From Candidatus Mediterraneibacter guildfordensis (GTDB taxonomy: Bacteria > Bacillota > Clostridia > Lachnospirales > Lachnospiraceae), in the NCBI GenBank assembly GCA_019112735.1, contig DXIS01000030.1, forward strand, positions 35,597-99,596: a stretch of 64,000 nt of DNA. Direction: 5' to 3'. Below the pieces are notes generated by a model, which was given only the letters and a program-made list of their open reading frames with translations, had not been told where the DNA came from and made no database searches. Each line of letters starts with the position of its first letter. Positions within the stretch are counted from its first letter, which is position 1. This document shows positions 1-64,000 of the stretch, one piece after another. The position numbers and the translations under genes were made by a program.

Positions 1-328
1 GCCCGAGCAGGGCGGCGCAGATGTCCCGGTTTTCCGCAAGGATGGAGAAAATATCCTCGATGAAGGGGAAGCTGTCTTCATTGAAGGGGCTTACCGGGTG
101 GGTGTGGATCAGATCCTCGATCTCCCTGGTCAGCTCATTCTCGATCTTTTCCATCATGTCATAGATATCCGTATAGTGCAGGTAGAAGGTGGAACGGTTG
201 ATATCCACTTTTTCCACCAGTTCTTTGACCGTGATCTCCTTTATGCTTTTTTCTTTCAGAAGCTCAGCCAGTCCCTGACGGAGCTGGGCCCTTGTCTTGC
301 GGACCCGTCGGTCCATATTTTTTGCCAT
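1..328 (-). CDS. TetR/AcrR-family transcriptional regulator (3' end outside window)
   Basis: Read on the minus strand from an ATG at 328, this gives an N-terminal TetR helix-turn-helix: MDRRVRKTRAQLRQGL, then ITVKELVEKVDINRSTFYLHY. Only about 109 codons lie in the window, so the ligand-binding C-terminal domain is truncated by the window edge, not by mutation. It is transcribed divergently from the YhgE/Pip membrane protein, which makes it the probable local repressor of that gene. The ORF track does not list it because it has no stop in the window. Family call is firm; ligand unknown. Confidence 0.85.
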   Translation of the reverse strand, partial: MAKNMDRRVRKTRAQLRQGLAELLKEKSIKEITVKELVEKVDINRSTFYLHYTDIYDMMEKIENELTREIEDLIHTHPVSPFNEDSFPFIEDIFSILAENRDICAALLG

Positions 329-374
329 GGTACAGTTCTCCTTTTTTAATTTCTTAAATAAAAATAAATAATAG

Positions 375-385
375 ACACTGTGTCG
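375..385. promoter_or_regulatory. Candidate TetR operator palindrome
   Basis: An 11-base palindrome, GACACTGTGTC, lies in the divergent region between the TetR gene and the YhgE/Pip gene, about 45 bases upstream of the latter's promoter. Position and symmetry suit a TetR site. A second symmetric stretch, CTATTAATAG at 486-495 flanked by CACAA/TTGTG-like ends, is an alternative just after the promoter. Both are inference. Confidence 0.4.
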
Positions 386-427
386 CTTATTTATCCATTA
401 ACAGACAAAACCGTATGACATTAATGG

Positions 428-456
428 TTGTATCTTTTCTCTGGTTTCACTATAAT
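428..456 (+). promoter_or_regulatory. Promoter for the YhgE/Pip gene
   Basis: TTGTAT at 428-433 and a perfect TATAAT at 451-456, separated by 17 bases, match a vegetative sigma-A promoter. The predicted start near 463 leaves a leader of roughly 70 bases before the gene at 531. Confidence 0.6.
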
Positions 457-530
457 TCATCACGTCAAGAAAATCAACACAATATCTATTAATAGAATAA
501 ATGTTGTGAAACAGAAGGGAGATATGACAA

Positions 531-2927
531 ATGCTGAAACAGGAATGGCGTAAACTGTTTAAAAATAAAATCCTTCTGATCGTCACGGTCGCGGTCATCG
601 CGATCCCGACGATCTATACCACGCTTTTCCTCGGATCCATGTGGGATCCGTACGGGAATATCGACAAGCTGCCGGTGGCGGTCATCAACCATGACGTTCC
701 GGTCACCTATGCGGATAAGAAGCTGGACATTGGAAAAAATCTGATGGATGAGTTGAAAGACAATGATGCTCTGGACTTCCGGTTCCCGTCGGAGACGGAG
801 GCGCAGCAGGGACTTAAGGACGGAACCTACTATATGGTCATCACCATCCCGGAGGACTTCTCGGCCCATGCCGCATCATTGACGGACGCGAATCCGGAGA
901 AAATGACGCTGGTCTATGAAACGAATCCGGGGACGAACTATATCGCGTCCAAGATGAGTGAGACCGCTATGAAGGAACTGGAAAGCTCGGTGCGGGTAGA
1001 GGTGACGAAGACCTATACGGAAGTTCTGTTTGACAAGCTTGCCGAGGTGGGCGACGGAATGCAGGAGGCGGCGGACGGTTCGGGTGAACTGAAAGACGGG
1101 GCGGATCAGCTGGCTGATGGCAGTCAGACGATCACGGATAATCTGGAGGTGCTCGCGGACAGCGCCCTTGTATTCGCAGACGGCAGCAGAGAACTGGAAG
1201 TGGGTCTGGATCAGTATACGGACGGCGTCAGCGCAGCGGCAGCCGGGGCGGAAGAACTGCAAAGTGGTGTGAATGCACTGGACAGCGGGGTGAATGACGC
1301 GCAGAAAGGCGGTGCGGATCTGGCGTCCGGCGCGGCAGATGTGGATGACAACATGACGGCGCTCAATGCCGGACTGTCTGACCTGAATGCAGCGGCGTCC
1401 GCGCTGCCGGATGCGGCGGATGCACTCAATGACGGTGCAGCTTCATTAAGTGACGGCGCAGCGCAGCTTTCTGGCGGGATCGCATCCCTGTCTGACGGGG
1501 CGGCCGGCCTGAAGGACGGGGCAGATGCGCTCAGTTCCGGACTTCAGTCCGCCGCTTCCAGGTCCCAGTCGCTGCGCGACGGGGCCGCCGGGATCAGCCA
1601 GGCGTTGTCGGCCCTTGCCGGGGCGGAAGGTGTGCCGGAGGAAGTAAAGGCACAGATTGCGGCAGTGCAGCAGCAGGCAGATGTATTTTCGGAAGGGATC
1701 TCTGCCTATACTTATGGCGTCGATGATGCGGCAGCCGGAAGTGCGCAGCTGGCATCAAAGATCCCGGATCTTCAGGAGGGGATCTCCGCCGTGCAGGACG
1801 GGGCGGAGTCTCTTGAAAGCGGGATCGGCCAGCTTCAGGCCGGAACTTCCGCGCTGGCGGAACAGGCGCCGGCGCTGGCCGGAGGCATCTCCACCGCCGC
1901 GTCAGGGGCGGACCGGCTTCAGAAAGAAGGAACATCGGCGCTCCGGAAAGGCGCTGCGGATCTGGACAGCGGCCTGGGAGAACTGGCACATGGAAGCGGA
2001 AAACTAAAAGACGGAACCGACGCGCTTGTCTCCGGAGCCGGGCAGCTCACCTCGAACAGTAAAGCGCTGACGGAGGGCGCGGCGAAGCTTTCGGACGGAG
2101 CCGGCCAGATCAGCAGCGGGGCGGGAAAGCTTTCAAAGGGCAGCCGTGAACTGGGCGACGGGATCGGCCAGGTATCGGAAGGTGCGGATACGCTGTCAAA
2201 AGAACTGGGAAGCGGCGCGGATCAGATCCGGGAGACGAATACATCGGATCAGGCGGCGGATATGTTTGCCGCGCCTGTGGATACGGAAGAGACGCAGATC
2301 ACCGAAGTGGCCAATAACGGCCACGCCATGGCGCCGTACATGATGTCCGTGGGCCTGTGGGTCGGCTGCATCGCGTTCAGCCTGATGTATCCGCTGACCA
2401 GCTATGCCGGGCAGATGAAATCCGGATTCCGCTGGTGGATCAGCAAGGCATCTGTGCTCTACCTGACGGCGCTCCTTCAGGCGGTGGTCATGATCGGTGC
2501 ACTGCATGTATTTGACGGGTTTACGCCGGTGGAGACTGGCAGGACGGTTCTGGTGGCCTGCGCGGCGTCGCTGGCGTTCATGTCGGTGATGTACTTCTTC
2601 ACCAGCCTGCTGGGGCGCGTGGGCAGCTTCCTGATGCTGATCTTCATGGTGATCCAGCTGGCCGGTTCCGTGGGAACCTATCCGTATGAACTGTCCGGAT
2701 CATTCGTTCCTTATCTTCATGACTGGGTGCCGTTTACCTATACGGTGGAAGCGTTCCGGAGCACCATAAGCGGAGGGGAGAGCATCCGCGGCTGCCTCAT
2801 TTTCCTGCTGATCCTGTTCCTTGTCTTTACGGGGCTTACGATCCTGGAGTTCACCGTGCGGGCCCGGAAAGTGCGGGAAGGGAAGAGCACATGGATGGTG
2901 TGGCTGGAAGAACACGGACTGGCATGA
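531..2927 (+). CDS. YhgE/Pip family membrane protein
   Basis: A 798-residue protein with one N-terminal membrane helix (about residues 13-33), a large extracytoplasmic domain and a block of about five helices at the C terminus (about 600-790). Residues roughly 170-570 carry many short repeats of the form LxDGAxxLxxG, typical of YhgE/Pip proteins and probably forming a long helical stalk. The family is related to ABC-2 permeases, phage-infection protein Pip and type VII-secretion-like EsaA; the precise function is not known. The start follows an AGGGAG ribosome binding site. A TetR gene lies divergently upstream, suggesting inducible expression. Confidence 0.85.
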   Translation: MLKQEWRKLFKNKILLIVTVAVIAIPTIYTTLFLGSMWDPYGNIDKLPVAVINHDVPVTYADKKLDIGKNLMDELKDNDALDFRFPSETEAQQGLKDGTYYMVITIPEDFSAHAASLTDANPEKMTLVYETNPGTNYIASKMSETAMKELESSVRVEVTKTYTEVLFDKLAEVGDGMQEAADGSGELKDGADQLADGSQTITDNLEVLADSALVFADGSRELEVGLDQYTDGVSAAAAGAEELQSGVNALDSGVNDAQKGGADLASGAADVDDNMTALNAGLSDLNAAASALPDAADALNDGAASLSDGAAQLSGGIASLSDGAAGLKDGADALSSGLQSAASRSQSLRDGAAGISQALSALAGAEGVPEEVKAQIAAVQQQADVFSEGISAYTYGVDDAAAGSAQLASKIPDLQEGISAVQDGAESLESGIGQLQAGTSALAEQAPALAGGISTAASGADRLQKEGTSALRKGAADLDSGLGELAHGSGKLKDGTDALVSGAGQLTSNSKALTEGAAKLSDGAGQISSGAGKLSKGSRELGDGIGQVSEGADTLSKELGSGADQIRETNTSDQAADMFAAPVDTEETQITEVANNGHAMAPYMMSVGLWVGCIAFSLMYPLTSYAGQMKSGFRWWISKASVLYLTALLQAVVMIGALHVFDGFTPVETGRTVLVACAASLAFMSVMYFFTSLLGRVGSFLMLIFMVIQLAGSVGTYPYELSGSFVPYLHDWVPFTYTVEAFRSTISGGESIRGCLIFLLILFLVFTGLTILEFTVRARKVREGKSTWMVWLEEHGLA

Positions 2928-2950
2928 CAGGTAAAATGTCCGGATAAGAA

Positions 2951-2983
2951 CGGACAATCTTTAGAAAATCAGAATATTGTCCG
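2951..2983. other. Inverted repeat after the YhgE gene
   Basis: CGGACAAT and ATTGTCCG form an 8-base perfect inverted repeat 24 bases after the stop codon. There is no U-tract, so it is at best a weak terminator or a 3' stabilising hairpin. Confidence 0.35.
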
Positions 2984-3002
2984 GGTATAGACCGATAAAA
3001 AG

Positions 3003-3031
3003 TTGAAAATAATAATATTGTAAGGTATAAT
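3003..3031 (+). promoter_or_regulatory. Promoter for the hairpin leader and ATPase gene
   Basis: TTGAAA at 3003-3008 and TATAAT at 3026-3031 are spaced by exactly 17 bases. A transcript starting near 3038 would begin inside the first hairpin of the array and carry it as a leader of about 150 bases in front of the ATPase gene. Confidence 0.6.
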
Positions 3032-3174
3032 GATTGCGCAGAGCGCAATCCAGCCCGGAATCCGGGCTGCTCCGCTGTGCGGAGATTATACCGGCAAGCC
3101 ACGGCTTGAGAAGTAAATGCTGCTTCGCAGCGCTTCCTTCTCTACGCACGTGGTATAATAAAGACAATATTATT
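3011..3174 (+). repeat. Array of compact hairpins forming the leader of the ATPase gene
   Basis: Consecutive short inverted repeats fill this segment: ATTGCGCagaGCGCAAT, AGCCCGGaatCCGGGCT, CTCCGCtgtGCGGAG, CAAGCCacGGCTTG and GCTGCttcGCAGC, the last inside a GAGAAG/CTTCTC pair. The array is bracketed by AATAATATTGT (3011) and ACAATATTATT (3164), a perfect 11-base inverted repeat, and GGTATAAT occurs directly at both ends (about 3024 and 3152). It ends immediately before the ribosome binding site of the ATPase gene. It could be a structured leader, a REP/MITE-like repeat or both; copies elsewhere in the genome would decide. Confidence 0.7.
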
Positions 3175-3190
3175 AGAGGATGTGAAATGT

Positions 3191-4405
3191 ATGGAGATGA
3201 TAAAACGAAATCGCTATCTGGATCAGATAAGTCCGTTTATTGATAAAGATCTGATCAAGGTACTGATCGGACTCAGAAGAAGCGGGAAGACTATTTTGCT
3301 TTCACAGATCCGCGACATTCTTCTGGATCAGGGAGTGCCGGAAAAAAATATTATAGAGATCAATTTTGAGTCACGGCGTTTTAAAAAACTTGAAGATGCG
3401 GATGCCTTTTATCAATATGTTATGGAGCGTGCAGAACAGGCAGGAGGAAGGGTTTATCTCTTCTTTGATGAGATCCAGCATGTGAAAGAATGGCACTCAG
3501 TCATCCCTTCGTTCAGGATCGATCTGGATTGTGATATCTACGTTACAGGATCGAACAGTAAACTGCTGTCGGGCGAACTGGCAACAAATATGGCGGGAAG
3601 ATATGTTTCTTTTCATGTGTATCCTTTTGTTCTGTCGGAGATACAGGAGTTTTACGAAAAAAACAGTATTCCGTACAGAAGAGAGCAGCTTTTTGCAGAT
3701 TATCTGAAATACGGCGGCCTGCCAATGCGCCTGTTGCTGCCGGATGAACATTCGGTGCGCACATATCTTGAAGATGTATATGATTCGGTTGTAATGAAAG
3801 ATATTCTTTCCAGATATGCGATCAAAAATGAAAATTTACTGAGAAAACTTCTGGAATTTCTTCTGGACAATATCGGGAATCCATTTTCTGCACGCTCTAT
3901 CAGCCGTACGCTGAAGGCGGCAGGATTCTCTACTACAGTGGAAACATTATTGAATTATATTGATAAGCTTCAGGAAGGAATGATCCTGTCAAAAGTTGAG
4001 AGATATGATATTAAAGGGAAAAGCATTCTGGCTTCAACAGAGAAATATTATGCCGGCGATATCGGACTCCGCAATATAAATAAGGCAAGTGAGCAGACGG
4101 ATTCCAGCAAGCTGTTTGAAAATGTAGTGTATCTGGAGATGCTGAGCCGGGGATATGACGTGAAAGTGGGAAAGCTGGATTCACAGGAAATTGACTTTGT
4201 ATGTTACAAAGGACAGAAGAAACTGTATATCCAGGTCGCATATGTCCTGACAGAAGACTGTATCGTCAGAGAATTCGGAAATCTGGAGAATATTGACGAT
4301 AATTATCCTAAATATGTAATCAGCAGTGACATTGTAGATATGAGCAGAAACGGCATCATTCATTATAATATTATTGATTTCCTGCTGGATAAACACGAAA
4401 TATAA
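3191..4405 (+). CDS. AAA-family ATPase with DUF4143 domain
   Basis: About 404 residues. The N-terminal ATPase half shows Walker A (GLRRSGKT, about residue 30), Walker B (VYLFFDEIQ, about 90) and a sensor-like VTGSNSKLL. The C-terminal DUF4143 half ends in a restriction-endonuclease-like segment, EIDFVCYKG...YIQVAY. This is the 'ATP-binding protein' family common in gut anaerobes; its function is unknown, with toxin-antitoxin or defence roles often suggested. I use the ATG at 3191 because AGAGGA at 3175-3180 is correctly spaced for it but abuts the track's GTG at 3182. AT-richer than its neighbours, which suggests acquisition. A terminator follows. Confidence 0.85.
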   Translation: MEMIKRNRYLDQISPFIDKDLIKVLIGLRRSGKTILLSQIRDILLDQGVPEKNIIEINFESRRFKKLEDADAFYQYVMERAEQAGGRVYLFFDEIQHVKEWHSVIPSFRIDLDCDIYVTGSNSKLLSGELATNMAGRYVSFHVYPFVLSEIQEFYEKNSIPYRREQLFADYLKYGGLPMRLLLPDEHSVRTYLEDVYDSVVMKDILSRYAIKNENLLRKLLEFLLDNIGNPFSARSISRTLKAAGFSTTVETLLNYIDKLQEGMILSKVERYDIKGKSILASTEKYYAGDIGLRNINKASEQTDSSKLFENVVYLEMLSRGYDVKVGKLDSQEIDFVCYKGQKKLYIQVAYVLTEDCIVREFGNLENIDDNYPKYVISSDIVDMSRNGIIHYNIIDFLLDKHEI

Positions 4406-4429
4406 TATCGGCAGAACTGTCAGGTGAAG

Positions 4430-4470
4430 GGAGCCGGCACACTAAATCAGTGTGCCGGCTCTCTTCAGTT
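4430..4470 (+). terminator. Hairpin terminator after the ATPase gene
   Basis: GAGCCGGCACAC and GTGTGCCGGCTC form a perfect 12-base stem with a 7-base loop, followed by a weak U-rich tail (TCTTCAGTTATT). Confidence 0.7.
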
Positions 4471-4525
4471 ATTCTGGATTTTGTGAAAAAAGTATAAAAT
4501 AAATGTGAAATCACCCTGTAATCCG

Positions 4526-4564
4526 TTGACAGATTTGTGGAACAGTACTAAACTATCGTTTAGT
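4526..4564 (+). promoter_or_regulatory. Promoter and probable MarR operator of the first exporter operon
   Basis: TTGACA at 4526-4531 and TAAACT at 4549-4554 are 17 bases apart. The inverted repeat ACTAAACtatcGTTTAGT at 4547-4564 covers the -10 box, the expected place for autorepression by the MarR protein encoded 40 bases downstream. Confidence 0.7.
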
Positions 4565-4603
4565 TTGCTAACTAATTAATATGGGCTATAAGGAGGAGTT
4601 GCC

Positions 4604-5038
4604 ATGAATCACTGCCGTGATGAGATCCCCGCGATCGGGATGATGGGGATCGTCATGCACAAGATGATGAACCGGGCGCAGGAGATGTATCAGGAGTTCG
4701 ACCTGAATAAAAGTCAGGCGGGTGTTCTTTTTACCCTGCACCGGAGTGATTCCATGTCCCAAAAGGAACTGGCGGCAAGGCTCAATGTGACGCCGCCGTC
4801 CATCACCGCTTCGATCCAGAAGATGGAGCGGGACGGATATCTGACCCGCCATCCGGATCCGAAAGATCAGCGGGTGATGCGCCTGTCCCTGACGGAGAAA
4901 GGAAAATCCTGCATCCAGGGCGTCTGGACAGTGGTGCAGCAGATGGAAGAGCTGATGTTCTGCAATATGACCGGGGAGGAGGTCGCGCTTCTGAAGCGGC
5001 TGCTCCTTCAGATCAGCGACAATCTGGACCGGAAATAG
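4604..5038 (+). CDS. MarR-family transcriptional regulator
   Basis: A 144-residue MarR winged-helix protein. LNKSQAGVLFTLHRSD, then SMSQKELAARLNVTPPSITASIQKMERDGYL (recognition helix) and DPKDQRVMRLSLTEKG (wing) give the classic pattern. A strong AGGAGGAG site precedes the ATG. It is first in an operon with the two ABC exporter genes, beginning 24 bases upstream of the first, so it most likely senses an exported compound and represses its own operon through the palindrome over the promoter. Confidence 0.9.
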   Translation: MNHCRDEIPAIGMMGIVMHKMMNRAQEMYQEFDLNKSQAGVLFTLHRSDSMSQKELAARLNVTPPSITASIQKMERDGYLTRHPDPKDQRVMRLSLTEKGKSCIQGVWTVVQQMEELMFCNMTGEEVALLKRLLLQISDNLDRK

Positions 5039-5062
5039 ATTTACAGAGAGGAATGACTTGCT

Positions 5063-7288
5063 ATGAAGAATTTATTTAAGTATGCGGCGGAGCACTGGAA
5101 GGCGCTCCTTCTGATCATCGCCGTGCTGTTTATCCAGGCGTACTGTGATCTGTCGCTGCCGGCCTACACGTCGGACATCGTCAACGTGGGCATCCAGCAG
5201 GGCGGCGTGGAGGACCAGGTGCCGGAACAGATCTCCGTGGAAGAGATGGACCGGCTGCTTCTGTTTGTCCCGTCGGATGAACAGCAGACCGTTCTTGACA
5301 GTTATATGGAAGATGAGAATATCTATGATGTGCCGGCTTATGTGATAAAAGCAGGCATGACCGATGAAAACATGACAGAGCTCCGGGATGTGCTGGCGGG
5401 CCCGATGATGCTGACCGCCGGATTCGAGTCCGGAAGCGAGATGACCGCACAGATTGAAGAGCAGCTGAAGGCCGCGCTGCCGGACGGCATGGCTTCGGAT
5501 GATATGACCGTATTCGATATCCTTCAGATGATGCCGGAAGAACAGCGGGAGACGCTTATTTCCGGTATGGAGGAGATGACTGCGGAACTGCCGGATACGA
5601 TCCTCGATCAGGCGGCGGTAAGTTTTGTGGGATATGCCTATAAGAATCTGGGGATCGATATGGACGGACTCCAGATCCGCTACCTGGTGACCACCGGCGG
5701 GAAGATGGCCGGCCTTGCGTTCCTCGGGATGGCGGCCAGCGTCCTGGTTGGATTCATGGCGTCCCGGGTGGGCGCCGCCACGGGCCGGGATCTGAGAGGA
5801 AGAGTTTTCCGGAAGGTGGTCGGATTTTCCAACAATGAGTTTGATCATTTTTCAACTGCGTCCCTGATCACCCGGAGCACCAACGACATCCAGCAGATCC
5901 AGCTGATCATCGTGATGCTCCTGCGGATCGTGCTCTACGCGCCGATCCTGGCCATCGGCGGCGTGATCCAGGTATTCCAGACCAATGTGTCCATGTCCTG
6001 GATCATCGGCCTGGCGGTGGTGCTGATCGGGCTGGTCATCCTGCTTTTATTCCTGGTGGCCATGCCGAAGTTCCGCATCATGCAGTCCCTGGTGGACCGG
6101 GTGAACCTTGTGATGCGTGAGATCCTGACCGGCCTGCCGGTGATCCGCGCCTTCAGTACGCAGAAGCATGAAGAGGAGCGTTTTGACCGGGCCAACCGGG
6201 ATCTGACAAGGACGAACCTGTTCGTCAACCGGGCCATGACGTTCATGATGCCGGTCATGATGCTGATTATGAACGGGGTATCCGTGCTGATCATGTGGAA
6301 CGGCGCCCACGGCATCGACAACGGCCAGATGCAGGTGGGAGATATGATGGCCTTTATCCAGTATACGATGCAGATCATCATGGGCTTCCTGATGCTGTGC
6401 ATGCTGTCCATCATGCTGCCCCGTGCGGCGGTTGCGGCCGACCGTGTGGAGGAAGTGCTTGCAAGCCGGACCGCCATCAAAGATCCGGACCGGGCGGAGC
6501 ATTTTGCTGAAAATGAAAAAGGAGTTCTCCGGTTTGACCATGTGTCGTTCCGGTATCCGGGCGCGGACGAAAATGTCCTGGAGGACATTACATTTACGGC
6601 GAAGCCGGGGGAGACGACGGCCATCATCGGAAGCACCGGAAGCGGCAAGTCCACGCTGGTCAATCTGGTTCCCCGTTTCTATGACGTGACGGCAGGCAGC
6701 ATTACGCTGGACGGAGCGGACATCCGGAATGTCTCCCAGCATGAGCTGCGGGAGAAGCTGGGTTATGTGCCCCAGAAGGGCGTGCTCTTCTCAGGCGACA
6801 TTGCTTCGAATATCCTGTTCGGCAATCCGGACGGCAGCGAGGCGGAGATGGTCGAGGCGGCCCGGATCGCCCAGGCGGAAGAATTCATCGAGGGCAAGAA
6901 AGACCGGTACCAGAGCCCCATTGCCCAGGGCGGCTCCAATGTATCCGGCGGGCAGAAGCAGCGTCTGTCCATCGCCAGAGCCATTGCGAAGCACCCGGAA
7001 GTATTTATCTTCGACGACAGTTTCTCTGCCCTTGACTTTAAGACGGATGTGACGCTCCGGAAGGCGCTCCGTCAGAAAACGAAAGAGAGCACGGTGCTGA
7101 TCGTGGCGCAGCGGATCAGTACGATCATGAATGCGGAGCAGATCATCGTACTGGATGACGGGCGGATCGCCGGCACCGGCACCCATCGGGAGCTGCTGGA
7201 GAACTGCGAGGTCTACCGGCAGATCGCCGCGTCCCAGCTCTCGGAAGCGGAATTACATGCAGGAAAGGAGGCGGCTGCACATGCCTAG
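5063..7288 (+). CDS. ABC exporter, half-transporter A with degenerate NBD and extracellular insert
   Basis: 741 residues: a six-helix exporter domain, then a nucleotide-binding domain with Walker A (GSTGSGKST) and signature NVSGGQKQR. The Walker B region reads FIFDDS, with Asp where the catalytic Glu should be, and the switch loop reads VAQRIS, with Gln instead of His. This is therefore the non-hydrolysing partner of a heterodimer such as LmrCD or TM287/288. An acidic segment of about 160 residues (about 45-205) is inserted between helices 1 and 2 and should lie outside the membrane. The gene overlaps its partner by 8 bases. Substrate unknown; drug or peptide export is typical. Confidence 0.92.
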   Translation: MKNLFKYAAEHWKALLLIIAVLFIQAYCDLSLPAYTSDIVNVGIQQGGVEDQVPEQISVEEMDRLLLFVPSDEQQTVLDSYMEDENIYDVPAYVIKAGMTDENMTELRDVLAGPMMLTAGFESGSEMTAQIEEQLKAALPDGMASDDMTVFDILQMMPEEQRETLISGMEEMTAELPDTILDQAAVSFVGYAYKNLGIDMDGLQIRYLVTTGGKMAGLAFLGMAASVLVGFMASRVGAATGRDLRGRVFRKVVGFSNNEFDHFSTASLITRSTNDIQQIQLIIVMLLRIVLYAPILAIGGVIQVFQTNVSMSWIIGLAVVLIGLVILLLFLVAMPKFRIMQSLVDRVNLVMREILTGLPVIRAFSTQKHEEERFDRANRDLTRTNLFVNRAMTFMMPVMMLIMNGVSVLIMWNGAHGIDNGQMQVGDMMAFIQYTMQIIMGFLMLCMLSIMLPRAAVAADRVEEVLASRTAIKDPDRAEHFAENEKGVLRFDHVSFRYPGADENVLEDITFTAKPGETTAIIGSTGSGKSTLVNLVPRFYDVTAGSITLDGADIRNVSQHELREKLGYVPQKGVLFSGDIASNILFGNPDGSEAEMVEAARIAQAEEFIEGKKDRYQSPIAQGGSNVSGGQKQRLSIARAIAKHPEVFIFDDSFSALDFKTDVTLRKALRQKTKESTVLIVAQRISTIMNAEQIIVLDDGRIAGTGTHRELLENCEVYRQIAASQLSEAELHAGKEAAAHA

Positions 7289-9104
7289 AGGAATGCACGG
7301 AAGACATGCCGGCACAGAGAAAGCCAAAGATTTCAAAGGGACGATCCGGAAACTGATCCGGTATATGAGCGCCTTTAAGATCCATATGCTGTTCGTGGCG
7401 GTGTTTGCCGTCTGCGGAACCATTTTCAATATCGTAGGGCCGAAGATCCTGGGAAAGGCGACCACCGAGATCTTCAACGGCCTGGTGAGCAAAGTGTCCG
7501 GCGGAAGCGGCATTGATTTCGGCCGGGTCGGGCAGATCCTTCTGCTCACGCTGGGCCTGTATCTCATAAGCGCCCTGTGCACCTTTATCCAGGGGATCAT
7601 TATGACCGGGGTGTCCCAGAAGACGACCTACCGGCTGCGCAAAGAGATCTCGGAGAAGATCAGCCGCATGCCGATGAATTATTTTGACACGAAGCCCGTG
7701 GGCGAAGTGCTCTCCCGGGTGACCAACGACGTGGATACGCTGGGGCAGAGCCTGAACCAGAGCGCGACCCAGATGATCACCTCCGTGACCACGCTGGTCG
7801 GCGTGCTGGTCATGATGCTGTCCATCAGCCCGCTGATGACGCTGGTGGCGCTTCTGATCCTGCCGGTGTCCATCCTGCTGATCTCCTTCGTGATGAAGCA
7901 CTCCCAGCGGTATTTCCGCGGGCAGCAGGCGTATCTCGGCAACGTAAACGGGCAGGTGGAAGAGATATACAGCGGCCACAACATCATCAAAGCTTTCAAT
8001 AAAGAGGAAGACGTGATCCGGGAATTCAACGAGACGAATGACAAACTCTATGACTCGGCATGGAAATCCCAGTTTTTCTCGGGCATGATGATGCCGGTCA
8101 TGCAGTTTGTCGGAAACCTCGGATACGTAGGCGTGGCGATCCTTGGCGGATTTCTGGCGATCCGGAAGACCATCGAGGTGGGGGACATCCAGTCCTTTAT
8201 CCAGTATGTGCGCAACTTCACCCAGCCGATCCAGCAGGTGGCCCAGGTCACCAATATGCTTCAGCTCACGGCGGCTGCGTCCGAGCGCGTCTTCGAGTTC
8301 CTGGATGAAAAGGAAGAGGACCAGACCGTGCCGGATCCGGTGTCCGTGGAAGGCTTGCACGGAAATGTGGAATTTGACCATGTGAATTTCGGATATAATG
8401 CCTACAAAACGATCATCAATGACTTCTCCGCGAAAGTGGAGGAAGGCCAGAAGATCGCCATCGTCGGTCCGACCGGCGCCGGCAAGACGACCATGATCAA
8501 GCTGCTCATGCGGTTCTATGACGTGAACAGCGGCGCCATCCGCATCGACGGCCATGACGTCCGGGATTTCAACCGGAGCGAACTTCGGGAAATGTTCGGC
8601 ATGGTGCTGCAGGACACGTGGCTTTTCCACGGCACCATCATGGAAAACATCCGGTACGGAAAGCTTGACGCTTCGGACGAAGACGTGATCCGGGCGGCAA
8701 AGGCGGCCCACGTCCACCGGTTTGTACAGACCCTGCCGGGCGGATACCAGATGGAGCTGAATGAGGAGGCCAGCAACGTATCCCAGGGACAGAAACAGCT
8801 TCTTACGATTGCCCGTGCGATCCTGGCGGATCCGAAGATCCTGATCCTCGATGAAGCAACCAGCTCCGTGGATACAAGGACAGAGGTGCTTATCCAGAAA
8901 GCCATGGATAACCTGATGAAAGGAAGGACCAGCTTCATCATCGCCCACCGGCTCTCCACCATCCGCGATGCGGACCTGATCCTCGTCATGAAAGACGGCG
9001 ACATCGTCGAGCAGGGCAGACACGAAGAACTCCTCGCCCGGAACGGGTTCTATGCAGAATTATATAACAGCCAGTTCGAAACAGCAGATCAGGCAAGCGC
9101 CTGA
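7281..9104 (+). CDS. ABC exporter, half-transporter B with canonical NBD
   Basis: About 607 residues starting at MPRGMHGRH; AGGAAAGGAGG sits just upstream, and the longer track ORF from 7131 only reads through the previous gene in another frame. An exporter-type membrane domain is followed by an NBD with Walker A (GPTGAGKTT), signature NVSQGQKQ, canonical Walker B with catalytic Glu (ILILDEATSS) and a switch His (IIAHRLST). It is the hydrolytically competent partner of the preceding gene. Translational coupling by overlap fits equal synthesis of the two halves. A strong terminator follows. Confidence 0.92.
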   Translation: MPRGMHGRHAGTEKAKDFKGTIRKLIRYMSAFKIHMLFVAVFAVCGTIFNIVGPKILGKATTEIFNGLVSKVSGGSGIDFGRVGQILLLTLGLYLISALCTFIQGIIMTGVSQKTTYRLRKEISEKISRMPMNYFDTKPVGEVLSRVTNDVDTLGQSLNQSATQMITSVTTLVGVLVMMLSISPLMTLVALLILPVSILLISFVMKHSQRYFRGQQAYLGNVNGQVEEIYSGHNIIKAFNKEEDVIREFNETNDKLYDSAWKSQFFSGMMMPVMQFVGNLGYVGVAILGGFLAIRKTIEVGDIQSFIQYVRNFTQPIQQVAQVTNMLQLTAAASERVFEFLDEKEEDQTVPDPVSVEGLHGNVEFDHVNFGYNAYKTIINDFSAKVEEGQKIAIVGPTGAGKTTMIKLLMRFYDVNSGAIRIDGHDVRDFNRSELREMFGMVLQDTWLFHGTIMENIRYGKLDASDEDVIRAAKAAHVHRFVQTLPGGYQMELNEEASNVSQGQKQLLTIARAILADPKILILDEATSSVDTRTEVLIQKAMDNLMKGRTSFIIAHRLSTIRDADLILVMKDGDIVEQGRHEELLARNGFYAELYNSQFETADQASA

Positions 9105-9111
9105 GACAAAA

Positions 9112-9156
9112 GACCCGCCCTGTAAGCGAAAGCTTACATAGGGCGGGATCTTTTTG
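9112..9156 (+). terminator. Strong intrinsic terminator of the first exporter operon
   Basis: CCCGCCCTGTAAGC, loop GAAA, GCTTACATAGGGCGGG form a long near-perfect stem with a stable tetraloop, followed by ATCTTTTTGTCTT. Confidence 0.9.
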
Positions 9157-9159
9157 TCT

Positions 9160-9948
9160 TTATTGTTCTGGCAAGGCAGCGGAATCCTCTACAATATCTG
9201 TTATAAGCTGCCGGAAGTCTTTGGCATTTTGGGAAGTGATTACCGGCTTCCCTGTCGTTTCTTCAATATCTTTCCGGGTATTTCCTGCAATGGCCCCGCC
9301 TTTTTGTGCTACTTTTCGATTTTCCGGAAAAGTAGCGGGCTTTACAGTTTTAGAGATTTCTGTTGTGGCGGCTTACGCAAGCATTGTCAAAACCAATTCC
9401 AGATCGTTCATGTTGTCTCGAAGATTTTCTTTCTTCAAGCCTTTCAGCTTTTTGTATTGCCGGGTTGTCATGCCTGACCACGCGCGGGAAATTTCATCTG
9501 TCAGGATTGCATACTCCTTACCTTTTTCCACACCGCGCTTTTGCCACTCATCTGTCAGCTCATTACGGATGCGGATTGCCAAAAGGCGTTGGTGTACCCA
9601 TTCTTCGGAATACCCTTTTTTCAGATAGGTTTCTAGTGCCCGGTCAATGGCCTGTTCCGGGTCAATAGTTTCTTCAATCCGTTCTCGTCCCACACTTGCA
9701 AGCCACGCCTTGAACGGTTCTGCTTTTGGGGATGGAACAGACTGGACAATCCGCAAAAGTTGTTCTGTATTGGCAACATCTGTTTTGTATTTTTTTCCAT
9801 CAGAGGACAGCATTTTCAGTTGTACGATTTTTTCGTACAACTCAACTGCACCTTCTTTTTTCAGCTTTCGTTTTAAGTCACTCCAATACCGACGCGGATT
9901 TTCGGTGCCGGTTAAAATAGCTATTACATCTACAATGGAAAAATCCAC
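9160..9948 (-). pseudogene. Bro-N/phage antirepressor-like protein, broken by an internal stop
   Basis: The minus-strand ORF of 191 codons (9373-9948) begins FSIVDVIAILTG and contains VANTEQLLRIVQSVPSPKAE and GKEYAILTDEISRAW, typical of Bro-N/DinD-like proteins related to phage antirepressors. It stops at TAA (9373-9375), but the same frame continues for another 70 codons with the expected C-terminal tail (TEISKTVKPATFPENRKVAQ...) to a TAA at 9160. Family members usually have Glu at the stop position, so a single GAA-to-TAA change is likely. The N terminus also lacks about 20 residues, with an in-frame TGA just upstream of the GTG. Read as a decayed phage- or defence-derived gene stranded between two operons. 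Confidence 0.8.
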
Positions 9949-10062
9949 CTCAGGAATAGTTCATTTATGAAAATACTGTGAAACTCCTCCAAAGTTTAAA
10001 TTCAGTTTAAATAACCGTCATAAAATATCTGCTGGAAATAACTTTTCAGGAAGGAGAAGGAA

Positions 10063-11049
10063 ATGATAGAAGTCAATAATCTGACTAAATTTTACGGCGA
10101 CCACAAGGCTGTGGACAATATCAGTTTCTCCGTCAAGGACGGCACGGTCTGCGGGTTCTGCGGGCCGAACGGCGCCGGAAAATCAACGACCATGAACATT
10201 ATGACGGGCTGTCTCTCGGCCACGTCAGGCACAGTGACCATCGGCGGATATGACATCTTCGAGCATCCCCTGGAAGCGAAGAAGCTGATCGGCTACCTGC
10301 CGGAGCAGCCGCCCCTCTATCTGGAGGAGACGCCGCGGGAGTATCTGAGGTTTATCGCGGAGGCGAAGAAGGTGCCGCGGGAGCGGCTGACGGACGAGGT
10401 TGAGCGGGTCATGAAAGAAACCCAGATCAGCGATGTGGCGGACCGGCTCATTAAAAATCTGTCCAAAGGATATAAGCAGCGCGTCGGGATCGCCCAGACG
10501 CTTCTGGGCAGTCCGAAGGTCATCATCCTCGACGAGCCAACCGTAGGGCTCGACCCGATCCAGGTGGTGGAGATCCGCGACCTGATCAAGAACCTCGGGA
10601 AACGCCACACGGTTATCCTGAGCAGCCACATCCTGTCGGAAGTCCAGCAGATGTGCGATGAGATCATCATTATCGCGAAAGGCAAACTGATCGCATACGA
10701 TACGACCGAAAATCTGGAGAAGCAGCTCCAGCCGAAAGTGATGCTGGAGATCCAGACCGATGCGACAAAAGAAGAGAGCGAAGGTGTGCTCGGCCAGATC
10801 GAAGGCATCGAGAACGCGGAGTATTCTGAGGAAGACGGTCTTCTGAAAGTGCTGATCACCACAGTTCCGGACAAAGAACTGGAGATCCGGAAGCTCCTCT
10901 CCAGGAAATTCGCGGCCATCGACCGGGCGGTGTTGAAGAACGATAAAGTAAAGGCCAATCTGGAAGAAATCTTTATCGAACTGACCCACGCCGAACCGGA
11001 GACCCATGAAGCTCCGGATGAAGAGAAGAGAGAGGGGGATGAGCCATGA
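10063..11049 (+). CDS. ABC transporter ATP-binding protein, Gld/ABC-2 type
   Basis: A 328-residue ATPase with Walker A (GPNGAGKST, about residue 35), signature LSKGYKQRV, Walker B VIILDEPTVGLDP and switch ILSSHIL. It has an extra C-terminal domain of about 100 residues, ending in an acidic tail, typical of ABC-2 exporters of the GldA type. AGGAAGGAGAAGG precedes the ATG. It overlaps the permease gene by 4 bases and heads a four-gene operon resembling Bacteroidetes gldA-gldF-gldG plus a DUF4340 protein. The exported substrate is not known in Firmicutes, where gliding is absent. Confidence 0.9.
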   Translation: MIEVNNLTKFYGDHKAVDNISFSVKDGTVCGFCGPNGAGKSTTMNIMTGCLSATSGTVTIGGYDIFEHPLEAKKLIGYLPEQPPLYLEETPREYLRFIAEAKKVPRERLTDEVERVMKETQISDVADRLIKNLSKGYKQRVGIAQTLLGSPKVIILDEPTVGLDPIQVVEIRDLIKNLGKRHTVILSSHILSEVQQMCDEIIIIAKGKLIAYDTTENLEKQLQPKVMLEIQTDATKEESEGVLGQIEGIENAEYSEEDGLLKVLITTVPDKELEIRKLLSRKFAAIDRAVLKNDKVKANLEEIFIELTHAEPETHEAPDEEKREGDEP

Positions 11050-11909
11050 CCGCGGTATTCCGACATGAACTGCGCATGATGTTTTCAAATCTCACCGCCT
11101 ATGTGTACGGGATGTTCTCCCTGCTGGCGGTTGCGATCTATATGATGTACTACAACCTGAGTGTCGGCTACGCGAACTTTGAGTATGCCCTTGCGGGGGC
11201 GTCCTTTGCGCTGCTGATCATGATCCCGATCATTACCATGCGGATCATCGCGGAGGAGAAGAAGCAGAAGACAGACCAGCTGCTCTACTCCCTGCCGATC
11301 TCAACGACACAGGTGGTGGTCGGCAAGTTCCTGGCTGTATTCGTGACGTCGGTGATCCCGCTGGTCATCGTGTCCGTTTATCCGTTTATCCTGAAGAATT
11401 ACGGGAACCTGTATCTTCCGACGGCCTTCGGCGCGATGTTCGGCTACATCATGTTGACGGCGGCGCTTCTGTCCATCGGGATCTTTATCTCTTCGATCAC
11501 GGAGTCCCAGCCGATGGCGGCGGGGATCTGCTTCGCGGCTATGGTCCTGAACTACTACATGGTCACGCTGGCGGAATATGCCCTGTCATCGGCCTACGGT
11601 TCCTTTGTGGCGCTGCTTGTCATTGAAGTGCTCCTGGCCCTTCTGGTCCGGCATATGACCGGAAATGACCTTCTGGCGGAAGGACTCGGCGGTGTGGCCA
11701 TGGTGGCGACGGTTGCCGCATATATCTATAACAGCGACTGGTTTGAAGGACTGTTCCCGGCCATACTGGAGAAACTCTCTGTCTATGAACGGTTCTATGA
11801 GTTCGTGGACGGTGTGTTTGACTACACCCATGTGGTGTACTTTATCAGTGTGATCGTATTTTTCCTGTTTTTAACAGTCCAGTCACTTGAGAAAAGGAGA
11901 TATAACTGA
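11046..11909 (+). CDS. ABC-2 type permease, GldF-like
   Basis: 287 residues, mostly hydrophobic with about six membrane helices. The start MTAVFRHELRMMFSNLTAYV is typical of ABC-2 permeases, and the segment IIAEEKKQKTDQLLYSLPIS is the conserved cytoplasmic coupling region. It overlaps the ATPase gene upstream by 4 bases and shares one base with the next gene. It would form the membrane channel for the ATPase and work with the two extracytoplasmic partners that follow. Confidence 0.88.
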   Translation: MTAVFRHELRMMFSNLTAYVYGMFSLLAVAIYMMYYNLSVGYANFEYALAGASFALLIMIPIITMRIIAEEKKQKTDQLLYSLPISTTQVVVGKFLAVFVTSVIPLVIVSVYPFILKNYGNLYLPTAFGAMFGYIMLTAALLSIGIFISSITESQPMAAGICFAAMVLNYYMVTLAEYALSSAYGSFVALLVIEVLLALLVRHMTGNDLLAEGLGGVAMVATVAAYIYNSDWFEGLFPAILEKLSVYERFYEFVDGVFDYTHVVYFISVIVFFLFLTVQSLEKRRYN

Positions 11910-13369
11910 TGAAAGAACGATTCAAAAAAAATATGGCGGAGATCCGGGCTCAGTTCGGGACGCGCTCCAGCAAGGTCGGAAGCTACAGTTTTATCCTGGC
12001 GGCCGTGGTGCTGGCGATCCTGATCACTGTCAATTTCGCGCTCAGTTTCCTGCCGGACAGCTATGCCCAGGCGGATCTTACGGCCAATCAGCTTTATTCC
12101 ATCTCCAGCCAGTCCAAGGTCATGTTAAGTTCGCTGGAGGATGACATTACGATCTACTGGATCGTGGCGGCCGGCCAGGAAGATGAATATGTGGAAAAGC
12201 TGCTCCACAATTATGAGGATTACAGCAGCAAGGTGAAGGTGGAAAAGAAGGATCCGGACCTGAACCCGGATTTCACCAATGCCTACACCGATGAAGAAAT
12301 TTATAACAATTCGGTCATCGTAGAGTGCGGGGACCGGTACCGCTACATCAGCTATGAAGAAATGTATGAAGTCAGCAGCACGGATAACTATTCCATGTAT
12401 TCCAGTGCGGATGAATTCTCCGGCGAGAAGCTGATCACCTCGGCGATCTCCTACTGTACGACGGAAGAACTGCCGGTTGTCCATGTGCTGGAAGGCCATG
12501 GCGAGGCGGAACTGTCGACGAGTTTCGCGGACGCCATCGAGACCGATAATCTGGAGACGGAGAGCCTTTCCCTTCTGAACGGGGAGGCGGTTCCGGAAGA
12601 TGTGGAGTGCATCCTCATTAATGCGCCATCCACGGATATTTCAGAGGAAGAAAAAGATATGCTGATCGACTTCCTGGAAGGCGGCGGAAGAGTGCTGATC
12701 TTAAGCGGCACCAACACGGAAGACGAACTGCCGAACCTGAAGGCGGTTGCAGAGTACTACGGGATTTCCGTTCTTGAAGGCGTGGTCGTGGAAGAAAGTA
12801 CGGACCATTATATTTTCAACATGCCGGTCATCCTGATGCCGGAAATGGGATCCAGCGACATTACGGATCCGCTGATCAACGACAACTATCATGTGATTAT
12901 GCCGGTGGCGAAAGCGCTGGATGTATCCGAACCGGACGGCGATGTGACGGTTACGCCTCTTCTGACGTCCTCAGAGAATTCATTCCTCAAGGCGGACGGC
13001 TATAATATCGAGACCTATGAGAAGGAAGACGGGGACACGCAGGGTCCGTTGACGCTGGCCGCGCTGGCGACGAAGGATATCGACGACGAGAACCAGATGC
13101 AGTTTGTCTGGATCGCATCTTCCGTCCTGCTTGACGAAGCGTATAATCAGTACTCATCAGATGCGAATGAAGACTTCGTGCTCAACGCACTGGAAATGAT
13201 GTGCGAGAAGGACGACAGCGTATCCGTGCGCTCCAAGAGCCTGACAAATGAGTACCTGACGGTCAGCACAAGTTCGGCTTCGCTTATCAAGGTTGTAACG
13301 ATCGGCGTGATCCCGGCCATCTATCTGATCGTCGGCATCGGAGTCGTTGTAAGGAGGAAACGCAGATGA
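11909..13369 (+). CDS. GldG-family ABC accessory protein
   Basis: 486 residues with one N-terminal helix (about 27-47, following a basic stretch), a large soluble extracytoplasmic domain, and a C-terminal helix (VVTIGVIPAIYLIVGIGVVV) ending in RRKRR. The motifs VVHVLEGHGEAELS and INAPSTDISEEEKDMLIDFLEGGGR belong to the ABC-type uncharacterised transport domain of GldG. It probably forms an external module on the permease. Start and stop overlap both neighbours, so the four genes are tightly coupled. Confidence 0.85.
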   Translation: MKERFKKNMAEIRAQFGTRSSKVGSYSFILAAVVLAILITVNFALSFLPDSYAQADLTANQLYSISSQSKVMLSSLEDDITIYWIVAAGQEDEYVEKLLHNYEDYSSKVKVEKKDPDLNPDFTNAYTDEEIYNNSVIVECGDRYRYISYEEMYEVSSTDNYSMYSSADEFSGEKLITSAISYCTTEELPVVHVLEGHGEAELSTSFADAIETDNLETESLSLLNGEAVPEDVECILINAPSTDISEEEKDMLIDFLEGGGRVLILSGTNTEDELPNLKAVAEYYGISVLEGVVVEESTDHYIFNMPVILMPEMGSSDITDPLINDNYHVIMPVAKALDVSEPDGDVTVTPLLTSSENSFLKADGYNIETYEKEDGDTQGPLTLAALATKDIDDENQMQFVWIASSVLLDEAYNQYSSDANEDFVLNALEMMCEKDDSVSVRSKSLTNEYLTVSTSSASLIKVVTIGVIPAIYLIVGIGVVVRRKRR

Positions 13370-14811
13370 GAAGAGAACGGAAACTGATGATCCTGACCGG
13401 CGTCCTGGTGGTCTGCGCTGCCGGGGCCTTCGGGATATCCCGGATCGACTTTGAGGAGAAGATGACCGGGACGGAGACGACGATCGTGGATGCGGACAGT
13501 GCGGACATTACGTACCTTTCATGGAACTATGAGGATGACGAGCTGGCGTTTACACGGGAGGACGGCGCCTGGACCTATGAGCCGGACGCGAAGATGTCCG
13601 TGGATCAGGATCTGCTGGATGGGATCGCGGAAAATCTTTCCAGTATCATTTCGGATAAAAAAGTAGAGGAAGTTCAGAGCCTGGGCGTTTATGGTTTAAG
13701 CGACCCGGCTTATAACATTACCATTAAAACGGCGGACGATACGTGGGAGATCGCGGTGGGCGACGAGACATTTTCGGATGGGGAAGTGTACATTTCCAAC
13801 GGCGACGGCTATGTATACCTGACGGATTCCGGCCTTATCGACGACATCTCCTACACGCTGCTCGACTGTGTGCAGAAAGAAGAGATCCCGCAGATGGCGT
13901 CCATCTCAGAAGTCAAAGTCGTGAACGAAGGCACGGCGGATATCATCTATAAGGAAAATGCCGGATACTGTTACAGTGACGCCTACCTGTATTATCTGAA
14001 AGACGGGGATGCGTATCGGAATCTGGATAATGTGGATACAGGCAATACATTTACCACACTGTCGGAATTTACATGGACAGACTGCGTGGATTATTACGCG
14101 GACGATACAGAGCTTGAATATTACGGGCTGGCCGATCCGGCAGCCACGGTGACGATCATCTACAGACCGGCTGAAGAAGATTCAAACGACTCGGAAGGCG
14201 GTTCGGATGATGCGGAGGCGGCAGATGATGCAGAAGATCAGATATTTGAATACGAGGTCGGGACATCAGACAACGTATACTATGCGAAGCTTGTGGATTC
14301 CAACATTGTGTATACCATCAGCGAAGAGGTCTACAATGCGGCTGTGAATGCGTCCTATGAGAAACTGAAACCGGATGAAGTGATCCTGCTTGACTGGGAT
14401 ACGGTGGACAGCATCGAGATGGAACTTGACGGAAATGTGTATACTGTCGATCTTGAAAAAGACGGGGACGATGCATACAAATATACGCTGAATGGAGCAG
14501 AGGTTGAATTCGATGATGTTCTGGATCAGATCCTGAATATTACTACGGCGGCGGACAGCGCCGATGATGAAGAAGACGATCTGCCGGAAGAAGAACCGGC
14601 GCTCAGTGGAAACAAATCCGAACTGAAGCTTACCTTCCACCGCAACACGGATGAGTATCAGACCGTGGAACTGGAATTCTACCAGTATGACGGCTCGCAC
14701 TGCATCTCTGTCCTGGATGGCGGTGAAATGAACTATACAGACCGGTCGCCTGTGATCGATCTGAAAGAGGCGATCAATTCCGTCATCCTGGACAGTGAAA
14801 GCGGGGAATAA
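13366..14811 (+). CDS. DUF4340 domain protein, extracytoplasmic
   Basis: 481 residues with a basic N terminus and a single helix (about 6-24), then a very acidic soluble region containing repeated DUF4340-like units, for example VQSLGVYGLSDPAYNITI and ELEYYGLADPAATVTI. A low-complexity acidic linker (about 265-290) separates them. DUF4340 proteins regularly follow GldG-like genes, and here the gene overlaps it by 4 bases. Function unknown; a surface-exposed partner of the ABC system is the simplest view. Confidence 0.85.
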   Translation: MRRERKLMILTGVLVVCAAGAFGISRIDFEEKMTGTETTIVDADSADITYLSWNYEDDELAFTREDGAWTYEPDAKMSVDQDLLDGIAENLSSIISDKKVEEVQSLGVYGLSDPAYNITIKTADDTWEIAVGDETFSDGEVYISNGDGYVYLTDSGLIDDISYTLLDCVQKEEIPQMASISEVKVVNEGTADIIYKENAGYCYSDAYLYYLKDGDAYRNLDNVDTGNTFTTLSEFTWTDCVDYYADDTELEYYGLADPAATVTIIYRPAEEDSNDSEGGSDDAEAADDAEDQIFEYEVGTSDNVYYAKLVDSNIVYTISEEVYNAAVNASYEKLKPDEVILLDWDTVDSIEMELDGNVYTVDLEKDGDDAYKYTLNGAEVEFDDVLDQILNITTAADSADDEEDDLPEEEPALSGNKSELKLTFHRNTDEYQTVELEFYQYDGSHCISVLDGGEMNYTDRSPVIDLKEAINSVILDSESGE

Positions 14812-14814
14812 AGA

Positions 14815-14848
14815 ATAAGGGTGCAGGGATTCAATCCTGCACCCTTAT
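14815..14848. terminator. Convergent terminator between the ABC operon and the response regulator
   Basis: ATAAGGGTGCAGG and CCTGCACCCTTAT form a perfect 13-base stem with an 8-base loop. It lies just after the DUF4340 gene, and the stop codon of the opposing regulator sits in its loop, so it can serve both strands. U-tracts are weak on both sides. Confidence 0.7.
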
Positions 14849-15511
14849 CTGCGCTTTGTATCCAAGCCCCCGGATGGTGATGATCTGAAAGTCCGGATTA
14901 TTTTCAAAATGGTTCCTCAGACGGTTGATATGTACACTGACGGTCGCCTCCATGGACTCTGTGGCCGGGCCCCAGATATCATCCAGAAGCTGGATCCTGG
15001 TGAAGATCTTATTCGGATAGGAGAGCAGTTTATAGAGAAGCAGGAATTCTTTCGGCGGCAGGGTGATCGTGTGGTGATCCCGCTGAACAGTCAGGGCGTC
15101 ATAGTCCAGCACGGTTTCCCCGACCGTAAGGCGGTGATCCGATGCAATCCGGGCCCGCCTTAACAGAGCGCGGATCCGGAGAAGAAGTTCTTCCTCGTCA
15201 AAAGGTTTCGTCATATAGTCGTCCGTTCCGGCCAGAAAGCCGTGCTTGATATTATCCGGAAGCTGCCGGGCGGAAAGCATGAGGATCGAAAGGTCATAGC
15301 GGCAGTCCCGCAGCAGCCTTGTGAATTCATAACCGTCCATGCCGGGCATCATAACGTCCACGATCAGAAGATCGAACGGGATCTCCTTTATCAATTTCAG
15401 AGCTTCGCCGGCCGAAGAGGCACAGCAGGGCGTATATCCGGCATCTGTAAGGAGCGCGCTCAGGTAATGCCGGGTGTGTTTATCGTCGTCTGTAATAAGG
15501 ATCTGAAACAT
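14831..15511 (-). CDS. OmpR/PhoB-family response regulator (orphan)
   Basis: 226 residues. The receiver domain has the acidic pocket ITDDD, the phosphoacceptor region LLIVDVMMPGMDG and the conserved Lys in DDYMTKPF. The C-terminal winged helix contains LPPKEFLLLYKLLSYPNKIFTR and the wing TIRGLGYKA. GGAGGGA precedes the ATG. No histidine kinase lies beside it here, which is unusual for this family, so the partner must be elsewhere. It converges on the Gld-like operon; whether it controls that operon cannot be seen. Confidence 0.92.
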   Translation of the reverse strand: MFQILITDDDKHTRHYLSALLTDAGYTPCCASSAGEALKLIKEIPFDLLIVDVMMPGMDGYEFTRLLRDCRYDLSILMLSARQLPDNIKHGFLAGTDDYMTKPFDEEELLLRIRALLRRARIASDHRLTVGETVLDYDALTVQRDHHTITLPPKEFLLLYKLLSYPNKIFTRIQLLDDIWGPATESMEATVSVHINRLRNHFENNPDFQIITIRGLGYKAQIRVQD

Positions 15512-15708
15512 AGAGTCCCTCCATTCTTGTTTGCCGGCCAGCTGCTGACCGGTTTTTCTGTGAAAATCGTATCAGTGAATCGTGACCATTCTGTTTCGGC
15601 GGGGCGGTTTTCACAGATATTTCATAAAATGACGAATATATTATTGCTGCCTGATCTTTGTCTGACATTGAAGGCATCAGAGGTTTTAGAAAGATGATTA
15701 CAAATGTA

Positions 15709-15737
15709 TTGAAAGAGCAATGAATCTGCATTATAAT
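15709..15737 (+). promoter_or_regulatory. Promoter for the toxin-antitoxin pair
   Basis: TTGAAA (15709-15714) and TATAAT (15732-15737) with exactly 17 bases between. It sits at the 3' end of a 258-base gap after the response regulator start; nothing else recognisable was found in that gap. Confidence 0.65.
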
Positions 15738-15769
15738 ATAAACAAAACACCAGGACGGAGGGATGAAAA

Positions 15770-16063
15770 ATGTCTAGTACAATTCAGGTGCGTGTTGATG
15801 ATGAACTGAAGAATAAGGTGGATAAATTGTTTAAGGATCTTGGAACGGATACGACTTCTGCAATCCGAATGTTTTTAACACAGGCTGTTGCGACCAATGG
15901 TTTTCCGTTTGAGATAAAACGGATTCCGGATAATCCTTATGCTGCTATGACTGAAGATATGTTTTTAGAAAAACTTGAAAAGTCGAGAGTGTCTGTGTCA
16001 CAGGGAAAGTGCAGGCCGGCAGAGATGGTTATTGCAGATATGAGGAAAAAGTATGGAATATAA
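15770..16063 (+). CDS. RelB/DinJ-family antitoxin
   Basis: 97 residues starting STIQVRVDDELKNKVDKLFKDLG, followed by TTSAIRMFLTQAV, the ribbon-helix-helix pattern of the RelB/DinJ family. The C-terminal half should wrap around the toxin. It overlaps the toxin gene by 11 bases, the usual antitoxin-first, translationally coupled order. A GGACGGAGGG site precedes the start. The pair probably represses its own promoter. Confidence 0.9.
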   Translation: MSSTIQVRVDDELKNKVDKLFKDLGTDTTSAIRMFLTQAVATNGFPFEIKRIPDNPYAAMTEDMFLEKLEKSRVSVSQGKCRPAEMVIADMRKKYGI

Positions 16064-16367
16064 AGTAATCGTATCAGAAGAAGCAGAGGCAGACCTGGAC
16101 CGGTATATCAGATATCTGTTTGCAGTGAAAAGGAATGAACAGGCAGCACGAAATGTTCTCGAAGATTTTGAAGCAACGATCAAAGCGTTAAAAAATGTTG
16201 CCGGGAGTCTCAAGCTGTGTGATAATGAGCAACTGAGAAAACAGGGTTACCGCAGGATAAATTTTCTGTCGCACAGATATTTTTTGATTTATCGGATTGT
16301 TGATGATACTGTATTTGTAGATAATATTTTTCATGAAATGCAGGATTATGAAAATAAAATGATGTAA
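16053..16367 (+). CDS. RelE/ParE-family toxin
   Basis: 104 residues beginning YKVIVSEEAEADLDRYIRYL, with the C-terminal core QGYRRINFLSHRYFLIYRIVDDTVFVDNIFHEMQDYE typical of the RelE/ParE fold (strand with Arg, RYFLIYRI, then a His-containing end). It could be an mRNA interferase or a gyrase poison; the sequence alone does not settle this. It overlaps the antitoxin gene. Base composition is AT-richer than the molybdopterin genes that follow, consistent with horizontal gain. Confidence 0.88.
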   Translation: MEYKVIVSEEAEADLDRYIRYLFAVKRNEQAARNVLEDFEATIKALKNVAGSLKLCDNEQLRKQGYRRINFLSHRYFLIYRIVDDTVFVDNIFHEMQDYENKMM

Positions 16368-16433
16368 TTTTCAAAGTATGATAAAATACATACAATATAA
16401 AAATCAAATGGAGACAGAGAAAGGATCAAAACC

Positions 16434-16931
16434 ATGGGTTTTACGCATTTTGATGAAAACGGCAAAGCGGTTATGGTGGATGTGACCGCCAAGTCCGAGA
16501 CGGAGCGGGAGGCCACAGCCACCGGCCGGATCGTGGTGAACCGGGAGGTGTTCCAGGCGATCAAAGCGGGCACGGCCGCCAAGGGCGATGTGCTCGGCGT
16601 TGCGGCCACAGCCGGGATCATGGGGGCGAAGCGTACTTCGGATCTGATCCCCATGTGCCATATCCTGCCGATCACGAACTGCAGGATCCATTTTGACATG
16701 GACCCGGATGAGTGCGCGATCTACTGTGAGTGTACGGTAAAAGTGACCGGGAAGACCGGCGTGGAGATGGAAGCGCTGACCGGCGTGAGCGTGGCGTTGC
16801 TTACGGTCTATGATATGTGCAAGGCCATGGATAAGACGATGGAGATCGGAGAGATCTACCTGGTAAAGAAGACCGGCGGCAAGAGCGGAAATGTATACAA
16901 CGAGAAGAAACGGGAACTTGACCTTTTGTAG
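16434..16931 (+). CDS. moaC: Cyclic pyranopterin monophosphate synthase
   Basis: 165 residues, the normal MoaC length. Conserved signatures [11 protein letters not shown] and [25 protein letters not shown] are present. The enzyme converts the MoaA product to cyclic pyranopterin monophosphate in molybdopterin synthesis. It opens a cluster with mog/moaB, moaA and a MOSC protein in the same direction. moaD, moaE and molybdoenzymes are not in the window. No molybdenum-cofactor riboswitch is visible in the short upstream gap of 66 bases. Confidence 0.95.
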
Positions 16932-16985
16932 AAAACAGCGCGGGCCTGTGGACCGGTCCGGGAAAGAAAGGATAACGGTGGGATT

Positions 16986-17486
16986 ATGCCGGAATACAGA
17001 TGGAAAGCAGCGGTCGTAACCCTTAGCGACAAGGGGTATGCAGGGGAGCGGGAAGACAAAAGCGGTCCCCTCGTCCGCGAGATGATCGGGGCTGCCGGAT
17101 ACGACGTGCAGGAAATGATCCTGCTTCCGGATGATCGTGAAGAAATTAAAAAGTGTCTTCTAAGACTCTGTGACGAAGATAAAATGGATATTGTATTTAC
17201 GACCGGCGGGACCGGGTTCGCCCCGCGGGACTGCACGCCCGAGGCGACCATGGCTGTGGCGGACCGGAATGCGCCGGGGATCGCGGAGGCCATGCGGGCG
17301 GCGTCCATGAAGATCACGCCGAGGGCTATGCTGAGCAGAGGCGTATCCGTGATCCGGGGACAGACGCTGATCATCAATCTGCCGGGCAGCCCGAAGGCGG
17401 TGCGGGAGAATCTGGAAGCCATCCTGCCTTCACTGGATCACGGCCTGGTGATCCTGACCGGGCGCGGCGGGGAGTGCGGACAATGA
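16986..17486 (+). CDS. MogA/MoaB-family molybdopterin adenylyltransferase
   Basis: 166 residues, a single-domain MogA/MoaB protein. The signature VFTTGGTGFAPRDCTPE and the C-terminal LIINLPGSPKAV are diagnostic. It binds molybdopterin and adenylates it before molybdenum insertion. The ATGA overlap with moaA (17483-17486) indicates translational coupling. MogA and MoaB subfamilies cannot be safely separated by eye. Confidence 0.9.
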   Translation: MPEYRWKAAVVTLSDKGYAGEREDKSGPLVREMIGAAGYDVQEMILLPDDREEIKKCLLRLCDEDKMDIVFTTGGTGFAPRDCTPEATMAVADRNAPGIAEAMRAASMKITPRAMLSRGVSVIRGQTLIINLPGSPKAVRENLEAILPSLDHGLVILTGRGGECGQ

Positions 17487-18478
17487 CAGATCAGTTTGGC
17501 AGAACCATCAACTATATGAGAGTGTCCGTGACGGACCGGTGCAATCTCCGGTGCGTGTACTGCATGCCGCCCGAAGGGGTTCCCTGCCTGAGCCACCGGG
17601 ATATCCTGACATATGATGAGATCACCCGGGTCTGCAGGATCGGCGCCGGGCTGGGGATCAGCCGGATCAAGCTGACCGGAGGGGAACCGCTGGTGCGACG
17701 CGGACTGCCGGACCTGCTCGGGATGATCCGGGAGATCCCGGGGATCGAACAGGTTACGCTCACGACAAATGGTATATTATTAAAAGATAAAATAAACGAA
17801 TTAGTTTCCAATGGGCTTGATACAGTTAATATCAGTATCGACAGCCCTGACCCGGACCGGTATGAGAAGATCACCCGGGGCGGCCGTCTGGAAGAGGCGC
17901 TTGCAGGCCTTGAGGCGGCGCTGTCCTGTACAGGCCTGGGCGTCAGGGTCAACTGCGTCCCCATGCAGGAGACGCCGCCGGAAGATATCATCGGGCTGGC
18001 ATCTCTGGCAAAAGACCGGGAACTGGATGTCCGTTTCATTGAAATGATGCCGATCGGCCTGGGAAAGAATTTTGGCATGATCAGCGGAAGCTGGATCCGG
18101 GATCTTCTGGAAGAACGGTTCGGAATCGCCGGTCTGTGTTCTGAGAATGGCGGAAACGGACCGGCAGTCTATGTGCGTTTCCCGGGCTTTAAAGGGCGGA
18201 TCGGGTTTATTGACGCCCTGTCCCATCAGTTCTGCGGTACATGCAACCGGGTCCGGCTGACGTCGGAGGGCTATCTGAAATCCTGCCTTCAGTATGAAAC
18301 AGGCGTGGATCTGAGGCGGCTTCTGAGAAATGGTGCGGAAGATGAGGAACTGAGAACTGAGATGTATAAAGCGATCCATGAGAAGCCTGCCTGCCACCAG
18401 TTTGCCGGAAAAGGGGAAGCGTGCGGATCAGGGGGACAGATATTAGAGACGAGAGATATGTCGCAGATCGGAGGATGA
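17483..18478 (+). CDS. moaA: GTP 3',8-cyclase
   Basis: 331 residues from the ATG at 17483; GGGGAG is well placed for it, and the ATG overlaps the preceding stop. The radical-SAM cluster motif CNLRCVYC is near residue 21, LTGGEPLVR follows, and the second cluster ligands appear as FCGTCNRVRLTSEGYLKSCL. It catalyses the first step of molybdopterin synthesis from GTP. The normal C-terminal Gly-Gly of MoaA is present (SQIGG). Confidence 0.95.
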   Translation: MTDQFGRTINYMRVSVTDRCNLRCVYCMPPEGVPCLSHRDILTYDEITRVCRIGAGLGISRIKLTGGEPLVRRGLPDLLGMIREIPGIEQVTLTTNGILLKDKINELVSNGLDTVNISIDSPDPDRYEKITRGGRLEEALAGLEAALSCTGLGVRVNCVPMQETPPEDIIGLASLAKDRELDVRFIEMMPIGLGKNFGMISGSWIRDLLEERFGIAGLCSENGGNGPAVYVRFPGFKGRIGFIDALSHQFCGTCNRVRLTSEGYLKSCLQYETGVDLRRLLRNGAEDEELRTEMYKAIHEKPACHQFAGKGEACGSGGQILETRDMSQIGG

Positions 18479-18480
18479 AG

Positions 18481-18924
18481 ATGGGAACAGTGATCGCTGT
18501 CTGCACAAGCCCGGAAAAGGGCACGCAGAAGACAGATGTGAGAGAAGCGGTTTTTATAGAGGATTTCGGGATCGAGGGCGACGCCCATGCGGGAAAGTGG
18601 CACCGTCAGGTAAGCCTTTTATCCTATGACAAGATCCGGGCATTTCAGGAAAGAGGCGCCCGGGTCGGCCATGGCGCGTTCGGGGAAAATCTGGTCGTTG
18701 AGGGGATCGATTTCCGCACACTTCCGGTGGGAACGAGACTGGACTGCGGTGATGTGGTACTGGAGATTACCCAGATCGGAAAGGAGTGCCATCACGGTTG
18801 CCGGATATTTCAGGAGATGGGAGAATGCATCATGCCCCGGGAAGGCGTCTTCGCGAAAGTGGTCCGGGGCGGTGTGATCCGCTCGGGCGACGTGATGCGT
18901 GTGGAAAACCATGAAGCGGATTAG
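18481..18924 (+). CDS. MOSC domain protein
   Basis: About 147 residues forming one MOSC domain: DFGIEGDAHAGKWHRQVSLLS, AFGENLVVEGIDF, and the conserved Cys region GKECHHGCRIF. Stand-alone MOSC proteins of this size are often fused to or located beside moaC/mog and probably carry sulfur or molybdenum for cofactor maturation. The GGAGG at 18470-18474 fits the ATG at 18481 better than the ATG at 18475. The 3' end overlaps the GH25 gene by 14 bases. Confidence 0.88.
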   Translation: MGTVIAVCTSPEKGTQKTDVREAVFIEDFGIEGDAHAGKWHRQVSLLSYDKIRAFQERGARVGHGAFGENLVVEGIDFRTLPVGTRLDCGDVVLEITQIGKECHHGCRIFQEMGECIMPREGVFAKVVRGGVIRSGDVMRVENHEAD

Positions 18925-19813
18925 CAGAATAATCCTGGTATTATTCATATTCGCCGTTGCCGGGATCTTTGTATTCGATTACTTTGAAGACCGCAGCAGT
19001 GAGAATAAGGAGACTGCAGTAGAGTCTGAGGATGATGCGGACGGGCAGAAGGAAACTTATGTGTTTCTTGACGTGGAAGGAAATGTCTACAATGCGCAGC
19101 TCCTCGGGAAAGTCCCGGAATGCACATATGATCCCGACTGTCTTGTGACGGATGAAAAGACCGGATATAAGCATTATACAGATGAAAAGAATCACGTGAC
19201 GGCAAAGCCCGGCATAGATGTTTCTGAATTCCAGGGCGAAGAGATCGACTGGAAGAAAGTCAGGGATGCAGGATTTGAGTTTGTGATCCTGCGGCTCGGA
19301 TACCGGGCGTACGGCGAGAGCGGCGCCCTTGTTCTGGACGCCATGTATGAGGAAAATGTGAAAGCCGCACTTGATGCAGGACTGGAAGTCGGTGTATACT
19401 TTTTCTCTCAGGCCATTACAGACGCGGAGGCGGAAGAAGAGGCGCAGTTCGTGCTGGATCATGTCCGGCCCTATAACATTACCGGGCCGGTGGTGTATGA
19501 CACGGAAGAGATCAAGTGGGATACTTACCGCGCAGAAGATAATACGTCTGAAGAATATACAAAGTACTGCAGGGTATTCTGCGACGCAGTGGAGGCGGCC
19601 GGCTATGAGCCGATGATCTACTGCAATATGAAATGGATGGCATTTACCCTTGATATGGAAGAACTGGCGGGATATGATTTCTGGTATGCGGATTATTATG
19701 ATGTACCCCAGTGCCCGTATGATTATAAAATATGGCAGTACAGCGAGACCGGCGTTGTGCCCGGGATTAATGGAAATGTAGATCTGAATCTGTGGTTTCA
19801 GGAAGGAGAATAA
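18911..19813 (+). CDS. GH25 lysozyme-like glycosyl hydrolase, membrane-anchored or secreted
   Basis: About 300 residues: an N-terminal basic-hydrophobic segment (KRISRIILVLFIFAVAGIFV), an acidic linker, then a GH25 domain with GIDVSEFQGEEIDWKKV, FVILRLGYRAYGESG and the catalytic-region VVYDTEEIKW (Asp and Glu of the DxE pair). It should cleave the N-acetylmuramyl linkage of peptidoglycan outside the cell. I prefer the ATG at 18911 over the track GTG at 18899. Its place between molybdopterin genes and prmA gives no functional clue; it overlaps the MOSC gene. Confidence 0.88.
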   Translation: MKRISRIILVLFIFAVAGIFVFDYFEDRSSENKETAVESEDDADGQKETYVFLDVEGNVYNAQLLGKVPECTYDPDCLVTDEKTGYKHYTDEKNHVTAKPGIDVSEFQGEEIDWKKVRDAGFEFVILRLGYRAYGESGALVLDAMYEENVKAALDAGLEVGVYFFSQAITDAEAEEEAQFVLDHVRPYNITGPVVYDTEEIKWDTYRAEDNTSEEYTKYCRVFCDAVEAAGYEPMIYCNMKWMAFTLDMEELAGYDFWYADYYDVPQCPYDYKIWQYSETGVVPGINGNVDLNLWFQEGE

Positions 19814-19816
19814 ACG

Positions 19817-20773
19817 ATGAAATGGTATAAGTACCGTCTGAAAACAACGACTGAGGCAGAAGACATCGTCAGCAGCATGCTGGCGGATCTTGGCATCGAA
19901 GGGGTGGAGATCGAGGACAAGGTCCCGCTCACGCAGAAAGACAAGGAGCAGATGTTCGTGGACATCCTGCCGGAGACAGAGCCGGATGACGGCGTGGCAT
20001 ATCTCAGCTTCTATCTGGAGCCGGAAGCGGACCGGGAGAAAGTCCTGGCGGACGTGCGCAGGGAGCTTGAAGAAATGTCTTCCTATGTGAATGTCGGGGA
20101 ATGTCTCATCGAGGAATCCCAGACAGAGGATGTGGACTGGGTGAACAACTGGAAGCAGTACTTTCATCAGTTCTATGTGGATGACATCCTGATCATCCCT
20201 TCATGGGAGGATGTAAAACCCGAAGACAGCGATAAAATGGTGATCCACATCGATCCGGGCACGGCGTTCGGGACCGGCATGCATGAGACCACACAGCTGT
20301 GCATCCGGCAGATCCGCAAATACGTGACGGACCAGACAAAGATCCTGGATGTGGGATGCGGAAGCGGCATCCTCGGAATGCTTGCGCTCAAGTTCGGAGC
20401 GGCGTATTCCGTGGGCACGGACCTGGATCCCTGCGCCATCGAGGCAACCTATGAAAACATGGAAGTAAACGGGATCCCGAAAGACCGGTATGAAGTCATG
20501 ATCGGCAATATCATTGACGATAAGAACATTCAGGACAAAGTCGGATATGCATGCTATGACATCGTCGCGGCAAATATCCTGGCGGATGTGCTGGTGGAAC
20601 TGACCCCGGTGGTCGTAAACCAGATGAAGCCTGGCGGGATCTACATTACCAGCGGGATCATTGATGACAAAGAGCAGACGGTGGTGGACGCTGTGACAGC
20701 GGCGGGCCTGGAAGTATTAAGCGTCACATACCAGGGTGAATGGGTCTGTGTAACGGCCAGAAAGCCGGAGTAA
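19817..20773 (+). CDS. prmA: Ribosomal protein L11 methyltransferase
   Basis: 318 residues. The N-terminal substrate-recruiting domain is followed by the SAM-binding motif KILDVGCGSGILGML and the catalytic-region IVAANILADVL. WKQYFHQF and PGTAFGTGMHETT are further PrmA signatures. It trimethylates ribosomal protein L11. It starts 4 bases after the GH25 gene and precedes rsmE, its common neighbour in Firmicutes. Confidence 0.95.
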   Translation: MKWYKYRLKTTTEAEDIVSSMLADLGIEGVEIEDKVPLTQKDKEQMFVDILPETEPDDGVAYLSFYLEPEADREKVLADVRRELEEMSSYVNVGECLIEESQTEDVDWVNNWKQYFHQFYVDDILIIPSWEDVKPEDSDKMVIHIDPGTAFGTGMHETTQLCIRQIRKYVTDQTKILDVGCGSGILGMLALKFGAAYSVGTDLDPCAIEATYENMEVNGIPKDRYEVMIGNIIDDKNIQDKVGYACYDIVAANILADVLVELTPVVVNQMKPGGIYITSGIIDDKEQTVVDAVTAAGLEVLSVTYQGEWVCVTARKPE

Positions 20774-20797
20774 TTACAGAAAGAGTAAGGAACGATC

Positions 20798-21550
20798 ATG
20801 CAGCAGTTTTTTGCAGACCCTTCCATGATCAGGGAGGGCCGGGTCTGTCTGGAAGGCCCGGATGTCAATCATATGAAAAATGTCCTCCGAATGAAGCAGG
20901 GGGAAGATGTCCGCATCAATGACGGATGCGGCAGGACCTGGCTGTGCAGCATCCAGTCCTACGAAGGGAAAACTGCGGTGCTGGACATCCTGAAAGAGCT
21001 GGATGCGGATACAGAGCTTCCGGCCCGGATCTGGCTGTTCCAGGGGCTCCCCAAGGGGGACAAGATGGAGCTGATCGTGCAGAAAGCAGTGGAACTGGGC
21101 GCGTATGCGGTCGTCCCATTTTCGGCAAAACGTTCGGTGGTCCGGCTGGATCAGAAGAAAGCGGAAAAGAAGCGGGAGCGCTGGCAGGCAGTTTCCAAAG
21201 GCGCGGCGGAGCAGTCCGGCCGGGGCATCATCCCGGAGGTCCATCCGCTTAAGAGTTTCAATGAGGCGCTTGATATGGCGGCGGATCTTGACGTGACCCT
21301 GATCCCCTATGAGCGGGAAGAAGGGATGGACGGGATGATCCGGGCGGTCCGGAAGATCAGGCCGGGGCAGTCTGCCGGCGTCTTTATCGGACCGGAGGGC
21401 GGATTCGAGGAAGAGGAAGTGCGTAAGGCCATAGAGCAGGGCGCGCTTCCGGTGTCGCTCGGGAAGCGGATCCTCCGGACGGAGACGGCCGGGCTTGCAA
21501 TGCTGTCCATCCTGATGTATCATCTGGAGTGCGAAAGTCATATTTTATAA
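20798..21550 (+). CDS. rsmE: 16S rRNA (uracil1498-N3)-methyltransferase
   Basis: 250 residues. A PUA-like N-terminal domain (NHMKNVLRMKQGEDVRINDG) is followed by a SPOUT methyltransferase core with IGPEGGFEEEEV and LGKRILRTETAGLAML, the knotted SAM site of RsmE. Follows prmA by 24 bases, probably the same transcript. Confidence 0.95.
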   Translation: MQQFFADPSMIREGRVCLEGPDVNHMKNVLRMKQGEDVRINDGCGRTWLCSIQSYEGKTAVLDILKELDADTELPARIWLFQGLPKGDKMELIVQKAVELGAYAVVPFSAKRSVVRLDQKKAEKKRERWQAVSKGAAEQSGRGIIPEVHPLKSFNEALDMAADLDVTLIPYEREEGMDGMIRAVRKIRPGQSAGVFIGPEGGFEEEEVRKAIEQGALPVSLGKRILRTETAGLAMLSILMYHLECESHIL

Positions 21551-21581
21551 AATAGAACAGTTTTGAGAGAAGGCAGTTAAT

Positions 21582-22739
21582 ATGGAAGTATATTTGGACA
21601 ATTCCGCTACGACGATGTGTTATCCGGAAGTGGGGGAACTGGTATATAACGTGATGTGCCGGGACTACGGCAATCCGTCCTCCATGCACCGCAAAGGCGT
21701 GCAGGCGGAGCACTATATCCGGGAGGCGAAAGAGACGATTAGCCGGCTCCTGAAAGTAAATGCAAAAGAGATCTTCTTCACGTCAGGCGGCACTGAGAGC
21801 GATAATCTGGCGCTCATCGGCTGCGCCCGCGCCAACCGCCGGAACGGGAACCATCTGATCACATCTTCGGTGGAGCATCCGGCGATCCTGAATACGATGC
21901 GTTATCTGGAAGAAGAGGAAGGGTTCCGTGTCACCTATCTTCCGGTGGACGAATACGGAAGGATCCGGCTTGAGGCGCTGAAGGAAGCACTCTGCCCGGA
22001 GACGATTCTGGTCTCCATTATGTACGTGAATAATGAACTGGGAACCGTCCAGCCGGTGCAGGAGGCGGCGCGCATGGTGAAGCAGTACAAACCGTCCATC
22101 CTGTTCCACACGGATGCGGTCCAGGGATACGGGAAGTACCGGATCTGGCCGAAGCGCATGGGGATCGACCTCCTGACGGCGAGCGGGCATAAGATCCACG
22201 GTCCGAAAGGGGTTGGGTTTCTGTATATCGACAGCCGGGTGAAGATCCGTCCGATCGTCTTCGGCGGCGGGCAGCAGAAGGACATCCGCTCCGGAACGGA
22301 GAATGTGCCCGGGATCGCGGGACTCGGTCTTGCCTCGAAAATGATCTATCAGGATCTGGACCGGAAGAACGAGACCATGCGGCAGCTGAAAGCCCGTTTT
22401 CTGGAGGGAATATCAAAGATCGAACACACGAAGGTCCACGGCTTCACAGATGAGAACAGCGCGCCCCATATCGTGAGCGTTGGATTCGCGGGCGTGCGGA
22501 GTGAAGTCCTGCTCCACGCGCTGGAGGATAAAGGGATCTGCGTATCATCGGGTTCAGCCTGCGCATCCAACCATCCGGCGGTGAGCGGGGTGCTTAAGGG
22601 CATCGGGGCGTCAGGAGAATATCTGGAGTCCACGCTCCGGTTCAGCATGTCGGAGTTTACGACGAAAGAAGAAATTGACTATACACTGGAAACACTATAT
22701 AATTGTATACCGATGCTTCGGAGATTTACGAGGCGCTAG
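21582..22739 (+). CDS. Cysteine desulfurase (NifS/IscS family)
   Basis: 385 residues, PLP-dependent. The N-terminal MEVYLDNSATT, FTSGGTESDNLAL, the Lys region LTASGHKIHGPKG and the catalytic Cys loop CVSSGSACASNHPA are all present. It mobilises sulfur as a persulfide. Its position 26 bases upstream of thiI makes supply of sulfur for tRNA 4-thiouridine the most likely role, as for dedicated NifS-like enzymes in Firmicutes. Confidence 0.93.
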   Translation: MEVYLDNSATTMCYPEVGELVYNVMCRDYGNPSSMHRKGVQAEHYIREAKETISRLLKVNAKEIFFTSGGTESDNLALIGCARANRRNGNHLITSSVEHPAILNTMRYLEEEEGFRVTYLPVDEYGRIRLEALKEALCPETILVSIMYVNNELGTVQPVQEAARMVKQYKPSILFHTDAVQGYGKYRIWPKRMGIDLLTASGHKIHGPKGVGFLYIDSRVKIRPIVFGGGQQKDIRSGTENVPGIAGLGLASKMIYQDLDRKNETMRQLKARFLEGISKIEHTKVHGFTDENSAPHIVSVGFAGVRSEVLLHALEDKGICVSSGSACASNHPAVSGVLKGIGASGEYLESTLRFSMSEFTTKEEIDYTLETLYNCIPMLRRFTRR

Positions 22740-22765
22740 CGCGGTAGAGATAAAAGGAGAGAACC

Positions 22766-23950
22766 ATGAGATTTCATTCATTTCTGATCAAATACGGAGA
22801 GATCGGGATCAAGGGCAAGAACCGGTATATGTTCGAGAATGCGCTTGTCAGACAGATCCGCTACGCACTGAAGGATGTGGACGGCGAATTCCTCGTGCAT
22901 AAATGCCACGGGCGCGTGTATGTGGACTGCAGCGGCGAGTATGATTTTGAAGGCGCGGCGGAGAGCCTGCAGAAAGTGTTCGGCATCGTCGGGATCTGCC
23001 CGGTGGTGCGCAAACCGGTGCAGGAGATCGGTGAACTCCGCAAAGACATCGTGGCCTATGTGGGCCAGATGTATCCGGAAGGCAACAGGACATTCAAAGT
23101 GGAGGCGAGACGCGCGAACAAGCGGTATCCGCTCAACTCCATGGAGATCAACTGCGAACTGGGCGAGGCGGTCCTGGAAGCCTACCCGGAGATGCGCGTG
23201 GATGTGCACAACCCGGATGTCAGGCTGAATGTGGAGATCCGGGAGGAAGTATATATCTATTCCGAGATCATCCCGGGACCGGGCGGTATGCCGGTCGGAA
23301 CGAACGGCAGCGCCATGCTGCTCCTTTCCGGCGGGATCGACAGTCCGGTGGCGGGTTACATGATCGCCAAGCGGGGCGTGGAGATCGAGGCGGTTTACTT
23401 CCATGCGCCGCCGTATACGAGCGAGCGCGCCAAGGAGAAGGTGGTGGATCTGGCAAGGCTTGTATCTGCTTATGCAGGACCCATCAAACTGCACATTGTA
23501 AACTTCACGGATATCCAGCTATATATCTATGAAAAATGCCCTCATGACGAGCTGACGATCATCATGCGCAGATATATGATGCGGATCGCGGAACATTTCG
23601 CGAAGAAGGACGGATGTCTGGGGCTGATCACAGGCGAGAGCATCGGCCAGGTGGCGAGCCAGACCATGCAGAGCCTGGCGGCGACCAATGCGGTGTGCAC
23701 CCTGCCGGTATACCGTCCGCTGATCGGATTTGACAAGAAAGAGATCGTGGAGATCTCGGAAAAGATCGACACGTATGAAGTTTCCATCCAGCCTTACGAG
23801 GACTGCTGTACGATCTTCGTGGCGAAGCATCCGGTGACAAAACCGAATGTGGAGCGGATCGCGAAGTCGGAGCTGAACCTGACGGAGAAGATCGATGAGA
23901 TGGTGAAGACGGCGGTGGAGACTGCAGAAGTGATCACGGTCGGAAAGTAA
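22766..23950 (+). CDS. thiI: tRNA 4-thiouridine synthetase
   Basis: 394 residues: N-terminal ferredoxin-like and THUMP domains, then a PP-loop ATPase motif (LLLSGGIDSPVAGYM) and the AANMD-like region LGLITGESIGQVASQTMQSL. There is no C-terminal rhodanese domain, the usual form in Firmicutes, where a partner desulfurase feeds sulfur directly. That partner is the gene just upstream. GGAGAGAACC precedes the ATG. Confidence 0.95.
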   Translation: MRFHSFLIKYGEIGIKGKNRYMFENALVRQIRYALKDVDGEFLVHKCHGRVYVDCSGEYDFEGAAESLQKVFGIVGICPVVRKPVQEIGELRKDIVAYVGQMYPEGNRTFKVEARRANKRYPLNSMEINCELGEAVLEAYPEMRVDVHNPDVRLNVEIREEVYIYSEIIPGPGGMPVGTNGSAMLLLSGGIDSPVAGYMIAKRGVEIEAVYFHAPPYTSERAKEKVVDLARLVSAYAGPIKLHIVNFTDIQLYIYEKCPHDELTIIMRRYMMRIAEHFAKKDGCLGLITGESIGQVASQTMQSLAATNAVCTLPVYRPLIGFDKKEIVEISEKIDTYEVSIQPYEDCCTIFVAKHPVTKPNVERIAKSELNLTEKIDEMVKTAVETAEVITVGK

Positions 23951-24006
23951 GAGAGTGAACAGACGGGCCCGCCTGCGGAGTATCCGCTCCGCGGGGCCTG
24001 CTCAAT

Positions 24007-24042
24007 AAAAAAAGAAGCTGCCTCATAACTGAGACAGCTTTC
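24007..24042 (-). terminator. Terminator of the HPr-like gene
   Basis: Read on the minus strand, AAGCTGTCTCA and TGAGGCAGCTT pair with a short loop and are followed by CTTTTTTTATT, a clear U-tract. A second GC-rich inverted repeat at about 23965-23999 lies just after thiI but has no U-tract on the plus strand. Confidence 0.8.
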
Positions 24043-24056
24043 TGTATGGACAATAA

Positions 24057-24290
24057 TTATTTGATGATGTAAGAATCAAGTGCAGCGAGGATCTCATCTA
24101 CATTATCGTCTGCATGGATGTTCAGATCGATCGGCTTGGAAAGATCCAGGCTGAAGATTCCCATGATTGACTTAGCATCGATAACGTATCTTCCGGATAC
24201 TAAATCGAAATCATTGTCATACTTTGTGATCTCGTTCACAAAAGATTTTACTTTGTCGATTGAGTTTAATGAAATCTGTACAGTTTTCAT
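24057..24290 (-). CDS. HPr-family protein lacking the phosphorylatable His
   Basis: 77 residues with the HPr fold pattern; the Ser46 region is kept as AKSIMGIFSLDLS. By alignment to true HPr, the His15 position is Ser in NSIDKV, and the Arg17 neighbour is also lost. It therefore cannot carry phosphate for PTS sugar uptake in the usual way. It recalls Crh of Bacillus, which keeps Ser46 but lacks His15 and acts in carbon catabolite control, though Crh identity is not shown. Monocistronic, with an AAGGAGGG site and its own terminator. Confidence 0.85.
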   Translation of the reverse strand: MKTVQISLNSIDKVKSFVNEITKYDNDFDLVSGRYVIDAKSIMGIFSLDLSKPIDLNIHADDNVDEILAALDSYIIK

Positions 24291-24411
24291 TTTTTGTCCC
24301 TCCTTGAATCATACAATAAAAATAAGCATGGGTTTTCTGAACCCTACGTCTATTCTAAGAGATGCACTGTTAAAAGTCAAGAAACAATAGAGGAAAAATG
24401 AGGTAAATTTG

Positions 24412-25704
24412 ATGGATAAGAAAGCAGCTCTGCACAATCTGGGGTGCAAAGTAAACGCATATGAAACAGAAGCAATGCAGGAAATGCTCGAGAAAGCAGG
24501 ATACGAGATCGTGCCTTTTAAAGAAGGGGCGGACGTCTATGTTATCAATACCTGTACGGTAACGAATATCGCCGACCGGAAGTCCCGGCAGATGCTGCAC
24601 CGGGCGCGGAAGATGAACCCGGACGCCGTCGTCGTGGCAGCGGGCTGCTACGTCCAGGCGCAGGACGGGAAAGGTCAGGATCCGTGCATCGACATTGTGC
24701 TCGGGAACAACCATAAAAAAGACCTGGTGCGGATCCTGGACGAATATGCGGCAGAGCGCGCTTCTGCCGCGGAGATCGAAGACATCAGCCGCACCCGCGA
24801 ATATGAATCCCTGCATCTGACGAAGCCGGGCGATCACACGAGAGCCTATATCAAGGTCCAGGACGGATGCAACCAGTTCTGCACTTACTGCATTATCCCT
24901 TATGCCCGCGGACGGGTGCGCAGCCGCGTGATGGAGGATGTCCTGCGCGAGGTGCGGGAACTGGCGGAAGGTGGCTATAAAGAAGTCGTACTGACGGGGA
25001 TCCACCTGAGCTCCTACGGGATCGATTTTGACCGGGAACGGCATCTCCTGGAGCTGATCCGGGCGGTCCATGAGGTGGACGGCATTGAGCGGATCCGGCT
25101 GGGGTCTCTGGAACCGGGTATTATTACGGAGGAATTCGCACGGGAGCTGAGCCGGATCCCGGAGATCTGCCCGCATTTCCACCTTTCCCTGCAGAGCGGG
25201 TGCGATGCAACGCTCAAGCGGATGAACCGCCGGTATACAAGCGCGGAATATGCTGAAAAATGCAGGATCTTAAGGAAATATTTTGATGATCCCGCCCTTA
25301 CGACAGACGTGATCGTGGGATTCCCGGGGGAGACGGAAGAAGAATTCAGGGCGTCTTATGATTTCGTGGACAGCATTGATTTCTATGAGACGCATATTTT
25401 CAAATATTCCAGACGGAGCGGGACGAAAGCGGCCGTCATGCCGGATCAGGTCAGCGAACAGGTGAAGGCAGAGCGAAGCGCAGTCATGATCGGACTGGGC
25501 GAACGGAAGCGCGCCGCTTATGAGAAACGGTACGTCGGCCGGGAAGTTGAAGTGCTGGTGGAAGAAGATGCGGTCATGGACGGACGCTGCGTCCAGGTGG
25601 GCCATACAAAAGAGTATATTAAGGTTGCGCTGGAAAGTAATGAGGATCTGAAAAACCGGATCGTAAAAGTGCGTATTGAAAATGATTCACAAATTATGCA
25701 TTGA
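24412..25704 (+). CDS. mtaB: tRNA t6A37 methylthiotransferase
   Basis: 430 residues, starting at the ATG at 24412 (the track uses a TTG one codon earlier). N-terminal cluster ligands appear in NLGCKVNAYE, NTCTVTNIAD and AGCYVQ. The radical-SAM motif is CNQFCTYCIIPYARGRVRSR, and a C-terminal TRAM region follows (VEVLVEEDAVMDGRCVQVGHTKEYIKV). It adds a methylthio group to t6A at position 37 of tRNAs. It is distinguished from MiaB by the short N-terminal region and overall length. Confidence 0.93.
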   Translation: MDKKAALHNLGCKVNAYETEAMQEMLEKAGYEIVPFKEGADVYVINTCTVTNIADRKSRQMLHRARKMNPDAVVVAAGCYVQAQDGKGQDPCIDIVLGNNHKKDLVRILDEYAAERASAAEIEDISRTREYESLHLTKPGDHTRAYIKVQDGCNQFCTYCIIPYARGRVRSRVMEDVLREVRELAEGGYKEVVLTGIHLSSYGIDFDRERHLLELIRAVHEVDGIERIRLGSLEPGIITEEFARELSRIPEICPHFHLSLQSGCDATLKRMNRRYTSAEYAEKCRILRKYFDDPALTTDVIVGFPGETEEEFRASYDFVDSIDFYETHIFKYSRRSGTKAAVMPDQVSEQVKAERSAVMIGLGERKRAAYEKRYVGREVEVLVEEDAVMDGRCVQVGHTKEYIKVALESNEDLKNRIVKVRIENDSQIMH

Positions 25705-25757
25705 ATTTTACAGGCGAGTATATTAGAATGGTAAATAGGGATTTTAGTATTAAAATC
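25701..25757 (+). promoter_or_regulatory. Promoter of the ireB-ruvX-yrzB cluster with palindrome at the start site
   Basis: TTGAAT (25701-25706) and TAGAAT (25724-25729) lie 17 bases apart, overlapping the end of mtaB. GATTTTAgtatTAAAATC at 25740-25757 is a perfect inverted repeat beginning about where transcription should start, a possible operator. Confidence 0.55.
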
Positions 25758-25780
25758 TATGAAAAAAGGAGGACGTAAAG

Positions 25781-26044
25781 ATGAGTGATCTTAGTAATAC
25801 ACAGTTCTTCCAGGTTGAGCCGGGGCCGCAGATCTCCGCAAAAGACATCTTAGAGATCGTGTTCAAGGCTCTCAAGGAGAAAGGATACAATCCGGTCAAT
25901 CAGATCGTCGGATACATCATGTCAGGCGATCCGACCTATATTACCAGCTATAACGGGGCGAGGAGCCTGGTTATGAAAGTGGAGCGGGACGAGCTCGTGG
26001 AAGAACTGTTAAAAGCGTATATCGAACATAATTCATGGGTATAA
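25781..26044 (+). CDS. ireB: IreB-family regulatory phosphoprotein
   Basis: 87 residues, the full family length (formerly DUF965/YrzL). The sequence [21 protein letters not shown]...[21 protein letters not shown] is characteristic. In Enterococcus, IreB is a substrate of the Ser/Thr kinase IreK and affects cephalosporin resistance. Its position directly upstream of ruvX is conserved in Firmicutes. AAAGGAGGAC precedes the ATG. Confidence 0.93.
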
Positions 26045-26050
26045 TCTGTC

Positions 26051-26497
26051 ATGAGGATCATGGGGCTTGATTACGGGACCAAAACCGTCGGAGTCGCAGT
26101 CAGCGACCCCCTCGGGATCACGGCCCAGGCGGTCGAGACGATCACCAGGAAAGAGGAAAACAAACTGAGAAAGACCTGCGCCCGGATCGAGGCGCTGATC
26201 GCTGAATACGGTGTTGAAAGGATTATTCTCGGTTTTCCGAAACACATGAACAATGATATTGGGGAGCGCGCGGAAAAAGCGCTGGAGTTCCGGGACATGC
26301 TCGCACGCCGCACCGGCCTTGAAGTCGTTATGTGGGACGAAAGGCTGACAACGGTGAGTGCGGAACGTACGCTGATGGAGAGCGGGGTACGGCGTGAGAA
26401 CCGTAAAAAGCATATCGATCAGATCGCTGCGGTATTCATCCTGCAGGGATATCTGGATATGCTCAGTATGCGTCAGGGGACAGAAACCGGACATTGA
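26051..26497 (+). CDS. ruvX: Holliday junction resolvase-like protein RuvX/YqgF
   Basis: 148 residues, RNase H-like fold. The N-terminal [19 protein letters not shown] carries the first catalytic Asp; [16 protein letters not shown] and [17 protein letters not shown] complete the pattern. The family processes pre-16S rRNA ends, with Holliday junction cleavage also proposed. Starts 7 bases after ireB. Confidence 0.93.
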
Positions 26498-26518
26498 ACA
26501 GGATAAGGGGCATTATCA

Positions 26519-26779
26519 ATGGAAAAAGTAAGATTTAATTCTGCAGACGGCAGCGGGGCAGATGAATTTTTTGTGCTTGAAGAGACCAGGATCGGCGGGA
26601 GTACATATCTTCTGGTCACAGATTCAGAGGAAGACGACGCAGAGTGCCTGATCTTAAAAGAATCCGAAGGATCAGCTGCGGATGACAGAGTATTTGAGAT
26701 CGTTGAAGACGAGACAGAACTGGTGGCGGTTTCAAAAGTATTCGAGGAACTGCTTGAAGACGTAAATATTGAAATGTAG
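26519..26779 (+). CDS. DUF1292 protein (YrzB-like)
   Basis: 86 residues, acidic, with the DUF1292 pattern FFVLEETRIGGSTYLLVTD...CLILKE and a C-terminal helical tail. Its place after ireB and ruvX matches yrzL-yrrK-yrzB in Bacillus. Function unknown. Confidence 0.88.
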   Translation: MEKVRFNSADGSGADEFFVLEETRIGGSTYLLVTDSEEDDAECLILKESEGSAADDRVFEIVEDETELVAVSKVFEELLEDVNIEM

Positions 26780-26835
26780 GATCTTACAGATCTTTACAAT
26801 AGAATTACTTAACTGCGGGGGAAGAAAGAACACGC

Positions 26836-27318
26836 ATGGAACAGAAGAACACAGAGAAACTGCTCAAAGAAAAGCTTCGCGAAAAAGGGCTGAAAGTCAC
26901 ACAGCAGAGGATCCTTGTGCTTTCGGCGCTTGAGCAGAACAGCGGGGCCCATATGACAGCCGAGGAAATCTGTGAACTGGTGTCGCAAGAATATCCGGAG
27001 ATCGGACTTGCTACGGTGTACCGTACGCTTCAGCTCCTTCTGGACATGCAGCTCGTGGACCGCATCAATCTGGATGACGGATGTGTGAGGTATGAGATCG
27101 GACATCTGCTGAAAGGCAGTGAAAAGCACAATCACCATCACCTGATATGCAGATCGTGCGGGAAAGTGATCCCGTTTGACGGGGATCTGCTCGAAGGCCT
27201 CGAGCAGCATATCGAGGAGACGGCGGGATTTCACGTGCTTGACCATGAGGTGAAGTTCTACGGCCTGTGCAGTGAGTGTATGAAAACGCAGAAATCAATG
27301 GAGGTGTTTACTGGTTGA
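26836..27318 (+). CDS. Fur-family metal- or peroxide-responsive repressor
   Basis: 160 residues. The N-terminal winged helix (LKVTQQRILVLSALEQ, GLATVYRTLQLLLDMQLV) is followed by the metal-binding dimerisation domain with KHNHHHLICRSCGKV and a second CxxC at CSECM, giving a structural zinc site. It may be Fur, PerR or Zur; the residues that separate these cannot be assigned surely by eye. It overlaps the RNase J start by 4 bases, so the two are coupled. Confidence 0.9.
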   Translation: MEQKNTEKLLKEKLREKGLKVTQQRILVLSALEQNSGAHMTAEEICELVSQEYPEIGLATVYRTLQLLLDMQLVDRINLDDGCVRYEIGHLLKGSEKHNHHHLICRSCGKVIPFDGDLLEGLEQHIEETAGFHVLDHEVKFYGLCSECMKTQKSMEVFTG

Positions 27319-28985
27319 AAAAGGAAAAGAAAGGAAAACTACGGATCATCCCGCTGGGCGGCCTTGAGCAGATCGGCATGAACATTACTGCCTTTGAATA
27401 TGAAGACAGTATCGTGGTCGTGGACTGTGGACTGGCATTCCCGGAGGATGACATGCTGGGCATCGACCTGGTGATCCCGGACGTGACATATCTGAAGGAT
27501 AACGCGTCCAAACTGAAAGGATTCGTGATCACCCACGGACATGAGGACCATATCGGAGCGCTGCCCTATGTACTCAAAGAGATCAATCTCCCCATCTACA
27601 CAACGAAGCTTACGATGGGTATTATCGAAAACAAATTAAAAGAACACAATCTGCTGCGGACCACAAGACGCAAGGTGGTGCAGCACGGACAGTCCATTAA
27701 TCTGGGCCAGTTCCGGATCGAGTTCATCAAGACGAACCACAGCATCCAGGATGCGTCCGCACTGGCGATCTATTCGCCGGCAGGCGTGGTTGTCCACACA
27801 GGCGACTTTAAGGTGGATTACACACCGGTGTTCGGTGACGCCATCGATCTTCAGCGCTTTGCGGAGATCGGCAAGAAAGGCGTGCTCGCGCTGATGTCCG
27901 ACAGTACGAATGCAGAACGCCGCGGCTTTACACAGTCCGAGCGGACGGTCGGCATTACGTTCGATCACATTTTTGCGGAGCATCAGAATACCCGTCTGAT
28001 CATTGCCACGTTCGCATCCAATGTGGACCGTGTGCAGCAGATCATCAATTCTGCCTACAAATACGGCAGAAAGGTAGTAGTGGAAGGCCGGAGCATGGTA
28101 AATATCATCTCTACGGCTTCAGAGCTTGGCTATCTGAATGTGCCGGACAATACGCTGATCGAGATCGATGAGATGAAGAATTATCCGCCGGAGAAGATGG
28201 TCCTGATCACGACCGGAAGCCAGGGCGAGTCCATGGCTGCGCTGTCGAGGATGGCGGCGGACGTACACCGCAAGGTGACGATCCAGCCGAACGATACGAT
28301 CATCTTCAGTTCCAACCCGATCCCGGGAAATGAGAAGTCCGTATCCCGCGTGATCAACGAGCTGTCCGCGAAAGGCGCGGAAGTAATCTTCCAGGATACC
28401 CATGTATCAGGGCATGCCTGCCAGGAAGAGCTGAAACTGATCTATTCCCTGGTGAAACCGAAATACGCGATCCCGGTGCACGGTGAATACCGTCATCTGA
28501 AGGCCAACGCTGAAGTTGCGAAAAGCCTCGGGATCCCGAAGCAGAACATTTTCATCATCCAGTCCGGCGATGTGCTGGAACTCGATGAAGAGTCTGCAAA
28601 AGTGGCAGATAAGGTGCATACCGGCGCCGTACTTGTTGACGGCCTTGGTGTGGGCGATGTGGGAAATATCGTACTGCGCGACCGTCAGCATCTGGCGGAA
28701 GACGGTATCATTATCGTCGTGCTCACGCTCGAGCGGCGCACGAACCGGCTGCTTGCCGGCCCGGATATCGTTTCCAGAGGATTCGTGTATGTAAGAGAGT
28801 CCGAGCAGCTGATGGAAGACGCGAGACATGCGGTTTCCGATGCTCTTGACAAATGTCTCGGAAGCCGGCATACAGACTGGAACAAGATCAAGATGGTGAT
28901 CCGCGATGCCATGAACGACTATATCTGGAAGAAGACAAAACGTCGTCCGATGGTGATCCCGATTATTATGGATGTAGATGTCTAA
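27315..28985 (+). CDS. rnj: Ribonuclease J
   Basis: About 556 residues from a TTG at 27315; GGAGG at 27300 is well spaced for it and the TTGA overlaps the fur stop, so the track extension MYENAEINGG is not used. Metallo-beta-lactamase motif THGHEDHIGALPY binds the two zinc ions; the beta-CASP motifs follow (SDSTNAERRG, GSQGESMAALSRMA, HVSGHACQEE). The C-terminal domain ends in RRPMVIPIIMDVDV. It is an mRNA-decay 5' exonuclease and endonuclease. Confidence 0.95.
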   Translation: MKKEKKGKLRIIPLGGLEQIGMNITAFEYEDSIVVVDCGLAFPEDDMLGIDLVIPDVTYLKDNASKLKGFVITHGHEDHIGALPYVLKEINLPIYTTKLTMGIIENKLKEHNLLRTTRRKVVQHGQSINLGQFRIEFIKTNHSIQDASALAIYSPAGVVVHTGDFKVDYTPVFGDAIDLQRFAEIGKKGVLALMSDSTNAERRGFTQSERTVGITFDHIFAEHQNTRLIIATFASNVDRVQQIINSAYKYGRKVVVEGRSMVNIISTASELGYLNVPDNTLIEIDEMKNYPPEKMVLITTGSQGESMAALSRMAADVHRKVTIQPNDTIIFSSNPIPGNEKSVSRVINELSAKGAEVIFQDTHVSGHACQEELKLIYSLVKPKYAIPVHGEYRHLKANAEVAKSLGIPKQNIFIIQSGDVLELDEESAKVADKVHTGAVLVDGLGVGDVGNIVLRDRQHLAEDGIIIVVLTLERRTNRLLAGPDIVSRGFVYVRESEQLMEDARHAVSDALDKCLGSRHTDWNKIKMVIRDAMNDYIWKKTKRRPMVIPIIMDVDV

Positions 28986-29029
28986 GCTGTAAAGAAAATA
29001 TTTTAAATACAAAGAAACTTGTTAATGAC

Positions 29030-29055
29030 GGTGCACAGGGTATACTCTGTGCACC
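29030..29055 (+). other. Perfect hairpin between rnj and trmR
   Basis: GGTGCACAG and CTGTGCACC form a 9-base perfect stem with an 8-base loop, 44 bases after rnj. No U-tract follows, so it is more likely a processing or stability element, or a leader element of trmR, than a terminator. Confidence 0.5.
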
Positions 29056-29081
29056 TGTGTCGGTTAAAGGGGTTATTGTAC

Positions 29082-29756
29082 ATGATCGTAGATGAACGGA
29101 TCGTTACATTTATTAATTCGCTGGATACAAAAAACAGCGAACTTCTGGAAATGATCGAAAAGGAAGCGCGCAGGGATGACGTACCCATCATACGGAGAGA
29201 AATGCAGAGCTTTCTCAGAGTCCTGCTGATGCTGAAGCAGCCGGCAAATGTTCTCGAAGTCGGGACTGCGGTGGGATTTTCGGCGCTGCTGATGAGCGAG
29301 TCTGTCCCGGCCGGATGCCGGATCACAACGATCGAGAACTATGAGAAGCGGATCCCGGTGGCAAGAGAGAACTTCCGCCGCGCCGGGAAAGAGGAACAGA
29401 TCACTCTGATCGAGGGAGATGCGGCAGACGTCCTGAAAACACTTGAAGGGCCTTATGATTTTATCTTCATGGATGCGGCAAAAGGACAGTATATCCACTT
29501 TCTTCCGGAGATCCTCCGGCTGCTCCCGCCGGGCGGCTGCCTGGTATCCGACAATGTGATGCAGGACGGCGACGTGATCGAATCCCGGTTCGCCGTGGAA
29601 CGGCGCAACCGGACGATCCACGCAAGGATGCGGGAATATCTGTATGAACTGAAACACCACCCGGAGCTGGAGACATCGATCATCCCTCTGGGAGATGGAG
29701 TGGCGGTAAGCGTAAAAAAGATGGAAAGGAAACAGAACAATGAGCAGACACCCTGA
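29082..29756 (+). CDS. trmR: tRNA 5-hydroxyuridine methyltransferase-like O-methyltransferase
   Basis: 224 residues from the ATG at 29082; the track extension covers the upstream hairpin. Class I SAM motif NVLEVGTAVGFSALLM and the metal/catalytic region FIFMDAAKGQY mark O-methyltransferase family 3. It overlaps the U32 peptidase-family gene, as in the Bacillus yrrM(trmR)-yrrN/yrrO(trhP) cluster. There it makes 5-methoxyuridine at tRNA position 34 from the TrhP product. The assignment rests on family plus this neighbour. Confidence 0.85.
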   Translation: MIVDERIVTFINSLDTKNSELLEMIEKEARRDDVPIIRREMQSFLRVLLMLKQPANVLEVGTAVGFSALLMSESVPAGCRITTIENYEKRIPVARENFRRAGKEEQITLIEGDAADVLKTLEGPYDFIFMDAAKGQYIHFLPEILRLLPPGGCLVSDNVMQDGDVIESRFAVERRNRTIHARMREYLYELKHHPELETSIIPLGDGVAVSVKKMERKQNNEQTP

Positions 29757-30963
29757 ACTGCTGGTTCCGGCCAGCAGCCTGGAAGTACTGAAAACAGCGG
29801 TTATCTTCGGAGCGGACGCCGTTTACATCGGCGGCGAAGCTTTCGGCCTGCGCGCCAAGGCAAAAAACTTCTCCATGGAGGAGATGAAAGAAGGGATCCG
29901 TTTCGCACATGAGCATGGAGTAAAGGTATACGTGACGGCCAATATCCTTGCGCACAATGAGGACCTGCCGGGCGTGCGGGAATATTTTGAAGAACTGAAA
30001 GAGATCCGGCCGGATGCGCTGATCATCGCGGATCCGGGTGTGTTCGAGATCGCAAAAGAAGTGTGCCCGGAGATCGAGCGTCATATCAGCACCCAGGCCA
30101 ATAATACCAATTACGGCACCTATAATTTCTGGTACCGCCAGGGCGCCAGCCGTGTGGTGTCAGCCCGGGAACTGTCCATGGAAGAAATAAAAGAACTCAG
30201 GGCCAATATCCCGGATGATCTGGAAATCGAAACATTTATCCACGGGGCGATGTGCATTTCCTATTCCGGCCGCTGCCTGCTGAGTAATTATTTTACCGGC
30301 CGCGACGCCAACCGTGGCGCCTGCACACACCCGTGCCGCTGGAAATATGCGGTGGTTGAGGAGACCCGGCCGGGCGAATACATGCCGGTCTATGAAAACG
30401 AGCGGGGAACCTATATCTTCAATTCCAAAGATCTGTGCATGATCGAGTACATCCCGGAACTGATCGACGCCGGCATTGACAGCTTCAAGATCGAGGGACG
30501 GATGAAGACAGCCCTCTATGTGGCGACAGTCGCCCGCACATACCGGAAAGCCATTGACGATTACCAGAAAGACCCGGAACTGTACCGGAAGAATATGCCC
30601 TGGTATCTGGACCAGATATCCAACTGTACCTACCGTCAGTTCACGACCGGATTCTTCTTCGGGAAACCGGACGAGAACACCCAGATCTACGACAGCAACA
30701 CCTACAATAAAGAATACACCTATCTTGGGATCGTCCATGAAGTCAGAGACGGCCTGTGCCGGATCGAGCAGAGAAATAAATTCTCTGTGGGAGAGATGAT
30801 CGAGATCATGAAGCCGGATGGAAGAAATGTTGAGGTTCAGGTGAAGCGGATCCTGAACGAAGAGGGCAGAGAGCAGGAGAGTGCGCCCCACTCAAAACAG
30901 GTGCTGTGGGTGGAACTTTCAGAAGCGCCGGCGGAATACGATCTGCTGCGGCGGAAGGAGTGA
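29740..30963 (+). CDS. trhP: U32 peptidase-family tRNA hydroxylation protein
   Basis: 407 residues. The family signature FIHGAMCISYSGRCLLSN followed by GRDANRGACTHPCRWKY contains the conserved Cys residues. The N-terminal half is a TIM-barrel-like region (ADAVYIGGEAFGLRAKAK). TrhP makes 5-hydroxyuridine at tRNA position 34 from prephenate-dependent chemistry; the related RlhA acts on 23S rRNA. Overlap with trmR favours the tRNA role. The first long palindrome begins only a few bases after the stop codon. Confidence 0.88.
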   Translation: MSRHPELLVPASSLEVLKTAVIFGADAVYIGGEAFGLRAKAKNFSMEEMKEGIRFAHEHGVKVYVTANILAHNEDLPGVREYFEELKEIRPDALIIADPGVFEIAKEVCPEIERHISTQANNTNYGTYNFWYRQGASRVVSARELSMEEIKELRANIPDDLEIETFIHGAMCISYSGRCLLSNYFTGRDANRGACTHPCRWKYAVVEETRPGEYMPVYENERGTYIFNSKDLCMIEYIPELIDAGIDSFKIEGRMKTALYVATVARTYRKAIDDYQKDPELYRKNMPWYLDQISNCTYRQFTTGFFFGKPDENTQIYDSNTYNKEYTYLGIVHEVRDGLCRIEQRNKFSVGEMIEIMKPDGRNVEVQVKRILNEEGREQESAPHSKQVLWVELSEAPAEYDLLRRKE

Positions 30964-30968
30964 AATTC

Positions 30969-31302
30969 CTGTTTTCCGGACGAGCTGATCCATTAATGAA
31001 CTTGGCAGCGCTTAGAGAATAGTGAATGGATTCTGACACAGCAAAAGATGTGTACAGGTTCAGTTCGAGAATTATGAAAAATTTAAGGCCACGAAAAGCC
31101 GGCTAAATACGAAAAGAGGAATTGGAGAACTCGCCTTTCAGGCTCAGACAGCTCCAATTCCTCTTTTAACGCCGACTTTTTGTGACCTGATTTTTTCTAT
31201 AATTCTCTCAGATTCACCTGCCCACATCTTTGCCGCGCAGAATCATTTCCCCATCACAGAATTGATTGCCCAATACTTTTGAATCGCTTGTTCGGAAAAC
31301 AG
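30969..31302. ncRNA. Long imperfect palindrome H1 (candidate structured RNA)
   Basis: The two halves of this 334-base segment pair along nearly their whole length. Ends are CTGTTTTCCG (30969) and CGGAAAACAG (31293). GAGAATTATgaaaaa pairs with tttttctATAATTCTC, and CACgAAAAgcCGGC with GCCGactTTTTGTG. The tip is a perfect 16-base stem, AAAAGAGGAATTGGAG/CTCCAATTCCTCTTTT, closed by a 24-base loop AACTCGC-ctttcag-GCTCAGACA-g. Mismatches and unequal internal loops break the stem in a pri-miRNA-like way. No U-tract or coding potential is seen. It occupies the gap between convergent genes together with H2 and H3. Confidence 0.7.
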
Positions 31303-31376
31303 AAGATTTTTTGCTGAAGGGAAGCTGCTGAGGTAGAGACCGTGTTCTTTTACAACCGGTTACGGTCAGAATGAGA

Positions 31377-31500
31377 CTTTGTCTTGCTTGATCGATTATG
31401 ATCTGCAGAGATCAGGGCGCGTCAAGGCCTTGCCCTTTGGGTGCTGCGCAGCCTTGACGCACCCTGATCCTGCAGATATGATACAGACAAGCAAGCAAAG
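31377..31500. ncRNA. Long imperfect palindrome H2
   Basis: Centre near 31440. GATCAGGGcGCGTCAAGGC (31410) pairs with GCCTTGACGCaCCCTGATC (31451) with one mismatch, and ATCTGCAG pairs with CTGCAGAT outside a one-base bulge, giving a stem of about 27 pairs with a 22-base loop (cttgcccttt...gcgca). The pairing continues more loosely to CTTTGtCTTGCTTG / CAAGCaAGCAAAG. The loop does not match those of H1 and H3, so it may be a separate class or a spacer. Confidence 0.6.
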
Positions 31501-31550
31501 CCTCTCTGTGGCTCGGATTTCGCCCCTTTCCCGACTCATTCTCTGGTTAT

Positions 31551-31896
31551 TGTTTGTCGAACTGATCCTGGTAACTGCAGCACAGAATCTCAAAAGAATT
31601 TCCAATCGGATGCGACTTTCACGGAATAAGGGATAAAGCCGTACTGGTGACTGTGAAGCGACTGTAGAAAAAGTAAAAACGGAGCGCTGACTTTAGGAGC
31701 AGAGATGAAGTTGTCTGAGCGAATGCGAGTTCTTCATCTCTGCTCCTGTTTTTTGTCAGTGTTCCGTTTTTGTAGTTTTTCTTAAGTTGCGGAACCGGAA
31801 ACGGGAAGGTTTTATCCCTTATTCCGTGAATCCGCATTCTGATAAAATTCTTTTGCAGTATTCAGCGCTGTGCTTTGCCGCTCAGTTCGATAAACA
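31551..31896. ncRNA. Long imperfect palindrome H3, loop motif shared with H1 in opposite orientation
   Basis: A 346-base self-complementary segment. Outer ends TGTTTgTCGAACTGA and TCAGTTCGAtAAACA; a perfect 18-base pair CACGGAATAAGGGATAAA (31620) / TTTATCCCTTATTCCGTG (31811); AAAACGGagcgCTGAC with GTCAGtgttCCGTTTT; and a perfect 16-base apical stem AGGAGCAGAGATGAAG/CTTCATCTCTGCTCCT. The 21-base loop read on the minus strand is AACTCGC-attc-GCTCAGACA-a, nearly the H1 loop, although the stems are unrelated. It ends 11 bases before the stop codon of the opposing ferredoxin-type gene. Confidence 0.7.
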
Positions 31897-31906
31897 GAAA
31901 GTTGTC

Positions 31907-32689
31907 TTACAGAAAGATCTCCGCTTCTTTATCGCTTCTGCATGCTTTTTTCAGCTTGCCTTCTATGACTTTCATTTTCAGGGAATTGACGCTCCGGGCG
32001 TGCTGCCTGCAGATCTGTACGCATTTCATGCAGCCGATGCATTTTTTCGTGTCGGTCTTATTTGGTTCTTTAACCGGGATGGATCCGGTAGGACAGACTT
32101 TTGCACAGGATGCGCAGAGCGTGCACATGTTATTGTCTGCCTTCGGGAAGAGAGCATTTTTCCCGTATTTTTTATAAGGCGTATTGCCGGGAACCTGGAT
32201 GTTGATCTTGCTGAAATCCTCTTCTTTTCGGATGCGCCGGTTCAGCTCGACGCCGTATTCTGCGATGGTCTTCAGGTCGGTTTTGTTCGGTCTTCTTGCG
32301 CCGATGGACGGAACGATGGAGTGTTCCGCCGGGAATGCGGCTGCGCCGATCACTTTAAAGCCGCGGTTCTCTACTTCGGTTTTGAGCTCCAGGAGCGCAT
32401 CGTCATATTCGCGGCAGCCGTAGGTTGCGATCAGGGCCGCGGGGGTTCCGTTCCCGGAAATGTTCTGCAGATAATCCATGAAGAGGGCAGGCACGCGCCC
32501 GTAGTATACCGGGATGCCGAAGATGACGAAATCATTGGGGGCAAATTTTAATGCCGGTCTTTTTTCTTTATAGACGGAAAAATCAAAAGATACGGATTTT
32601 AAGTCGATGTTCCGGGCGGTTTCCATGACCGCTTTTCTTGTTGCGCCTGTCGGGCTGAAATAGACAAGCTTCAGTTCGTTCATTTTCAT
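31907..32689 (-). CDS. EFR1-type flavodoxin-ferredoxin fusion protein
   Basis: About 260 residues from MKMNELKLVYFSPTGATRK; AAGGAG is 10 bases upstream, and the longer track start has no support. The N-terminal flavodoxin-like domain binds FMN (SPTGATRKAV, VFGIPVYYGRVPALFMDYL). The C-terminal part has two 4Fe-4S motifs, CTLCASCAKVCP and CIGCMKCVQICR. It is a soluble electron carrier or oxidoreductase of the kind common in gut clostridia; the partner is unknown. It converges on trhP with the three palindromes in between. Confidence 0.9.
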   Translation of the reverse strand: MKMNELKLVYFSPTGATRKAVMETARNIDLKSVSFDFSVYKEKRPALKFAPNDFVIFGIPVYYGRVPALFMDYLQNISGNGTPAALIATYGCREYDDALLELKTEVENRGFKVIGAAAFPAEHSIVPSIGARRPNKTDLKTIAEYGVELNRRIRKEEDFSKINIQVPGNTPYKKYGKNALFPKADNNMCTLCASCAKVCPTGSIPVKEPNKTDTKKCIGCMKCVQICRQHARSVNSLKMKVIEGKLKKACRSDKEAEIFL

Positions 32690-32850
32690 AATCGTAAAAC
32701 TCCTTTGTATGTATTCTGACCTCCGGCGGATTGCATTTTCGGCATGCCGGAAGTTATGATCCGATAACAACTATATTAGCATACTATGACAAAAATTGCA
32801 CGACCGTTGGAAAAGAAAGGCGGAGCAAAAACCGCTGGAAAAATATACAG

Positions 32851-32879
32851 TTGTAAAAACGGCATAAGCGGAGTATAAT
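32851..32879 (+). promoter_or_regulatory. Promoter of the probable 6S RNA
   Basis: TTGTAA (32851-32856) and TATAAT (32874-32879) separated by 17 bases. Transcription should start near 32887. No coding sequence follows for almost 300 bases. Confidence 0.7.
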
Positions 32880-32886
32880 ATGCGTA

Positions 32887-33080
32887 TAAATAAAGGGAAG
32901 TTAACCTGAAATGTGCGATAACCCTGTGATTTTGAACCTACATTTGTTTAAACGGGATTCCTAAATTTCTGTAATATGTCAGGCCTCCGATATGCAGTGG
33001 ACGACAGAAAAGCAGATGCGGTTGCCCACCTGGCTACGGCTAGGACTCAAAATACGGGGCCGGCATTTTGGGTGAACTGC
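32887..33080 (+). ncRNA. ssrS: Probable 6S RNA
   Basis: A non-coding segment of about 190 bases folds as a long rod. AGTTAACCTGAAATGTGC pairs with the 3' GCATTTTGGGTGAACT region, and CCCTGTGATTTTGAACCT pairs with AGGACTCAAAATACGGG. These enclose a large open bubble (about 32940-32966 and 33010-33040) and an apical stem closed by TTTCTGT/ACAGAAA. A closing stem, central bubble and terminal stem is the 6S RNA architecture that mimics an open promoter and binds RNA polymerase. It has its own promoter and a downstream hairpin. Identification is from shape and remembered clostridial 6S sequences, not a covariance search. Confidence 0.7.
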
Positions 33081-33087
33081 AAAAGAT

Positions 33088-33118
33088 AAAGGCGGTCGTC
33101 TTGTGCGGCCGCTTTTCC
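33088..33118 (+). terminator. Terminator of the probable 6S RNA
   Basis: AAAGGCGGTCG and CGGCCGCTTT form a stem with one G-U pair and a 7-base loop, followed by a short TTTT. Confidence 0.65.
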
Positions 33119-33175
33119 ACATAAAGCCCCGCGGATATCCGACAGGCTGAAACGATTTTCCCGGAGTGAACGGTT

Positions 33176-34078
33176 ATGGATAAGAAAAAGAAGATCAAAA
33201 ATCAGATAATGAGGATCATGCTGACGGTGAATTCTCATCACACAGGCGCCTATGCGGCACAGGCGGCTTATTTTTTTGTGCTGTCTCTGATCCCGATCCT
33301 GCTTCTCCTTGTATATATGGCCGTCCGGTATACGCCGCTTAACCAGAATGATGTGTTAAATGCCGTGCTCCAGGTCTTTCCGGCTTCGGTGTCCGGTCTG
33401 ATGCGCAGTATTTTCTATCAGGTATACAATCAATCCGAGACGGTCATCCCTGTAACGATCATCGTTGCGCTCTGGGCGGCAGGGCGTGGCGTCCTTTCGG
33501 TCACCTCGGGCCTGAATGCGATCTATTCCAACATAGAAACGAGAAATTACTTTTATCTCCGCATCCGGTCGACGATCTATACGCTGCTGTTCCTGATCGC
33601 AATCATCCTGTCGCTTGTTATCTCCGTTTTCGGAAACAGCATCAGCGTGATCGTGTATGAGCATGTGCCGTTTCTGATCAAAGTTGTTGACTTTATCATG
33701 CGGATCCGCACGCTGGTGACTCTGATCGTGCTGATCGTATTCTGGGATCTGGTGTATAAATTCCTGCCGAACAGGAAGCACAATGTCAGGACTACATTCC
33801 GGAAACAGCTTCCCGGCGCGGCGTTTACTGCCTGCGGCTGGCTGCTGCTTTCGTTTGTATTTTCTATTTATCTGGATATATTCACCGGATTTTCCGACAT
33901 GTATGGAAGTATGGCAACGATCATCCTTATTATGCTCTGGCTCTATGGATGTATGTATATCATCCTGCTGGGCGGCGAGGTGAACGCGCTGCTGGACCGC
34001 TATGTGTGGCGGGCGAGAAGCGGGAATGATTCCCGCGCAGATAAAATGCGAAAGGAAGACTTACATGAAGACAAGTGA
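33176..34078 (+). CDS. YihY/virulence factor BrkB family membrane protein
   Basis: 300 residues with about six membrane helices. The family signature near the N terminus, [22 protein letters not shown], and the middle segment [19 protein letters not shown] are clear, as is the C-terminal [29 protein letters not shown]. Once misannotated as RNase BN; the actual role is unknown. The 3' end overlaps queA by 14 bases. Confidence 0.92.
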
Positions 34079-35090
34079 TTTTAATTATGAACTGCCACAG
34101 GAGCTGATCGCCCAGGATCCTCTGGAGGACCGCTCTTCATCGAGGCTGATGGTTCTTGATAAAGAGACCGGGAAAGTGGAGCATCATGTTTTTATAGAAA
34201 TCATAGATTACCTCAATCCGGGAGACTGTCTGGTCATTAATGACACGAAAGTGATTCCGGCAAGGCTCATCGGGGCAAAGGAAGAAACCGGGGCGAAGAT
34301 CGAAGTGCTGCTTTTAAAGAGAGGAGCGGACGACGTCTGGGAGACGCTGGTGAAGCCGGGACGCAAAGCGAAGCCCGGGACCAGGATCAGCTTCGGGGAC
34401 GGTCTGCTCGTGGGCGAAGTGGTGGATATCGTGGACGAGGGAAACCGTCTGATCCATTTTGAGTATGAAGGGATCTTCGAGGAGATCCTGGACCAGCTGG
34501 GGCAGATGCCGCTTCCGCCTTACATTACCCATCAGCTGAAAGACAAAGACCGGTACAATACCGTTTATGCAGAACATTCCGGATCGGCGGCGGCACCGAC
34601 GGCCGGTCTGCATTTCACGCCGGAACTGCTCCGGGAGATCGAGGCAAAGGGTGTGGATATCGCACGGGTGACGCTTCATGTTGGGCTTGGGACATTCCGC
34701 CCGGTGAAGGTGGATGATGTGGAGAATCACCATATGCATTCGGAGTTCTACATGATAAGCGAAGAAGCCGCAGAGAAGATCAACCGGGCGAAAGACGGTC
34801 CGGGTCGGGTCATCTGCGTGGGGACGACGAGCTGCCGTACGGTTGAGTCCGCGGCGGATGAGGACGGGCATCTGAGGGCCTGCAGCGGATGGACGGAAAT
34901 CTTCATCTATCCGGGATACCGGTTTAAGACGCTGGATTGCCTGATCACCAATTTCCATCTGCCGGAATCTACGCTGATCATGCTGGTGTCCGCGCTGGCC
35001 GGGAAAGAACACGTGCTGGCGGCGTATGAAGAAGCCGTGCGAGAGCGGTACAGATTCTTCAGCTTCGGGGATGCGATGTTTATTAAATAG
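34065..35090 (+). CDS. queA: S-adenosylmethionine:tRNA ribosyltransferase-isomerase
   Basis: 341 residues from the ATG at 34065 (AAAGGAAG is well placed; the track extension runs back inside the YihY gene). QueA motifs: [42 protein letters not shown] and [11 protein letters not shown]. It transfers the ribosyl part of SAM to preQ1 in tRNA to make epoxyqueuosine. No other queuosine gene is nearby. It converges with the LysR gene, overlapping by 8 bases. Confidence 0.95.
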
Positions 35091-35898
35091 TGATGCGTCT
35101 TTTCAGCCGGATGACATGATACATCACATCCGCTTCGGCATCATCTACGGGGATGATCTCGCGGCCTTCCAGTACATCATAAAGGTCTGTGGCCAGATTG
35201 GTGGTAAAGCAGGGAAGGGTGGAGCTGCGGATGAGTTCCCGGAATTCGTAGTCGTCCTGCTGTACGAGAAAGCGGGAGGCGGGCATTTTCTGCCGGCACA
35301 TCTCATTCCAGAATCCAATCTCGGAGCGAAGCAGGAAATTAAATCCATTAAGCATTTCAAATGTAACAAGACTGTGTCCGGACAGGGCATGGTCTTTTGT
35401 TACGCAGATCGAAAGGGATTCCCGTAAGAACGGCGTACAATCAAGAGTGTCATCCTTTGTGAAAAAGGGAAGGATGCCGATCTGGCAGGCGCCGTTCTTT
35501 ACATTTTGGATGATGTCGGGGAGCGGGACAAGCTTGGAGGATATGGTCTGTTCAGGATATTTTTCCGCCAGCCTGGGCAGCAGCGTCCACAGCGGTGCAG
35601 GGGCACAGGACTCGACGGCGATTGTATGGAGTTTCCGGTCATAGGAACGAACCTGCTCTATGGCATTCCGTGCATCGGCCAGGAGCTGTCTTGCATATGC
35701 CACGGCTTTTTGTCCGGTTTCGTTCAGTGTGATGCGATTCTTCCCGCGGATGAAAAGGGGGACTCCGAACGTTTCTTCTATGTGCTGCATGGTCCGCGTG
35801 AGTGTGGGCTGTGAGATATGCAGGGCGTCAGCGGTTTTCGAGAGTGTGCCAAGATCTGCAAATGTTGTAAGCTGTTCCAGTTCGTTAAGGTCGAGCAT
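35083..35898 (-). CDS. LysR-family transcriptional regulator
   Basis: 271 residues. The N-terminal winged helix ([43 protein letters not shown]) is followed by a substrate-binding domain. It is somewhat shorter than the usual 290-300 residues. Transcribed divergently from the aldo/keto reductase gene 165 bases away, which it probably controls. GGAGATC precedes the ATG. Confidence 0.9.
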
Positions 35899-36063
35899 GA
35901 AGGATCTCCTTTCGTTTATTATTCATTTTATGAAATCTATATTCCGATATTTCTATTGTACATTTCATTATAATATTTGTAAACTTTAAGTGGAAAGAAG
36001 AATTGAAGAAAGCGCTTGATTCAAAAAGATTTCATTAGATGAATAAAGAGGAGGACGAACATA

Positions 36064-36903
36064 ATGGAATATGTGACGCTGAATAATGGAGTGAAGATGC
36101 CGATCCTCGGATATGGCGTATATCAGACGCCGCCGGAGGAGACGGAGCGCTGTGTCCTGGAAGCGCTTGAGACGGGATACCGCAGCATCGATACCGCACA
36201 GGCGTATTATAATGAAGAAGGAGTGGGAAACGCACTGGCGAAATGCGGGATCCAAAGGGAGGAAATATTCATCACGACGAAAGTCTGGATTTCCAATGCC
36301 GGATATGAGAAAGCAAAAGAATCAATCGAGGAATCCCTGAGAAAACTTCAGACGGATTATGTGGATCTGCTTCTGATCCATCAGCCGTTCGGCGATTATT
36401 ACGGGACCTACCGCGCGATGGAAGAGGCATATAAGGAGGGAAAGGCGCGTGCGCTCGGCGTGTCGAATTTCTACCCGGACCGGTATCTGGATCTGTTCCA
36501 TTTCGCTGAGATCAAACCGGCGGTCAACCAGGTGGAGACCCATGTATTCCAACAGCAGAAGACGGCGCGGAAATATATGGAGAAATACGGCACCCAGGTC
36601 ATGTCATGGGGGCCGTTTGCCGAGGGCAAGAACGATTATTTCCAGAATCCGGTGCTGAAAGAGATCGGGGATAAGCATGGAAAATCCGTGGCACAGACGG
36701 CGCTCCGGTTCCTGATCCAGAACGGGGTGATCGTGATACCGAAATCCGTGCATAAGAGCCGGATGGAAGAGAATTTCAATGTATTTGATTTCACCCTGAC
36801 GGAAGAGGAGATGAAGCGTATCGAAGCGCTGGATACGGGAGAAAGCCTGTTCTTCTCTCACTATGATCCGGAAACTGTGGAGTGGTTTATGAGTCTTCTG
36901 TAA
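36064..36903 (+). CDS. Aldo/keto reductase
   Basis: 279 residues, full length for the AKR5-like bacterial group. The catalytic tetrad is readable: Asp and Tyr in SIDTAQAYYNEEGVG, Lys in FITTKVW, His in LLLIHQPFGD. The C-terminal NADPH-binding region is IPKSVHKSRMEEN. It reduces aldehydes or ketones; the physiological substrate is unknown. GGAGGACG precedes the ATG, and the divergent LysR gene is its likely regulator. Confidence 0.93.
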   Translation: MEYVTLNNGVKMPILGYGVYQTPPEETERCVLEALETGYRSIDTAQAYYNEEGVGNALAKCGIQREEIFITTKVWISNAGYEKAKESIEESLRKLQTDYVDLLLIHQPFGDYYGTYRAMEEAYKEGKARALGVSNFYPDRYLDLFHFAEIKPAVNQVETHVFQQQKTARKYMEKYGTQVMSWGPFAEGKNDYFQNPVLKEIGDKHGKSVAQTALRFLIQNGVIVIPKSVHKSRMEENFNVFDFTLTEEEMKRIEALDTGESLFFSHYDPETVEWFMSLL

Positions 36904-36942
36904 TAAAGGAATTATGCGGGAATAGAATCGTAAATAATAAAC

Positions 36943-36977
36943 GCGGGATGTCACACAGGTGTGGCATCTCTTTTTTA
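36943..36977 (+). terminator. Terminator after the aldo/keto reductase gene
   Basis: GATGTCACAC, short loop, GTGTGGCATC form a stem with one G-U-type change, followed by TCTTTTTT. Confidence 0.8.
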
Positions 36978-37004
36978 GAATGCTTCTCGATTTTTACAAA
37001 ATAA

Positions 37005-37052
37005 TACTAAAATATAGTAGTAAACTATTAAAATAATACTTGAATTTAGTAT
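37005..37052 (+). promoter_or_regulatory. Two candidate operators upstream of the HipA-like cassette
   Basis: TACTAaaataTAGTA (37005-37019) and ATACTtgaatttAGTAT (37036-37052) are related inverted repeats whose centres are 32 bases apart, about three helical turns. They lie in an AT-rich region before the first cassette gene, as expected for cooperative autorepression by the cassette's HTH proteins. Confidence 0.5.
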
Positions 37053-37110
37053 AAAATGTGATAATCTATAGAAAAGAAGGCTTAGAACCGGAAAATCGGG
37101 AGGCGGGATC

Positions 37111-37650
37111 ATGGAATTTGCTTTACAGAAAACATTATATGCTCCGGAAGTGAAGAATATTCGGAAAAATCTGAATATGAAGCAGAAAGAGCTGGCTGTA
37201 CTGCTGAATGTTTCCGTTAAGACAGTGGAACACTGGGAAAGCAGCGGGGGCAGTGTATCCGGCGCCGCTGCAGCGTTGCTCTGCATCCTGCGGGAGCGCC
37301 CCTGGCTTCCGGAAGAACTGGAGATCCCGGAAAAGAAGTTTCCGCTGCGCCTCAGATATCTGAACGGGGACCGGCTGTGTACAATCATCGATGTAAATGA
37401 CAGAGAGCAGCGGGTGAAAATTAAAAACTATGTAACGGATCCGCTGTACCGTGCATTCGGGAGGAATGAACATCCTTCGTACAAGGATTATGAAGAATTC
37501 CTGGAGTCGAGATGTTTTCCGCGGACGCGGGACAAGATGAAGATCATACTGGAAGAACTGAACCTTCCGTTCTATGATCCGTTTCTGATCATACAGAAAA
37601 CGGAAGGGAAGATGGCGGAAGATGATTTCCGGATTGAGATTGAGAGGTGA
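37111..37650 (+). CDS. HTH protein with a HipS/HipA-N-like C-terminal part
   Basis: 179 residues. Residues about 8-60 are a Cro/C1-type HTH (VKNIRKNLNMKQKELAVLLNVSVKTVEHWESSG). The rest (about 75-179) reads RLRYLNGDRLCTIIDVND, then EFLESRCFPRTRDKMKIILEELNL and MAEDDFRIEI. This resembles the small N-terminal subdomain of HipA kinases (FFxNLLPEGxxR...), which in HipBST systems is the separate protein HipS. That match is my inference; no HTH-HipS fusion is known to me with certainty. It is followed within 5 bases by the kinase-like gene. Confidence 0.65.
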   Translation: MEFALQKTLYAPEVKNIRKNLNMKQKELAVLLNVSVKTVEHWESSGGSVSGAAAALLCILRERPWLPEELEIPEKKFPLRLRYLNGDRLCTIIDVNDREQRVKIKNYVTDPLYRAFGRNEHPSYKDYEEFLESRCFPRTRDKMKIILEELNLPFYDPFLIIQKTEGKMAEDDFRIEIER

Positions 37651-37655
37651 AGAGG

Positions 37656-38465
37656 ATGGTCAGACTGGAAGAAAATGAGTTGAGAACTGCCGCCCATCAG
37701 TCCTCAAAAGGAAATCAGATGAAATGGGAATCAGACGGCGTATGGTACAAAGCAGACTATACGGGATATGAAGGTCTGGCGGAGTATATGGTTTCCGGAC
37801 TTCTGAAACATTCAAATATGAATGAAGAAGAGTATATCCTGTATCAGACAGAGGAGATTGGTTATAAGAAAGCATTGTACAGGGGATGCCGGAGCGGGAA
37901 CTTTCTACCGGATGGCTGGCAGCTTATTACGCTTGAGAGGCTGTTTCAGAATCTGCACGGGCAGAGTCTGTATATGAGCATTTTCAGAATACAGGGCACA
38001 AAGGAGAGGGCGCGTTTCCTGACAGAGCAGGTAGAACAGATGACAGGTCTTGAAAATTTTGGCGTATATCTCAGCCGTCTGCTGACAATCGACGCGCTGT
38101 TCCTTAATGAAGACAGACACATGCACAATATCGCTGTGCTGCGCGACGGAACCGGCGGGTATCATTATTGTCCGGTTTTTGATAACGGGTGCGCGCTTCT
38201 GTCCGATACTCAGATGGATTATCCGATGGGAGAGGATATAATTGATCTCATCCCGCAGGTCAGATCGAAAACACTGTGCAGTGATTTCATGGAACAGCTG
38301 GAGACAGTGGAAACATTGTATGGGCAGTCATTAAAGTTTTCATACGATGAACATGATATTGAAATATTGATGGAGAAAGAACCATATTATCCGAAAGATA
38401 TAAAGATGCGGGTGCGCGATATCCTGCTTCAGCAGCGGCGCACGTACCGGTATCTGTTTCGGTAA
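37656..38465 (+). CDS. HipA-like kinase lacking the N-terminal subdomain (HipT-like)
   Basis: 269 residues. The kinase core is visible as LTIDALFLNEDRHMHNIAVL (catalytic Asp and metal-binding Asn of the DRHxxN type, about residue 150) and YCPVFDNGCALL (DFG-like Asp, about 175). A HipA N-terminal subdomain is missing; the preceding gene appears to supply a similar segment. The ATG at 37656 is favoured because AGAGG is 9 bases upstream, while the track GTG at 37647 abuts it. Homologues phosphorylate aminoacyl-tRNA synthetases and stop growth. AT-richer than its surroundings. Confidence 0.75.
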   Translation: MVRLEENELRTAAHQSSKGNQMKWESDGVWYKADYTGYEGLAEYMVSGLLKHSNMNEEEYILYQTEEIGYKKALYRGCRSGNFLPDGWQLITLERLFQNLHGQSLYMSIFRIQGTKERARFLTEQVEQMTGLENFGVYLSRLLTIDALFLNEDRHMHNIAVLRDGTGGYHYCPVFDNGCALLSDTQMDYPMGEDIIDLIPQVRSKTLCSDFMEQLETVETLYGQSLKFSYDEHDIEILMEKEPYYPKDIKMRVRDILLQQRRTYRYLFR

Positions 38466-38467
38466 CT

Positions 38468-38487
38468 ATAGATAATATATTATCTAT
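38468..38487. promoter_or_regulatory. Perfect 20-base palindrome covering the start of the HipB-like gene
   Basis: ATAGATAATATATTATCTAT is fully symmetric and its last two bases are the first two of the ATG at 38486. It sits directly after the kinase stop codon. It is a strong candidate operator for one of the HTH proteins and could also hold a -10 element for an internal promoter. No ribosome binding site is seen for the ATG. Confidence 0.7.
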
Positions 38488-38797
38488 GATTGATTTAAGT
38501 ATCTTATCCAAAACACCTAAAGAAATCGATAAACTGATCGCTGCCCGGATCCGTAATATCCGTCGGCGGAGAAAGATTTCACAGAAAAGACTGAGCGAGA
38601 AGTCGGGAGTAAGCCTGGGATCTGTGAAGCGGTTTGAGAGCAGCGGTGAGATTTCCCTGATCTCACTGACCAAGATTGCGATCGCGCTGGATATTGAAAA
38701 TGAACTGGAAGGACTGTTTGAACATGTTCCGTTCCTGTCGATCGAGGAGCTTATTAACGAGGAAGCCGAAAGAGAGAAAAAGTTAAATGCTCTGTGA
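38486..38797 (+). CDS. HTH transcriptional regulator, HipB-like antitoxin
   Basis: 103 residues with an XRE/HipB helix-turn-helix: IRNIRRRRKISQKRLSEKSGVSLGSVKRFESSGEISLISLTKIAIAL. It is the third gene of the HipA-like cassette and probably its DNA-binding antitoxin. The start codon lies in a palindrome and lacks a Shine-Dalgarno sequence, so translation may be leaderless or start later. It converges with the LysR gene, overlapping by 15 bases. Confidence 0.75.
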   Translation: MIDLSILSKTPKEIDKLIAARIRNIRRRRKISQKRLSEKSGVSLGSVKRFESSGEISLISLTKIAIALDIENELEGLFEHVPFLSIEELINEEAEREKKLNAL

Positions 38798-39661
38798 CTT
38801 GATATATTCCCCCAGCAGACTGACGAACCGTTTCAGCGCCGGCATGTCCTGGTCATACCGGTAATACACGCCGAAGGAGATCTTCGGCAGATCCGTAATG
38901 GGGATATAGCAGAGATCCCTGTCCCGTGCGGGAATGATATCGGGGTACAGCGTGTACCCCAGCTGCGCCTTTGCGAGAGCGAAGGCGCTTTCTGTATTTT
39001 CGGCAAAATACCGCCCCTCCGGGCGCAGTCCGCCGAGGATGCGGGTCTGGGCTGTGAAGACCGCGTCCGGGATCTGGCGGGGTGAACAGGCGATGAATTT
39101 CCCGTTCAGCTGCGAAGCGGTAAGCGTACTGTGGGCGGCCAGCGGATGCTCCGGGGCGCAGACGCATGCCAGCGGGACACAGCACAGCTCCCGGAAGAAG
39201 AGGGGGGATGTTTTCTGCTCCAGCTTTACGCTCAGGGCCGCATGCACCTGTTCATTCTCGATGAGCCCCATGAGGGAGGGGAAGGGGATCATCCGGATGT
39301 CCGGCCGCAGCAGCGGGTATTCTCCGGCCAGATCATGGAGGACAGGCGGGAGCAGGCTCAGTTCCATGTGATTGTGGCAGCCGAGGACAAGGGTGATGTA
39401 CTGTTCCCGGTTTCCCAGACGCTCTTTCGCGGACAGGGCGGTTTTCAGGATGAGCTGGGCGTCCCCAAGGAACTGGACGCCCTCGCGGGTCAGGGTCACC
39501 GTCTTGCTGGTCCTGAGGAACAGCTTTGTCCCCAGTTCCTTTTCCAGCGCCTGGATCTGGTGGGTGACTGCCGGCTGGGTGATCTTCAGCACCTGGGACG
39601 CTTTTGAAAAATTCAGATATTCTGCTACAGTGACAAAACATTCCAGCTGTACGGTGTTCAT
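38783..39661 (-). CDS. LysR-family transcriptional regulator
   Basis: 292 residues. Begins MNTVQLECFVTVAEYLNFSKASQVLKITQPAVTHQIQALEKELGTKLFLR, a textbook LysR winged helix, followed by a full effector domain. It lies divergent from the second MarR-exporter operon, with 218 bases between. The target cannot be deduced: the neighbours already have a MarR regulator. Confidence 0.92.
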   Translation of the reverse strand: MNTVQLECFVTVAEYLNFSKASQVLKITQPAVTHQIQALEKELGTKLFLRTSKTVTLTREGVQFLGDAQLILKTALSAKERLGNREQYITLVLGCHNHMELSLLPPVLHDLAGEYPLLRPDIRMIPFPSLMGLIENEQVHAALSVKLEQKTSPLFFRELCCVPLACVCAPEHPLAAHSTLTASQLNGKFIACSPRQIPDAVFTAQTRILGGLRPEGRYFAENTESAFALAKAQLGYTLYPDIIPARDRDLCYIPITDLPKISFGVYYRYDQDMPALKRFVSLLGEYIKSQSI

Positions 39662-39879
39662 GGGGACTCCCCTTTCTTTTTTATTTTACATTTCTTTACT
39701 GAATCCAAAATAACATGATATAAAAATATAATCAATATCTATAAATAATATTTATTGATAATAATAATTTTGAATTTCACATTCATGATTTTCTGAGCTA
39801 AAATCTCTAATGGACAGAAGATAAGGGAGCGAACTGTCTGCGTATGAACAGTCCGTTCTGACAGGAGGTGAAGGTACGG

Positions 39880-40389
39880 ATGGAAGAGGATTTCAGGGCG
39901 GAAGACCTGCTTTTTATGATGAAGAAGATCAGCCTTGATCTGGCGGCGCAGATGGACCAGTGCCTGAAGAATCATGAGATGACCGGAGTCCAGGTCTATT
40001 TTCTTGTCTACATACTGCGGCACCATCCGAAGGGGACTTACCTGACGGAGCTGTGCCGGGAGATCGGCGTATCGAAGGCGACGCTTTCCGCGCTGATCAA
40101 ACGAATGAGAGAAAAAGAGTATCTGTATTTTCTTGAGGATCCGGGCGATGTCCGGAAGAAGAAAGTCCTCCCGACGGCGAAGCTGATCGCCGGGGGAAAT
40201 GAATTCCTCCGGAAGGCGGAACAAATGGAGGCTGAAATCTGCAGCGCGCTCGACGCGGATGAGCGCCGGAAGCTGTGGGACCTTGAGAAGAAGCTGATCG
40301 GCCGGTTCGCGGCCATGGAGGAGAACGAAAAAGACAGACAGGAGGTATATAACCGTGAGAAAAGTATTACAGCAGCTGGGGCAGTATAA
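39880..40389 (+). CDS. MarR-family transcriptional regulator
   Basis: 169 residues from the ATG at 39880; AGGAGGTGA at 39861-39870 is correctly spaced, whereas the track GTG lies within it. MarR winged helix: THLTELCREIGVSKATLSALIKRMREKEYLYFLEDPGDVRKKKV (wording from the translated frame, TYLTEL). It overlaps the first exporter gene by 35 bases. Layout is the same as the 4.6-9.1 kb operon: MarR, degenerate half, canonical half. Confidence 0.88.
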   Translation: MEEDFRAEDLLFMMKKISLDLAAQMDQCLKNHEMTGVQVYFLVYILRHHPKGTYLTELCREIGVSKATLSALIKRMREKEYLYFLEDPGDVRKKKVLPTAKLIAGGNEFLRKAEQMEAEICSALDADERRKLWDLEKKLIGRFAAMEENEKDRQEVYNREKSITAAGAV

Positions 40390-42094
40390 GCGTGATACGT
40401 TCCGGTGCATCGGGCTCACCGCCCTGGAGGTGGTCTTCGAGATCCTGATGCCGTTTATCACTGCCATTATCATTGACCGGGGACTGGAACCGGGCGATCT
40501 GTCGGTGGTCTACCGCTACGGGGCGCTGATGGTCGTCATGGCGTTCTTAAGCCTGTGCTTCGGCGCCTTTGCCGGGAAGAATGCGGCAAGCGCGGCGTCC
40601 GGCCTTTCGGCAAATCTGCGTGAGGCGATCTACGCCAACATCCAGACCTTTTCATTTTCAAATATCGATAAATTCAGCGTGCCGGGTCTTGTCACCCGTA
40701 TGACGACAGATATCACCAACGTGCAGAATGCCTTCATGATGGTGATCCGTGTGGCGGTCCGGGCGCCGCTGAACCTGATCTTCAGTTTTACCATGTGCCT
40801 TATCATCAACCGGCACTTAAGCGGCATGTTCCTGATCGCCGTGGTCTTCCTGGTGATCGTCATTGGTTCGATCATGGCCGTTACTCTGAAGATCTTCCGC
40901 CAGGTATTCCGCAGATACGATGACCTGAACGCCAGCGTCCAGGAAAATGTCACCGCAATCCGCGTGGTCAAGGCGTTCGTCCGTGAGGATTATGAGAACG
41001 TGAAGTTTTCAAAAGCGTCCAAAATGCTCTACGACCTGTCCGTAAAGGCGGAGGGCCTGCTGGCCTTTAACAACCCGGCGATGATGGTTGCGGTTTATTT
41101 CTGCATCATTTCCGTATCCTGGTTCGGCGCGCAGTTCATCGTGGGCGGCTCCCTTACGACCGGAGACCTGACCAGCCTGTTCAGCTATATCATGGCGCTT
41201 CTGATGAGCCTGATGATGCTTTCTATGGTAGTCGTTATGATCAGTATGTCCATGGCCAGCATCCGGCGTATCAGCGAAGTGCTGAATGAGGAAGCGGACC
41301 TGACTGACCCGGAGAACCCGGTGATGGAAGTAGCGGACGGAAGCATAGATTTCAACGATGTGAATTTCTCCTACAAACACGGCAGCGGCAAGAATTCCCT
41401 GTCTGACATCGACCTGCATATTAAGAGCGGCGAGACCATCGGCGTGATCGGCGGGACCGGCTCGGGCAAGAGCACCCTGGTCAATCTGATCTGCCGCCTC
41501 TATGACGTGGATGGCGGTTCGGTCTGCGTGGGCGGCGTGGACGTCCGGAAGTACGATACGGAAGTCCTGAGAAACCAGGTGTCCGTCGTGCTCCAGAAGA
41601 ACACTCTTTTCTCCGGCACGATCCTTGACAACCTGCGCTGGGGCAATCCGGACGCGACAAGGGAAGAGTGCATCGAGGCATGCAGGGCTGCCTGTGCAGA
41701 TGAGTTTATCGACCGGATGCCGGCCGGGTACGACACGGTGATCGCCCGGGGCGGCGCCAATGTATCCGGCGGCCAGAAGCAGCGTCTGTGCATCGCCCGG
41801 GCGCTCCTGAAGAAGCCGAAAGTCCTGATCCTCGATGATTCCACCAGTGCGGTGGACACATCCACGGATGCGAACATCCGGGCGGCGTTCGCGAAGAAGA
41901 TCCCGGGCACAACGAAGATCATCATCGCCCAGCGGATCTCCAGCGTCCAGTCCGCGGACCGGATCCTTGTGCTGGACAACGGCCGGATCAATGCATTTGA
42001 CACCCACGACAATCTGTTGAAGACCAATGCCATCTATCAGGAGATCTACACATCCCAGTTAGAGGGAAGCGGCGACTTCGACCAGCCGGCGTAA
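40355..42094 (+). CDS. ABC exporter, half-transporter A with degenerate NBD
   Basis: 579 residues from a GTG with AGGAGG 9 bases upstream. Six-helix exporter domain, then Walker A (GGTGSGKST), signature NVSGGQKQR, Walker B VLILDDSTSA with Asp in place of the catalytic Glu, and switch region IIAQRISS with Gln in place of His. It is the degenerate half of a heterodimer. Unlike the homologue at 5063 it has no extracellular insert. The preceding MarR gene overlaps it. Confidence 0.92.
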   Translation: MRKVLQQLGQYKRDTFRCIGLTALEVVFEILMPFITAIIIDRGLEPGDLSVVYRYGALMVVMAFLSLCFGAFAGKNAASAASGLSANLREAIYANIQTFSFSNIDKFSVPGLVTRMTTDITNVQNAFMMVIRVAVRAPLNLIFSFTMCLIINRHLSGMFLIAVVFLVIVIGSIMAVTLKIFRQVFRRYDDLNASVQENVTAIRVVKAFVREDYENVKFSKASKMLYDLSVKAEGLLAFNNPAMMVAVYFCIISVSWFGAQFIVGGSLTTGDLTSLFSYIMALLMSLMMLSMVVVMISMSMASIRRISEVLNEEADLTDPENPVMEVADGSIDFNDVNFSYKHGSGKNSLSDIDLHIKSGETIGVIGGTGSGKSTLVNLICRLYDVDGGSVCVGGVDVRKYDTEVLRNQVSVVLQKNTLFSGTILDNLRWGNPDATREECIEACRAACADEFIDRMPAGYDTVIARGGANVSGGQKQRLCIARALLKKPKVLILDDSTSAVDTSTDANIRAAFAKKIPGTTKIIIAQRISSVQSADRILVLDNGRINAFDTHDNLLKTNAIYQEIYTSQLEGSGDFDQPA

Positions 42095-42122
42095 GAGTCT
42101 TGGAAAGGAGAGATACGGATCT

Positions 42123-44015
42123 ATGAATGAGAAGAATGAAAAGAAACAGGCATCCCGGGCGGCATCGCCGAAAGTGGTCGGCCGCGTGATCCGGTACATG
42201 CTTCATTATTATAAAATCCCGTTTTTCTTTGTCATCGTCTGCATCGTCATTACGGCGGCGGCAACGGTCATCGGAGCCACCTTCCCGCAGACGCTTGTGG
42301 ATGACTATATCACCCCGATGCTGAAAAGCGGCAGCAGTGATTTTAGCGGTCTGGCGTCCCAGATCGTCCGCCTGGCCTGCATCATGGCGGTGGGCGTGAT
42401 CACGGCGTTTACCTACAACCGGATCATGGTCAATGTGAGCCAGGGCACCATGCGGCGGTTAAGAGACGACCTGTTCGCCCGGATGGAATCCCTGCCCATT
42501 AAATACTTTGACACCCATGCACACGGTGACATCATGTCTGTGTACACCAACGATGTGGATACGCTCCGGCAGCTTCTGAGCCAGAGCATCCCCCAGGTCA
42601 TCAACTCCCTCATTACCATGGCGGCGACGCTCATCACCATGATCGTCCTGAATCCGGCGCTGACCGTGATCTCCATCCTGACGGCTGCAGTCATGATCCT
42701 GGTGACGTCCAATTTCTCGAAGCTGTCGGCGAAATACTATGTCCGCCAGCAGATGGACCTGGGCGCGGTGGACGGCTTTATCGAGGAAATGCTGGACGGC
42801 CAGAAGGTGGTCAAAGTATTCTGCCACGAAGAGGCGGCCATGCGGGATTTCCATGAAGTCAATGAACGGCTGCGGAACAGCGCGGACAAGGCGAACCGCT
42901 ATGCCAACCTGCTCATGCCCATCAACGCCAACATCGGCTGGATCAGCTATGCGCTGGTGGCCATCGTCGGCGCGATCCTGGGGATCAACGGCCTGGCGGG
43001 CGTGACTATCGGTACGGTGGTTACCTTTGTGGGACTGAATAAGAGCTTTACGAACCCCATCACCCAGGTCAGCCAGCAGATCAACTTCGTGGTCAATGCG
43101 GCGGCCGGCGCCCAGCGTGTATTCGACCTGATGGATGAAGAGCCGGAGAAGGATGAGGGATATGTGGAACTTGTCCATGCGAAAGAGGACGGGAACGGCA
43201 ATCTGACAGAATCTCCGGTCCGCACGAACCAGTGGGCATGGCGGCATCCGCACAAGGCGGAAGGCACGGTGACCTACCAGAGACAGGAAGGCGGCGTAGT
43301 CTTCGACGATGTGGACTTCGGATATGACGAGGACAAGATCGTCCTGCACAACATTACCCTGTATGCGAAGCCGGGGCAGAAGATCGCCTTCGTCGGCGCG
43401 ACGGGCGCGGGCAAGACCACGATCACGAACCTGATCAACCGGTTCTACGATATCGCGGACGGCAAGATCCGCTACGACGGCATCAATATCAACAAGATCA
43501 AGAAGCCGGACCTGCGGCGGTCGCTCGGCATGGTGCTGCAGGACACCCACCTCTTTACCGGAACGGTCATGGACAATATCCGCTACGGCAAGCTGGACGC
43601 TACCGATGAAGAATGCATCAAGGCGGCGAAGCTGGCCAATGCGGACGGGTTCATCCGCCGTCTGCCGGACGGATATGATACCATGCTGACCGGCGACGGG
43701 GCCAACTTAAGCCAGGGCCAGAGGCAGCTCCTTGCCATTGCCCGCGCGGCAGTGGCGGACCCGCCGGCGCTGATCCTGGATGAAGCCACGTCGTCCATCG
43801 ACACCCGCACCGAGAAACTGGTGCAGGCCGGCATGGATGCGCTGATGAAGGGCAGGACCACATTTGTCATCGCCCACCGGCTGTCCACGGTCAAGAACTC
43901 CGACTGCATCATGGTCATGGAGCAGGGACGCATCATCGAGCGGGGCACCCACGACGAACTGATCGCGGCCAAAGGGAAATATTATCAGCTGTACACCGGC
44001 AATTTTGCGGCGTAG
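42123..44015 (+). CDS. ABC exporter, half-transporter B with canonical NBD
   Basis: 630 residues: an exporter domain, then Walker A (GATGAGKTT), signature NLSQGQRQL, canonical Walker B ALILDEATSSID and switch VIAHRLST. A loop of about 50 residues rich in charged residues (ELVHAKEDGNGNLTES...) precedes the NBD. It is the catalytic partner of the gene upstream. Ends at a hairpin shared with the next gene's start. Confidence 0.92.
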   Translation: MNEKNEKKQASRAASPKVVGRVIRYMLHYYKIPFFFVIVCIVITAAATVIGATFPQTLVDDYITPMLKSGSSDFSGLASQIVRLACIMAVGVITAFTYNRIMVNVSQGTMRRLRDDLFARMESLPIKYFDTHAHGDIMSVYTNDVDTLRQLLSQSIPQVINSLITMAATLITMIVLNPALTVISILTAAVMILVTSNFSKLSAKYYVRQQMDLGAVDGFIEEMLDGQKVVKVFCHEEAAMRDFHEVNERLRNSADKANRYANLLMPINANIGWISYALVAIVGAILGINGLAGVTIGTVVTFVGLNKSFTNPITQVSQQINFVVNAAAGAQRVFDLMDEEPEKDEGYVELVHAKEDGNGNLTESPVRTNQWAWRHPHKAEGTVTYQRQEGGVVFDDVDFGYDEDKIVLHNITLYAKPGQKIAFVGATGAGKTTITNLINRFYDIADGKIRYDGININKIKKPDLRRSLGMVLQDTHLFTGTVMDNIRYGKLDATDEECIKAAKLANADGFIRRLPDGYDTMLTGDGANLSQGQRQLLAIARAAVADPPALILDEATSSIDTRTEKLVQAGMDALMKGRTTFVIAHRLSTVKNSDCIMVMEQGRIIERGTHDELIAAKGKYYQLYTGNFAA

Positions 44016-44023
44016 AGTCATAT

Positions 44024-44066
44024 ACCCCCGAAGGCAGGCATATGCTTCCCTTACGGGGGTGTTTTT
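44024..44066 (+). terminator. Terminator whose 3' stem holds the next gene's ribosome binding site
   Basis: ACCCCCG (44024) pairs with CGGGGGT (44054), with further pairs AAGG/CCTT inside, followed by GTTTTT. The GGGGGTG of the 3' arm is also the only Shine-Dalgarno-like sequence before the ATG at 44067, so read-through transcripts would hide it. Confidence 0.75.
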
Positions 44067-45194
44067 ATGATCTATGTAGTGAAAAGCGGCGACACGCTGC
44101 AGAAAATATCGGATGAGACGCGGATCCCTGTGCAGAAGATCATTGCTGACAATCAGTTGATATACAGTGAACGGCTTGTGCCCGGGCAGGCGCTTCTGCT
44201 CCTGGGGGAAGGAGAGGAAGGGGATCTGGCACAGGGATATCTTACAGCGGGATATGCCTATCCGTTTATCGATCCGCCGGTCCTGGAGGAAGCCCTGCCG
44301 TCGCTTGGCCGGCTGCTGGTCTTTTCCTATGGCTTTACATTTGAGGGGGATCTGGTCCCGCCCCGGCAGGATGACTGCTGGATGGCGGAGCGGGCGGCAG
44401 AGATGAACGTGGAGCCATGGATGGTGCTCACGCCTTTTTCTTCTGAGGGAGCCTTTAACAATCAGCTGATCCGGGTGCTTGTGGAAAACGAAGAACTGCA
44501 GGACAGACTGACCGCACAGATGCTGGAGATGATGGAACGGAAAGGATACCGGGGAGTGGATATTGATTTTGAATATATCCTTCCGGAGAATAAAGAACAG
44601 TATGTACAGTTCGTTGGGAAAGTAAAGCAAAGGATGGGCAAAAGCGGATATCAGGTGACTGTGGCGGCTGCTCCGAAAACGTCTGACCGTCAGAGAGGGA
44701 TCCTGGTGGAAGGGGTGGATTATGCGAAGCTGGGAGAAAATGCCGATGCCGTCTTTCTGATGACGTATGAGTGGGGGTATACCTACGGGCCGCCCATGGC
44801 GGTGGCGCCGCTCGATAAAGTCCGGGAGGTCGTGGAATACGCGCTGACCCGGATCCCGCCGGAGAAGATCATCCTGGGGATCCCCAATTATGGATATGAC
44901 TGGCCTCTGCCCTATGAGCGCGGGATCACCCGCGCCAGATCCATCGGCAATGAAGAGGCGGTTGGGATCGCGGTGGAAAACGGTGCTTCTGTCGAATACG
45001 CCGAAGTTTCCCAGAGTCCCTGGTTTACCTACCGCAAAAACGGCATGGAGCATGTCGTCTGGTTTGAGGATGTGCGCAGCATCCGGGCAAAATGGGAACT
45101 GGTCCGGGAATACGGACTTTCCGGGGCCGGCTACTGGAATCTGATGCGGCCCTTTAGCGCCAACTGGCTGATGCTCGGGACAGATAGAAGATGA
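44067..45194 (+). CDS. LysM and GH18 domain protein, SleL/YaaH-like spore cortex hydrolase
   Basis: 375 residues. An N-terminal LysM (MIYVVKSGDTLQKISDETRIPVQKIIADN, about 1-48) is followed by a GH18 barrel with the catalytic motif GVDIDFEY (about residue 170) and FLMTYEWGYTYGPPM. This matches the YaaH/SleL family, N-acetylglucosaminidases acting on cortical fragments during germination. Most relatives have two LysM units; here there is one. No signal peptide, as in SleL. It implies a spore-forming host. Its 3' end overlaps the MATE gene by 41 bases. Confidence 0.88.
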   Translation: MIYVVKSGDTLQKISDETRIPVQKIIADNQLIYSERLVPGQALLLLGEGEEGDLAQGYLTAGYAYPFIDPPVLEEALPSLGRLLVFSYGFTFEGDLVPPRQDDCWMAERAAEMNVEPWMVLTPFSSEGAFNNQLIRVLVENEELQDRLTAQMLEMMERKGYRGVDIDFEYILPENKEQYVQFVGKVKQRMGKSGYQVTVAAAPKTSDRQRGILVEGVDYAKLGENADAVFLMTYEWGYTYGPPMAVAPLDKVREVVEYALTRIPPEKIILGIPNYGYDWPLPYERGITRARSIGNEEAVGIAVENGASVEYAEVSQSPWFTYRKNGMEHVVWFEDVRSIRAKWELVREYGLSGAGYWNLMRPFSANWLMLGTDRR

Positions 45195-46488
45195 CGCCCA
45201 GCGCATCGGCCAGGAACCAGCCGATGGGCACGGCCCACCAGATCCCCACAACCCCGAAGAATGGGACCGCGGAGAGGGCGTATGCAAGCGCAACCCGCGT
45301 GCCGAGCGACACGACGGTGAGGACGACCGACATGCCGGGCTTCCCAAGCGCCCGGTAAAGTCCGTAGAGAAGGAACAGGATGCCGATCAGGGCGTAGAAT
45401 GCGCCTTCGATCCGCAGGTAGCGGACGCCTTCTGTGATCACGGCCGTCTCGCCGGCGTCGATGAAAAGGGACATGAGCGGCCGGGCAAAGATGAAGACCA
45501 GCAGGGAGATGATCAGGCTGAAAACCGTGGAGGTTATGACAGCTGTGCGGATGCCCTTGCGGATCCGGTCAGAGTTTCCTGCCCCGTAGTTCTGTGCAAT
45601 GAAGATGGAGAAGGCATTTCCGAAATCCTGCACCGGCAGGTAGGCGAATGCGTCGATCTTTACTGCTGCGGCGAAAGCGGCCATGATGGTCGTGCCAAAG
45701 CTGTTGACCAGTCCCTGCACAGCCAGGATCCCCAGGTTCATAATAGACTGCTGGAGACAGGTGAGGGCAGAGAAGCCGGTGATCTCTTTTATGCGTGTGC
45801 GGCGCAGGCGGATGGACGGATCCGGGCGCAGCAGATGGGGGAACCGGATCCAGGTGTACAGCGTGATCCCGATGCCTGAGACATACTGGGCGATCACGGT
45901 CGCTTCTGCGGCTCCGGCCACGCCCCGGTTAAGTCCGGCCACGAACCACAGGTCCAGGATGATGTTGAGTACGGCGGACACAGCCAGAAATACAAGCGGT
46001 ATCACGGAGTTCCCGAGGGAGCGCAGCAGCGAGGCGAAGAAGTTATATAAGAAGATCCCGATGAGGCCCGCGAAGATCACGGCCAGGTATTCCCGCATCA
46101 TGGGGATCAGCTCGTCCGGCGTGCGCAGGAACCAGATGATCCGGTCTGTTCCGGCGAAGACAAGGATGTTGAGGATCACCGTCACGATCCCGAGCAGGGC
46201 GAAAGACGCCAGGATGCATTCCCGGAGCGCCCGGTCGTCTTTCTGGCCGAAACGGATGGAGAAGACCGTGCCGCTTCCCATGGCAAGCCCCAGGATGATG
46301 GAAGTGAGAAAGGTCATCAGAGAAAAAGCGGAGCCCACGGCGGCGAGTGCGCCCGCTCCGAGAAACCGTCCGACGATCAGCGTATCTGCGATATTATAAC
46401 ACTGCTGCAGCAGGTTCCCCAGGATCATGGGAACAGCGAAGCGCAGCATGGTCTTCATGACCGGTCCGTGAGTCAGTTCATTTTGCAT
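45154..46488 (-). CDS. MATE-family multidrug efflux transporter
   Basis: About 444 residues from MQNELTHGPVMKTMLRFAVPMILGNLLQQCYNIADTLIVGRFLG, the typical MATE start. About twelve membrane helices in two similar halves are visible. Uses a Na+ or H+ gradient to export cationic compounds or metabolites. The track start 20 codons upstream lacks support. It converges with the GH18 gene and is divergent from the cbiG-cbiJ gene. Confidence 0.9.
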   Translation of the reverse strand: MQNELTHGPVMKTMLRFAVPMILGNLLQQCYNIADTLIVGRFLGAGALAAVGSAFSLMTFLTSIILGLAMGSGTVFSIRFGQKDDRALRECILASFALLGIVTVILNILVFAGTDRIIWFLRTPDELIPMMREYLAVIFAGLIGIFLYNFFASLLRSLGNSVIPLVFLAVSAVLNIILDLWFVAGLNRGVAGAAEATVIAQYVSGIGITLYTWIRFPHLLRPDPSIRLRRTRIKEITGFSALTCLQQSIMNLGILAVQGLVNSFGTTIMAAFAAAVKIDAFAYLPVQDFGNAFSIFIAQNYGAGNSDRIRKGIRTAVITSTVFSLIISLLVFIFARPLMSLFIDAGETAVITEGVRYLRIEGAFYALIGILFLLYGLYRALGKPGMSVVLTVVSLGTRVALAYALSAVPFFGVVGIWWAVPIGWFLADALGVIFYLSRASASWR

Positions 46489-46634
46489 TTCATTCACACA
46501 ACTTTCCAAAACATTTGTAAACAACGAAATATATGATAATTCCGGCATAAAAGAATGTCAACATTGACGCTTTTTTTCACCCCGTGGTATGATGATTTCA
46601 TCGATGACATGAAAGAAAATGCGGGGACGGAAAA

Positions 46635-48596
46635 ATGAGCGGAACTGGAAACAGAAAGATCATCCTCTTCAGTTTTACCGGGACGGGCGCTTCGCTTGGC
46701 CGGAGACTGTGCGGAAAACTGGAGGAGGCGGATCATATATGCGAGGCGTATGCGCCGGAAAAATATGCGCAGGAAGGGGTGCGGCCGATGCCGGCAGACC
46801 GGGCGGAACTGATCGGCGGCCAGTGGGGCCGTGCGGCATTCCTGTTTATCGGCGCGGCGGGGATCGCCGTGCGTTTTATCGCCCCGTGGGTAAAGGATAA
46901 GTATACGGATTCCCCGGTGCTGGTGCTGGATGAGAAAGGGCGGTATGTGATCCCCCTGCTCTCCGGACACGTGGGCGGCGCGGCGGCGCTGGCGGACGAG
47001 ATCGCCCGTCTTACGGGCGGGACGGCGGTCCACACTACAGCCACGGATGTACAGGGAAAGTTTGCCGTGGATGTGTTTGCGAAGGAACATTGTCTGGAGA
47101 TCACGGACCGGGCGGCGGCGAAAGCCATTTCAGCAGCCGTGCTGGCGAGGGAGAAGATCGCTCTATATATAGAAGAGTCTTACAGGGATATGCTGCCTTC
47201 GCAGGCGGAAGGAATGCTCCCCGGGGAAGTGATCCTCTGCGGGACACGGGAAGAGGCGGATGCGTACAGATATCAGGTGGTCGTATCCGGACAGCTGTGC
47301 GGACAGCGGCCGGACAGGGCGGAGTCTGAAGATCTCTCCGGTTCTGTCATCCTCCGGCTGAAGCCGCTGGAGACTGCAGCCGGGATCGGCTGCCGGAAAG
47401 GCATCGCGCCGGAACTTCTGGAACAGGGCTTCCTGGATGTGCTGAGGGAGAGCGGGATCAGCATCCGGCAGGTGAAGATGATCGCCAGCATCGATTTGAA
47501 AAAAGACGAGCCGGCGCTTATCCGCCTGGCTGAAAAATATGACGTCCCGTTCGTGACCTATCCGGCGGATGAACTCCGGACGGTGGAAGAGGTGTCCGCC
47601 GGGTCGGAATTCGTGGAGAAAGTGACCGGCGTGGACAATGTGTGCGAGCGGGCGGCGCGTCTGTGCGCCCGGAACCGGGAGACGGGCGTGGACGGAACAC
47701 TGATCCGGGGAAAATGCATCCGGGAAGGGATGACGGCGGCGCTTGCTGCATATCCGGCCCGGACTGCCGGGAAAACCGGGTGCGCGAAGTCGGATGAGAA
47801 AACCACGGATATCCTCATTTTCGCCGGCACGACGGAGGGACGCCTGCTGGCGGAATATGCATCCGCGAAAGGGATTGGCTGTTATGTGAGCGTGGCGACG
47901 GAATACGGGGAAACCCTGCTCCGGGATCTGGAAAATGCAACCGTCCTCACGGGACGGATGGACGGGCAGGAGATCCGGACATTTATCGAAGAAAAGAAGA
48001 TCCGGCTGGTCATTGATGCGACCCATCCTTTCGCCCGGGCGGTAACAGAAAATATCCGGGCGGCCTGCGTGGAGGCCGGGAAACATCTCCCGGTGCGCTG
48101 TGTGCGGTGTCTCCGGCAGGATGATGAGGCGTGCGGCGGTCCGGAACGCGGTGAAGGACCGGAAGGAACGTCAGGGATCATCCGGGTGGATTCCGTGCAG
48201 GAGGCGGTGGAATATCTACAGCAGACCACAGGAAACATTCTGATTACGACGGGCAGTAAGGAACTGGAATTATATACGGCGATCAGAGATTACCGGGAGC
48301 GGTGCTTTGCGAGAGTGCTGTCCGCCGGACCGTCCGTGCAGGAGAGTGTGAGACTGGGATTCGAGGGAAGCCATCTGATCGCCATGCAGGGACCGTTTTC
48401 CGTGGAAATGAATCTGGCGCTGCTGCATCAGACGAAGGCGGCGTATTTTGTTACGAAGGAGACGGGGCGCGCCGGCGGATTTGAAGAGAAGCTTGAGGCA
48501 GCGCAGAAAGCCGGGGCCGTGCTGGTGGTGATCGGCCGGCCGAAGGAAACGGGATTGAGCCTTGATGAGGTGAAGGAACTGATCGCCCGTCCGTAA
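46635..48596 (+). CDS. CbiG-CbiJ fusion: cobalt-precorrin-5A hydrolase and cobalt-precorrin-6A reductase
   Basis: 653 residues. The N-terminal half (about 1-370) is CbiG: FIGAAGIAVRFIAPWVKDKYTDSPVLVLDE, LLSGHVGGAAALADEIA and GIGCRKGIAPELLEQG. The C-terminal half (about 390-653) is CbiJ/CobK: DILIFAGTTEGRLLAEYA, VIDATHPFARAVTENIRAAC and NILITTGSKELELY. They catalyse separate steps of anaerobic corrin synthesis. No other cobalamin gene and no B12 riboswitch is visible here, so the gene is detached from its pathway or serves a rearranged operon elsewhere. Confidence 0.9.
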   Translation: MSGTGNRKIILFSFTGTGASLGRRLCGKLEEADHICEAYAPEKYAQEGVRPMPADRAELIGGQWGRAAFLFIGAAGIAVRFIAPWVKDKYTDSPVLVLDEKGRYVIPLLSGHVGGAAALADEIARLTGGTAVHTTATDVQGKFAVDVFAKEHCLEITDRAAAKAISAAVLAREKIALYIEESYRDMLPSQAEGMLPGEVILCGTREEADAYRYQVVVSGQLCGQRPDRAESEDLSGSVILRLKPLETAAGIGCRKGIAPELLEQGFLDVLRESGISIRQVKMIASIDLKKDEPALIRLAEKYDVPFVTYPADELRTVEEVSAGSEFVEKVTGVDNVCERAARLCARNRETGVDGTLIRGKCIREGMTAALAAYPARTAGKTGCAKSDEKTTDILIFAGTTEGRLLAEYASAKGIGCYVSVATEYGETLLRDLENATVLTGRMDGQEIRTFIEEKKIRLVIDATHPFARAVTENIRAACVEAGKHLPVRCVRCLRQDDEACGGPERGEGPEGTSGIIRVDSVQEAVEYLQQTTGNILITTGSKELELYTAIRDYRERCFARVLSAGPSVQESVRLGFEGSHLIAMQGPFSVEMNLALLHQTKAAYFVTKETGRAGGFEEKLEAAQKAGAVLVVIGRPKETGLSLDEVKELIARP

Positions 48597-48723
48597 GCTG
48601 TTCGTGATTTTCCGGATTTAGGTCAAGATACCACAGGAAAATGGAAAAACCGGATGTTATACTGGGATACAGCGGACCGGGAAAGTAAGACCGGTTCTCA
48701 AAAAAGGATAAGGAGGTGAGCAC

Positions 48724-49851
48724 ATGGAACAAAGGATCGATCGCGCAGAAGCGCCCCAGTGGGTTTTGGAGGAACTGGACCGGGTGTGCGCAGTCCTGGA
48801 AAAGGATATGAAGAAATTCGGAGACCGGTTTCCTTCCGCCTGCGCTGAAAACGGACACTATGAGGTGACGGAAAATGATGACTGGACCAACGGCTTCTGG
48901 ACCGGCATGCTCTGGATGGCTTATCAGTATACCGGAAAGGACGCTTTCAGGCAGCAGGCCTGCCGGAACATGGAAAGTTTCGAACGGCGGCTCGATGAGC
49001 ATGTGGTGCTGGATCACCATGATATCGGATTCCTCTACAGCCTTTCCGTGGGCGCAGGATACCGGATCACGGGGGACAGTCACTGGAAAGAGGTGCTGAT
49101 CCGGGCGGCAGATGTACTCCTTGCGAGGTATCAGGAGAAGGGCGGATTCATCCAGGCGTGGGGCAAGCCCGGTGATCCGGGCGAATACCGTCTGATCATC
49201 GATTCCCTTTTAAACCTTCCGCTCCTATACCGGGCGTCGGAACTGACCGGAGATCCGGTGTACAGGGAATGCGCACAGCAGCATTATAAAAACGTGATTG
49301 GAAATATCGTCCGGGAAGATTATTCAACGTACCATACCTTTTATTTTGACCCGGAGACGGGAAAGCCGGACCACGGGGCGACCCGCCAGGGATTCTCGGA
49401 CCAGTCCTGCTGGGCGAGAGGACAGGCCTGGGCGGTGCTCGGGATGCCGCTTCATGCAAGGATATCCGGAGAAGGCATGGACGAGGAAGAACGCACGCTC
49501 TATGAGAACGTGACGGCGTATTTTGAAGATCATCTTTCTTCCGACGGGATGCCTTACTGGGATCTGATCTTCACGGACGGATCGGACCAGCCAAGGGACA
49601 GTTCAGCACTGGCGGCAGCGGCATGCGGCATGCTGGAGTACGGGAAAAAGGCTCGCGGACTTGAGATGCTCCGCACGCTGAAAGACCTGGCTTCCACAGA
49701 GTATGAGGCGGATCCGGAAGGACTGCTGCTCCACGGCGTCTATGCGTACATGGAAGGCAAAGGCGTGGATGAGCCGGACCTGTGGGGCGATTACTTCTAT
49801 ATGGAAGCGCTCTGCAGAGTATGCGACCCGAAGTGGCAGCCTTACTGGTAA
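48724..49851 (+). CDS. GH88 unsaturated glucuronyl hydrolase
   Basis: 375 residues, an alpha/alpha-barrel enzyme. TENDDWTNGFWTGMLWMAYQYTG and LDHHDIGFLYSLSVGAGYR carry the conserved Asp residues. QSCWARGQAWAVLGM and GSDQPRDSSALAAAACGML are further GH88 signatures. It removes the 4,5-unsaturated uronic acid left by polysaccharide lyases from glycosaminoglycan fragments. No signal peptide, so it acts on imported oligosaccharides. AAGGAGGTGAG precedes the ATG. It is upstream of the sugar transport genes but separated by their promoter. Confidence 0.92.
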   Translation: MEQRIDRAEAPQWVLEELDRVCAVLEKDMKKFGDRFPSACAENGHYEVTENDDWTNGFWTGMLWMAYQYTGKDAFRQQACRNMESFERRLDEHVVLDHHDIGFLYSLSVGAGYRITGDSHWKEVLIRAADVLLARYQEKGGFIQAWGKPGDPGEYRLIIDSLLNLPLLYRASELTGDPVYRECAQQHYKNVIGNIVREDYSTYHTFYFDPETGKPDHGATRQGFSDQSCWARGQAWAVLGMPLHARISGEGMDEEERTLYENVTAYFEDHLSSDGMPYWDLIFTDGSDQPRDSSALAAAACGMLEYGKKARGLEMLRTLKDLASTEYEADPEGLLLHGVYAYMEGKGVDEPDLWGDYFYMEALCRVCDPKWQPYW

Positions 49852-49946
49852 GATAAGGAAAATGCACGGAATATTGTGGTTTTTGCAGAATGTATAATAA
49901 AAGGCGTTGTACAAAATATTATTTGGAACAGTAATTAATAAAGAAA

Positions 49947-50033
49947 TATTGTTCACAATAAACAAAAAATAGCAAGAATCATAAAAAACAGAACAATATA
50001 ATGATTGCAACAATATGCTCCGGGGACTATAAT
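49947..50033 (+). promoter_or_regulatory. Promoter and candidate operator of the sugar transport operon
   Basis: TTGCAA (50005-50010) and TATAAT (50028-50033) with 17 bases between form a strong promoter. TATTGTtcACAATA at 49947-49960 is a perfect inverted repeat 45 bases upstream, and GAACAATA/CAACAATA half-sites recur up to the -35 box. These could be sites for an AraC-type activator encoded in the locus. Confidence 0.65.
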
Positions 50034-50064
50034 TTAATCATCAAATATCAAAGGAGGATATGAT

Positions 50065-51351
50065 ATGAAAAAGAAAATCATCAGTATTTTGCTTGCAGCA
50101 GTTATGGTGACAACACTTGCTGCTGGATGCGGAAGCTCAGGTGACAGCAACGAAGGCGGCGGAAGCGCAGACAACAGCGGGGACAAGCCGTATGAAGGCG
50201 TAGAGCTTACATACTGGTCAATGTGGTCCAACACAGAGCCGCAGGGACAGGTTATCCAGGAAGCTGCTGATGCATGGGCAGAAGAGACAGGCGGTACAGT
50301 CAACATTGAGTGGAAAGGCCGTGACATCAAACAGATCCTTTCTTCTTCACTTGAAGCAGAAGAGAAGATGGACCTGTTCGAAGATGATTACAAGAGAATT
50401 TCCGAGAACTACGCTCAGTACTGCTATGATCTGACAGAACTGGCAGAGGCGAACGGATATGCTGATTCAAGTTATGCGCTGTTCAATGACCGTGCAACAG
50501 GCTGGGCAGGATTCCTTACCTGTATTACAGAGCAGCCGAACGTAGGCGGTGTATTCTACAACCAGGATCTGTTTGAGGAAGCAGGCGTTGAAGTTCCGAC
50601 AACATGGACAGAGTTCCTTGATGTGTGCAAGGCACTGAAAGACAAAGGAATCCAGCCGCTTGCACTTGACAGTACATACGCACCGTTCCTTTTCGGATAT
50701 CATCTTGCAAGATACATCGGTGAAGATGCGATCGCTGACATGGCAGACAATGGCGGATGGGGAGAAAATGAACTCGTAGCCAAAGCTGCACAGGATATGA
50801 TCGATTTTGTTAATGCAGGATACCTTGCAGAAGGCGCTCCGGCTGAATATCCGGCAAGCCAGGATTCCATGGGAATCGATGGTGATGTTGCAATGGTTGT
50901 ATGTGCAAACTATGTTACATCAGAAGTTAACCTTCACAGCGGCACAGAACTGAACTGGAGCGTATTCAACTATCCGTCAGTTGAAGGTGCGGCAGAGGGT
51001 GTAGATCAGTCAGCAGCATATGCAGGCGCAAACTCCATCGCAGTTACAAGCTACAGCGAGAATCCGGAAGCAGCGTATGATTTCGCTACATTCCTTACAT
51101 CAGGCGAGTGGGATCAGAAGATGGCTGATACAGCTTCCCAGATCCCGGCTGATCCGTCCAACACAGCTCCGGCTTCTCAGAACGGAACAATTGAAGTTCT
51201 GAATACTGTTGAGACACCGCTTAGCTGGAACATGGGCTTCAACCAGAATGCAGATCTGATGTCCCCGATCGCAGAAGTTATCGTAAAAATGTACGAAGGC
51301 AGCTTCGCAACAGGTCAGGACTTCGCAGCAGCTCTGGATGCATTATACTAA
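50065..51351 (+). CDS. Sugar-binding lipoprotein of an ABC importer
   Basis: 428 residues with a lipoprotein signal: basic start, hydrophobic core and lipobox LAAGC (Cys about 23), then a low-complexity linker rich in Gly, Ser and Asn. The rest is a family 1 extracellular solute-binding protein (VELTYWSMWSNTEPQ, RATGWAGFLTCITEQPNVGGVFYNQDLFEEAGVE). Codon use differs from the neighbours in favouring GCA/ACA/GTT, as in highly expressed genes (compare rpsB and tsf). It delivers a disaccharide, plausibly galacto-N-biose or a related glycan, to the two permeases. Confidence 0.92.
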   Translation: MKKKIISILLAAVMVTTLAAGCGSSGDSNEGGGSADNSGDKPYEGVELTYWSMWSNTEPQGQVIQEAADAWAEETGGTVNIEWKGRDIKQILSSSLEAEEKMDLFEDDYKRISENYAQYCYDLTELAEANGYADSSYALFNDRATGWAGFLTCITEQPNVGGVFYNQDLFEEAGVEVPTTWTEFLDVCKALKDKGIQPLALDSTYAPFLFGYHLARYIGEDAIADMADNGGWGENELVAKAAQDMIDFVNAGYLAEGAPAEYPASQDSMGIDGDVAMVVCANYVTSEVNLHSGTELNWSVFNYPSVEGAAEGVDQSAAYAGANSIAVTSYSENPEAAYDFATFLTSGEWDQKMADTASQIPADPSNTAPASQNGTIEVLNTVETPLSWNMGFNQNADLMSPIAEVIVKMYEGSFATGQDFAAALDALY

Positions 51352-51369
51352 GAACGGGTTTTAAACCAG

Positions 51370-51400
51370 GAGGTGGCGCTCACCGGCGCCACCTCGTTTT
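51370..51400 (+). terminator. Attenuating hairpin between binding protein and permease genes
   Basis: GAGGTGGCGC and GCGCCACCTC form a perfect 10-base stem with a 6-base loop followed by GTTTTG. Such partial terminators after binding-protein genes raise their dose relative to the permeases. Confidence 0.65.
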
Positions 51401-51422
51401 GTCAGAGAGGTGACACAGGAAA

Positions 51423-52316
51423 ATGAAAAAGAAAAAAACATTTATCATACCTTTTGTCCTCCCTTGTGCTCTGGCCCTTACGATTATGTATCTGTATCCG
51501 GTGATCCGGACGGTGATCATGAGTTTCTTCGGGATTGAGAGTGTAACGGCAGACCTGTCAGAATGGTCGTTCAATGGTCTGGACAATTATATCAGGATCT
51601 TCGAATCCCCCACATTTATCAGAGCGATGACAAACATGCTTCTGATCTGGCTGATCGGCGGGGTGATCGTGCTTGCGTTTGCACTGCTTTTTGCAGTAAT
51701 CCTTACAAGCGGGATCCGTTTTAAAAAATTCTTCCGTGCGGCAATCTATCTGCCGAATATCATCAGTGCAGTTGCGCTGGCTACAATGTGGATCCAGTAT
51801 ATTTACAGCCAGGAGTTCGGTCTTCTGAATAAGATCCTGAATATCTTCGGAATGGAAGGGAAGAACTGGCTTGGCACGGATATGAAATTCTGGGCAATGC
51901 TTTTTGCATTTACATTTGGTGCAGTAGGATATTACATGCTGATCTTTATCAGCGGCATCGAACGTATCCCGGAAGATCTTTACGAAGCGGCAACGATTGA
52001 CGGCGCTAATAAAGTTCAGCAGTTTTTCACTATGACACTTCCGCTTTTAAGAAGTATTTTTAAGACGAATATTACTTTCTGGAGTGTTAACTGTATTACA
52101 TTTTTCCTCTGGTCAAAGATGTTCTCGCCCATTCAGACTGAGACATCTACGGTAGTTCCTGTTGTATATCTGTATGATACTGTATTTGGTACAACAGGAA
52201 ACGTACAGAGAGATGCAGGAGCCGGTGCGGCTGTTGGTGTATGCCTGGCTGTTTTTGTAGCGATTGTTTACTTCGTAATGAACAAACTGCTTAAAGATGA
52301 CGATCTGGAATTCTAA
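51423..52316 (+). CDS. Sugar ABC transporter permease (MalF-like)
   Basis: 297 residues with six helices. The EAA loop reads EDLYEAATIDGANKVQQFFTMTLPLL. Start MKKKKTFIIPFVLPCALALTIMYLYPV is typical of carbohydrate CUT1 permeases. It pairs with the next gene. Confidence 0.92.
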   Translation: MKKKKTFIIPFVLPCALALTIMYLYPVIRTVIMSFFGIESVTADLSEWSFNGLDNYIRIFESPTFIRAMTNMLLIWLIGGVIVLAFALLFAVILTSGIRFKKFFRAAIYLPNIISAVALATMWIQYIYSQEFGLLNKILNIFGMEGKNWLGTDMKFWAMLFAFTFGAVGYYMLIFISGIERIPEDLYEAATIDGANKVQQFFTMTLPLLRSIFKTNITFWSVNCITFFLWSKMFSPIQTETSTVVPVVYLYDTVFGTTGNVQRDAGAGAAVGVCLAVFVAIVYFVMNKLLKDDDLEF

Positions 52317-52336
52317 CCCGGGAAAGGAGGATAAAA

Positions 52337-53209
52337 ATGGCGAAAAAAGAAAAAGTTGTTTATAAAGAAAAAGTGAACTGGAAAAAAGAAGCCGCTCTTC
52401 TTCCGGGGTATCTGATCGTGTTGATCTGGATCGCGTTTACCGCAATATTTCTGATCTGGATCCTGGCGGCCAGTCTCTCAACGACCAGAGAGATCATGTC
52501 CGGAAGCGTTTTCAAATTTGAATCAGGAGTTCACTGGGAAAACTACATAAATGCATGGACGGCAAGTAATGTTTCCGTATTCTTCATGAACTCATTGATG
52601 TATGCGATCATATCGTGTACAGTCGTAATCCTGATTGCAGCTCCGGCGGCTTACGCATTGTCAAGATATACATTCCTTGGCAACAAGCCGATTAAGACGA
52701 GCCTGATCCTGGCTATGAGTATACCGGAAGTTATGATCATCATGCCGATCTATGCTCTGACGGCCGAACTTGGGATTAAGGGCAGAATCCTTCTGATCCT
52801 GCTGTATATATTTATCCGTGTGCCGTTCACAACGACATACCTGCTTAACTTCTTTGCAAGCCTTTCCAGAAGTTACGAAGAAGCGGCTGCAATTGACGGA
52901 TGTACACCGGGAAAAACATTCTGGAAGATCATGCTTCCGCTTGTACAGCCGGCACTTGTTACAGTTACAATCTTTAACTTCTTGAGTGTATGGAACGAAT
53001 TCTTTATGGCGTTGATCTTTGCAAGTTCAGCAGATATGACTCCTGTAGGCGTCGGACTTCTGCAGATTGTAAATGGTATGAAGTACACAGGAAATTACGG
53101 CGGTCTGTTTGCAGCAGTCGTTATCGTATTCCTTCCGACGTTCCTGCTTTATATCTTCCTGTCAGAGAAGATCATCGCAGGTGTTACCGGCGGCGGTGTC
53201 AAAGGATAG
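52337..53209 (+). CDS. Sugar ABC transporter permease (MalG-like)
   Basis: 290 residues with six helices and the EAA loop RSYEEAAAIDGCTPGKTFWKIMLPLVQPA. A lysine-rich N-terminal tail precedes the first helix. AAAGGAGG lies 9 bases upstream. No ATP-binding subunit follows; CUT1 systems in such bacteria commonly share one MsiK-type ATPase encoded elsewhere. Confidence 0.92.
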   Translation: MAKKEKVVYKEKVNWKKEAALLPGYLIVLIWIAFTAIFLIWILAASLSTTREIMSGSVFKFESGVHWENYINAWTASNVSVFFMNSLMYAIISCTVVILIAAPAAYALSRYTFLGNKPIKTSLILAMSIPEVMIIMPIYALTAELGIKGRILLILLYIFIRVPFTTTYLLNFFASLSRSYEEAAAIDGCTPGKTFWKIMLPLVQPALVTVTIFNFLSVWNEFFMALIFASSADMTPVGVGLLQIVNGMKYTGNYGGLFAAVVIVFLPTFLLYIFLSEKIIAGVTGGGVKG

Positions 53210-53233
53210 AGAATTTATTCCGGATAAAATCGT

Positions 53234-53345
53234 GGCGGAATGCGTTCCGCGACATAGAAAAAATATCGGGCTGGCGCAGACACTGTACCAGCCCGAAAGT
53301 GTCAGGAGCGCTATAAGCATGGCACTGTGCCCATTATAGGGCGAT
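53234..53345 (+). other. Three tandem hairpins between transport genes and the phosphorylase gene
   Basis: GCGGAAtgcgTTCCGC, CGGGCTGG...CCAGCCCG and GCgCTATAA...TTATAGgGC lie one after another in a 175-base gap. None has a U-tract. They may act as transcript-processing or stability elements that separate expression of transport and enzyme genes. Confidence 0.55.
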
Positions 53346-53384
53346 TAAAAATACTACATGGCGATTGGCGAAAGGAGAATCATA

Positions 53385-55547
53385 GTGAAAGAGCATACAA
53401 GCGGAAGAGTAACAATACCTACTGATGTTGATGTAGTACCGGAGACTCTGGAACTATTAAAAAGATGGGGAGCGGATGCCATCCGTGACTGTGACGGAAC
53501 AGATTATCCCGAAGAACTGAAGAGCGTGGATGCAAAAGTGTATTCCACATATTATACAACAAGAAAAGATAATGCATGGGCAAAAGCTAATCCGGATGAG
53601 ATCCAGCAGATGTATATCATGACTCCGTTTTATACGGCGGTTGAGGATGAACTTTCTATTCATTTGATGAATCATCTTTATCCGGATATGCTGAAAGTAA
53701 ATGACTATGATGATATCACAAGATGGTGGGAAGTGATCGACCGTACAACAGGTGAGGTCGTGCCGGTTTCAGAGTGGAGCTACGACAGTGAGTCAGGAGA
53801 TCTTACAATCCACGGCGCAAAGAAATTTCATGATTATACTGTAAGCTTTCTGGCGTATATCATGTGGGATCCGGTGCATATGTACAATGCGGTGACAAAT
53901 GGATGGACAGATTTTGAGAAGCAGATCACATTTGATGTCCGTCAGCCGAAGACACACAAATTTTCTATGGAACGACTTAGAAAATATATGCAGGATAATC
54001 CGCATGTCAATGTAATCCGTTATACAACTTTCTTCCATCAGTTTACATTGATCTTTGATGAACTGGCGAGAGAAAGATATGTTGACTGGTACGGGTATTC
54101 TGCATCGGTAAGCCCTTATATTCTTGAGCAGTTTGAGAAAGAAGTGGGATATAAGTTCCGCCCGGAATTCATTATCGACCAGGGATACATGAACAATCCG
54201 TATCGTATTCCGTCAAAAGAGTTCAGTGATTTCCAGGCTTTCCAGAGAAGAGAAGTTGCAAAGCTGGCGAAGGAAATGGTCGACATAACCCATGAGGGCG
54301 GAAAAGAGGCTATGATGTTCCTTGGCGATCACTGGATCGGCACGGAGCCGTTCATGGATGAATTTAAGACAATCGGACTGGACGCTGTAGTCGGAAGTGT
54401 TGGAAACGGATCCACACTGCGTCTGATCAGTGATATTGAAGGCGTGAAATACAGAGAAGGCCGTCTCCTTCCGTATTTCTTCCCGGATGTTTTCCATGAG
54501 GGAGGCGATCCGGTGAAAGAGGCGAAGGTAAACTGGGTAACAGCGAGAAGAGCGATCCTGCGTAAGCCGATCGACCGGATCGGATATGGCGGATACTTAA
54601 AACTGGCGCTTCAGTTCCCGGAGTTTGTAGACTACGTAGAAAGCGTATGTAATGAGTTCCGTGAGCTTTATGAGAATATCAAAGGTACAACGCCGTACTG
54701 CATTAAGAAAGTGGCGGTTCTCAACTGCTGGGGCAAGATGCGTGCATGGGGAAATCATATGGTCCATCATGCGATCTATCACAGAGAGACGGCATCTTAT
54801 GCAGGTATCATTGAAGCTTTAAGCGGTGCGCCGTTTGATGTGAAATTCATCAGTTTTGATGATATCAGAAATAATCCGGGAATCCTGGATGACATTGATG
54901 TAATCTTAAACGTCGGAGATGCTGATACAGCATATACCGGAGGCGATAACTGGACCGATGAGACGATCATCACCGCAGTGAAGAAGTTTATATACAATGG
55001 CGGCGGATTTATCGGAGTCGGTGAACCGGCAGCTCACCAGCATGAAGGTCATTTCTTCCAGCTTGCAACAGTTATGGGCGTTGAGAAAGAACTTGGATTC
55101 ACGCTCAACTATGATAAATATAACTGGGATGAACATGATCACTTTATCAAAGAAGACTGCACGAAAGAGATTGACTTTGGTGAAGGTGAGAAAAACATTT
55201 ATGCGCTTGACGGAACAGAAATCCTTGTACAGCGTAATAAAGAAGTTCAGATGGCAGTTAATGAGTTTGGAAAGGGCCGCTGCGTTTACATCAGCGGGCT
55301 TCCGTACAGTTTTGAAAACAGCCGTATTCTTTACCGTTCTATTATCTGGGCAAGTCATGATGAGGACAATCTGCACAGATGGTACAGCACGAACTTTAAT
55401 GTTGAAGTTCATGCATATGTAAAGAATGGGAAATATTGTGTGGTTAATAACACATATGAGCCGCAGAGCACAACGGTTTACAAAGGAGACGGATCGAGTT
55501 TTGATCTTAATCTGGATGCAAACGAAATTATCTGGTACGAAATTTAA
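53385..55547 (+). CDS. gnpA: GH112 1,3-beta-galactosyl-N-acetylhexosamine phosphorylase
   Basis: 720 residues from a GTG with AAAGGAG 7 bases upstream; the track ATG at 53358 lies before this site. N-terminal TSGRVTIPT...ELLKRWGADAIRDCDGTDYP and the general-acid region MFLGDHWIGTEP (Asp about 315, corresponding to Asp313 of the Bifidobacterium enzyme) identify GH112. It phosphorolyses galacto-N-biose and/or lacto-N-biose to galactose 1-phosphate and the N-acetylhexosamine, in the cytoplasm. Sequence alone does not decide the preferred disaccharide. The kinase for the released amino sugar is 5 kb downstream. Confidence 0.95.
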   Translation: MKEHTSGRVTIPTDVDVVPETLELLKRWGADAIRDCDGTDYPEELKSVDAKVYSTYYTTRKDNAWAKANPDEIQQMYIMTPFYTAVEDELSIHLMNHLYPDMLKVNDYDDITRWWEVIDRTTGEVVPVSEWSYDSESGDLTIHGAKKFHDYTVSFLAYIMWDPVHMYNAVTNGWTDFEKQITFDVRQPKTHKFSMERLRKYMQDNPHVNVIRYTTFFHQFTLIFDELARERYVDWYGYSASVSPYILEQFEKEVGYKFRPEFIIDQGYMNNPYRIPSKEFSDFQAFQRREVAKLAKEMVDITHEGGKEAMMFLGDHWIGTEPFMDEFKTIGLDAVVGSVGNGSTLRLISDIEGVKYREGRLLPYFFPDVFHEGGDPVKEAKVNWVTARRAILRKPIDRIGYGGYLKLALQFPEFVDYVESVCNEFRELYENIKGTTPYCIKKVAVLNCWGKMRAWGNHMVHHAIYHRETASYAGIIEALSGAPFDVKFISFDDIRNNPGILDDIDVILNVGDADTAYTGGDNWTDETIITAVKKFIYNGGGFIGVGEPAAHQHEGHFFQLATVMGVEKELGFTLNYDKYNWDEHDHFIKEDCTKEIDFGEGEKNIYALDGTEILVQRNKEVQMAVNEFGKGRCVYISGLPYSFENSRILYRSIIWASHDEDNLHRWYSTNFNVEVHAYVKNGKYCVVNNTYEPQSTTVYKGDGSSFDLNLDANEIIWYEI

Positions 55548-55558
55548 TAGTGAATGTA

Positions 55559-55589
55559 GTTTCGGTGCAGTGTTTCATTGCACCGAAAC
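55559..55589 (+). other. Intercistronic hairpin before the first sulfatase gene
   Basis: GTTTCGGTGCA and TGCACCGAAAC form a perfect 11-base stem. No U-tract follows; the ribosome binding site of the sulfatase gene comes 9 bases later. Confidence 0.55.
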
Positions 55590-55612
55590 TGTAAATTAAG
55601 GAGATGAAAATT

Positions 55613-57070
55613 TTGAAAAAAAAGCCCAATATCGTATTTATATTAACAGATGATCAGGGAGCATGGGCTATGGGATGTGCCGGCAATCAGGATGTAAAGA
55701 CTCCGAATCTGGACCGGCTTGCTGCAAACGGTGTGCGTTTTGATGAATTTTACTGTGCATCGCCCGTATGTTCTCCCGCGCGAGCATCCATTGTTACAGG
55801 AAAAATCCCTTCCTGCCATGGCGTACAGGACTGGATAGAAAAAGGGAATGTTGACGGATATAAATACCCTGAAATGAGTAAAGTTCCAGGCTTTGATATA
55901 AATGACCTTGCCATTGATTATCTTGAGGGACATCGTACATATATGGAGATTTTGTCAGAAGCAGGATATCAGTGTGCCTTGAGTGGAAAATGGCATTTGG
56001 GAGATAATGCTGCAAAAAGAAAAGGATTTAAAAACTGGTATACGATTGCAAGAGGAGGATGTTCTTATTTTCATCCGGATATTTGTGACGAGGGAGAACT
56101 GTATCCGGGTGAAGGATATATTACAGATCTGATCACAGAGCGTTCACTGCTATATATTGATGAAATGGCGGAAACAGAGAAACCGTTTTATCTAAGTGTT
56201 CATTATACAGCGCCTCATAGTCCGTGGGGGCCGTCTGAACATCCGGAAAAATTCAGGAAATTATATGAAAATTGCGAGTTCGCGGCTACACCGGATCTGC
56301 CGATCCATCCGAACCATATCATTACCGGACCTATTGGCGATACTCCCGAAAAGCGAAGAGAAAATCTTACGGGGTATTACGCGGCTATTTCAGCGATGGA
56401 TGCAGGGGTAGGGAAAATAGTTGAAAAGCTGGAAGAAAAACATCTTCTTCAGGATACCGTGATTATATTTACTGCGGATAACGGAATGAATATGGGACAT
56501 CATGGCATCTGGGGAAAAGGAAATGGAACTTATCCGCCCAATATGTACGATTCTGCTGTTAAAGTCCCATTGATAATATACAGTCCGGAATTGAAAAACA
56601 GAGGCGCTGTCTGCCATCGCATGACTTGTCAGTATGATATTTTCCCGACCATCCTTGAAATAGCCGGATGTGAGTGGGTACCGGAAAAAATGCAGCCCGG
56701 CAGAAGCATGACGGAACTCATCTATGAGCCGGAGAAGGATGTGCAGGAACGTATTGTAGTCTATGATGAATATGGGCGGACAAGAATGATAAGAGATCGC
56801 CAGTATAAATACATTCATCGTTATGGAGACGGAGAGTGTGAACTTTACGACATGGAGAAAGATCCGGATGAGACAAAAAATATTGTTCATGATCCGGAAT
56901 ATGCAGAAATTGTCGAAAGTTTACGGATGGAAATGGAAGAATGGTTTTCCAGATATACGGATGAAAAAAATGATGCAAGGAAATTTGACGTAAAAGGAAG
57001 GGGCCAGCAGAAGCTCTGCTGGCAGAAAGATGCCTTTAATACAGAAATCGAATTTTATTCTAAGCGTTGA
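55613..57070 (+). CDS. Type I sulfatase (cytoplasmic)
   Basis: About 485 residues. AAGGAG at 55598 abuts the track ATG at 55604 but is 9 bases from the TTG at 55613, so I favour the latter; the start then reads MKKKPNIVFILTDDQG, like the other sulfatase here. The formylglycine site is CSPAR (Cys about 53) and the metal Asp pair is TDD. No signal peptide, so the substrate must be imported, or the enzyme is exported by another route. It needs a radical-SAM maturase (anSME) not in the window. The neighbouring GH112 gene suggests sulfated mucin-type disaccharides. Confidence 0.9.
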   Translation: MKKKPNIVFILTDDQGAWAMGCAGNQDVKTPNLDRLAANGVRFDEFYCASPVCSPARASIVTGKIPSCHGVQDWIEKGNVDGYKYPEMSKVPGFDINDLAIDYLEGHRTYMEILSEAGYQCALSGKWHLGDNAAKRKGFKNWYTIARGGCSYFHPDICDEGELYPGEGYITDLITERSLLYIDEMAETEKPFYLSVHYTAPHSPWGPSEHPEKFRKLYENCEFAATPDLPIHPNHIITGPIGDTPEKRRENLTGYYAAISAMDAGVGKIVEKLEEKHLLQDTVIIFTADNGMNMGHHGIWGKGNGTYPPNMYDSAVKVPLIIYSPELKNRGAVCHRMTCQYDIFPTILEIAGCEWVPEKMQPGRSMTELIYEPEKDVQERIVVYDEYGRTRMIRDRQYKYIHRYGDGECELYDMEKDPDETKNIVHDPEYAEIVESLRMEMEEWFSRYTDEKNDARKFDVKGRGQQKLCWQKDAFNTEIEFYSKR

Positions 57071-57073
57071 GCG

Positions 57074-57913
57074 TCATTTACTCTGCCGGTACTGCACCGG
57101 AGTCATCCCGTAGAATTTCCGGAATATCTGGGTGAAGTAGGACTGGGAGGAGAATCCGGTCTGGGCTGCGATCTCCGAGATCGAACAGTCCGTGGTCTCC
57201 AGCAGCTGGCAGGCGGCCTCGAGCCGGCGCCGGTTCAGGTACTGGATCGGCGACAGGCCGGTGAATTTTGTAAATGAATGAGCCATATAATATTTGTTCA
57301 TATGGGTCAGCCCCGTCAGTGTATCCAGGGTGATCTGGGAAGCATAGTTTGCGTCGAGATATTCTTTTATCTGGGCGCATTCTTTTGTCATGCGCATGGA
57401 GGAGTTCGGAACCGTAATAAGCTGCTGGGAGCGCAGGATCCGCATGATCAGAATATCCAGCAGACTCTGGCAGATCATTTCCGATCCGTACAGTTCTTCT
57501 TTGGTCTCGTAATAAATCTGCTCCATCAGTTCCGCGATCATGGCATGCCGGTCGAAGTTGCAGAAGACCTGATATGTGCCGGGCTGGTCTTTTGGCTGGA
57601 AGGAAATACCCTCCAGCCCCAGTACATAATATTTGAGGGACTTGCCGGGGATGGACTGTTCCGTGTGCTCCACGTAGGGCGGAACAATGACCAGATCCCC
57701 GGTTTTGATCGGGCGCTTTACATCCCGGAAGAGAAAATTCCCCTCGCCGTTCAGCACATAGAAGATCTCTGTAAAATGATGCGTATGAAGCACGCTCTGC
57801 CAGTCCTGATCATCTTTTGAAAGGGAGATGGACAGGAAGCGTGCGTTCAGGTTCGGCATATCTGGTGCTTTTGTCGATTTCTGGTTTTTAAACGTATGTT
57901 TGCTGTGGCTCAT
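57074..57913 (-). CDS. AraC-family regulator with cupin sensor
   Basis: 279 residues. An N-terminal cupin-like domain (HHFTEIFYVLNGEGNFLFRD, VIVPPYVEHTEQSI) is followed by two HTHs (YASQITLDTLTGLTHMNKYYMAHSFTKFTGLSPIQYLN and ISEIAAQTGFSSQSYFTQIFRKFYGMTPVQYR). It converges with the first sulfatase gene (3-base gap) and lies 46 bases downstream of the second. Probably a sugar-responsive activator of this locus. Confidence 0.92.
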   Translation of the reverse strand: MSHSKHTFKNQKSTKAPDMPNLNARFLSISLSKDDQDWQSVLHTHHFTEIFYVLNGEGNFLFRDVKRPIKTGDLVIVPPYVEHTEQSIPGKSLKYYVLGLEGISFQPKDQPGTYQVFCNFDRHAMIAELMEQIYYETKEELYGSEMICQSLLDILIMRILRSQQLITVPNSSMRMTKECAQIKEYLDANYASQITLDTLTGLTHMNKYYMAHSFTKFTGLSPIQYLNRRRLEAACQLLETTDCSISEIAAQTGFSSQSYFTQIFRKFYGMTPVQYRQSK

Positions 57914-57959
57914 TCATTCGGTCCTTTATTGTACGGTTGTATATGTGCTGTGTCATCTG

Positions 57960-59420
57960 TTACGGCTGTGTCGCGGACGGAAGGGTCGGCCCGTAGGGGC
58001 GTCCGGCGATCAGTTTTGTACCGTCTGTGAATCCTTCCGGCCGTCCGGTCAGCGCTTCGATCAGATGTCCGCGGAGAATCGAGATCCGTTCCTGCTTCTC
58101 TGGTTCATGGATCAGGTCGGTCAGTTCGTGGGGATCGGCTGCCAGGTCGAAGTACTGTTCCTGTCCGGTCTGGGGGTGCCAGATGTATTTGTCGGTCTCT
58201 GTCACGATCCAGTGGTTGGAGAACTCCCCGTAGGAGTGTTCCCCGTGGAGCCAGGTCCGCTGTGCTTTCTCCGGTTCTCCGGTGAGCGGCAGGAGGCTCT
58301 CTCCGTCGACAGAGGACGGGATTTCAGCTCCCGCGATGTCAAGGAGCGTCGGCATGATGTCCCGGAGCTCCGCAATGGTGTGGCATACCGAGCCTGCTTT
58401 CAGGTCCGGCAGGACATTTTTGCCGGCTGTGATAAAGAGCGGGATGTGGCAGCTGCCCTCGTACGGACGGGACTTGCGGAACATATGGTGGTCGCTTAAC
58501 TCCTCGCCGTGGTCTGCGGTGAAGATAAATACGGTGTCGTCATATAATTCCTGTTCGATCAGCGCCATGATGAGCCGGCCGATCTGGTGATCCAGGTGGG
58601 TGATGCAGGCGTAATAGCCGATCTGGGCCTGGCGGATCAGTTCCGGGTCGATGGGGCCGGTTTTGGAATCGAAGACACGTCCGTCTTTCTTAAGATATTC
58701 ATCTGTTTCCCATGAACCGACAAACGGCGGGCGGAGATCCTTTCCGCTGTACAGATCAAAATAATGCTGCGGCGCGTCGAACGGTGGATGAGGCCTTAAG
58801 TAGGATGCCATCAGGAAGAAGGGCTGCCGGGGATCCCTGCGTCTGAGGAAATCCAGGCTCCGGTCTGTCACCCAGTTGGTCGGGTGGTATTTTTCTTCAT
58901 GAGTCCACGGGCGGGCCACCCAGCTGTTGCAGTCGATGCCGGTGTCCGTTACGTCAGCGTCGGCGCCGAGCTCCTGTTTCAGCCAGTGGAAGTAGTCGTC
59001 GGCAACGAACTGGGATTCCCGGTAGGGGACGCTCCCGTAGCGCGCGCAGTGAAGGTAGCCGTCATGGAGATCCACATGGTTGAATCCGAGATAGTTCCGG
59101 AGCGGGTGGACGTGCATTTTTCCGACGCACTCCGTATAGTATCCGGCTTTGGAAAGCTCACCGGCCATGGTGTGTTCGTAGTTCCAGGGCAGGCCGTCCT
59201 CGTAGCCTACGCGCCCGTGGTGGCTCTGCTCCATGCCGGTGTGCAGAGCGGCCCGCGCCGCGATGCAGCTGGGGCATGCGCTGTATGTGTTGGCGAAGAT
59301 CACGCCTTTCGACGCCAGGCTGTCAAGATAGGGCGTTTTGACATCCGGGTGTCCGGCGTAGCCCAGACAGTCCGCGCGAAGCTGATCTGTCATGATAAAT
59401 ACGATGTTTGGTTTCTTCAT
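57960..59420 (-). CDS. Type I sulfatase (second)
   Basis: 486 residues starting MKKPNIVFIMTDQLRADCLGY. The formylglycine site is CIAAR (Cys 52), with the Asp pair in MTDQ and the later TADHGEELSDH motif completing the metal site. Different from the first sulfatase, so the two probably attack different sulfate positions. No signal peptide. It lies between two AraC genes in the same orientation, probably one transcript. Confidence 0.92.
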   Translation of the reverse strand: MKKPNIVFIMTDQLRADCLGYAGHPDVKTPYLDSLASKGVIFANTYSACPSCIAARAALHTGMEQSHHGRVGYEDGLPWNYEHTMAGELSKAGYYTECVGKMHVHPLRNYLGFNHVDLHDGYLHCARYGSVPYRESQFVADDYFHWLKQELGADADVTDTGIDCNSWVARPWTHEEKYHPTNWVTDRSLDFLRRRDPRQPFFLMASYLRPHPPFDAPQHYFDLYSGKDLRPPFVGSWETDEYLKKDGRVFDSKTGPIDPELIRQAQIGYYACITHLDHQIGRLIMALIEQELYDDTVFIFTADHGEELSDHHMFRKSRPYEGSCHIPLFITAGKNVLPDLKAGSVCHTIAELRDIMPTLLDIAGAEIPSSVDGESLLPLTGEPEKAQRTWLHGEHSYGEFSNHWIVTETDKYIWHPQTGQEQYFDLAADPHELTDLIHEPEKQERISILRGHLIEALTGRPEGFTDGTKLIAGRPYGPTLPSATQP

Positions 59421-59480
59421 GTGATCGTACTCCTTTCCTTCTTATAGATAAGACTAATACATGTACATGTGAAATGCAAG

Positions 59481-60410
59481 CTAAAGACCTGATGTCCGCT
59501 CTGACCGCGCCTTGATGGACGAGGCGTATTCGGAAGGGCTCATCCCGGTCAGCTTGCGGAACTGACGGGAAAAATAATGGATGGATGAATACCCCAGCGT
59601 TTCCGCGATCTGGGTGAAGTTCATCTGCTCATTGCGGATCAGTTGTTTGGCGGCCTCGATCTTCATCCGTGAAAAATACTCGATCACGCCGGCGCCGCAT
59701 TTTGCCTGGAAGAGCTTCTGCAGGCGGGACCGGCTGATCAGATTGTCCGAGCAGATCCCGTCGATGGTGACGTGCCCGTTCAGCCGGCGGTCCAGATATT
59801 CTGTAAGCCGGGAAAACAGTTCGTCGTCCGCATTTTCGGTGGTTGTTTTATCCGGAACAAAAGCCTGGTGATCCTGTACAGGCGACGGGATTCCGGCTTC
59901 ATTCCCAAAGCGCCGGAAGAGGCCGATCAGGAACTGCTCCAGACAGGTCCGGATGATCTGTGCAGACCCGGCAGGCGCATTTTTACGCGGGATCAGGACT
60001 TTCTGGTACGGATCGTCCAGCCGGCCTTCCAGGAATAAGCGTGCTTCACTGATGATACGCGCAAGGAGCAGCCGGTCCTGCTCGGTGATCTGCAGGATCC
60101 GTTCGCTGAAAAAGTCCATCAGCGGGCTTCCGGTTGAGAAGGAGATCACGATCAGATTGGGGGCGGCTTTCCCGCCGGCCCGGACCCAGTGGAATTCGTC
60201 CGGTCTGTGGAATACGATCTGTCCACGGGTGAGGACGAATGACCGGTCTCCTGCGCCGATGGTCACTTCGCCTTTGTCCACGCAGACGAACTCCCAGAAC
60301 GGATGGGATTCACCCGGAAAGTAAAAGCTGTTCATATATTCAAAATAGTGCAGTGAGAACAGCTCGTCGATCTGAAATTCATTTGCCAGAGCCAGCCCCT
60401 GATAATCCAT
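59481..60410 (-). CDS. AraC-family regulator
   Basis: About 309 residues from MDYQGLALANEFQIDEL; AAGGAGGTG precedes that ATG, and the longer track start is unsupported. Cupin-type sensor (SHPFWEFVCVDKGEVTIGAGD, VFHRPDEFHWVRA) and C-terminal double HTH (NFTQIAETLGYSSIHYFSRQFRKLTGMSPSEYASS). It is divergent from the nahK-like gene and upstream of the second sulfatase, so it may control both directions. Confidence 0.92.
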   Translation of the reverse strand: MDYQGLALANEFQIDELFSLHYFEYMNSFYFPGESHPFWEFVCVDKGEVTIGAGDRSFVLTRGQIVFHRPDEFHWVRAGGKAAPNLIVISFSTGSPLMDFFSERILQITEQDRLLLARIISEARLFLEGRLDDPYQKVLIPRKNAPAGSAQIIRTCLEQFLIGLFRRFGNEAGIPSPVQDHQAFVPDKTTTENADDELFSRLTEYLDRRLNGHVTIDGICSDNLISRSRLQKLFQAKCGAGVIEYFSRMKIEAAKQLIRNEQMNFTQIAETLGYSSIHYFSRQFRKLTGMSPSEYASSIKARSERTSGL

Positions 60411-60587
60411 GATGCACCTCCTTCTGATACTTCTTATCATACCGCATGTGAGCAGAATGTGCAAAGGGAAATGAGCTGATCGTGCAAATCAAATAGAATA
60501 TAGGACAAAGATTTTTAAGCCCGGATATTTTACAATTAGATACAGATAAAAGCAGAGGAAAATGTCTTCACAGGAGGAGAAGAAAAA

Positions 60588-61706
60588 ATGGGACGAGTAT
60601 CTGAACTTCAGCTCAAAGAAGCAATTGCAAACTTTAATTATTTCGGACGGCTCAAAGCGTGCGAACCGTTCGGCAGCGGACACATCAATGATACATACCG
60701 CCTGACATTCGAGATCGGCGATATGGGCGATGTGTATGTGATCCTGCAGCGGATGAACCGTGAGATATTCAAGAAGCCGGTGGAGCTGATGGAGAATATC
60801 GTCGGCGTGACTTCGCACCTGCGTAAGAAGATCATCAAAGCGGGCGGAGATCCGGAGCGCGAGACACTGAACGTGATCCTGGCCAAAGACGGAAAAGCTT
60901 ACTATGTGGATTCCATGGGCGAATACTGGAGATCCTTTAAATACATCACTGAAGCGACAAGCTATGACCTGGTAGAGAAACCGGAAGATTTCTATGAAAG
61001 CGCGGTGGCGTTCGGACATTTCCAGCGGATGCTCGCCGACTATCCGGCGGAGACGCTGCATGAGACGATCGAAGGCTTCCACGATACAAAAGCAAGGCTC
61101 CGCGCATTTAAAGAAGCGGTTGAAAAAGACGTGTGCGGACGCGCCGCTTCCGTACAGAAAGAGATCGATTTCGTGCTTTCACACGAGGATACGGCAAATG
61201 TGTTCGGCGACCTTCTGGAGAAAGGCGAACTGCCGATCCGCGTTACGCATAACGATACAAAACTGAACAACATCATGATCGACAATACGACAAGAAAAGG
61301 CATCTGCGTCATTGACCTTGATACGGTAATGCCCGGACTTGCCATGAACGATTTCGGCGATTCCATCCGCTTCGGCGCCAGCACGGCGGAAGAGGATGAG
61401 CAGGATCTGAGCAAGGTGTCCTGCAGTATGGAGCTTTTTGAACTCTATGTAAAAGGATTCCTTGAGGGATGCGCGGGAAGCCTGACAGACAAAGAAGTGG
61501 AGATGCTCCCCATGGGCGCGAAAGTCATGACCTATGAGTGCGGCATGCGTTTCCTGGCGGATTATCTCGAGGGCGACCATTACTTCAAGATCCACCGCGA
61601 AGGCCACAATCTTGACCGGGCGAGAACCCAGTTCAAACTCGTTGCGGATATGGAGAGCAAATGGGACACGATGGCGGAGATCGTCCGCAAATATGCAAAT
61701 GCATAA
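60588..61706 (+). CDS. nahK: N-acetylhexosamine 1-kinase-like phosphotransferase
   Basis: 372 residues of the aminoglycoside phosphotransferase fold. ACEPFGSGHINDTYRL (nucleotide loop), VTHNDTKLNNIMIDN (catalytic Asp and metal Asn) and VIDLDTVMPG are present. It matches NahK/LnpB, which phosphorylates GlcNAc or GalNAc at C1 after GH112 phosphorolysis. GGAGGAGAAG precedes the ATG. The uridylyltransferase and epimerase that complete the bifidobacterial-type pathway are not in the window. Confidence 0.88.
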   Translation: MGRVSELQLKEAIANFNYFGRLKACEPFGSGHINDTYRLTFEIGDMGDVYVILQRMNREIFKKPVELMENIVGVTSHLRKKIIKAGGDPERETLNVILAKDGKAYYVDSMGEYWRSFKYITEATSYDLVEKPEDFYESAVAFGHFQRMLADYPAETLHETIEGFHDTKARLRAFKEAVEKDVCGRAASVQKEIDFVLSHEDTANVFGDLLEKGELPIRVTHNDTKLNNIMIDNTTRKGICVIDLDTVMPGLAMNDFGDSIRFGASTAEEDEQDLSKVSCSMELFELYVKGFLEGCAGSLTDKEVEMLPMGAKVMTYECGMRFLADYLEGDHYFKIHREGHNLDRARTQFKLVADMESKWDTMAEIVRKYANA

Positions 61707-61745
61707 CAGCGCCATCTGCATGCCCGCGAATGCGTGAAAAATTCC

Positions 61746-61774
61746 TTGCAAACGCGATTTTTCTGTGATATACT
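61746..61774 (+). promoter_or_regulatory. Promoter of rpsB-tsf
   Basis: TTGCAA (61746-61751) and TATACT (61769-61774) with 17 bases between, upstream of a leader of about 110 bases. Confidence 0.7.
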
Positions 61775-61794
61775 ACGAATGTTGCAAAAAAACA

Positions 61795-61861
61795 CGTATG
61801 TGCATTTCTCTGAAGGTGCCAACCCCGGGGATCCGGGCGGTCTCAGAGAGCAAACCATACG
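61795..61861 (+). promoter_or_regulatory. Candidate structured leader of rpsB
   Basis: CGTATG/CATACG closes the structure, TCTCTGA/TCAGAGA forms an inner stem, and a C/G-rich tip (CCCGGGGATCCGGG) caps it. Position and shape suit an autoregulatory binding site for ribosomal protein S2. I cannot match it to a named Rfam family. Confidence 0.5.
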
Positions 61862-61891
61862 GAAGAACAAAACCAAATGGAGGAAAGAAAC

Positions 61892-62659
61892 ATGAGTGTT
61901 ATTTCAATGAAACAGCTTTTAGAAGCAGGTGTACACTTCGGACACCAGACAAGAAGATGGAACCCGAAAATGGCTCCGTACATCTACACAGAGAGAAATG
62001 GTATTTACATCATCGACCTGCAGAAATCTGTAGGAATGGTTGACGATGCATACAAAGCCGTTTCTGACATCGCTGCTGAGGGCGGCACAGTCCTCTTCGT
62101 AGGAACAAAGAAACAGGCTCAGGACGCCATCAGAACTGAGGCGGAGCGCTGCGGTATGTTCTATGTAAACGAGAGATGGCTGGGCGGTATGCTTACAAAC
62201 TTCAAGACGATCCAGAGCCGTGTAAAACGTCTCAAAGAGATCGAGGCTATGTCAGAGGACGGAACATTCGACGTACTTCCGAAGAAAGAAGTAATCGCGC
62301 TGAAAAAAGAGTGGGCAAAACTTGAGAAGAACCTGGGCGGTATCAAAGAGATGAAGAGACTGCCGGATGCGATCTTCGTAGTTGACCCGAAGAAAGAAAG
62401 AATCTGCGTACAGGAAGCTCACACACTGGGAATCACACTGATCGGTATCTGTGATACAAACTGCGATCCGGAAGAACTGGATTACGTGATCCCGGGTAAC
62501 GATGATGCGATCCGTGCAGTAAAACTGATCGTTTCCAAGATGGCAGACGCTGTAATCGAGGCAAACCAGGGCGCAGCTGCTGACGCAGAGGAGTACTATG
62601 ACGACGCTGCTTACGATGAGACAGAGGCAGCTGAGGTTGAAGAGGCAGTAGAAGAGTAA
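61892..62659 (+). CDS. rpsB: 30S ribosomal protein S2
   Basis: About 255 residues from [36 protein letters not shown] inside the track's upstream extension is the ribosome binding site, so the ATG at 61877 is not used. [16 protein letters not shown] and [12 protein letters not shown] are S2 signatures. The acidic alanine/glutamate-rich tail is common in clostridia. Precedes tsf by 27 bases, the conserved order. Confidence 0.97.
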
Positions 62660-62686
62660 GATCTTGATTTAACGGAGGAATTTATC

Positions 62687-63610
62687 ATGGCAATCACAGC
62701 AGGAATGGTAAAAGAATTAAGAGAAATGACAGGCGCAGGCATGATGGACTGCAAGAAAGCCCTCACAGAGACAAACGGCGATATGGATGCAGCTGTTGAG
62801 TTCCTCAGAAAGAACGGACAGGCAAAGGCTGAGAAGAAAGCCGGAAGGATTGCGGCAGAGGGTATCGTTAAGACAGTCGTAAGAGACGACAAAGTCGCAG
62901 CGATCGTAGAAGTAAACTCTGAGACAGACTTCGTTGCCAAGAACGATGAGTTCCAGGGATTCGTAGAGGCGGTTGCAAATCAGGTTGCTGACAACGCACC
63001 GGCTGACATGGATGCATTCATGGCAGAGGCATGGGCTGAGGACAGCTCCAAGACTGTAAAGGATGCTCTCGTAGAGAAGATCGCAGTGATCGGCGAGAAC
63101 CTGAACATCAGAAGATTCGAGAGAGTAGAAGCTGAGAACGGATGCGTAGTATCCTACATCCACGGCGGCGGACGCATCGGTGTCCTTGTAGTGGCTGACA
63201 CAGATGTAGTAAACGATGAGATCAAGACATGCCTGAAGAACGTGGCAATGCAGGTTGCAGCTATGTCTCCGAAGTATGTATCCCGTGATGAGGTATCTCA
63301 GGAGTTCATGGATCACGAGAAAGAGATCCTTCTTGCACAGGCTAAGAAAGAGAACCCGGAGAAGCCGGAGAACATCATCGAGAAGATGATCATCGGACGT
63401 CTCAACAAAGAGATGAAAGAGATCTGCCTGCTCGATCAGGTATACGTTCAGGACAGCGATCTTACAGTAGCAAAATATGTTGCAAAGGTAGCTAAAGAGA
63501 ACAACGCAAACGTAACAGTGAAGAAATTCATCCGTTACGAGACTGGCGAAGGTATCGAGAAGAAAGAAGAGAACTTCGCAGAAGAAGTCGCAAAACAGAT
63601 GGGAATGTAA
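62687..63610 (+). CDS. tsf: Elongation factor Ts
   Basis: 307 residues. N-terminal UBA-like domain (MVKELREMTGAGMMDCKKAL) and the core motif VEVNSETDFVAKNDEF are diagnostic. It exchanges nucleotide on EF-Tu. Ends at a strong terminator. Codon use is that of a highly expressed gene. Confidence 0.97.
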   Translation: MAITAGMVKELREMTGAGMMDCKKALTETNGDMDAAVEFLRKNGQAKAEKKAGRIAAEGIVKTVVRDDKVAAIVEVNSETDFVAKNDEFQGFVEAVANQVADNAPADMDAFMAEAWAEDSSKTVKDALVEKIAVIGENLNIRRFERVEAENGCVVSYIHGGGRIGVLVVADTDVVNDEIKTCLKNVAMQVAAMSPKYVSRDEVSQEFMDHEKEILLAQAKKENPEKPENIIEKMIIGRLNKEMKEICLLDQVYVQDSDLTVAKYVAKVAKENNANVTVKKFIRYETGEGIEKKEENFAEEVAKQMGM

Positions 63611-63631
63611 TCTCATAAACTAAAAGAACTT

Positions 63632-63678
63632 AAAAACCCCTGAAAAGCCCGTAAAATGGCTTGTTTCAGGGGTTTTTT
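63632..63678 (+). terminator. Terminator of rpsB-tsf
   Basis: AAAACCCCTGAAA pairs with TTTCAGGGGTTTT, with AGCC/GGCT inside, followed by TTTTTTG. Confidence 0.9.
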
Positions 63679-63730
63679 GCGTCCCAGGAAAAAGTACGCA
63701 AAGTATCGTAAATTACCGTATTTTACGTAT

Positions 63731-63812
63731 AAATTTGGGGGATTTTTGGGAGAAGATTTGGGGGAAAGCCTTCCCCCAAATTTGAATATAAAATGGCGCA
63801 TCTTCCCCCAAA
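63731..63812. repeat. Cluster of inverted TTTGGGGG repeats
   Basis: AAATTTGGGGG (63731), ATTTGGGGG (63756), CCCCCAAATTT (63773) and CCCCCAAATT (63804) form two direct and two inverted copies; ATTTGGGGGAAAGCCTTCCCCCAAAT is a perfect-armed hairpin. CGTAAATtaccgtATTTTACG lies just upstream (about 63709). The rest of the 370-base gap between tsf and the last gene holds only terminators. Confidence 0.55.
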
Positions 63813-63883
63813 TTATCATAAGTTATCAGCAGAAGAAACAGGCAAACTTTGTTTGTAGATAATTGAATATAGATAGATTTTGC

Positions 63884-63927
63884 AAAAAGCCGTTTGTTCT
63901 TTATAGTAGAGAACAGACGGTTTTTGC
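63884..63927 (+). terminator. Second hairpin terminator before the last gene
   Basis: AAAAAGCCGTTTGTTCT pairs with AGAACAGACGGTTTTT with a short loop and a U-tract. It may end a small upstream transcript or insulate the next gene; on the minus strand an A-to-T tract is also present. Confidence 0.75.
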
Positions 63928-63979
63928 GTTCTATAAATATATGGTTTTTGCCAGATTCAATGAAAGAGAGGAAATGTCA

Positions 63980-64000
63980 ATGAAGAATGATGACAACAAG
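63980..64000 (+). CDS. Start of an unidentified gene (3' end outside window)
   Basis: ATG at 63980 follows AGAGAGGAA with correct spacing and reads MKNDDNK; an in-frame ATG two codons earlier is also possible. Only seven codons are visible, too few to name it. Confidence 0.45.

Follow-up and report, generated by a model that had tools for sequence, protein, structure and literature searches.

The hairpin-rich segment ahead of an ATPase gene in the window (the whole 64,000-nucleotide stretch of DNA that was analysed) is probably a copy of a non-autonomous mobile hairpin element of about 128 bp, of the MITE/REPIN kind, whose insertion target in Lachnospiraceae is the -10 hexamer of housekeeping promoters of the extended -10 type (TRTGGTATAAT). 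Copies of the unit are dispersed, its sites are found both empty and filled, the -10 box is duplicated where a site is filled, and the orientation towards the downstream gene is fixed. Native promoter signatures lie on its left, its DNA hairpins covary, and it expands locally into head-to-tail arrays. Most small bacterial repeats are intergenic and have loosely defined sites, whereas this unit enters the -10 box of housekeeping promoters and leaves one such box on each side. If confirmed, it would be a natural promoter-targeting and promoter-preserving mobile element of abundant gut bacteria, it would explain the recurrent hairpin leaders in Lachnospiraceae 5' regions and warn against reading them as riboswitches, and it would direct attention to an enzyme able to recognise or recombine -10 boxes.

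The unit at the ATPase promoter and its empty site

The AAA_14/DUF4143 ATPase gene (3191..4405, on the plus strand like all features described here) is a host gene outside the element, with a likely start at ATG 3191, GTG 3182 being also possible. Its promoter, TTGAAA-17-TATAAT at 3003-3031, agrees with the consensus at 11 of 12 positions and ends in the first of two copies of GGTATAAT. The -35 box TTGAAA (3003..3008), 17 nt ahead of TATAAT, is native, and TTGAAA or TTGATT is found in the empty sites of genomes G034, G053 and G056. The left GGTATAAT (3024..3031) occupies the native -10 position, and the right GGTATAAT (3152..3159), preceded by the T of an extended -10, forms a second -10 box 31 nt ahead of ATG 3191. 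Between them the inserted 128-bp unit extends from about 3030 to 3157, as shown by comparison of the window with the G034 empty site and by the junctions at other loci. With the exchange placed right after TATA, the insert reads ATGATTGC...CACGTGGTATA; the repeated 8 bp allow other registers as well.

Fold and covariation together define hairpin 1 (GATTGCGC-AGA-GCGCAATC, 3032..3050), hairpin 2 (CAGCCCGG-AAT-CCGGGCTG, 3051..3069) and hairpin 3 (CTCCGC-TGT-GCGGAG, 3070..3084). They are followed by ATTATACC (3085..3092), which is the complement of both flanking GGTATAAT boxes and nearly invariant across the repeat family, and by hairpin P4 (3099..3153), with the base CCACG/CGTGG, the stem AGAAG/CTTCT and the near-invariant mismatched tip AAATG...CGCTT. 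In this architecture, three tight hairpins with 3-nt loops are closed by GGTATAAT:ATTATACC, and the long interrupted P4 comes after them. The RNA fold of the 196-nt stretch was -80.2 kcal/mol, while shuffled sequences gave -50.7 +/- 4.5 (z -6.5), and the DNA fold of 3024-3160 was -43.5 (z -7.3).

The first-pass annotation of this DNA had described a good promoter and a sequence present at both ends, and both descriptions were correct. Its five tight hairpins were real as folding, but their number is three plus the long interrupted P4. The hairpins precede the gene, as its term leader implied, but they are enclosed by two -10 boxes. The inverted repeat that brackets them is indeed perfect over 12 nt (left arm 3010..3021, right arm 3164..3175), but both arms are native DNA flanking the element, since they are present in the G034 empty site, and we therefore rejected them as the terminal repeats of the element. 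This native repeat straddles the -10 box of the ATPase gene in the window, G006 and G034 and, in nearly the same form, in G021, and is absent from G053 and G056; it may be an operator. The sole other GGTATAAT in the window (26038-26045) stands as CATGGGTATAAT just ahead of a gene start (ATGAGGATCATGGGGCTTGATTACGGGACC) and has no hairpin unit.

The orthologue of the ATPase in the close relative G034 (99% protein identity) has the promoter AATAATATTGTGA-GGTATAAT-AAAGACAATATTATT, with the bracket and one -10 box, from which exactly 128 bp are missing. At the -10 position of the more distant G053 and G056 promoters, GGTATAAT likewise occurs only once, so that three ATPase orthologues lack the unit. 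In G006 the insertion is identical to that of the window, which argues against an assembly artefact, and in G021 the same promoter holds two units, the first with an internal deletion and the second of another subtype. Filled and empty pairs were found at four further genes. GGTATAAT is single in empty sites and double in filled sites, as in the target duplication of MITEs. Some apparent empty sites may be deletions, as direct repeats of 8-16 bp permit precise loss.

Distribution, target and exchange point

The genome of the window has a second copy of the core 3024-3160 (at C26; 91% identical, without the bracket), and decayed pieces elsewhere. Within the genus, 39 of the 58 genomes carry the unit (1-14 matches per genome). 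When each species was represented by one genome, at least 118 genome stretches had the unit, and every displayed title was that of a Lachnospiraceae genome (Mediterraneibacter, Dorea, Blautia, Eisenbergiella, Mordavella, Merdimonas, Claveliimonas and others). Cultured carriers include Mediterraneibacter glycyrrhizinilyticus, Mordavella massiliensis and Claveliimonas bilis. These dispersed copies, together with the precise empty sites, support the suggestion of the first-pass annotation that a mobile hairpin repeat had landed ahead of the ATPase gene. The other outcome it had proposed to look for, presence only upstream of ATPase homologues, did not occur: 83 protein clusters lie downstream of 141 copies or arrays. 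Searches of plasmids, phages and IMG/VR gave no match for the unit, and a literature search for this -10-box hairpin repeat returned nothing specific.

In some genomes the units form head-to-tail arrays, in which adjoining units share the 8-bp GGTATAAT. The sequence GTGGTATAATGATTGC, which would be the joint of an excised unit circle, also occurs in arrays. Copies at unrelated loci were 88% identical on average within one genome and 79% between genomes, and array units were 86-99% identical, neighbours mostly 95-99%. The unit therefore spreads by dispersal within genomes plus local array expansion. Many copies are 3'-truncated; others are recent and near-identical, such as the strain-level pair L072/L130 (99%). 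In Dorea sp. D27, two arrays at a uracil-permease-like promoter are separated by a stretch of N (L118:4069-4211), which is probably an array collapsed during assembly.

Nearly all complete copies or arrays (76/77) immediately precede a gene of the same orientation, and the median distance between the last GGTATAAT and the start codon is 39 nt. Across 88 independent left flanks, GGTATAAT is preceded by Y-R-T (89/93/91%), the signature of an extended -10. In the same flanks, TTGACA-like hexamers are enriched at spacers of 16-18 with a peak at 17; at least four matches were seen in 34 flanks, against 11.5 expected and a maximum of 19 in 200 shuffles. The promoter activity of the -10 boxes around the unit is a prediction from their sequence. 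Among 30 orthologous promoters of a DUF5685 gene, a unit or remnant was present in 7 of the 9 with GGTATAAT or AGTATAAT and in 0 of the 21 others; this comparison is partly circular because the unit brings its own GGTATAAT, and its independent part consists of two empty GGTATAAT promoters together with the ATPase empty sites. The genome of the window has only 77 GGTATAAT sites. The downstream genes are varied housekeeping genes, including what we take, from reading their sequences, to be addB, mutS2, murA, pyrF, nrdR and mnmE, so there is no regulon and no partnership with the ATPase.

Pairs of filled and empty sites at several genes locate the exchange inside the -10 box. Its position can be read where the two -10 copies differ. 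At an S1-domain gene, empty promoters have TGGTATACT or TGATATACT, and the filled ones of G033 and G029 read TGGTATAAT-unit-TGGTATACT. At a second, unrelated gene (L080 compared with L247/L248), the right copy likewise keeps the native TATACT and the left copy is TATAAT. Because at both genes the left tail appears to come from the unit and the right tail to be native, the exchange would lie within GGTATA. Right copies are far more variable than left ones (TATAAT in 62/78 and 101/102, respectively), which is supportive only, as most left copies were picked with a pattern containing GGTATAAT and their invariance is partly built in. The exception is G049, whose left copy TATACT does not fit an exchange inside TATA unless it changed later. 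Unequal copies at two genes disfavour simple duplication of an 8-bp target; the exchange may instead be a site-specific crossover, a cut immediately behind TATA or a duplication of TA or TATA (2-4 bp).

Nature of the unit and its mobilisation

A strong fold at the 5' end of a gene, with covarying stems, is what a structured regulatory RNA would show, and the first-pass annotation had considered an RNA acting as regulator or partner of the ATPase. Across 22 diverse units, pairing was seen in 95.9% of cells, compared with 87.3% in shuffles, and 1055 cells held 104 compensatory cells and 1 one-sided change. This covariation is almost only from Watson-Crick to Watson-Crick pairs. Sense RNA tolerates G-U pairs, but in 81 units G-U was rarer than A-C (29 vs 51, p 0.018), which suggests, rather than proves, that the stems are constrained, or corrected, as DNA hairpins and not as sense RNA. 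Furthermore, the same type of unit precedes dozens of unrelated genes and shows no link to any single gene family or pathway, the hairpins are followed by a second -10 box, and Rfam gave no convincing match. We consider a riboswitch- or attenuator-like leader, or an RNA partner of the ATPase, extremely improbable, and an RNA specific to the ATPase was rejected because three orthologues lack the unit and unrelated genes carry it.

The position and orientation at promoters, the conserved -10 boxes and the variation of copy number in arrays would also suit a dispersed promoter module kept by selection, with units that modulate transcription through tandem -10 boxes and 5' hairpins and are no longer actively mobile. 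However, the downstream genes have no common function, the filled or empty state of orthologous promoters differs between species, and the many 3'-truncated copies also speak against it; we regard such a module as very unlikely.

For the mobile element that we favour, we infer that the form acted on is the folded single strand, with hairpins 1-3 closed by GGTATAAT:ATTATACC and then P4, and that a recombinase or transposase supplied in trans would act on it. Strands would be exchanged in or near TATA, the partners being the -10 box of the target and the -10-like junction of the element itself. On the left, the product would retain the native -35 along with a -10 box; on the right, an extended -10 would stay at its native distance to the start codon. 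Because these promoter parts are kept, the gene would be almost unaffected by the insertion.

No autonomous longer version between the same ends was found among the fetched loci, and no transposase or recurrent mobility gene stood out beside the copies. Genes for Y1 transposases are widespread in the genus and belong to two types, both long and single-copy. A RAYT or an IS200/IS605-type HUH (Y1) transposase that moves the unit as a REPIN, cutting at TATA with ATTATACC as guide, would fit the folded clover of imperfect hairpins, the near-invariant mismatches of P4, the placement of ATTATACC ahead of P4 and GGTATAAT behind it, and the many genomes with single-copy Y1 proteins. However, the fetched Y1 loci have palindromes of another kind, and the unit directly adjoins none of them (at two R1 loci it lies only about 2 kb away), and G029, a 98% complete genome, has the unit and no Y1_Tnp match. 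The Y1/RAYT genes examined were rejected as mobiliser on account of their flanks, and this route in general seems doubtful to us. The single-copy RAYT-like Y1 proteins of many Mediterraneibacter-group genomes (L238-L257), with their own palindromes GGGGACGTAGTAAAATCGAATTTTACTACGTCCCC and GGGGTCTGACCCCTTTT, are apparently Firmicutes RAYT/REP pairs.

Spread might also need no dedicated enzyme, if excised unit circles or single strands recombined with -10 boxes over the 8-16 bp that both have in common (GGTATAATGATTGC). Such a crossover leaves the element's tail on the left product and the native tail on the right one, as seen at two genes; the exchange point seems variable (G049), and no transposase was found nearby. 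We nevertheless think this unlikely, as 8 bp is very short for homologous recombination, and as the perfection of the stems and the P4 tip motif shared with other repeat families suggest recognition by a protein. The mismatched tip AAATG...CGCTT is common to other Lachnospiraceae repeats and is a lead for a recognition hairpin. In another genus of the family (G169; L293, L299, L303, L307, L313), a different hairpin repeat of about 115 nt, CGCAAAC...GTTTGCTCGTT...GAAAAACAAATGTCGC...GCGCCGCTTGTTTTTC, shares the tip motif, and on its other strand it adjoins TATAAT-like boxes in some copies. We tentatively raise the possibility of a class of mobile hairpin DNA, including the repeats with this P4 tip, that targets the -10 box itself, its single strand being acted on by an undescribed enzyme that perhaps uses the strand melted by RNA polymerase; the -10 box would be rebuilt on both sides and housekeeping promoters colonised unharmed.

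Comparison with known repeat families

REPINs are REP doublets that form hairpins and are moved by RAYTs (PMC3116915). Like REPINs, the unit is a short, non-coding, dispersed extragenic palindrome with compensatory changes and a predicted single-stranded hairpin or clover, and it forms clusters and has no transposase of its own (PMC3116915). A cognate RAYT gene flanked by the same palindrome, a further feature of that system (PMC3116915), was absent from the Y1 loci examined, where the RAYT-like genes carry other palindromes. Unlike REPINs, the unit sits in -10 boxes in one orientation, is about 128 bp long and has four hairpins.

BOX elements have a modular build. Like them, the unit consists of modular hairpins in variable number upstream of genes, but BOX elements are not defined by insertion in a -10 box and their sequences are unrelated to the unit. 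BOX elements of Streptococcus pneumoniae are mentioned in PMC10969869. Correia elements, or NEMIS, the MITEs of Neisseria, resemble the unit in being small, MITE-like, located upstream of genes and carriers of promoter sequence (PMC10969869, PMC2229807). Correia elements have long terminal inverted repeats and a TA motif, whereas the unit has no terminal inverted repeats and its target is the -10 box itself (PMC10969869, PMC2229807). ERIC, or RU-1, the 127-bp enterobacterial repeat, shares with the unit a similar length, an imperfect palindrome, an intergenic location and TA at the ends, but ERIC is not reported as confined to -10 boxes or bounded by GGTATAAT (PMC2229807). YPAL, or RU-2, is like the unit in not being AT-rich, in its internal inverted repeats and in its known filled and empty sites; unlike the unit, it has 3-26 bp duplications near dyads and is not at promoters (PMC2229807).

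Measured against MITEs in general, the unit is short (128 bp, below 500 bp), non-coding and dispersed, and terminal inverted repeats are absent or negligible (PMC10969869, PMC2229807). Near both ends there is only the short similarity TGCGCARA, which is lost when hairpin 1 becomes GATTGCAC. The unit thus shares some defining features of these families and lacks others, and it is probably a new variety of MITE/REPIN-like mobile hairpin element, targeted to promoter -10 boxes.

Follow-up and report, generated by a model that had tools for sequence, protein, structure and literature searches.

Does the row of three genes at positions 37111-38797 of the DNA analysed here form a single Hip-type toxin-antitoxin cassette, or do its members have separate histories? 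The locus belongs to Candidatus Mediterraneibacter guildfordensis (Lachnospiraceae; assembly GCA_019112735.1, contig DXIS01000030.1, positions 35,597-99,596, forward strand); the window is this whole stretch of 64,000 nt, and coordinates count from its first letter. A sequence-only reading had proposed a three-gene, HipBST-like cassette that combines a kinase with two potential repressors. All three ORFs are present in this region, namely, ORF1 (37111..37650, plus strand; 179 aa), the kinase gene (37647..38465, plus strand), which, counted from GTG 37647, shares 4 bp with the end of ORF1, and ORF3 (38486..38797, plus strand), which begins 20 bp past the kinase stop in the same direction.

The second gene is confirmed to encode a Hip kinase core that has intact active-site motifs and lacks N-subdomain 1. 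The protein consists of 272 aa, with the Gly-rich loop at residues 19-26; because M4 is near-invariant and many relatives start there, ATG 37656 is a likelier start than GTG 37647. The Gly-rich loop (SSKGNQxKW-type), N-E-D-R-H-x-H-N and P-x-F/Y-D-x-G motifs are retained in 47 of the 47 relatives, and the NxDxHxxN and PxFD positions align with those of HipT and HipA. The HipA_C model scores weakly on the window kinase (16.7 bits; cut-off 30.5) and matches 31 of these 47 relatives; a single-sequence PDB search with the kinase found nothing, and the family profile retrieves CtkA. The AlphaFold model (pLDDT 92.1, with the loop residues 16-22 as the sole low-confidence stretch) fits the kinase core, and its best Foldseek match is CtkA (E = 1e-8), followed by HipT of EPEC and Legionella and by HipA. 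Ser19 is invariant among the relatives and, by motif reading, which we used because MAFFT aligned the N-terminal loop unreliably, would be placed opposite Ser150, the autophosphorylated serine of HipA (PMC10627512). In a tree of 43 kinases, the details of which are unsure owing to several long branches, the window family is split from HipA/HipT (support 100/99) and forms its own clade beside HipI/HipL; the HipT rows of this tree are relatives from the same order in the hipB-hipS-hipT arrangement, not EPEC HipT. Given that the kinase clade lies outside HipT/HipA, the ORF1-kinase pair is not HipBST.

ORF1 encodes an N-terminal Xre domain (HTH_3 at residues 14-55, 27.7 bits; cut-off 23) followed by a domain at residues ~74-179 (37330..37647, plus strand), and no convincing family was found for residues 75-179 in Pfam, NCBIfam or PADLOC. 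The identification of this C-terminal domain as HipS-like is supported by transitive homology through HipN, for which a profile of HIRAN-associated HipN proteins from the same order served as the bridge. In HHalign, the HipN profile matches the ORF1 C-domain at 97% (E = 7e-11) over ~50 columns, corresponding to residues ~125-176, the segment in which homology is significant and strongest, and the N-half of HipN matches HipA-N at 94.7% and HipS at 90%. Pfam calls Couple_hipA in one HipN protein (E = 1e-7), a HMMER comparison of ORF1 itself with the HipN/HipS-like profile yields E of about 1e-6, and reversed-sequence controls gave zero matches. A direct HHalign comparison of the C-domain with the HipA-N and HipS profiles gave no match, and the confident ones among the 50 Foldseek matches listed for the whole ORF1 model are all HTH proteins, with no HipS or HipA-N, so that the HipS assignment is a transitive one; SaPI2 Stl appears as a weak match in the same search (rank 47, E = 0.33). 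The secondary structure of the modelled C-domain comprises three strands, three helices and a final strand, an order that, compared by eye, agrees with what we take to be the expectation for N-subdomain 1.

In EPEC HipS, the inhibitory Trp65, which occurs in many but not all HipS proteins, is wedged by the Gly-rich loop (PMC10627512). Profile alignments through HipN show that the corresponding ORF1 stretch (CFPRTRDK) contains no Trp: the place of Trp65 falls on a variable residue, about T139, and Arg140, within the same stretch, is invariant. If the pose is the same, the contact with the kinase must therefore differ from that of EPEC HipS. Two structural claims of the sequence-only reading have held up, namely, the fusion of an HTH to a segment that is HipS-like at the level of sequence profiles and the absence of the N-terminal subdomain from the kinase; the active site, on the integrity of which it had staked its proposal, is intact in the window kinase and throughout its relatives.

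ORF1 homologues and the kinase are adjacent, with ORF1 first, wherever the sequence reaches, in about 60 loci (L003-L062) that come mostly from Lachnospiraceae, with a few from other Bacillota; among these loci, a few kinase genes are disrupted or truncated at the end of a contig. More distant kinases are accompanied by a HipS-like domain that is fused to a resolvase-type HTH (L098-L107), by a HipS-like neighbour without an HTH (L109, L111, L117, L115) or by a HipS-like neighbour in the kinase-first order (L110, L113, L210, L211). The HTH and the gene order thus vary, and the HipS-like domain together with the kinase emerges as the constant core. In L036 and L051, the HTH is absent, yet both are nested in the Xre group of the tree, so the loss is probably secondary there; autorepression by an ORF1-type protein would not be universal. 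Members of the family occur on plasmids (RefSeq names one plasmid-borne kinase-family member a 'hypothetical protein'), sibling genomes differ in the presence or absence of the pair, and decay scars are seen. No relative was found on viral contigs; relatives occur on five scaffolds from human faeces that are labelled 'Bacteriophage sp.' and carry no annotation, and the two of these that were opened are marked UNVERIFIED, so that phage carriage was not accepted.

Several other combinations of these domains came to light. The window genome carries a second, diverged pair, a 115-aa HipS-like protein without an HTH and an adjoining 250-aa kinase (L115:1308-2407; C18:23807-24906), as well as a 417-aa protein that joins an N-terminus resembling Phd/YefM antitoxins (28.1 bits; cut-off 29.8), hence an antitoxin fold from a different family, to a kinase of the HipA_C type (30.9 bits; cut-off 30.5; L116:1662-2915, window genome C17:73661-74914). 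At L024:4524-6129, the gene after an NxDRHxxN kinase encodes a protein of 271 aa that combines a HipS-like segment with a weak match to DUF2442 and, at the C-terminus, an HTH_17-like segment; the same protein is found at L023:8060-8875 and is another possible HipS fusion. A single chain of 529 aa (L173:592-2181) unites a kinase with a HipS-like segment and ends in a HIRAN-like tail, a layout similar to that of HipL, and its kinase groups with the hipIN kinases in the tree. Tandem genes at L192:1073-1827 encode two HipS-like proteins (127 and 96 aa), and beside a hipIN pair lies the gene for a 282-aa protein (L172:4-852) that couples a HipS-like segment to an HTH-like one at its C-terminus.

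Upstream of ORF1, the window contains two operator-like dyads (neither with an assigned strand), the distal 15-bp TACTAAAATATAGTA (37005..37019) and the proximal TACTTGAATTTAGTA (37037..37051), which are 32 bp apart and identical at 12 of 15 positions (p = 0.01 against dinucleotide shuffles). The proximal copy holds TTGAAT (37040-37045), which, assigned by eye, appears to be a -35-like promoter element. An initial count of exact-arm palindromes upstream of ORF1 gave a weak signal (13 of 46 loci, with 3.6 expected) and was superseded by a paired-dyad test, in which two similar dyads were sought in the 110 bp upstream of ORF1 homologues at 46 loci. This test gave p <= 0.05 in 17 of the 46 loci (Fisher 1e-9), compared to 1 of 46 for control stretches inside the kinase (Fisher 0.998), and the best dyad pair is spaced by 32-33 bp in 28 of 46 upstream regions vs 13 of 229 control stretches; clear twin dyads are absent in some loci. 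Across the 38 loci with good dyad pairs, two residues of the HTH track the half-site: residue 37 (K in the window) follows base 3 (K with C, 63/68; P, A or S with A, 56/80), and residue 41 follows base 2 (H with A, 24/28; R with C, 91/120), these counts being descriptive because the half-sites come from related, phylogenetically non-independent sequences and the pairing was noticed before counting. This co-variation nevertheless ties the ORF1 HTH to the twin dyads better than proximity alone.

The third gene has a different history. The only genomes in which ORF3 adjoins the kinase are that of the window and that of one near-identical strain (L063), whose copy has a frameshift that leaves 69 aa (L063/L242); ORF3 is absent beside the kinase in every other relative read. 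At L028, an ORF3 homologue (88%) lies downstream of the kinase, its start 2.7 kb away, and the gene after it encodes a HipA of 377 aa that has both Couple_hipA and HipA_C. Two sibling genomes are informative for the same chromosomal site: G882 (L240) has the order AKR - hipB (the ORF3 homologue) - 380-aa hipA - LysR, with no ORF1 or kinase, and G875 (L239) has AKR, an ORF1 scar fused to ORF3, and LysR, the kinase being gone. In the window, a stretch of 1.1 kb, occupied by hipA in G882, is missing between ORF3 and LysR, and no Couple_hipA domain was found anywhere in the window genome, which is 90% complete. The pairing of the ORF3 homologue with a full HipA in L240 and L028, with the partner missing from the window, makes ORF3 an orphan hipB; most simply, it would be the relic of a separate canonical hipBA whose hipA was lost. 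The start of ORF3 is spanned by a dyad, TAGATAATATATTATCTA (38469..38486, no strand), which lies outside the kinase cassette; two copies of it precede ORF3 in L063, whereas the window has one copy and lacks 41 bp, so that the remaining copy is apparently the survivor of an operator-like pair that belonged to the former hipBA promoter. The loss of one of the twin dyads at 38469-38486 (L063 about 155-213) is consistent with recombination between the two copies.

The ORF1-kinase pair thus comes and goes independently of ORF3, and the three-gene arrangement would seem to be an accident of locus history. Of what had been claimed for the third gene, its nature as a genuine HTH gene of the hipB type stands, but the comparison with G882 and L063 removes it from the cassette; the claims of a three-gene unit and of two repressors within it do not survive, given that ORF3 sits beside the kinase in just two near-identical genomes and that the hipA which is missing here is still present at the same AKR/LysR site in the sibling.

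We consider it probable that ORF1 and the kinase constitute a bicistronic type II toxin-antitoxin module, in which ORF1 is the antitoxin as well as the autorepressor and the kinase is the toxin. Judging from the dyads and the co-variation, the Xre domain of ORF1 would bind the two dyads, three helical turns apart over the -35 region of its own promoter, and repress that promoter. The HipS-like domain, which would be the equivalent of the missing N-subdomain 1 lid, is predicted by homology to HipS and HipN to dock on the kinase core and keep it inactive. Loss or titration of ORF1 would release the kinase to phosphorylate a target, probably in translation, and growth arrest would be expected to follow. 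The fusion of repressor and lid might allow one protein to link toxin occupancy to repression, and ORF3 would be a leftover rather than a working part. Support for the module comes from the strict order and adjacency of the two genes, the intact motifs, the fold match, the link through HipN, the twin dyads and the comparison of ORF3 at the same site.

The alternative closest to the initial proposal, a three-component, HipBST-like cassette with ORF3 as a second repressor or co-antitoxin beside ORF1 and the kinase, draws on the orientation of ORF3, 20 bp past the kinase stop, and on the 41 bp that its own promoter region has lost in the window, which makes read-through from the kinase possible. 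It is very improbable in the face of the lack of an ORF3 next to the kinase in every other relative that was read, the presence of its homologue with a full hipA and without the pair in G882, the broken ORF3 of the near-identical strain (L063, L242) and the position of the kinase outside the HipT clade. A somewhat better, albeit still low, likelihood attaches to a role other than that of a toxin, namely, a regulatory kinase with its transcription factor, the kinase phosphorylating ORF1 or a cellular target and thereby altering gene expression rather than arresting growth. Conservation of the two-gene module and of its operator-like dyads would fit such a role, and toxicity data were found for no member; conversely, a HipS-like partner next to a Hip kinase core is typical of Hip toxin-antitoxin modules, with which the plasmid occurrence, the variable presence in siblings and the decay scars also agree.

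A third possibility, which is compatible with the proposed mechanism and concerns naming and novelty, is that the module is the hipRG of Gerdes et al. 2021, with the HipS-like domain unrecognised there. The gene order, the sizes and the kinase clade, shared with HipI/HipL, agree (PMC8262856), and SaPI2 Stl is among the weak matches of ORF1 (rank 47), but by its description HipG has no conserved Ser/Thr at the Gly-rich loop, where Ser19 is invariant in the window family; we regard this identity as rather unlikely. Returning to the toxin-antitoxin module, we advance with more hesitation, at nearly even balance, the wider reading that it represents an undescribed Hip family of Bacillota, found for the most part in Lachnospiraceae. 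In such a family, a HipS-type lid would be joined to one of several exchangeable DNA-binding modules (Xre or a resolvase-type HTH) or to none, kinase occupancy could set repression through a two-dyad operator read by residues 37 and 41 of the recognition helix, and a Trp wedge like that of EPEC HipS would not be needed.

If this is correct, the roles of HipB and HipS, which are separate in HipBST, can share one protein, and HipS-type lids may be a general antitoxin module of Bacillota that domain databases have missed. The pattern that connects the operator with the recognition helix would amount to a directly testable specificity code. The locus further appears to be a chromosomal site at which two Hip systems have turned over, and it cautions against taking neighbouring HTH genes for members of a single operon.

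Among the Hip systems listed by Gerdes et al. 2021, which include hipBST, hipRF, hipRG, hipMP, hipL, hipIN and hipJS (PMC8262856), hipBST (EPEC O127:H6; Legionella pneumophila, toxin Lpg2370) is among those closest to the window pair. As in the window pair, a small HipS-like partner lies directly upstream of a kinase that lacks N-subdomain 1, and an HTH repressor is involved. In hipBST, HipS neutralises the kinase, which phosphorylates TrpS. However, hipBST consists of three genes in the order hipB-hipS-hipT, whereas the window has a two-gene unit, with ORF3 orphaned and downstream; HipB and HipS are separate proteins there, and here an HTH is fused to the HipS-like domain; the window kinase falls outside the HipT clade; Trp65 of EPEC HipS is not kept; and the partner is related to HipS and HipA N-subdomain 1 through the HipN profile, the direct comparison being negative. 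The resemblance to HipBST is thus one of logic and not of membership. The canonical hipBA enters the comparison through ORF3, the hipB of such a pair whose hipA is gone from the window, and is unrelated to the kinase cassette. CtkA of Helicobacter pylori, the best structural match of the kinase, is about 14% identical to it.

hipJS likewise joins a short kinase with a HipS-type partner and differs in having the kinase first and no HTH; its order is found in the Bacilli relatives L210 and L211. The nearest described kinases in the tree are those of hipIN, along with HipL. In hipIN, which consists of the HipI kinase and the HipS-like-HIRAN protein HipN, the antitoxin resembles ORF1 in that a homologous HipS-like domain (97% in HHalign) is fused to a putative DNA-binding domain. 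This domain is HIRAN in hipIN, with the antitoxin gene downstream of the kinase, as opposed to Xre in the window, where ORF1 lies upstream, no HIRAN was found in ORF1 and the kinase forms a separate clade. The PADLOC system PDC-M03, on which we found no literature, is the equivalent of hipIN: a HipI-HipN pair is matched by both of its models, A and B (E = 3e-129 and 7e-109). In the window, PDC-M03A gives only a partial match (E = 1e-8). In hipRG, as in the window, an upstream HTH protein with a second domain, HipR, precedes a short kinase, HipG, which has no N-subdomain 1 and belongs to clade XI with HipI/HipL (PMC8262856). The second domain of HipR is described as Stl-like (PMC8262856); that of ORF1 is HipS-like by profile, and SaPI2 Stl is among the weak structural matches of ORF1 (E = 0.33). 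The description of HipG without the conserved Ser/Thr (PMC8262856) differs from the invariant Ser19 on the same descriptive level. An overlap with hipRG, compared by description only, is possible, and the window pair is best placed as a variant among the Hip modules rather than as HipBST.
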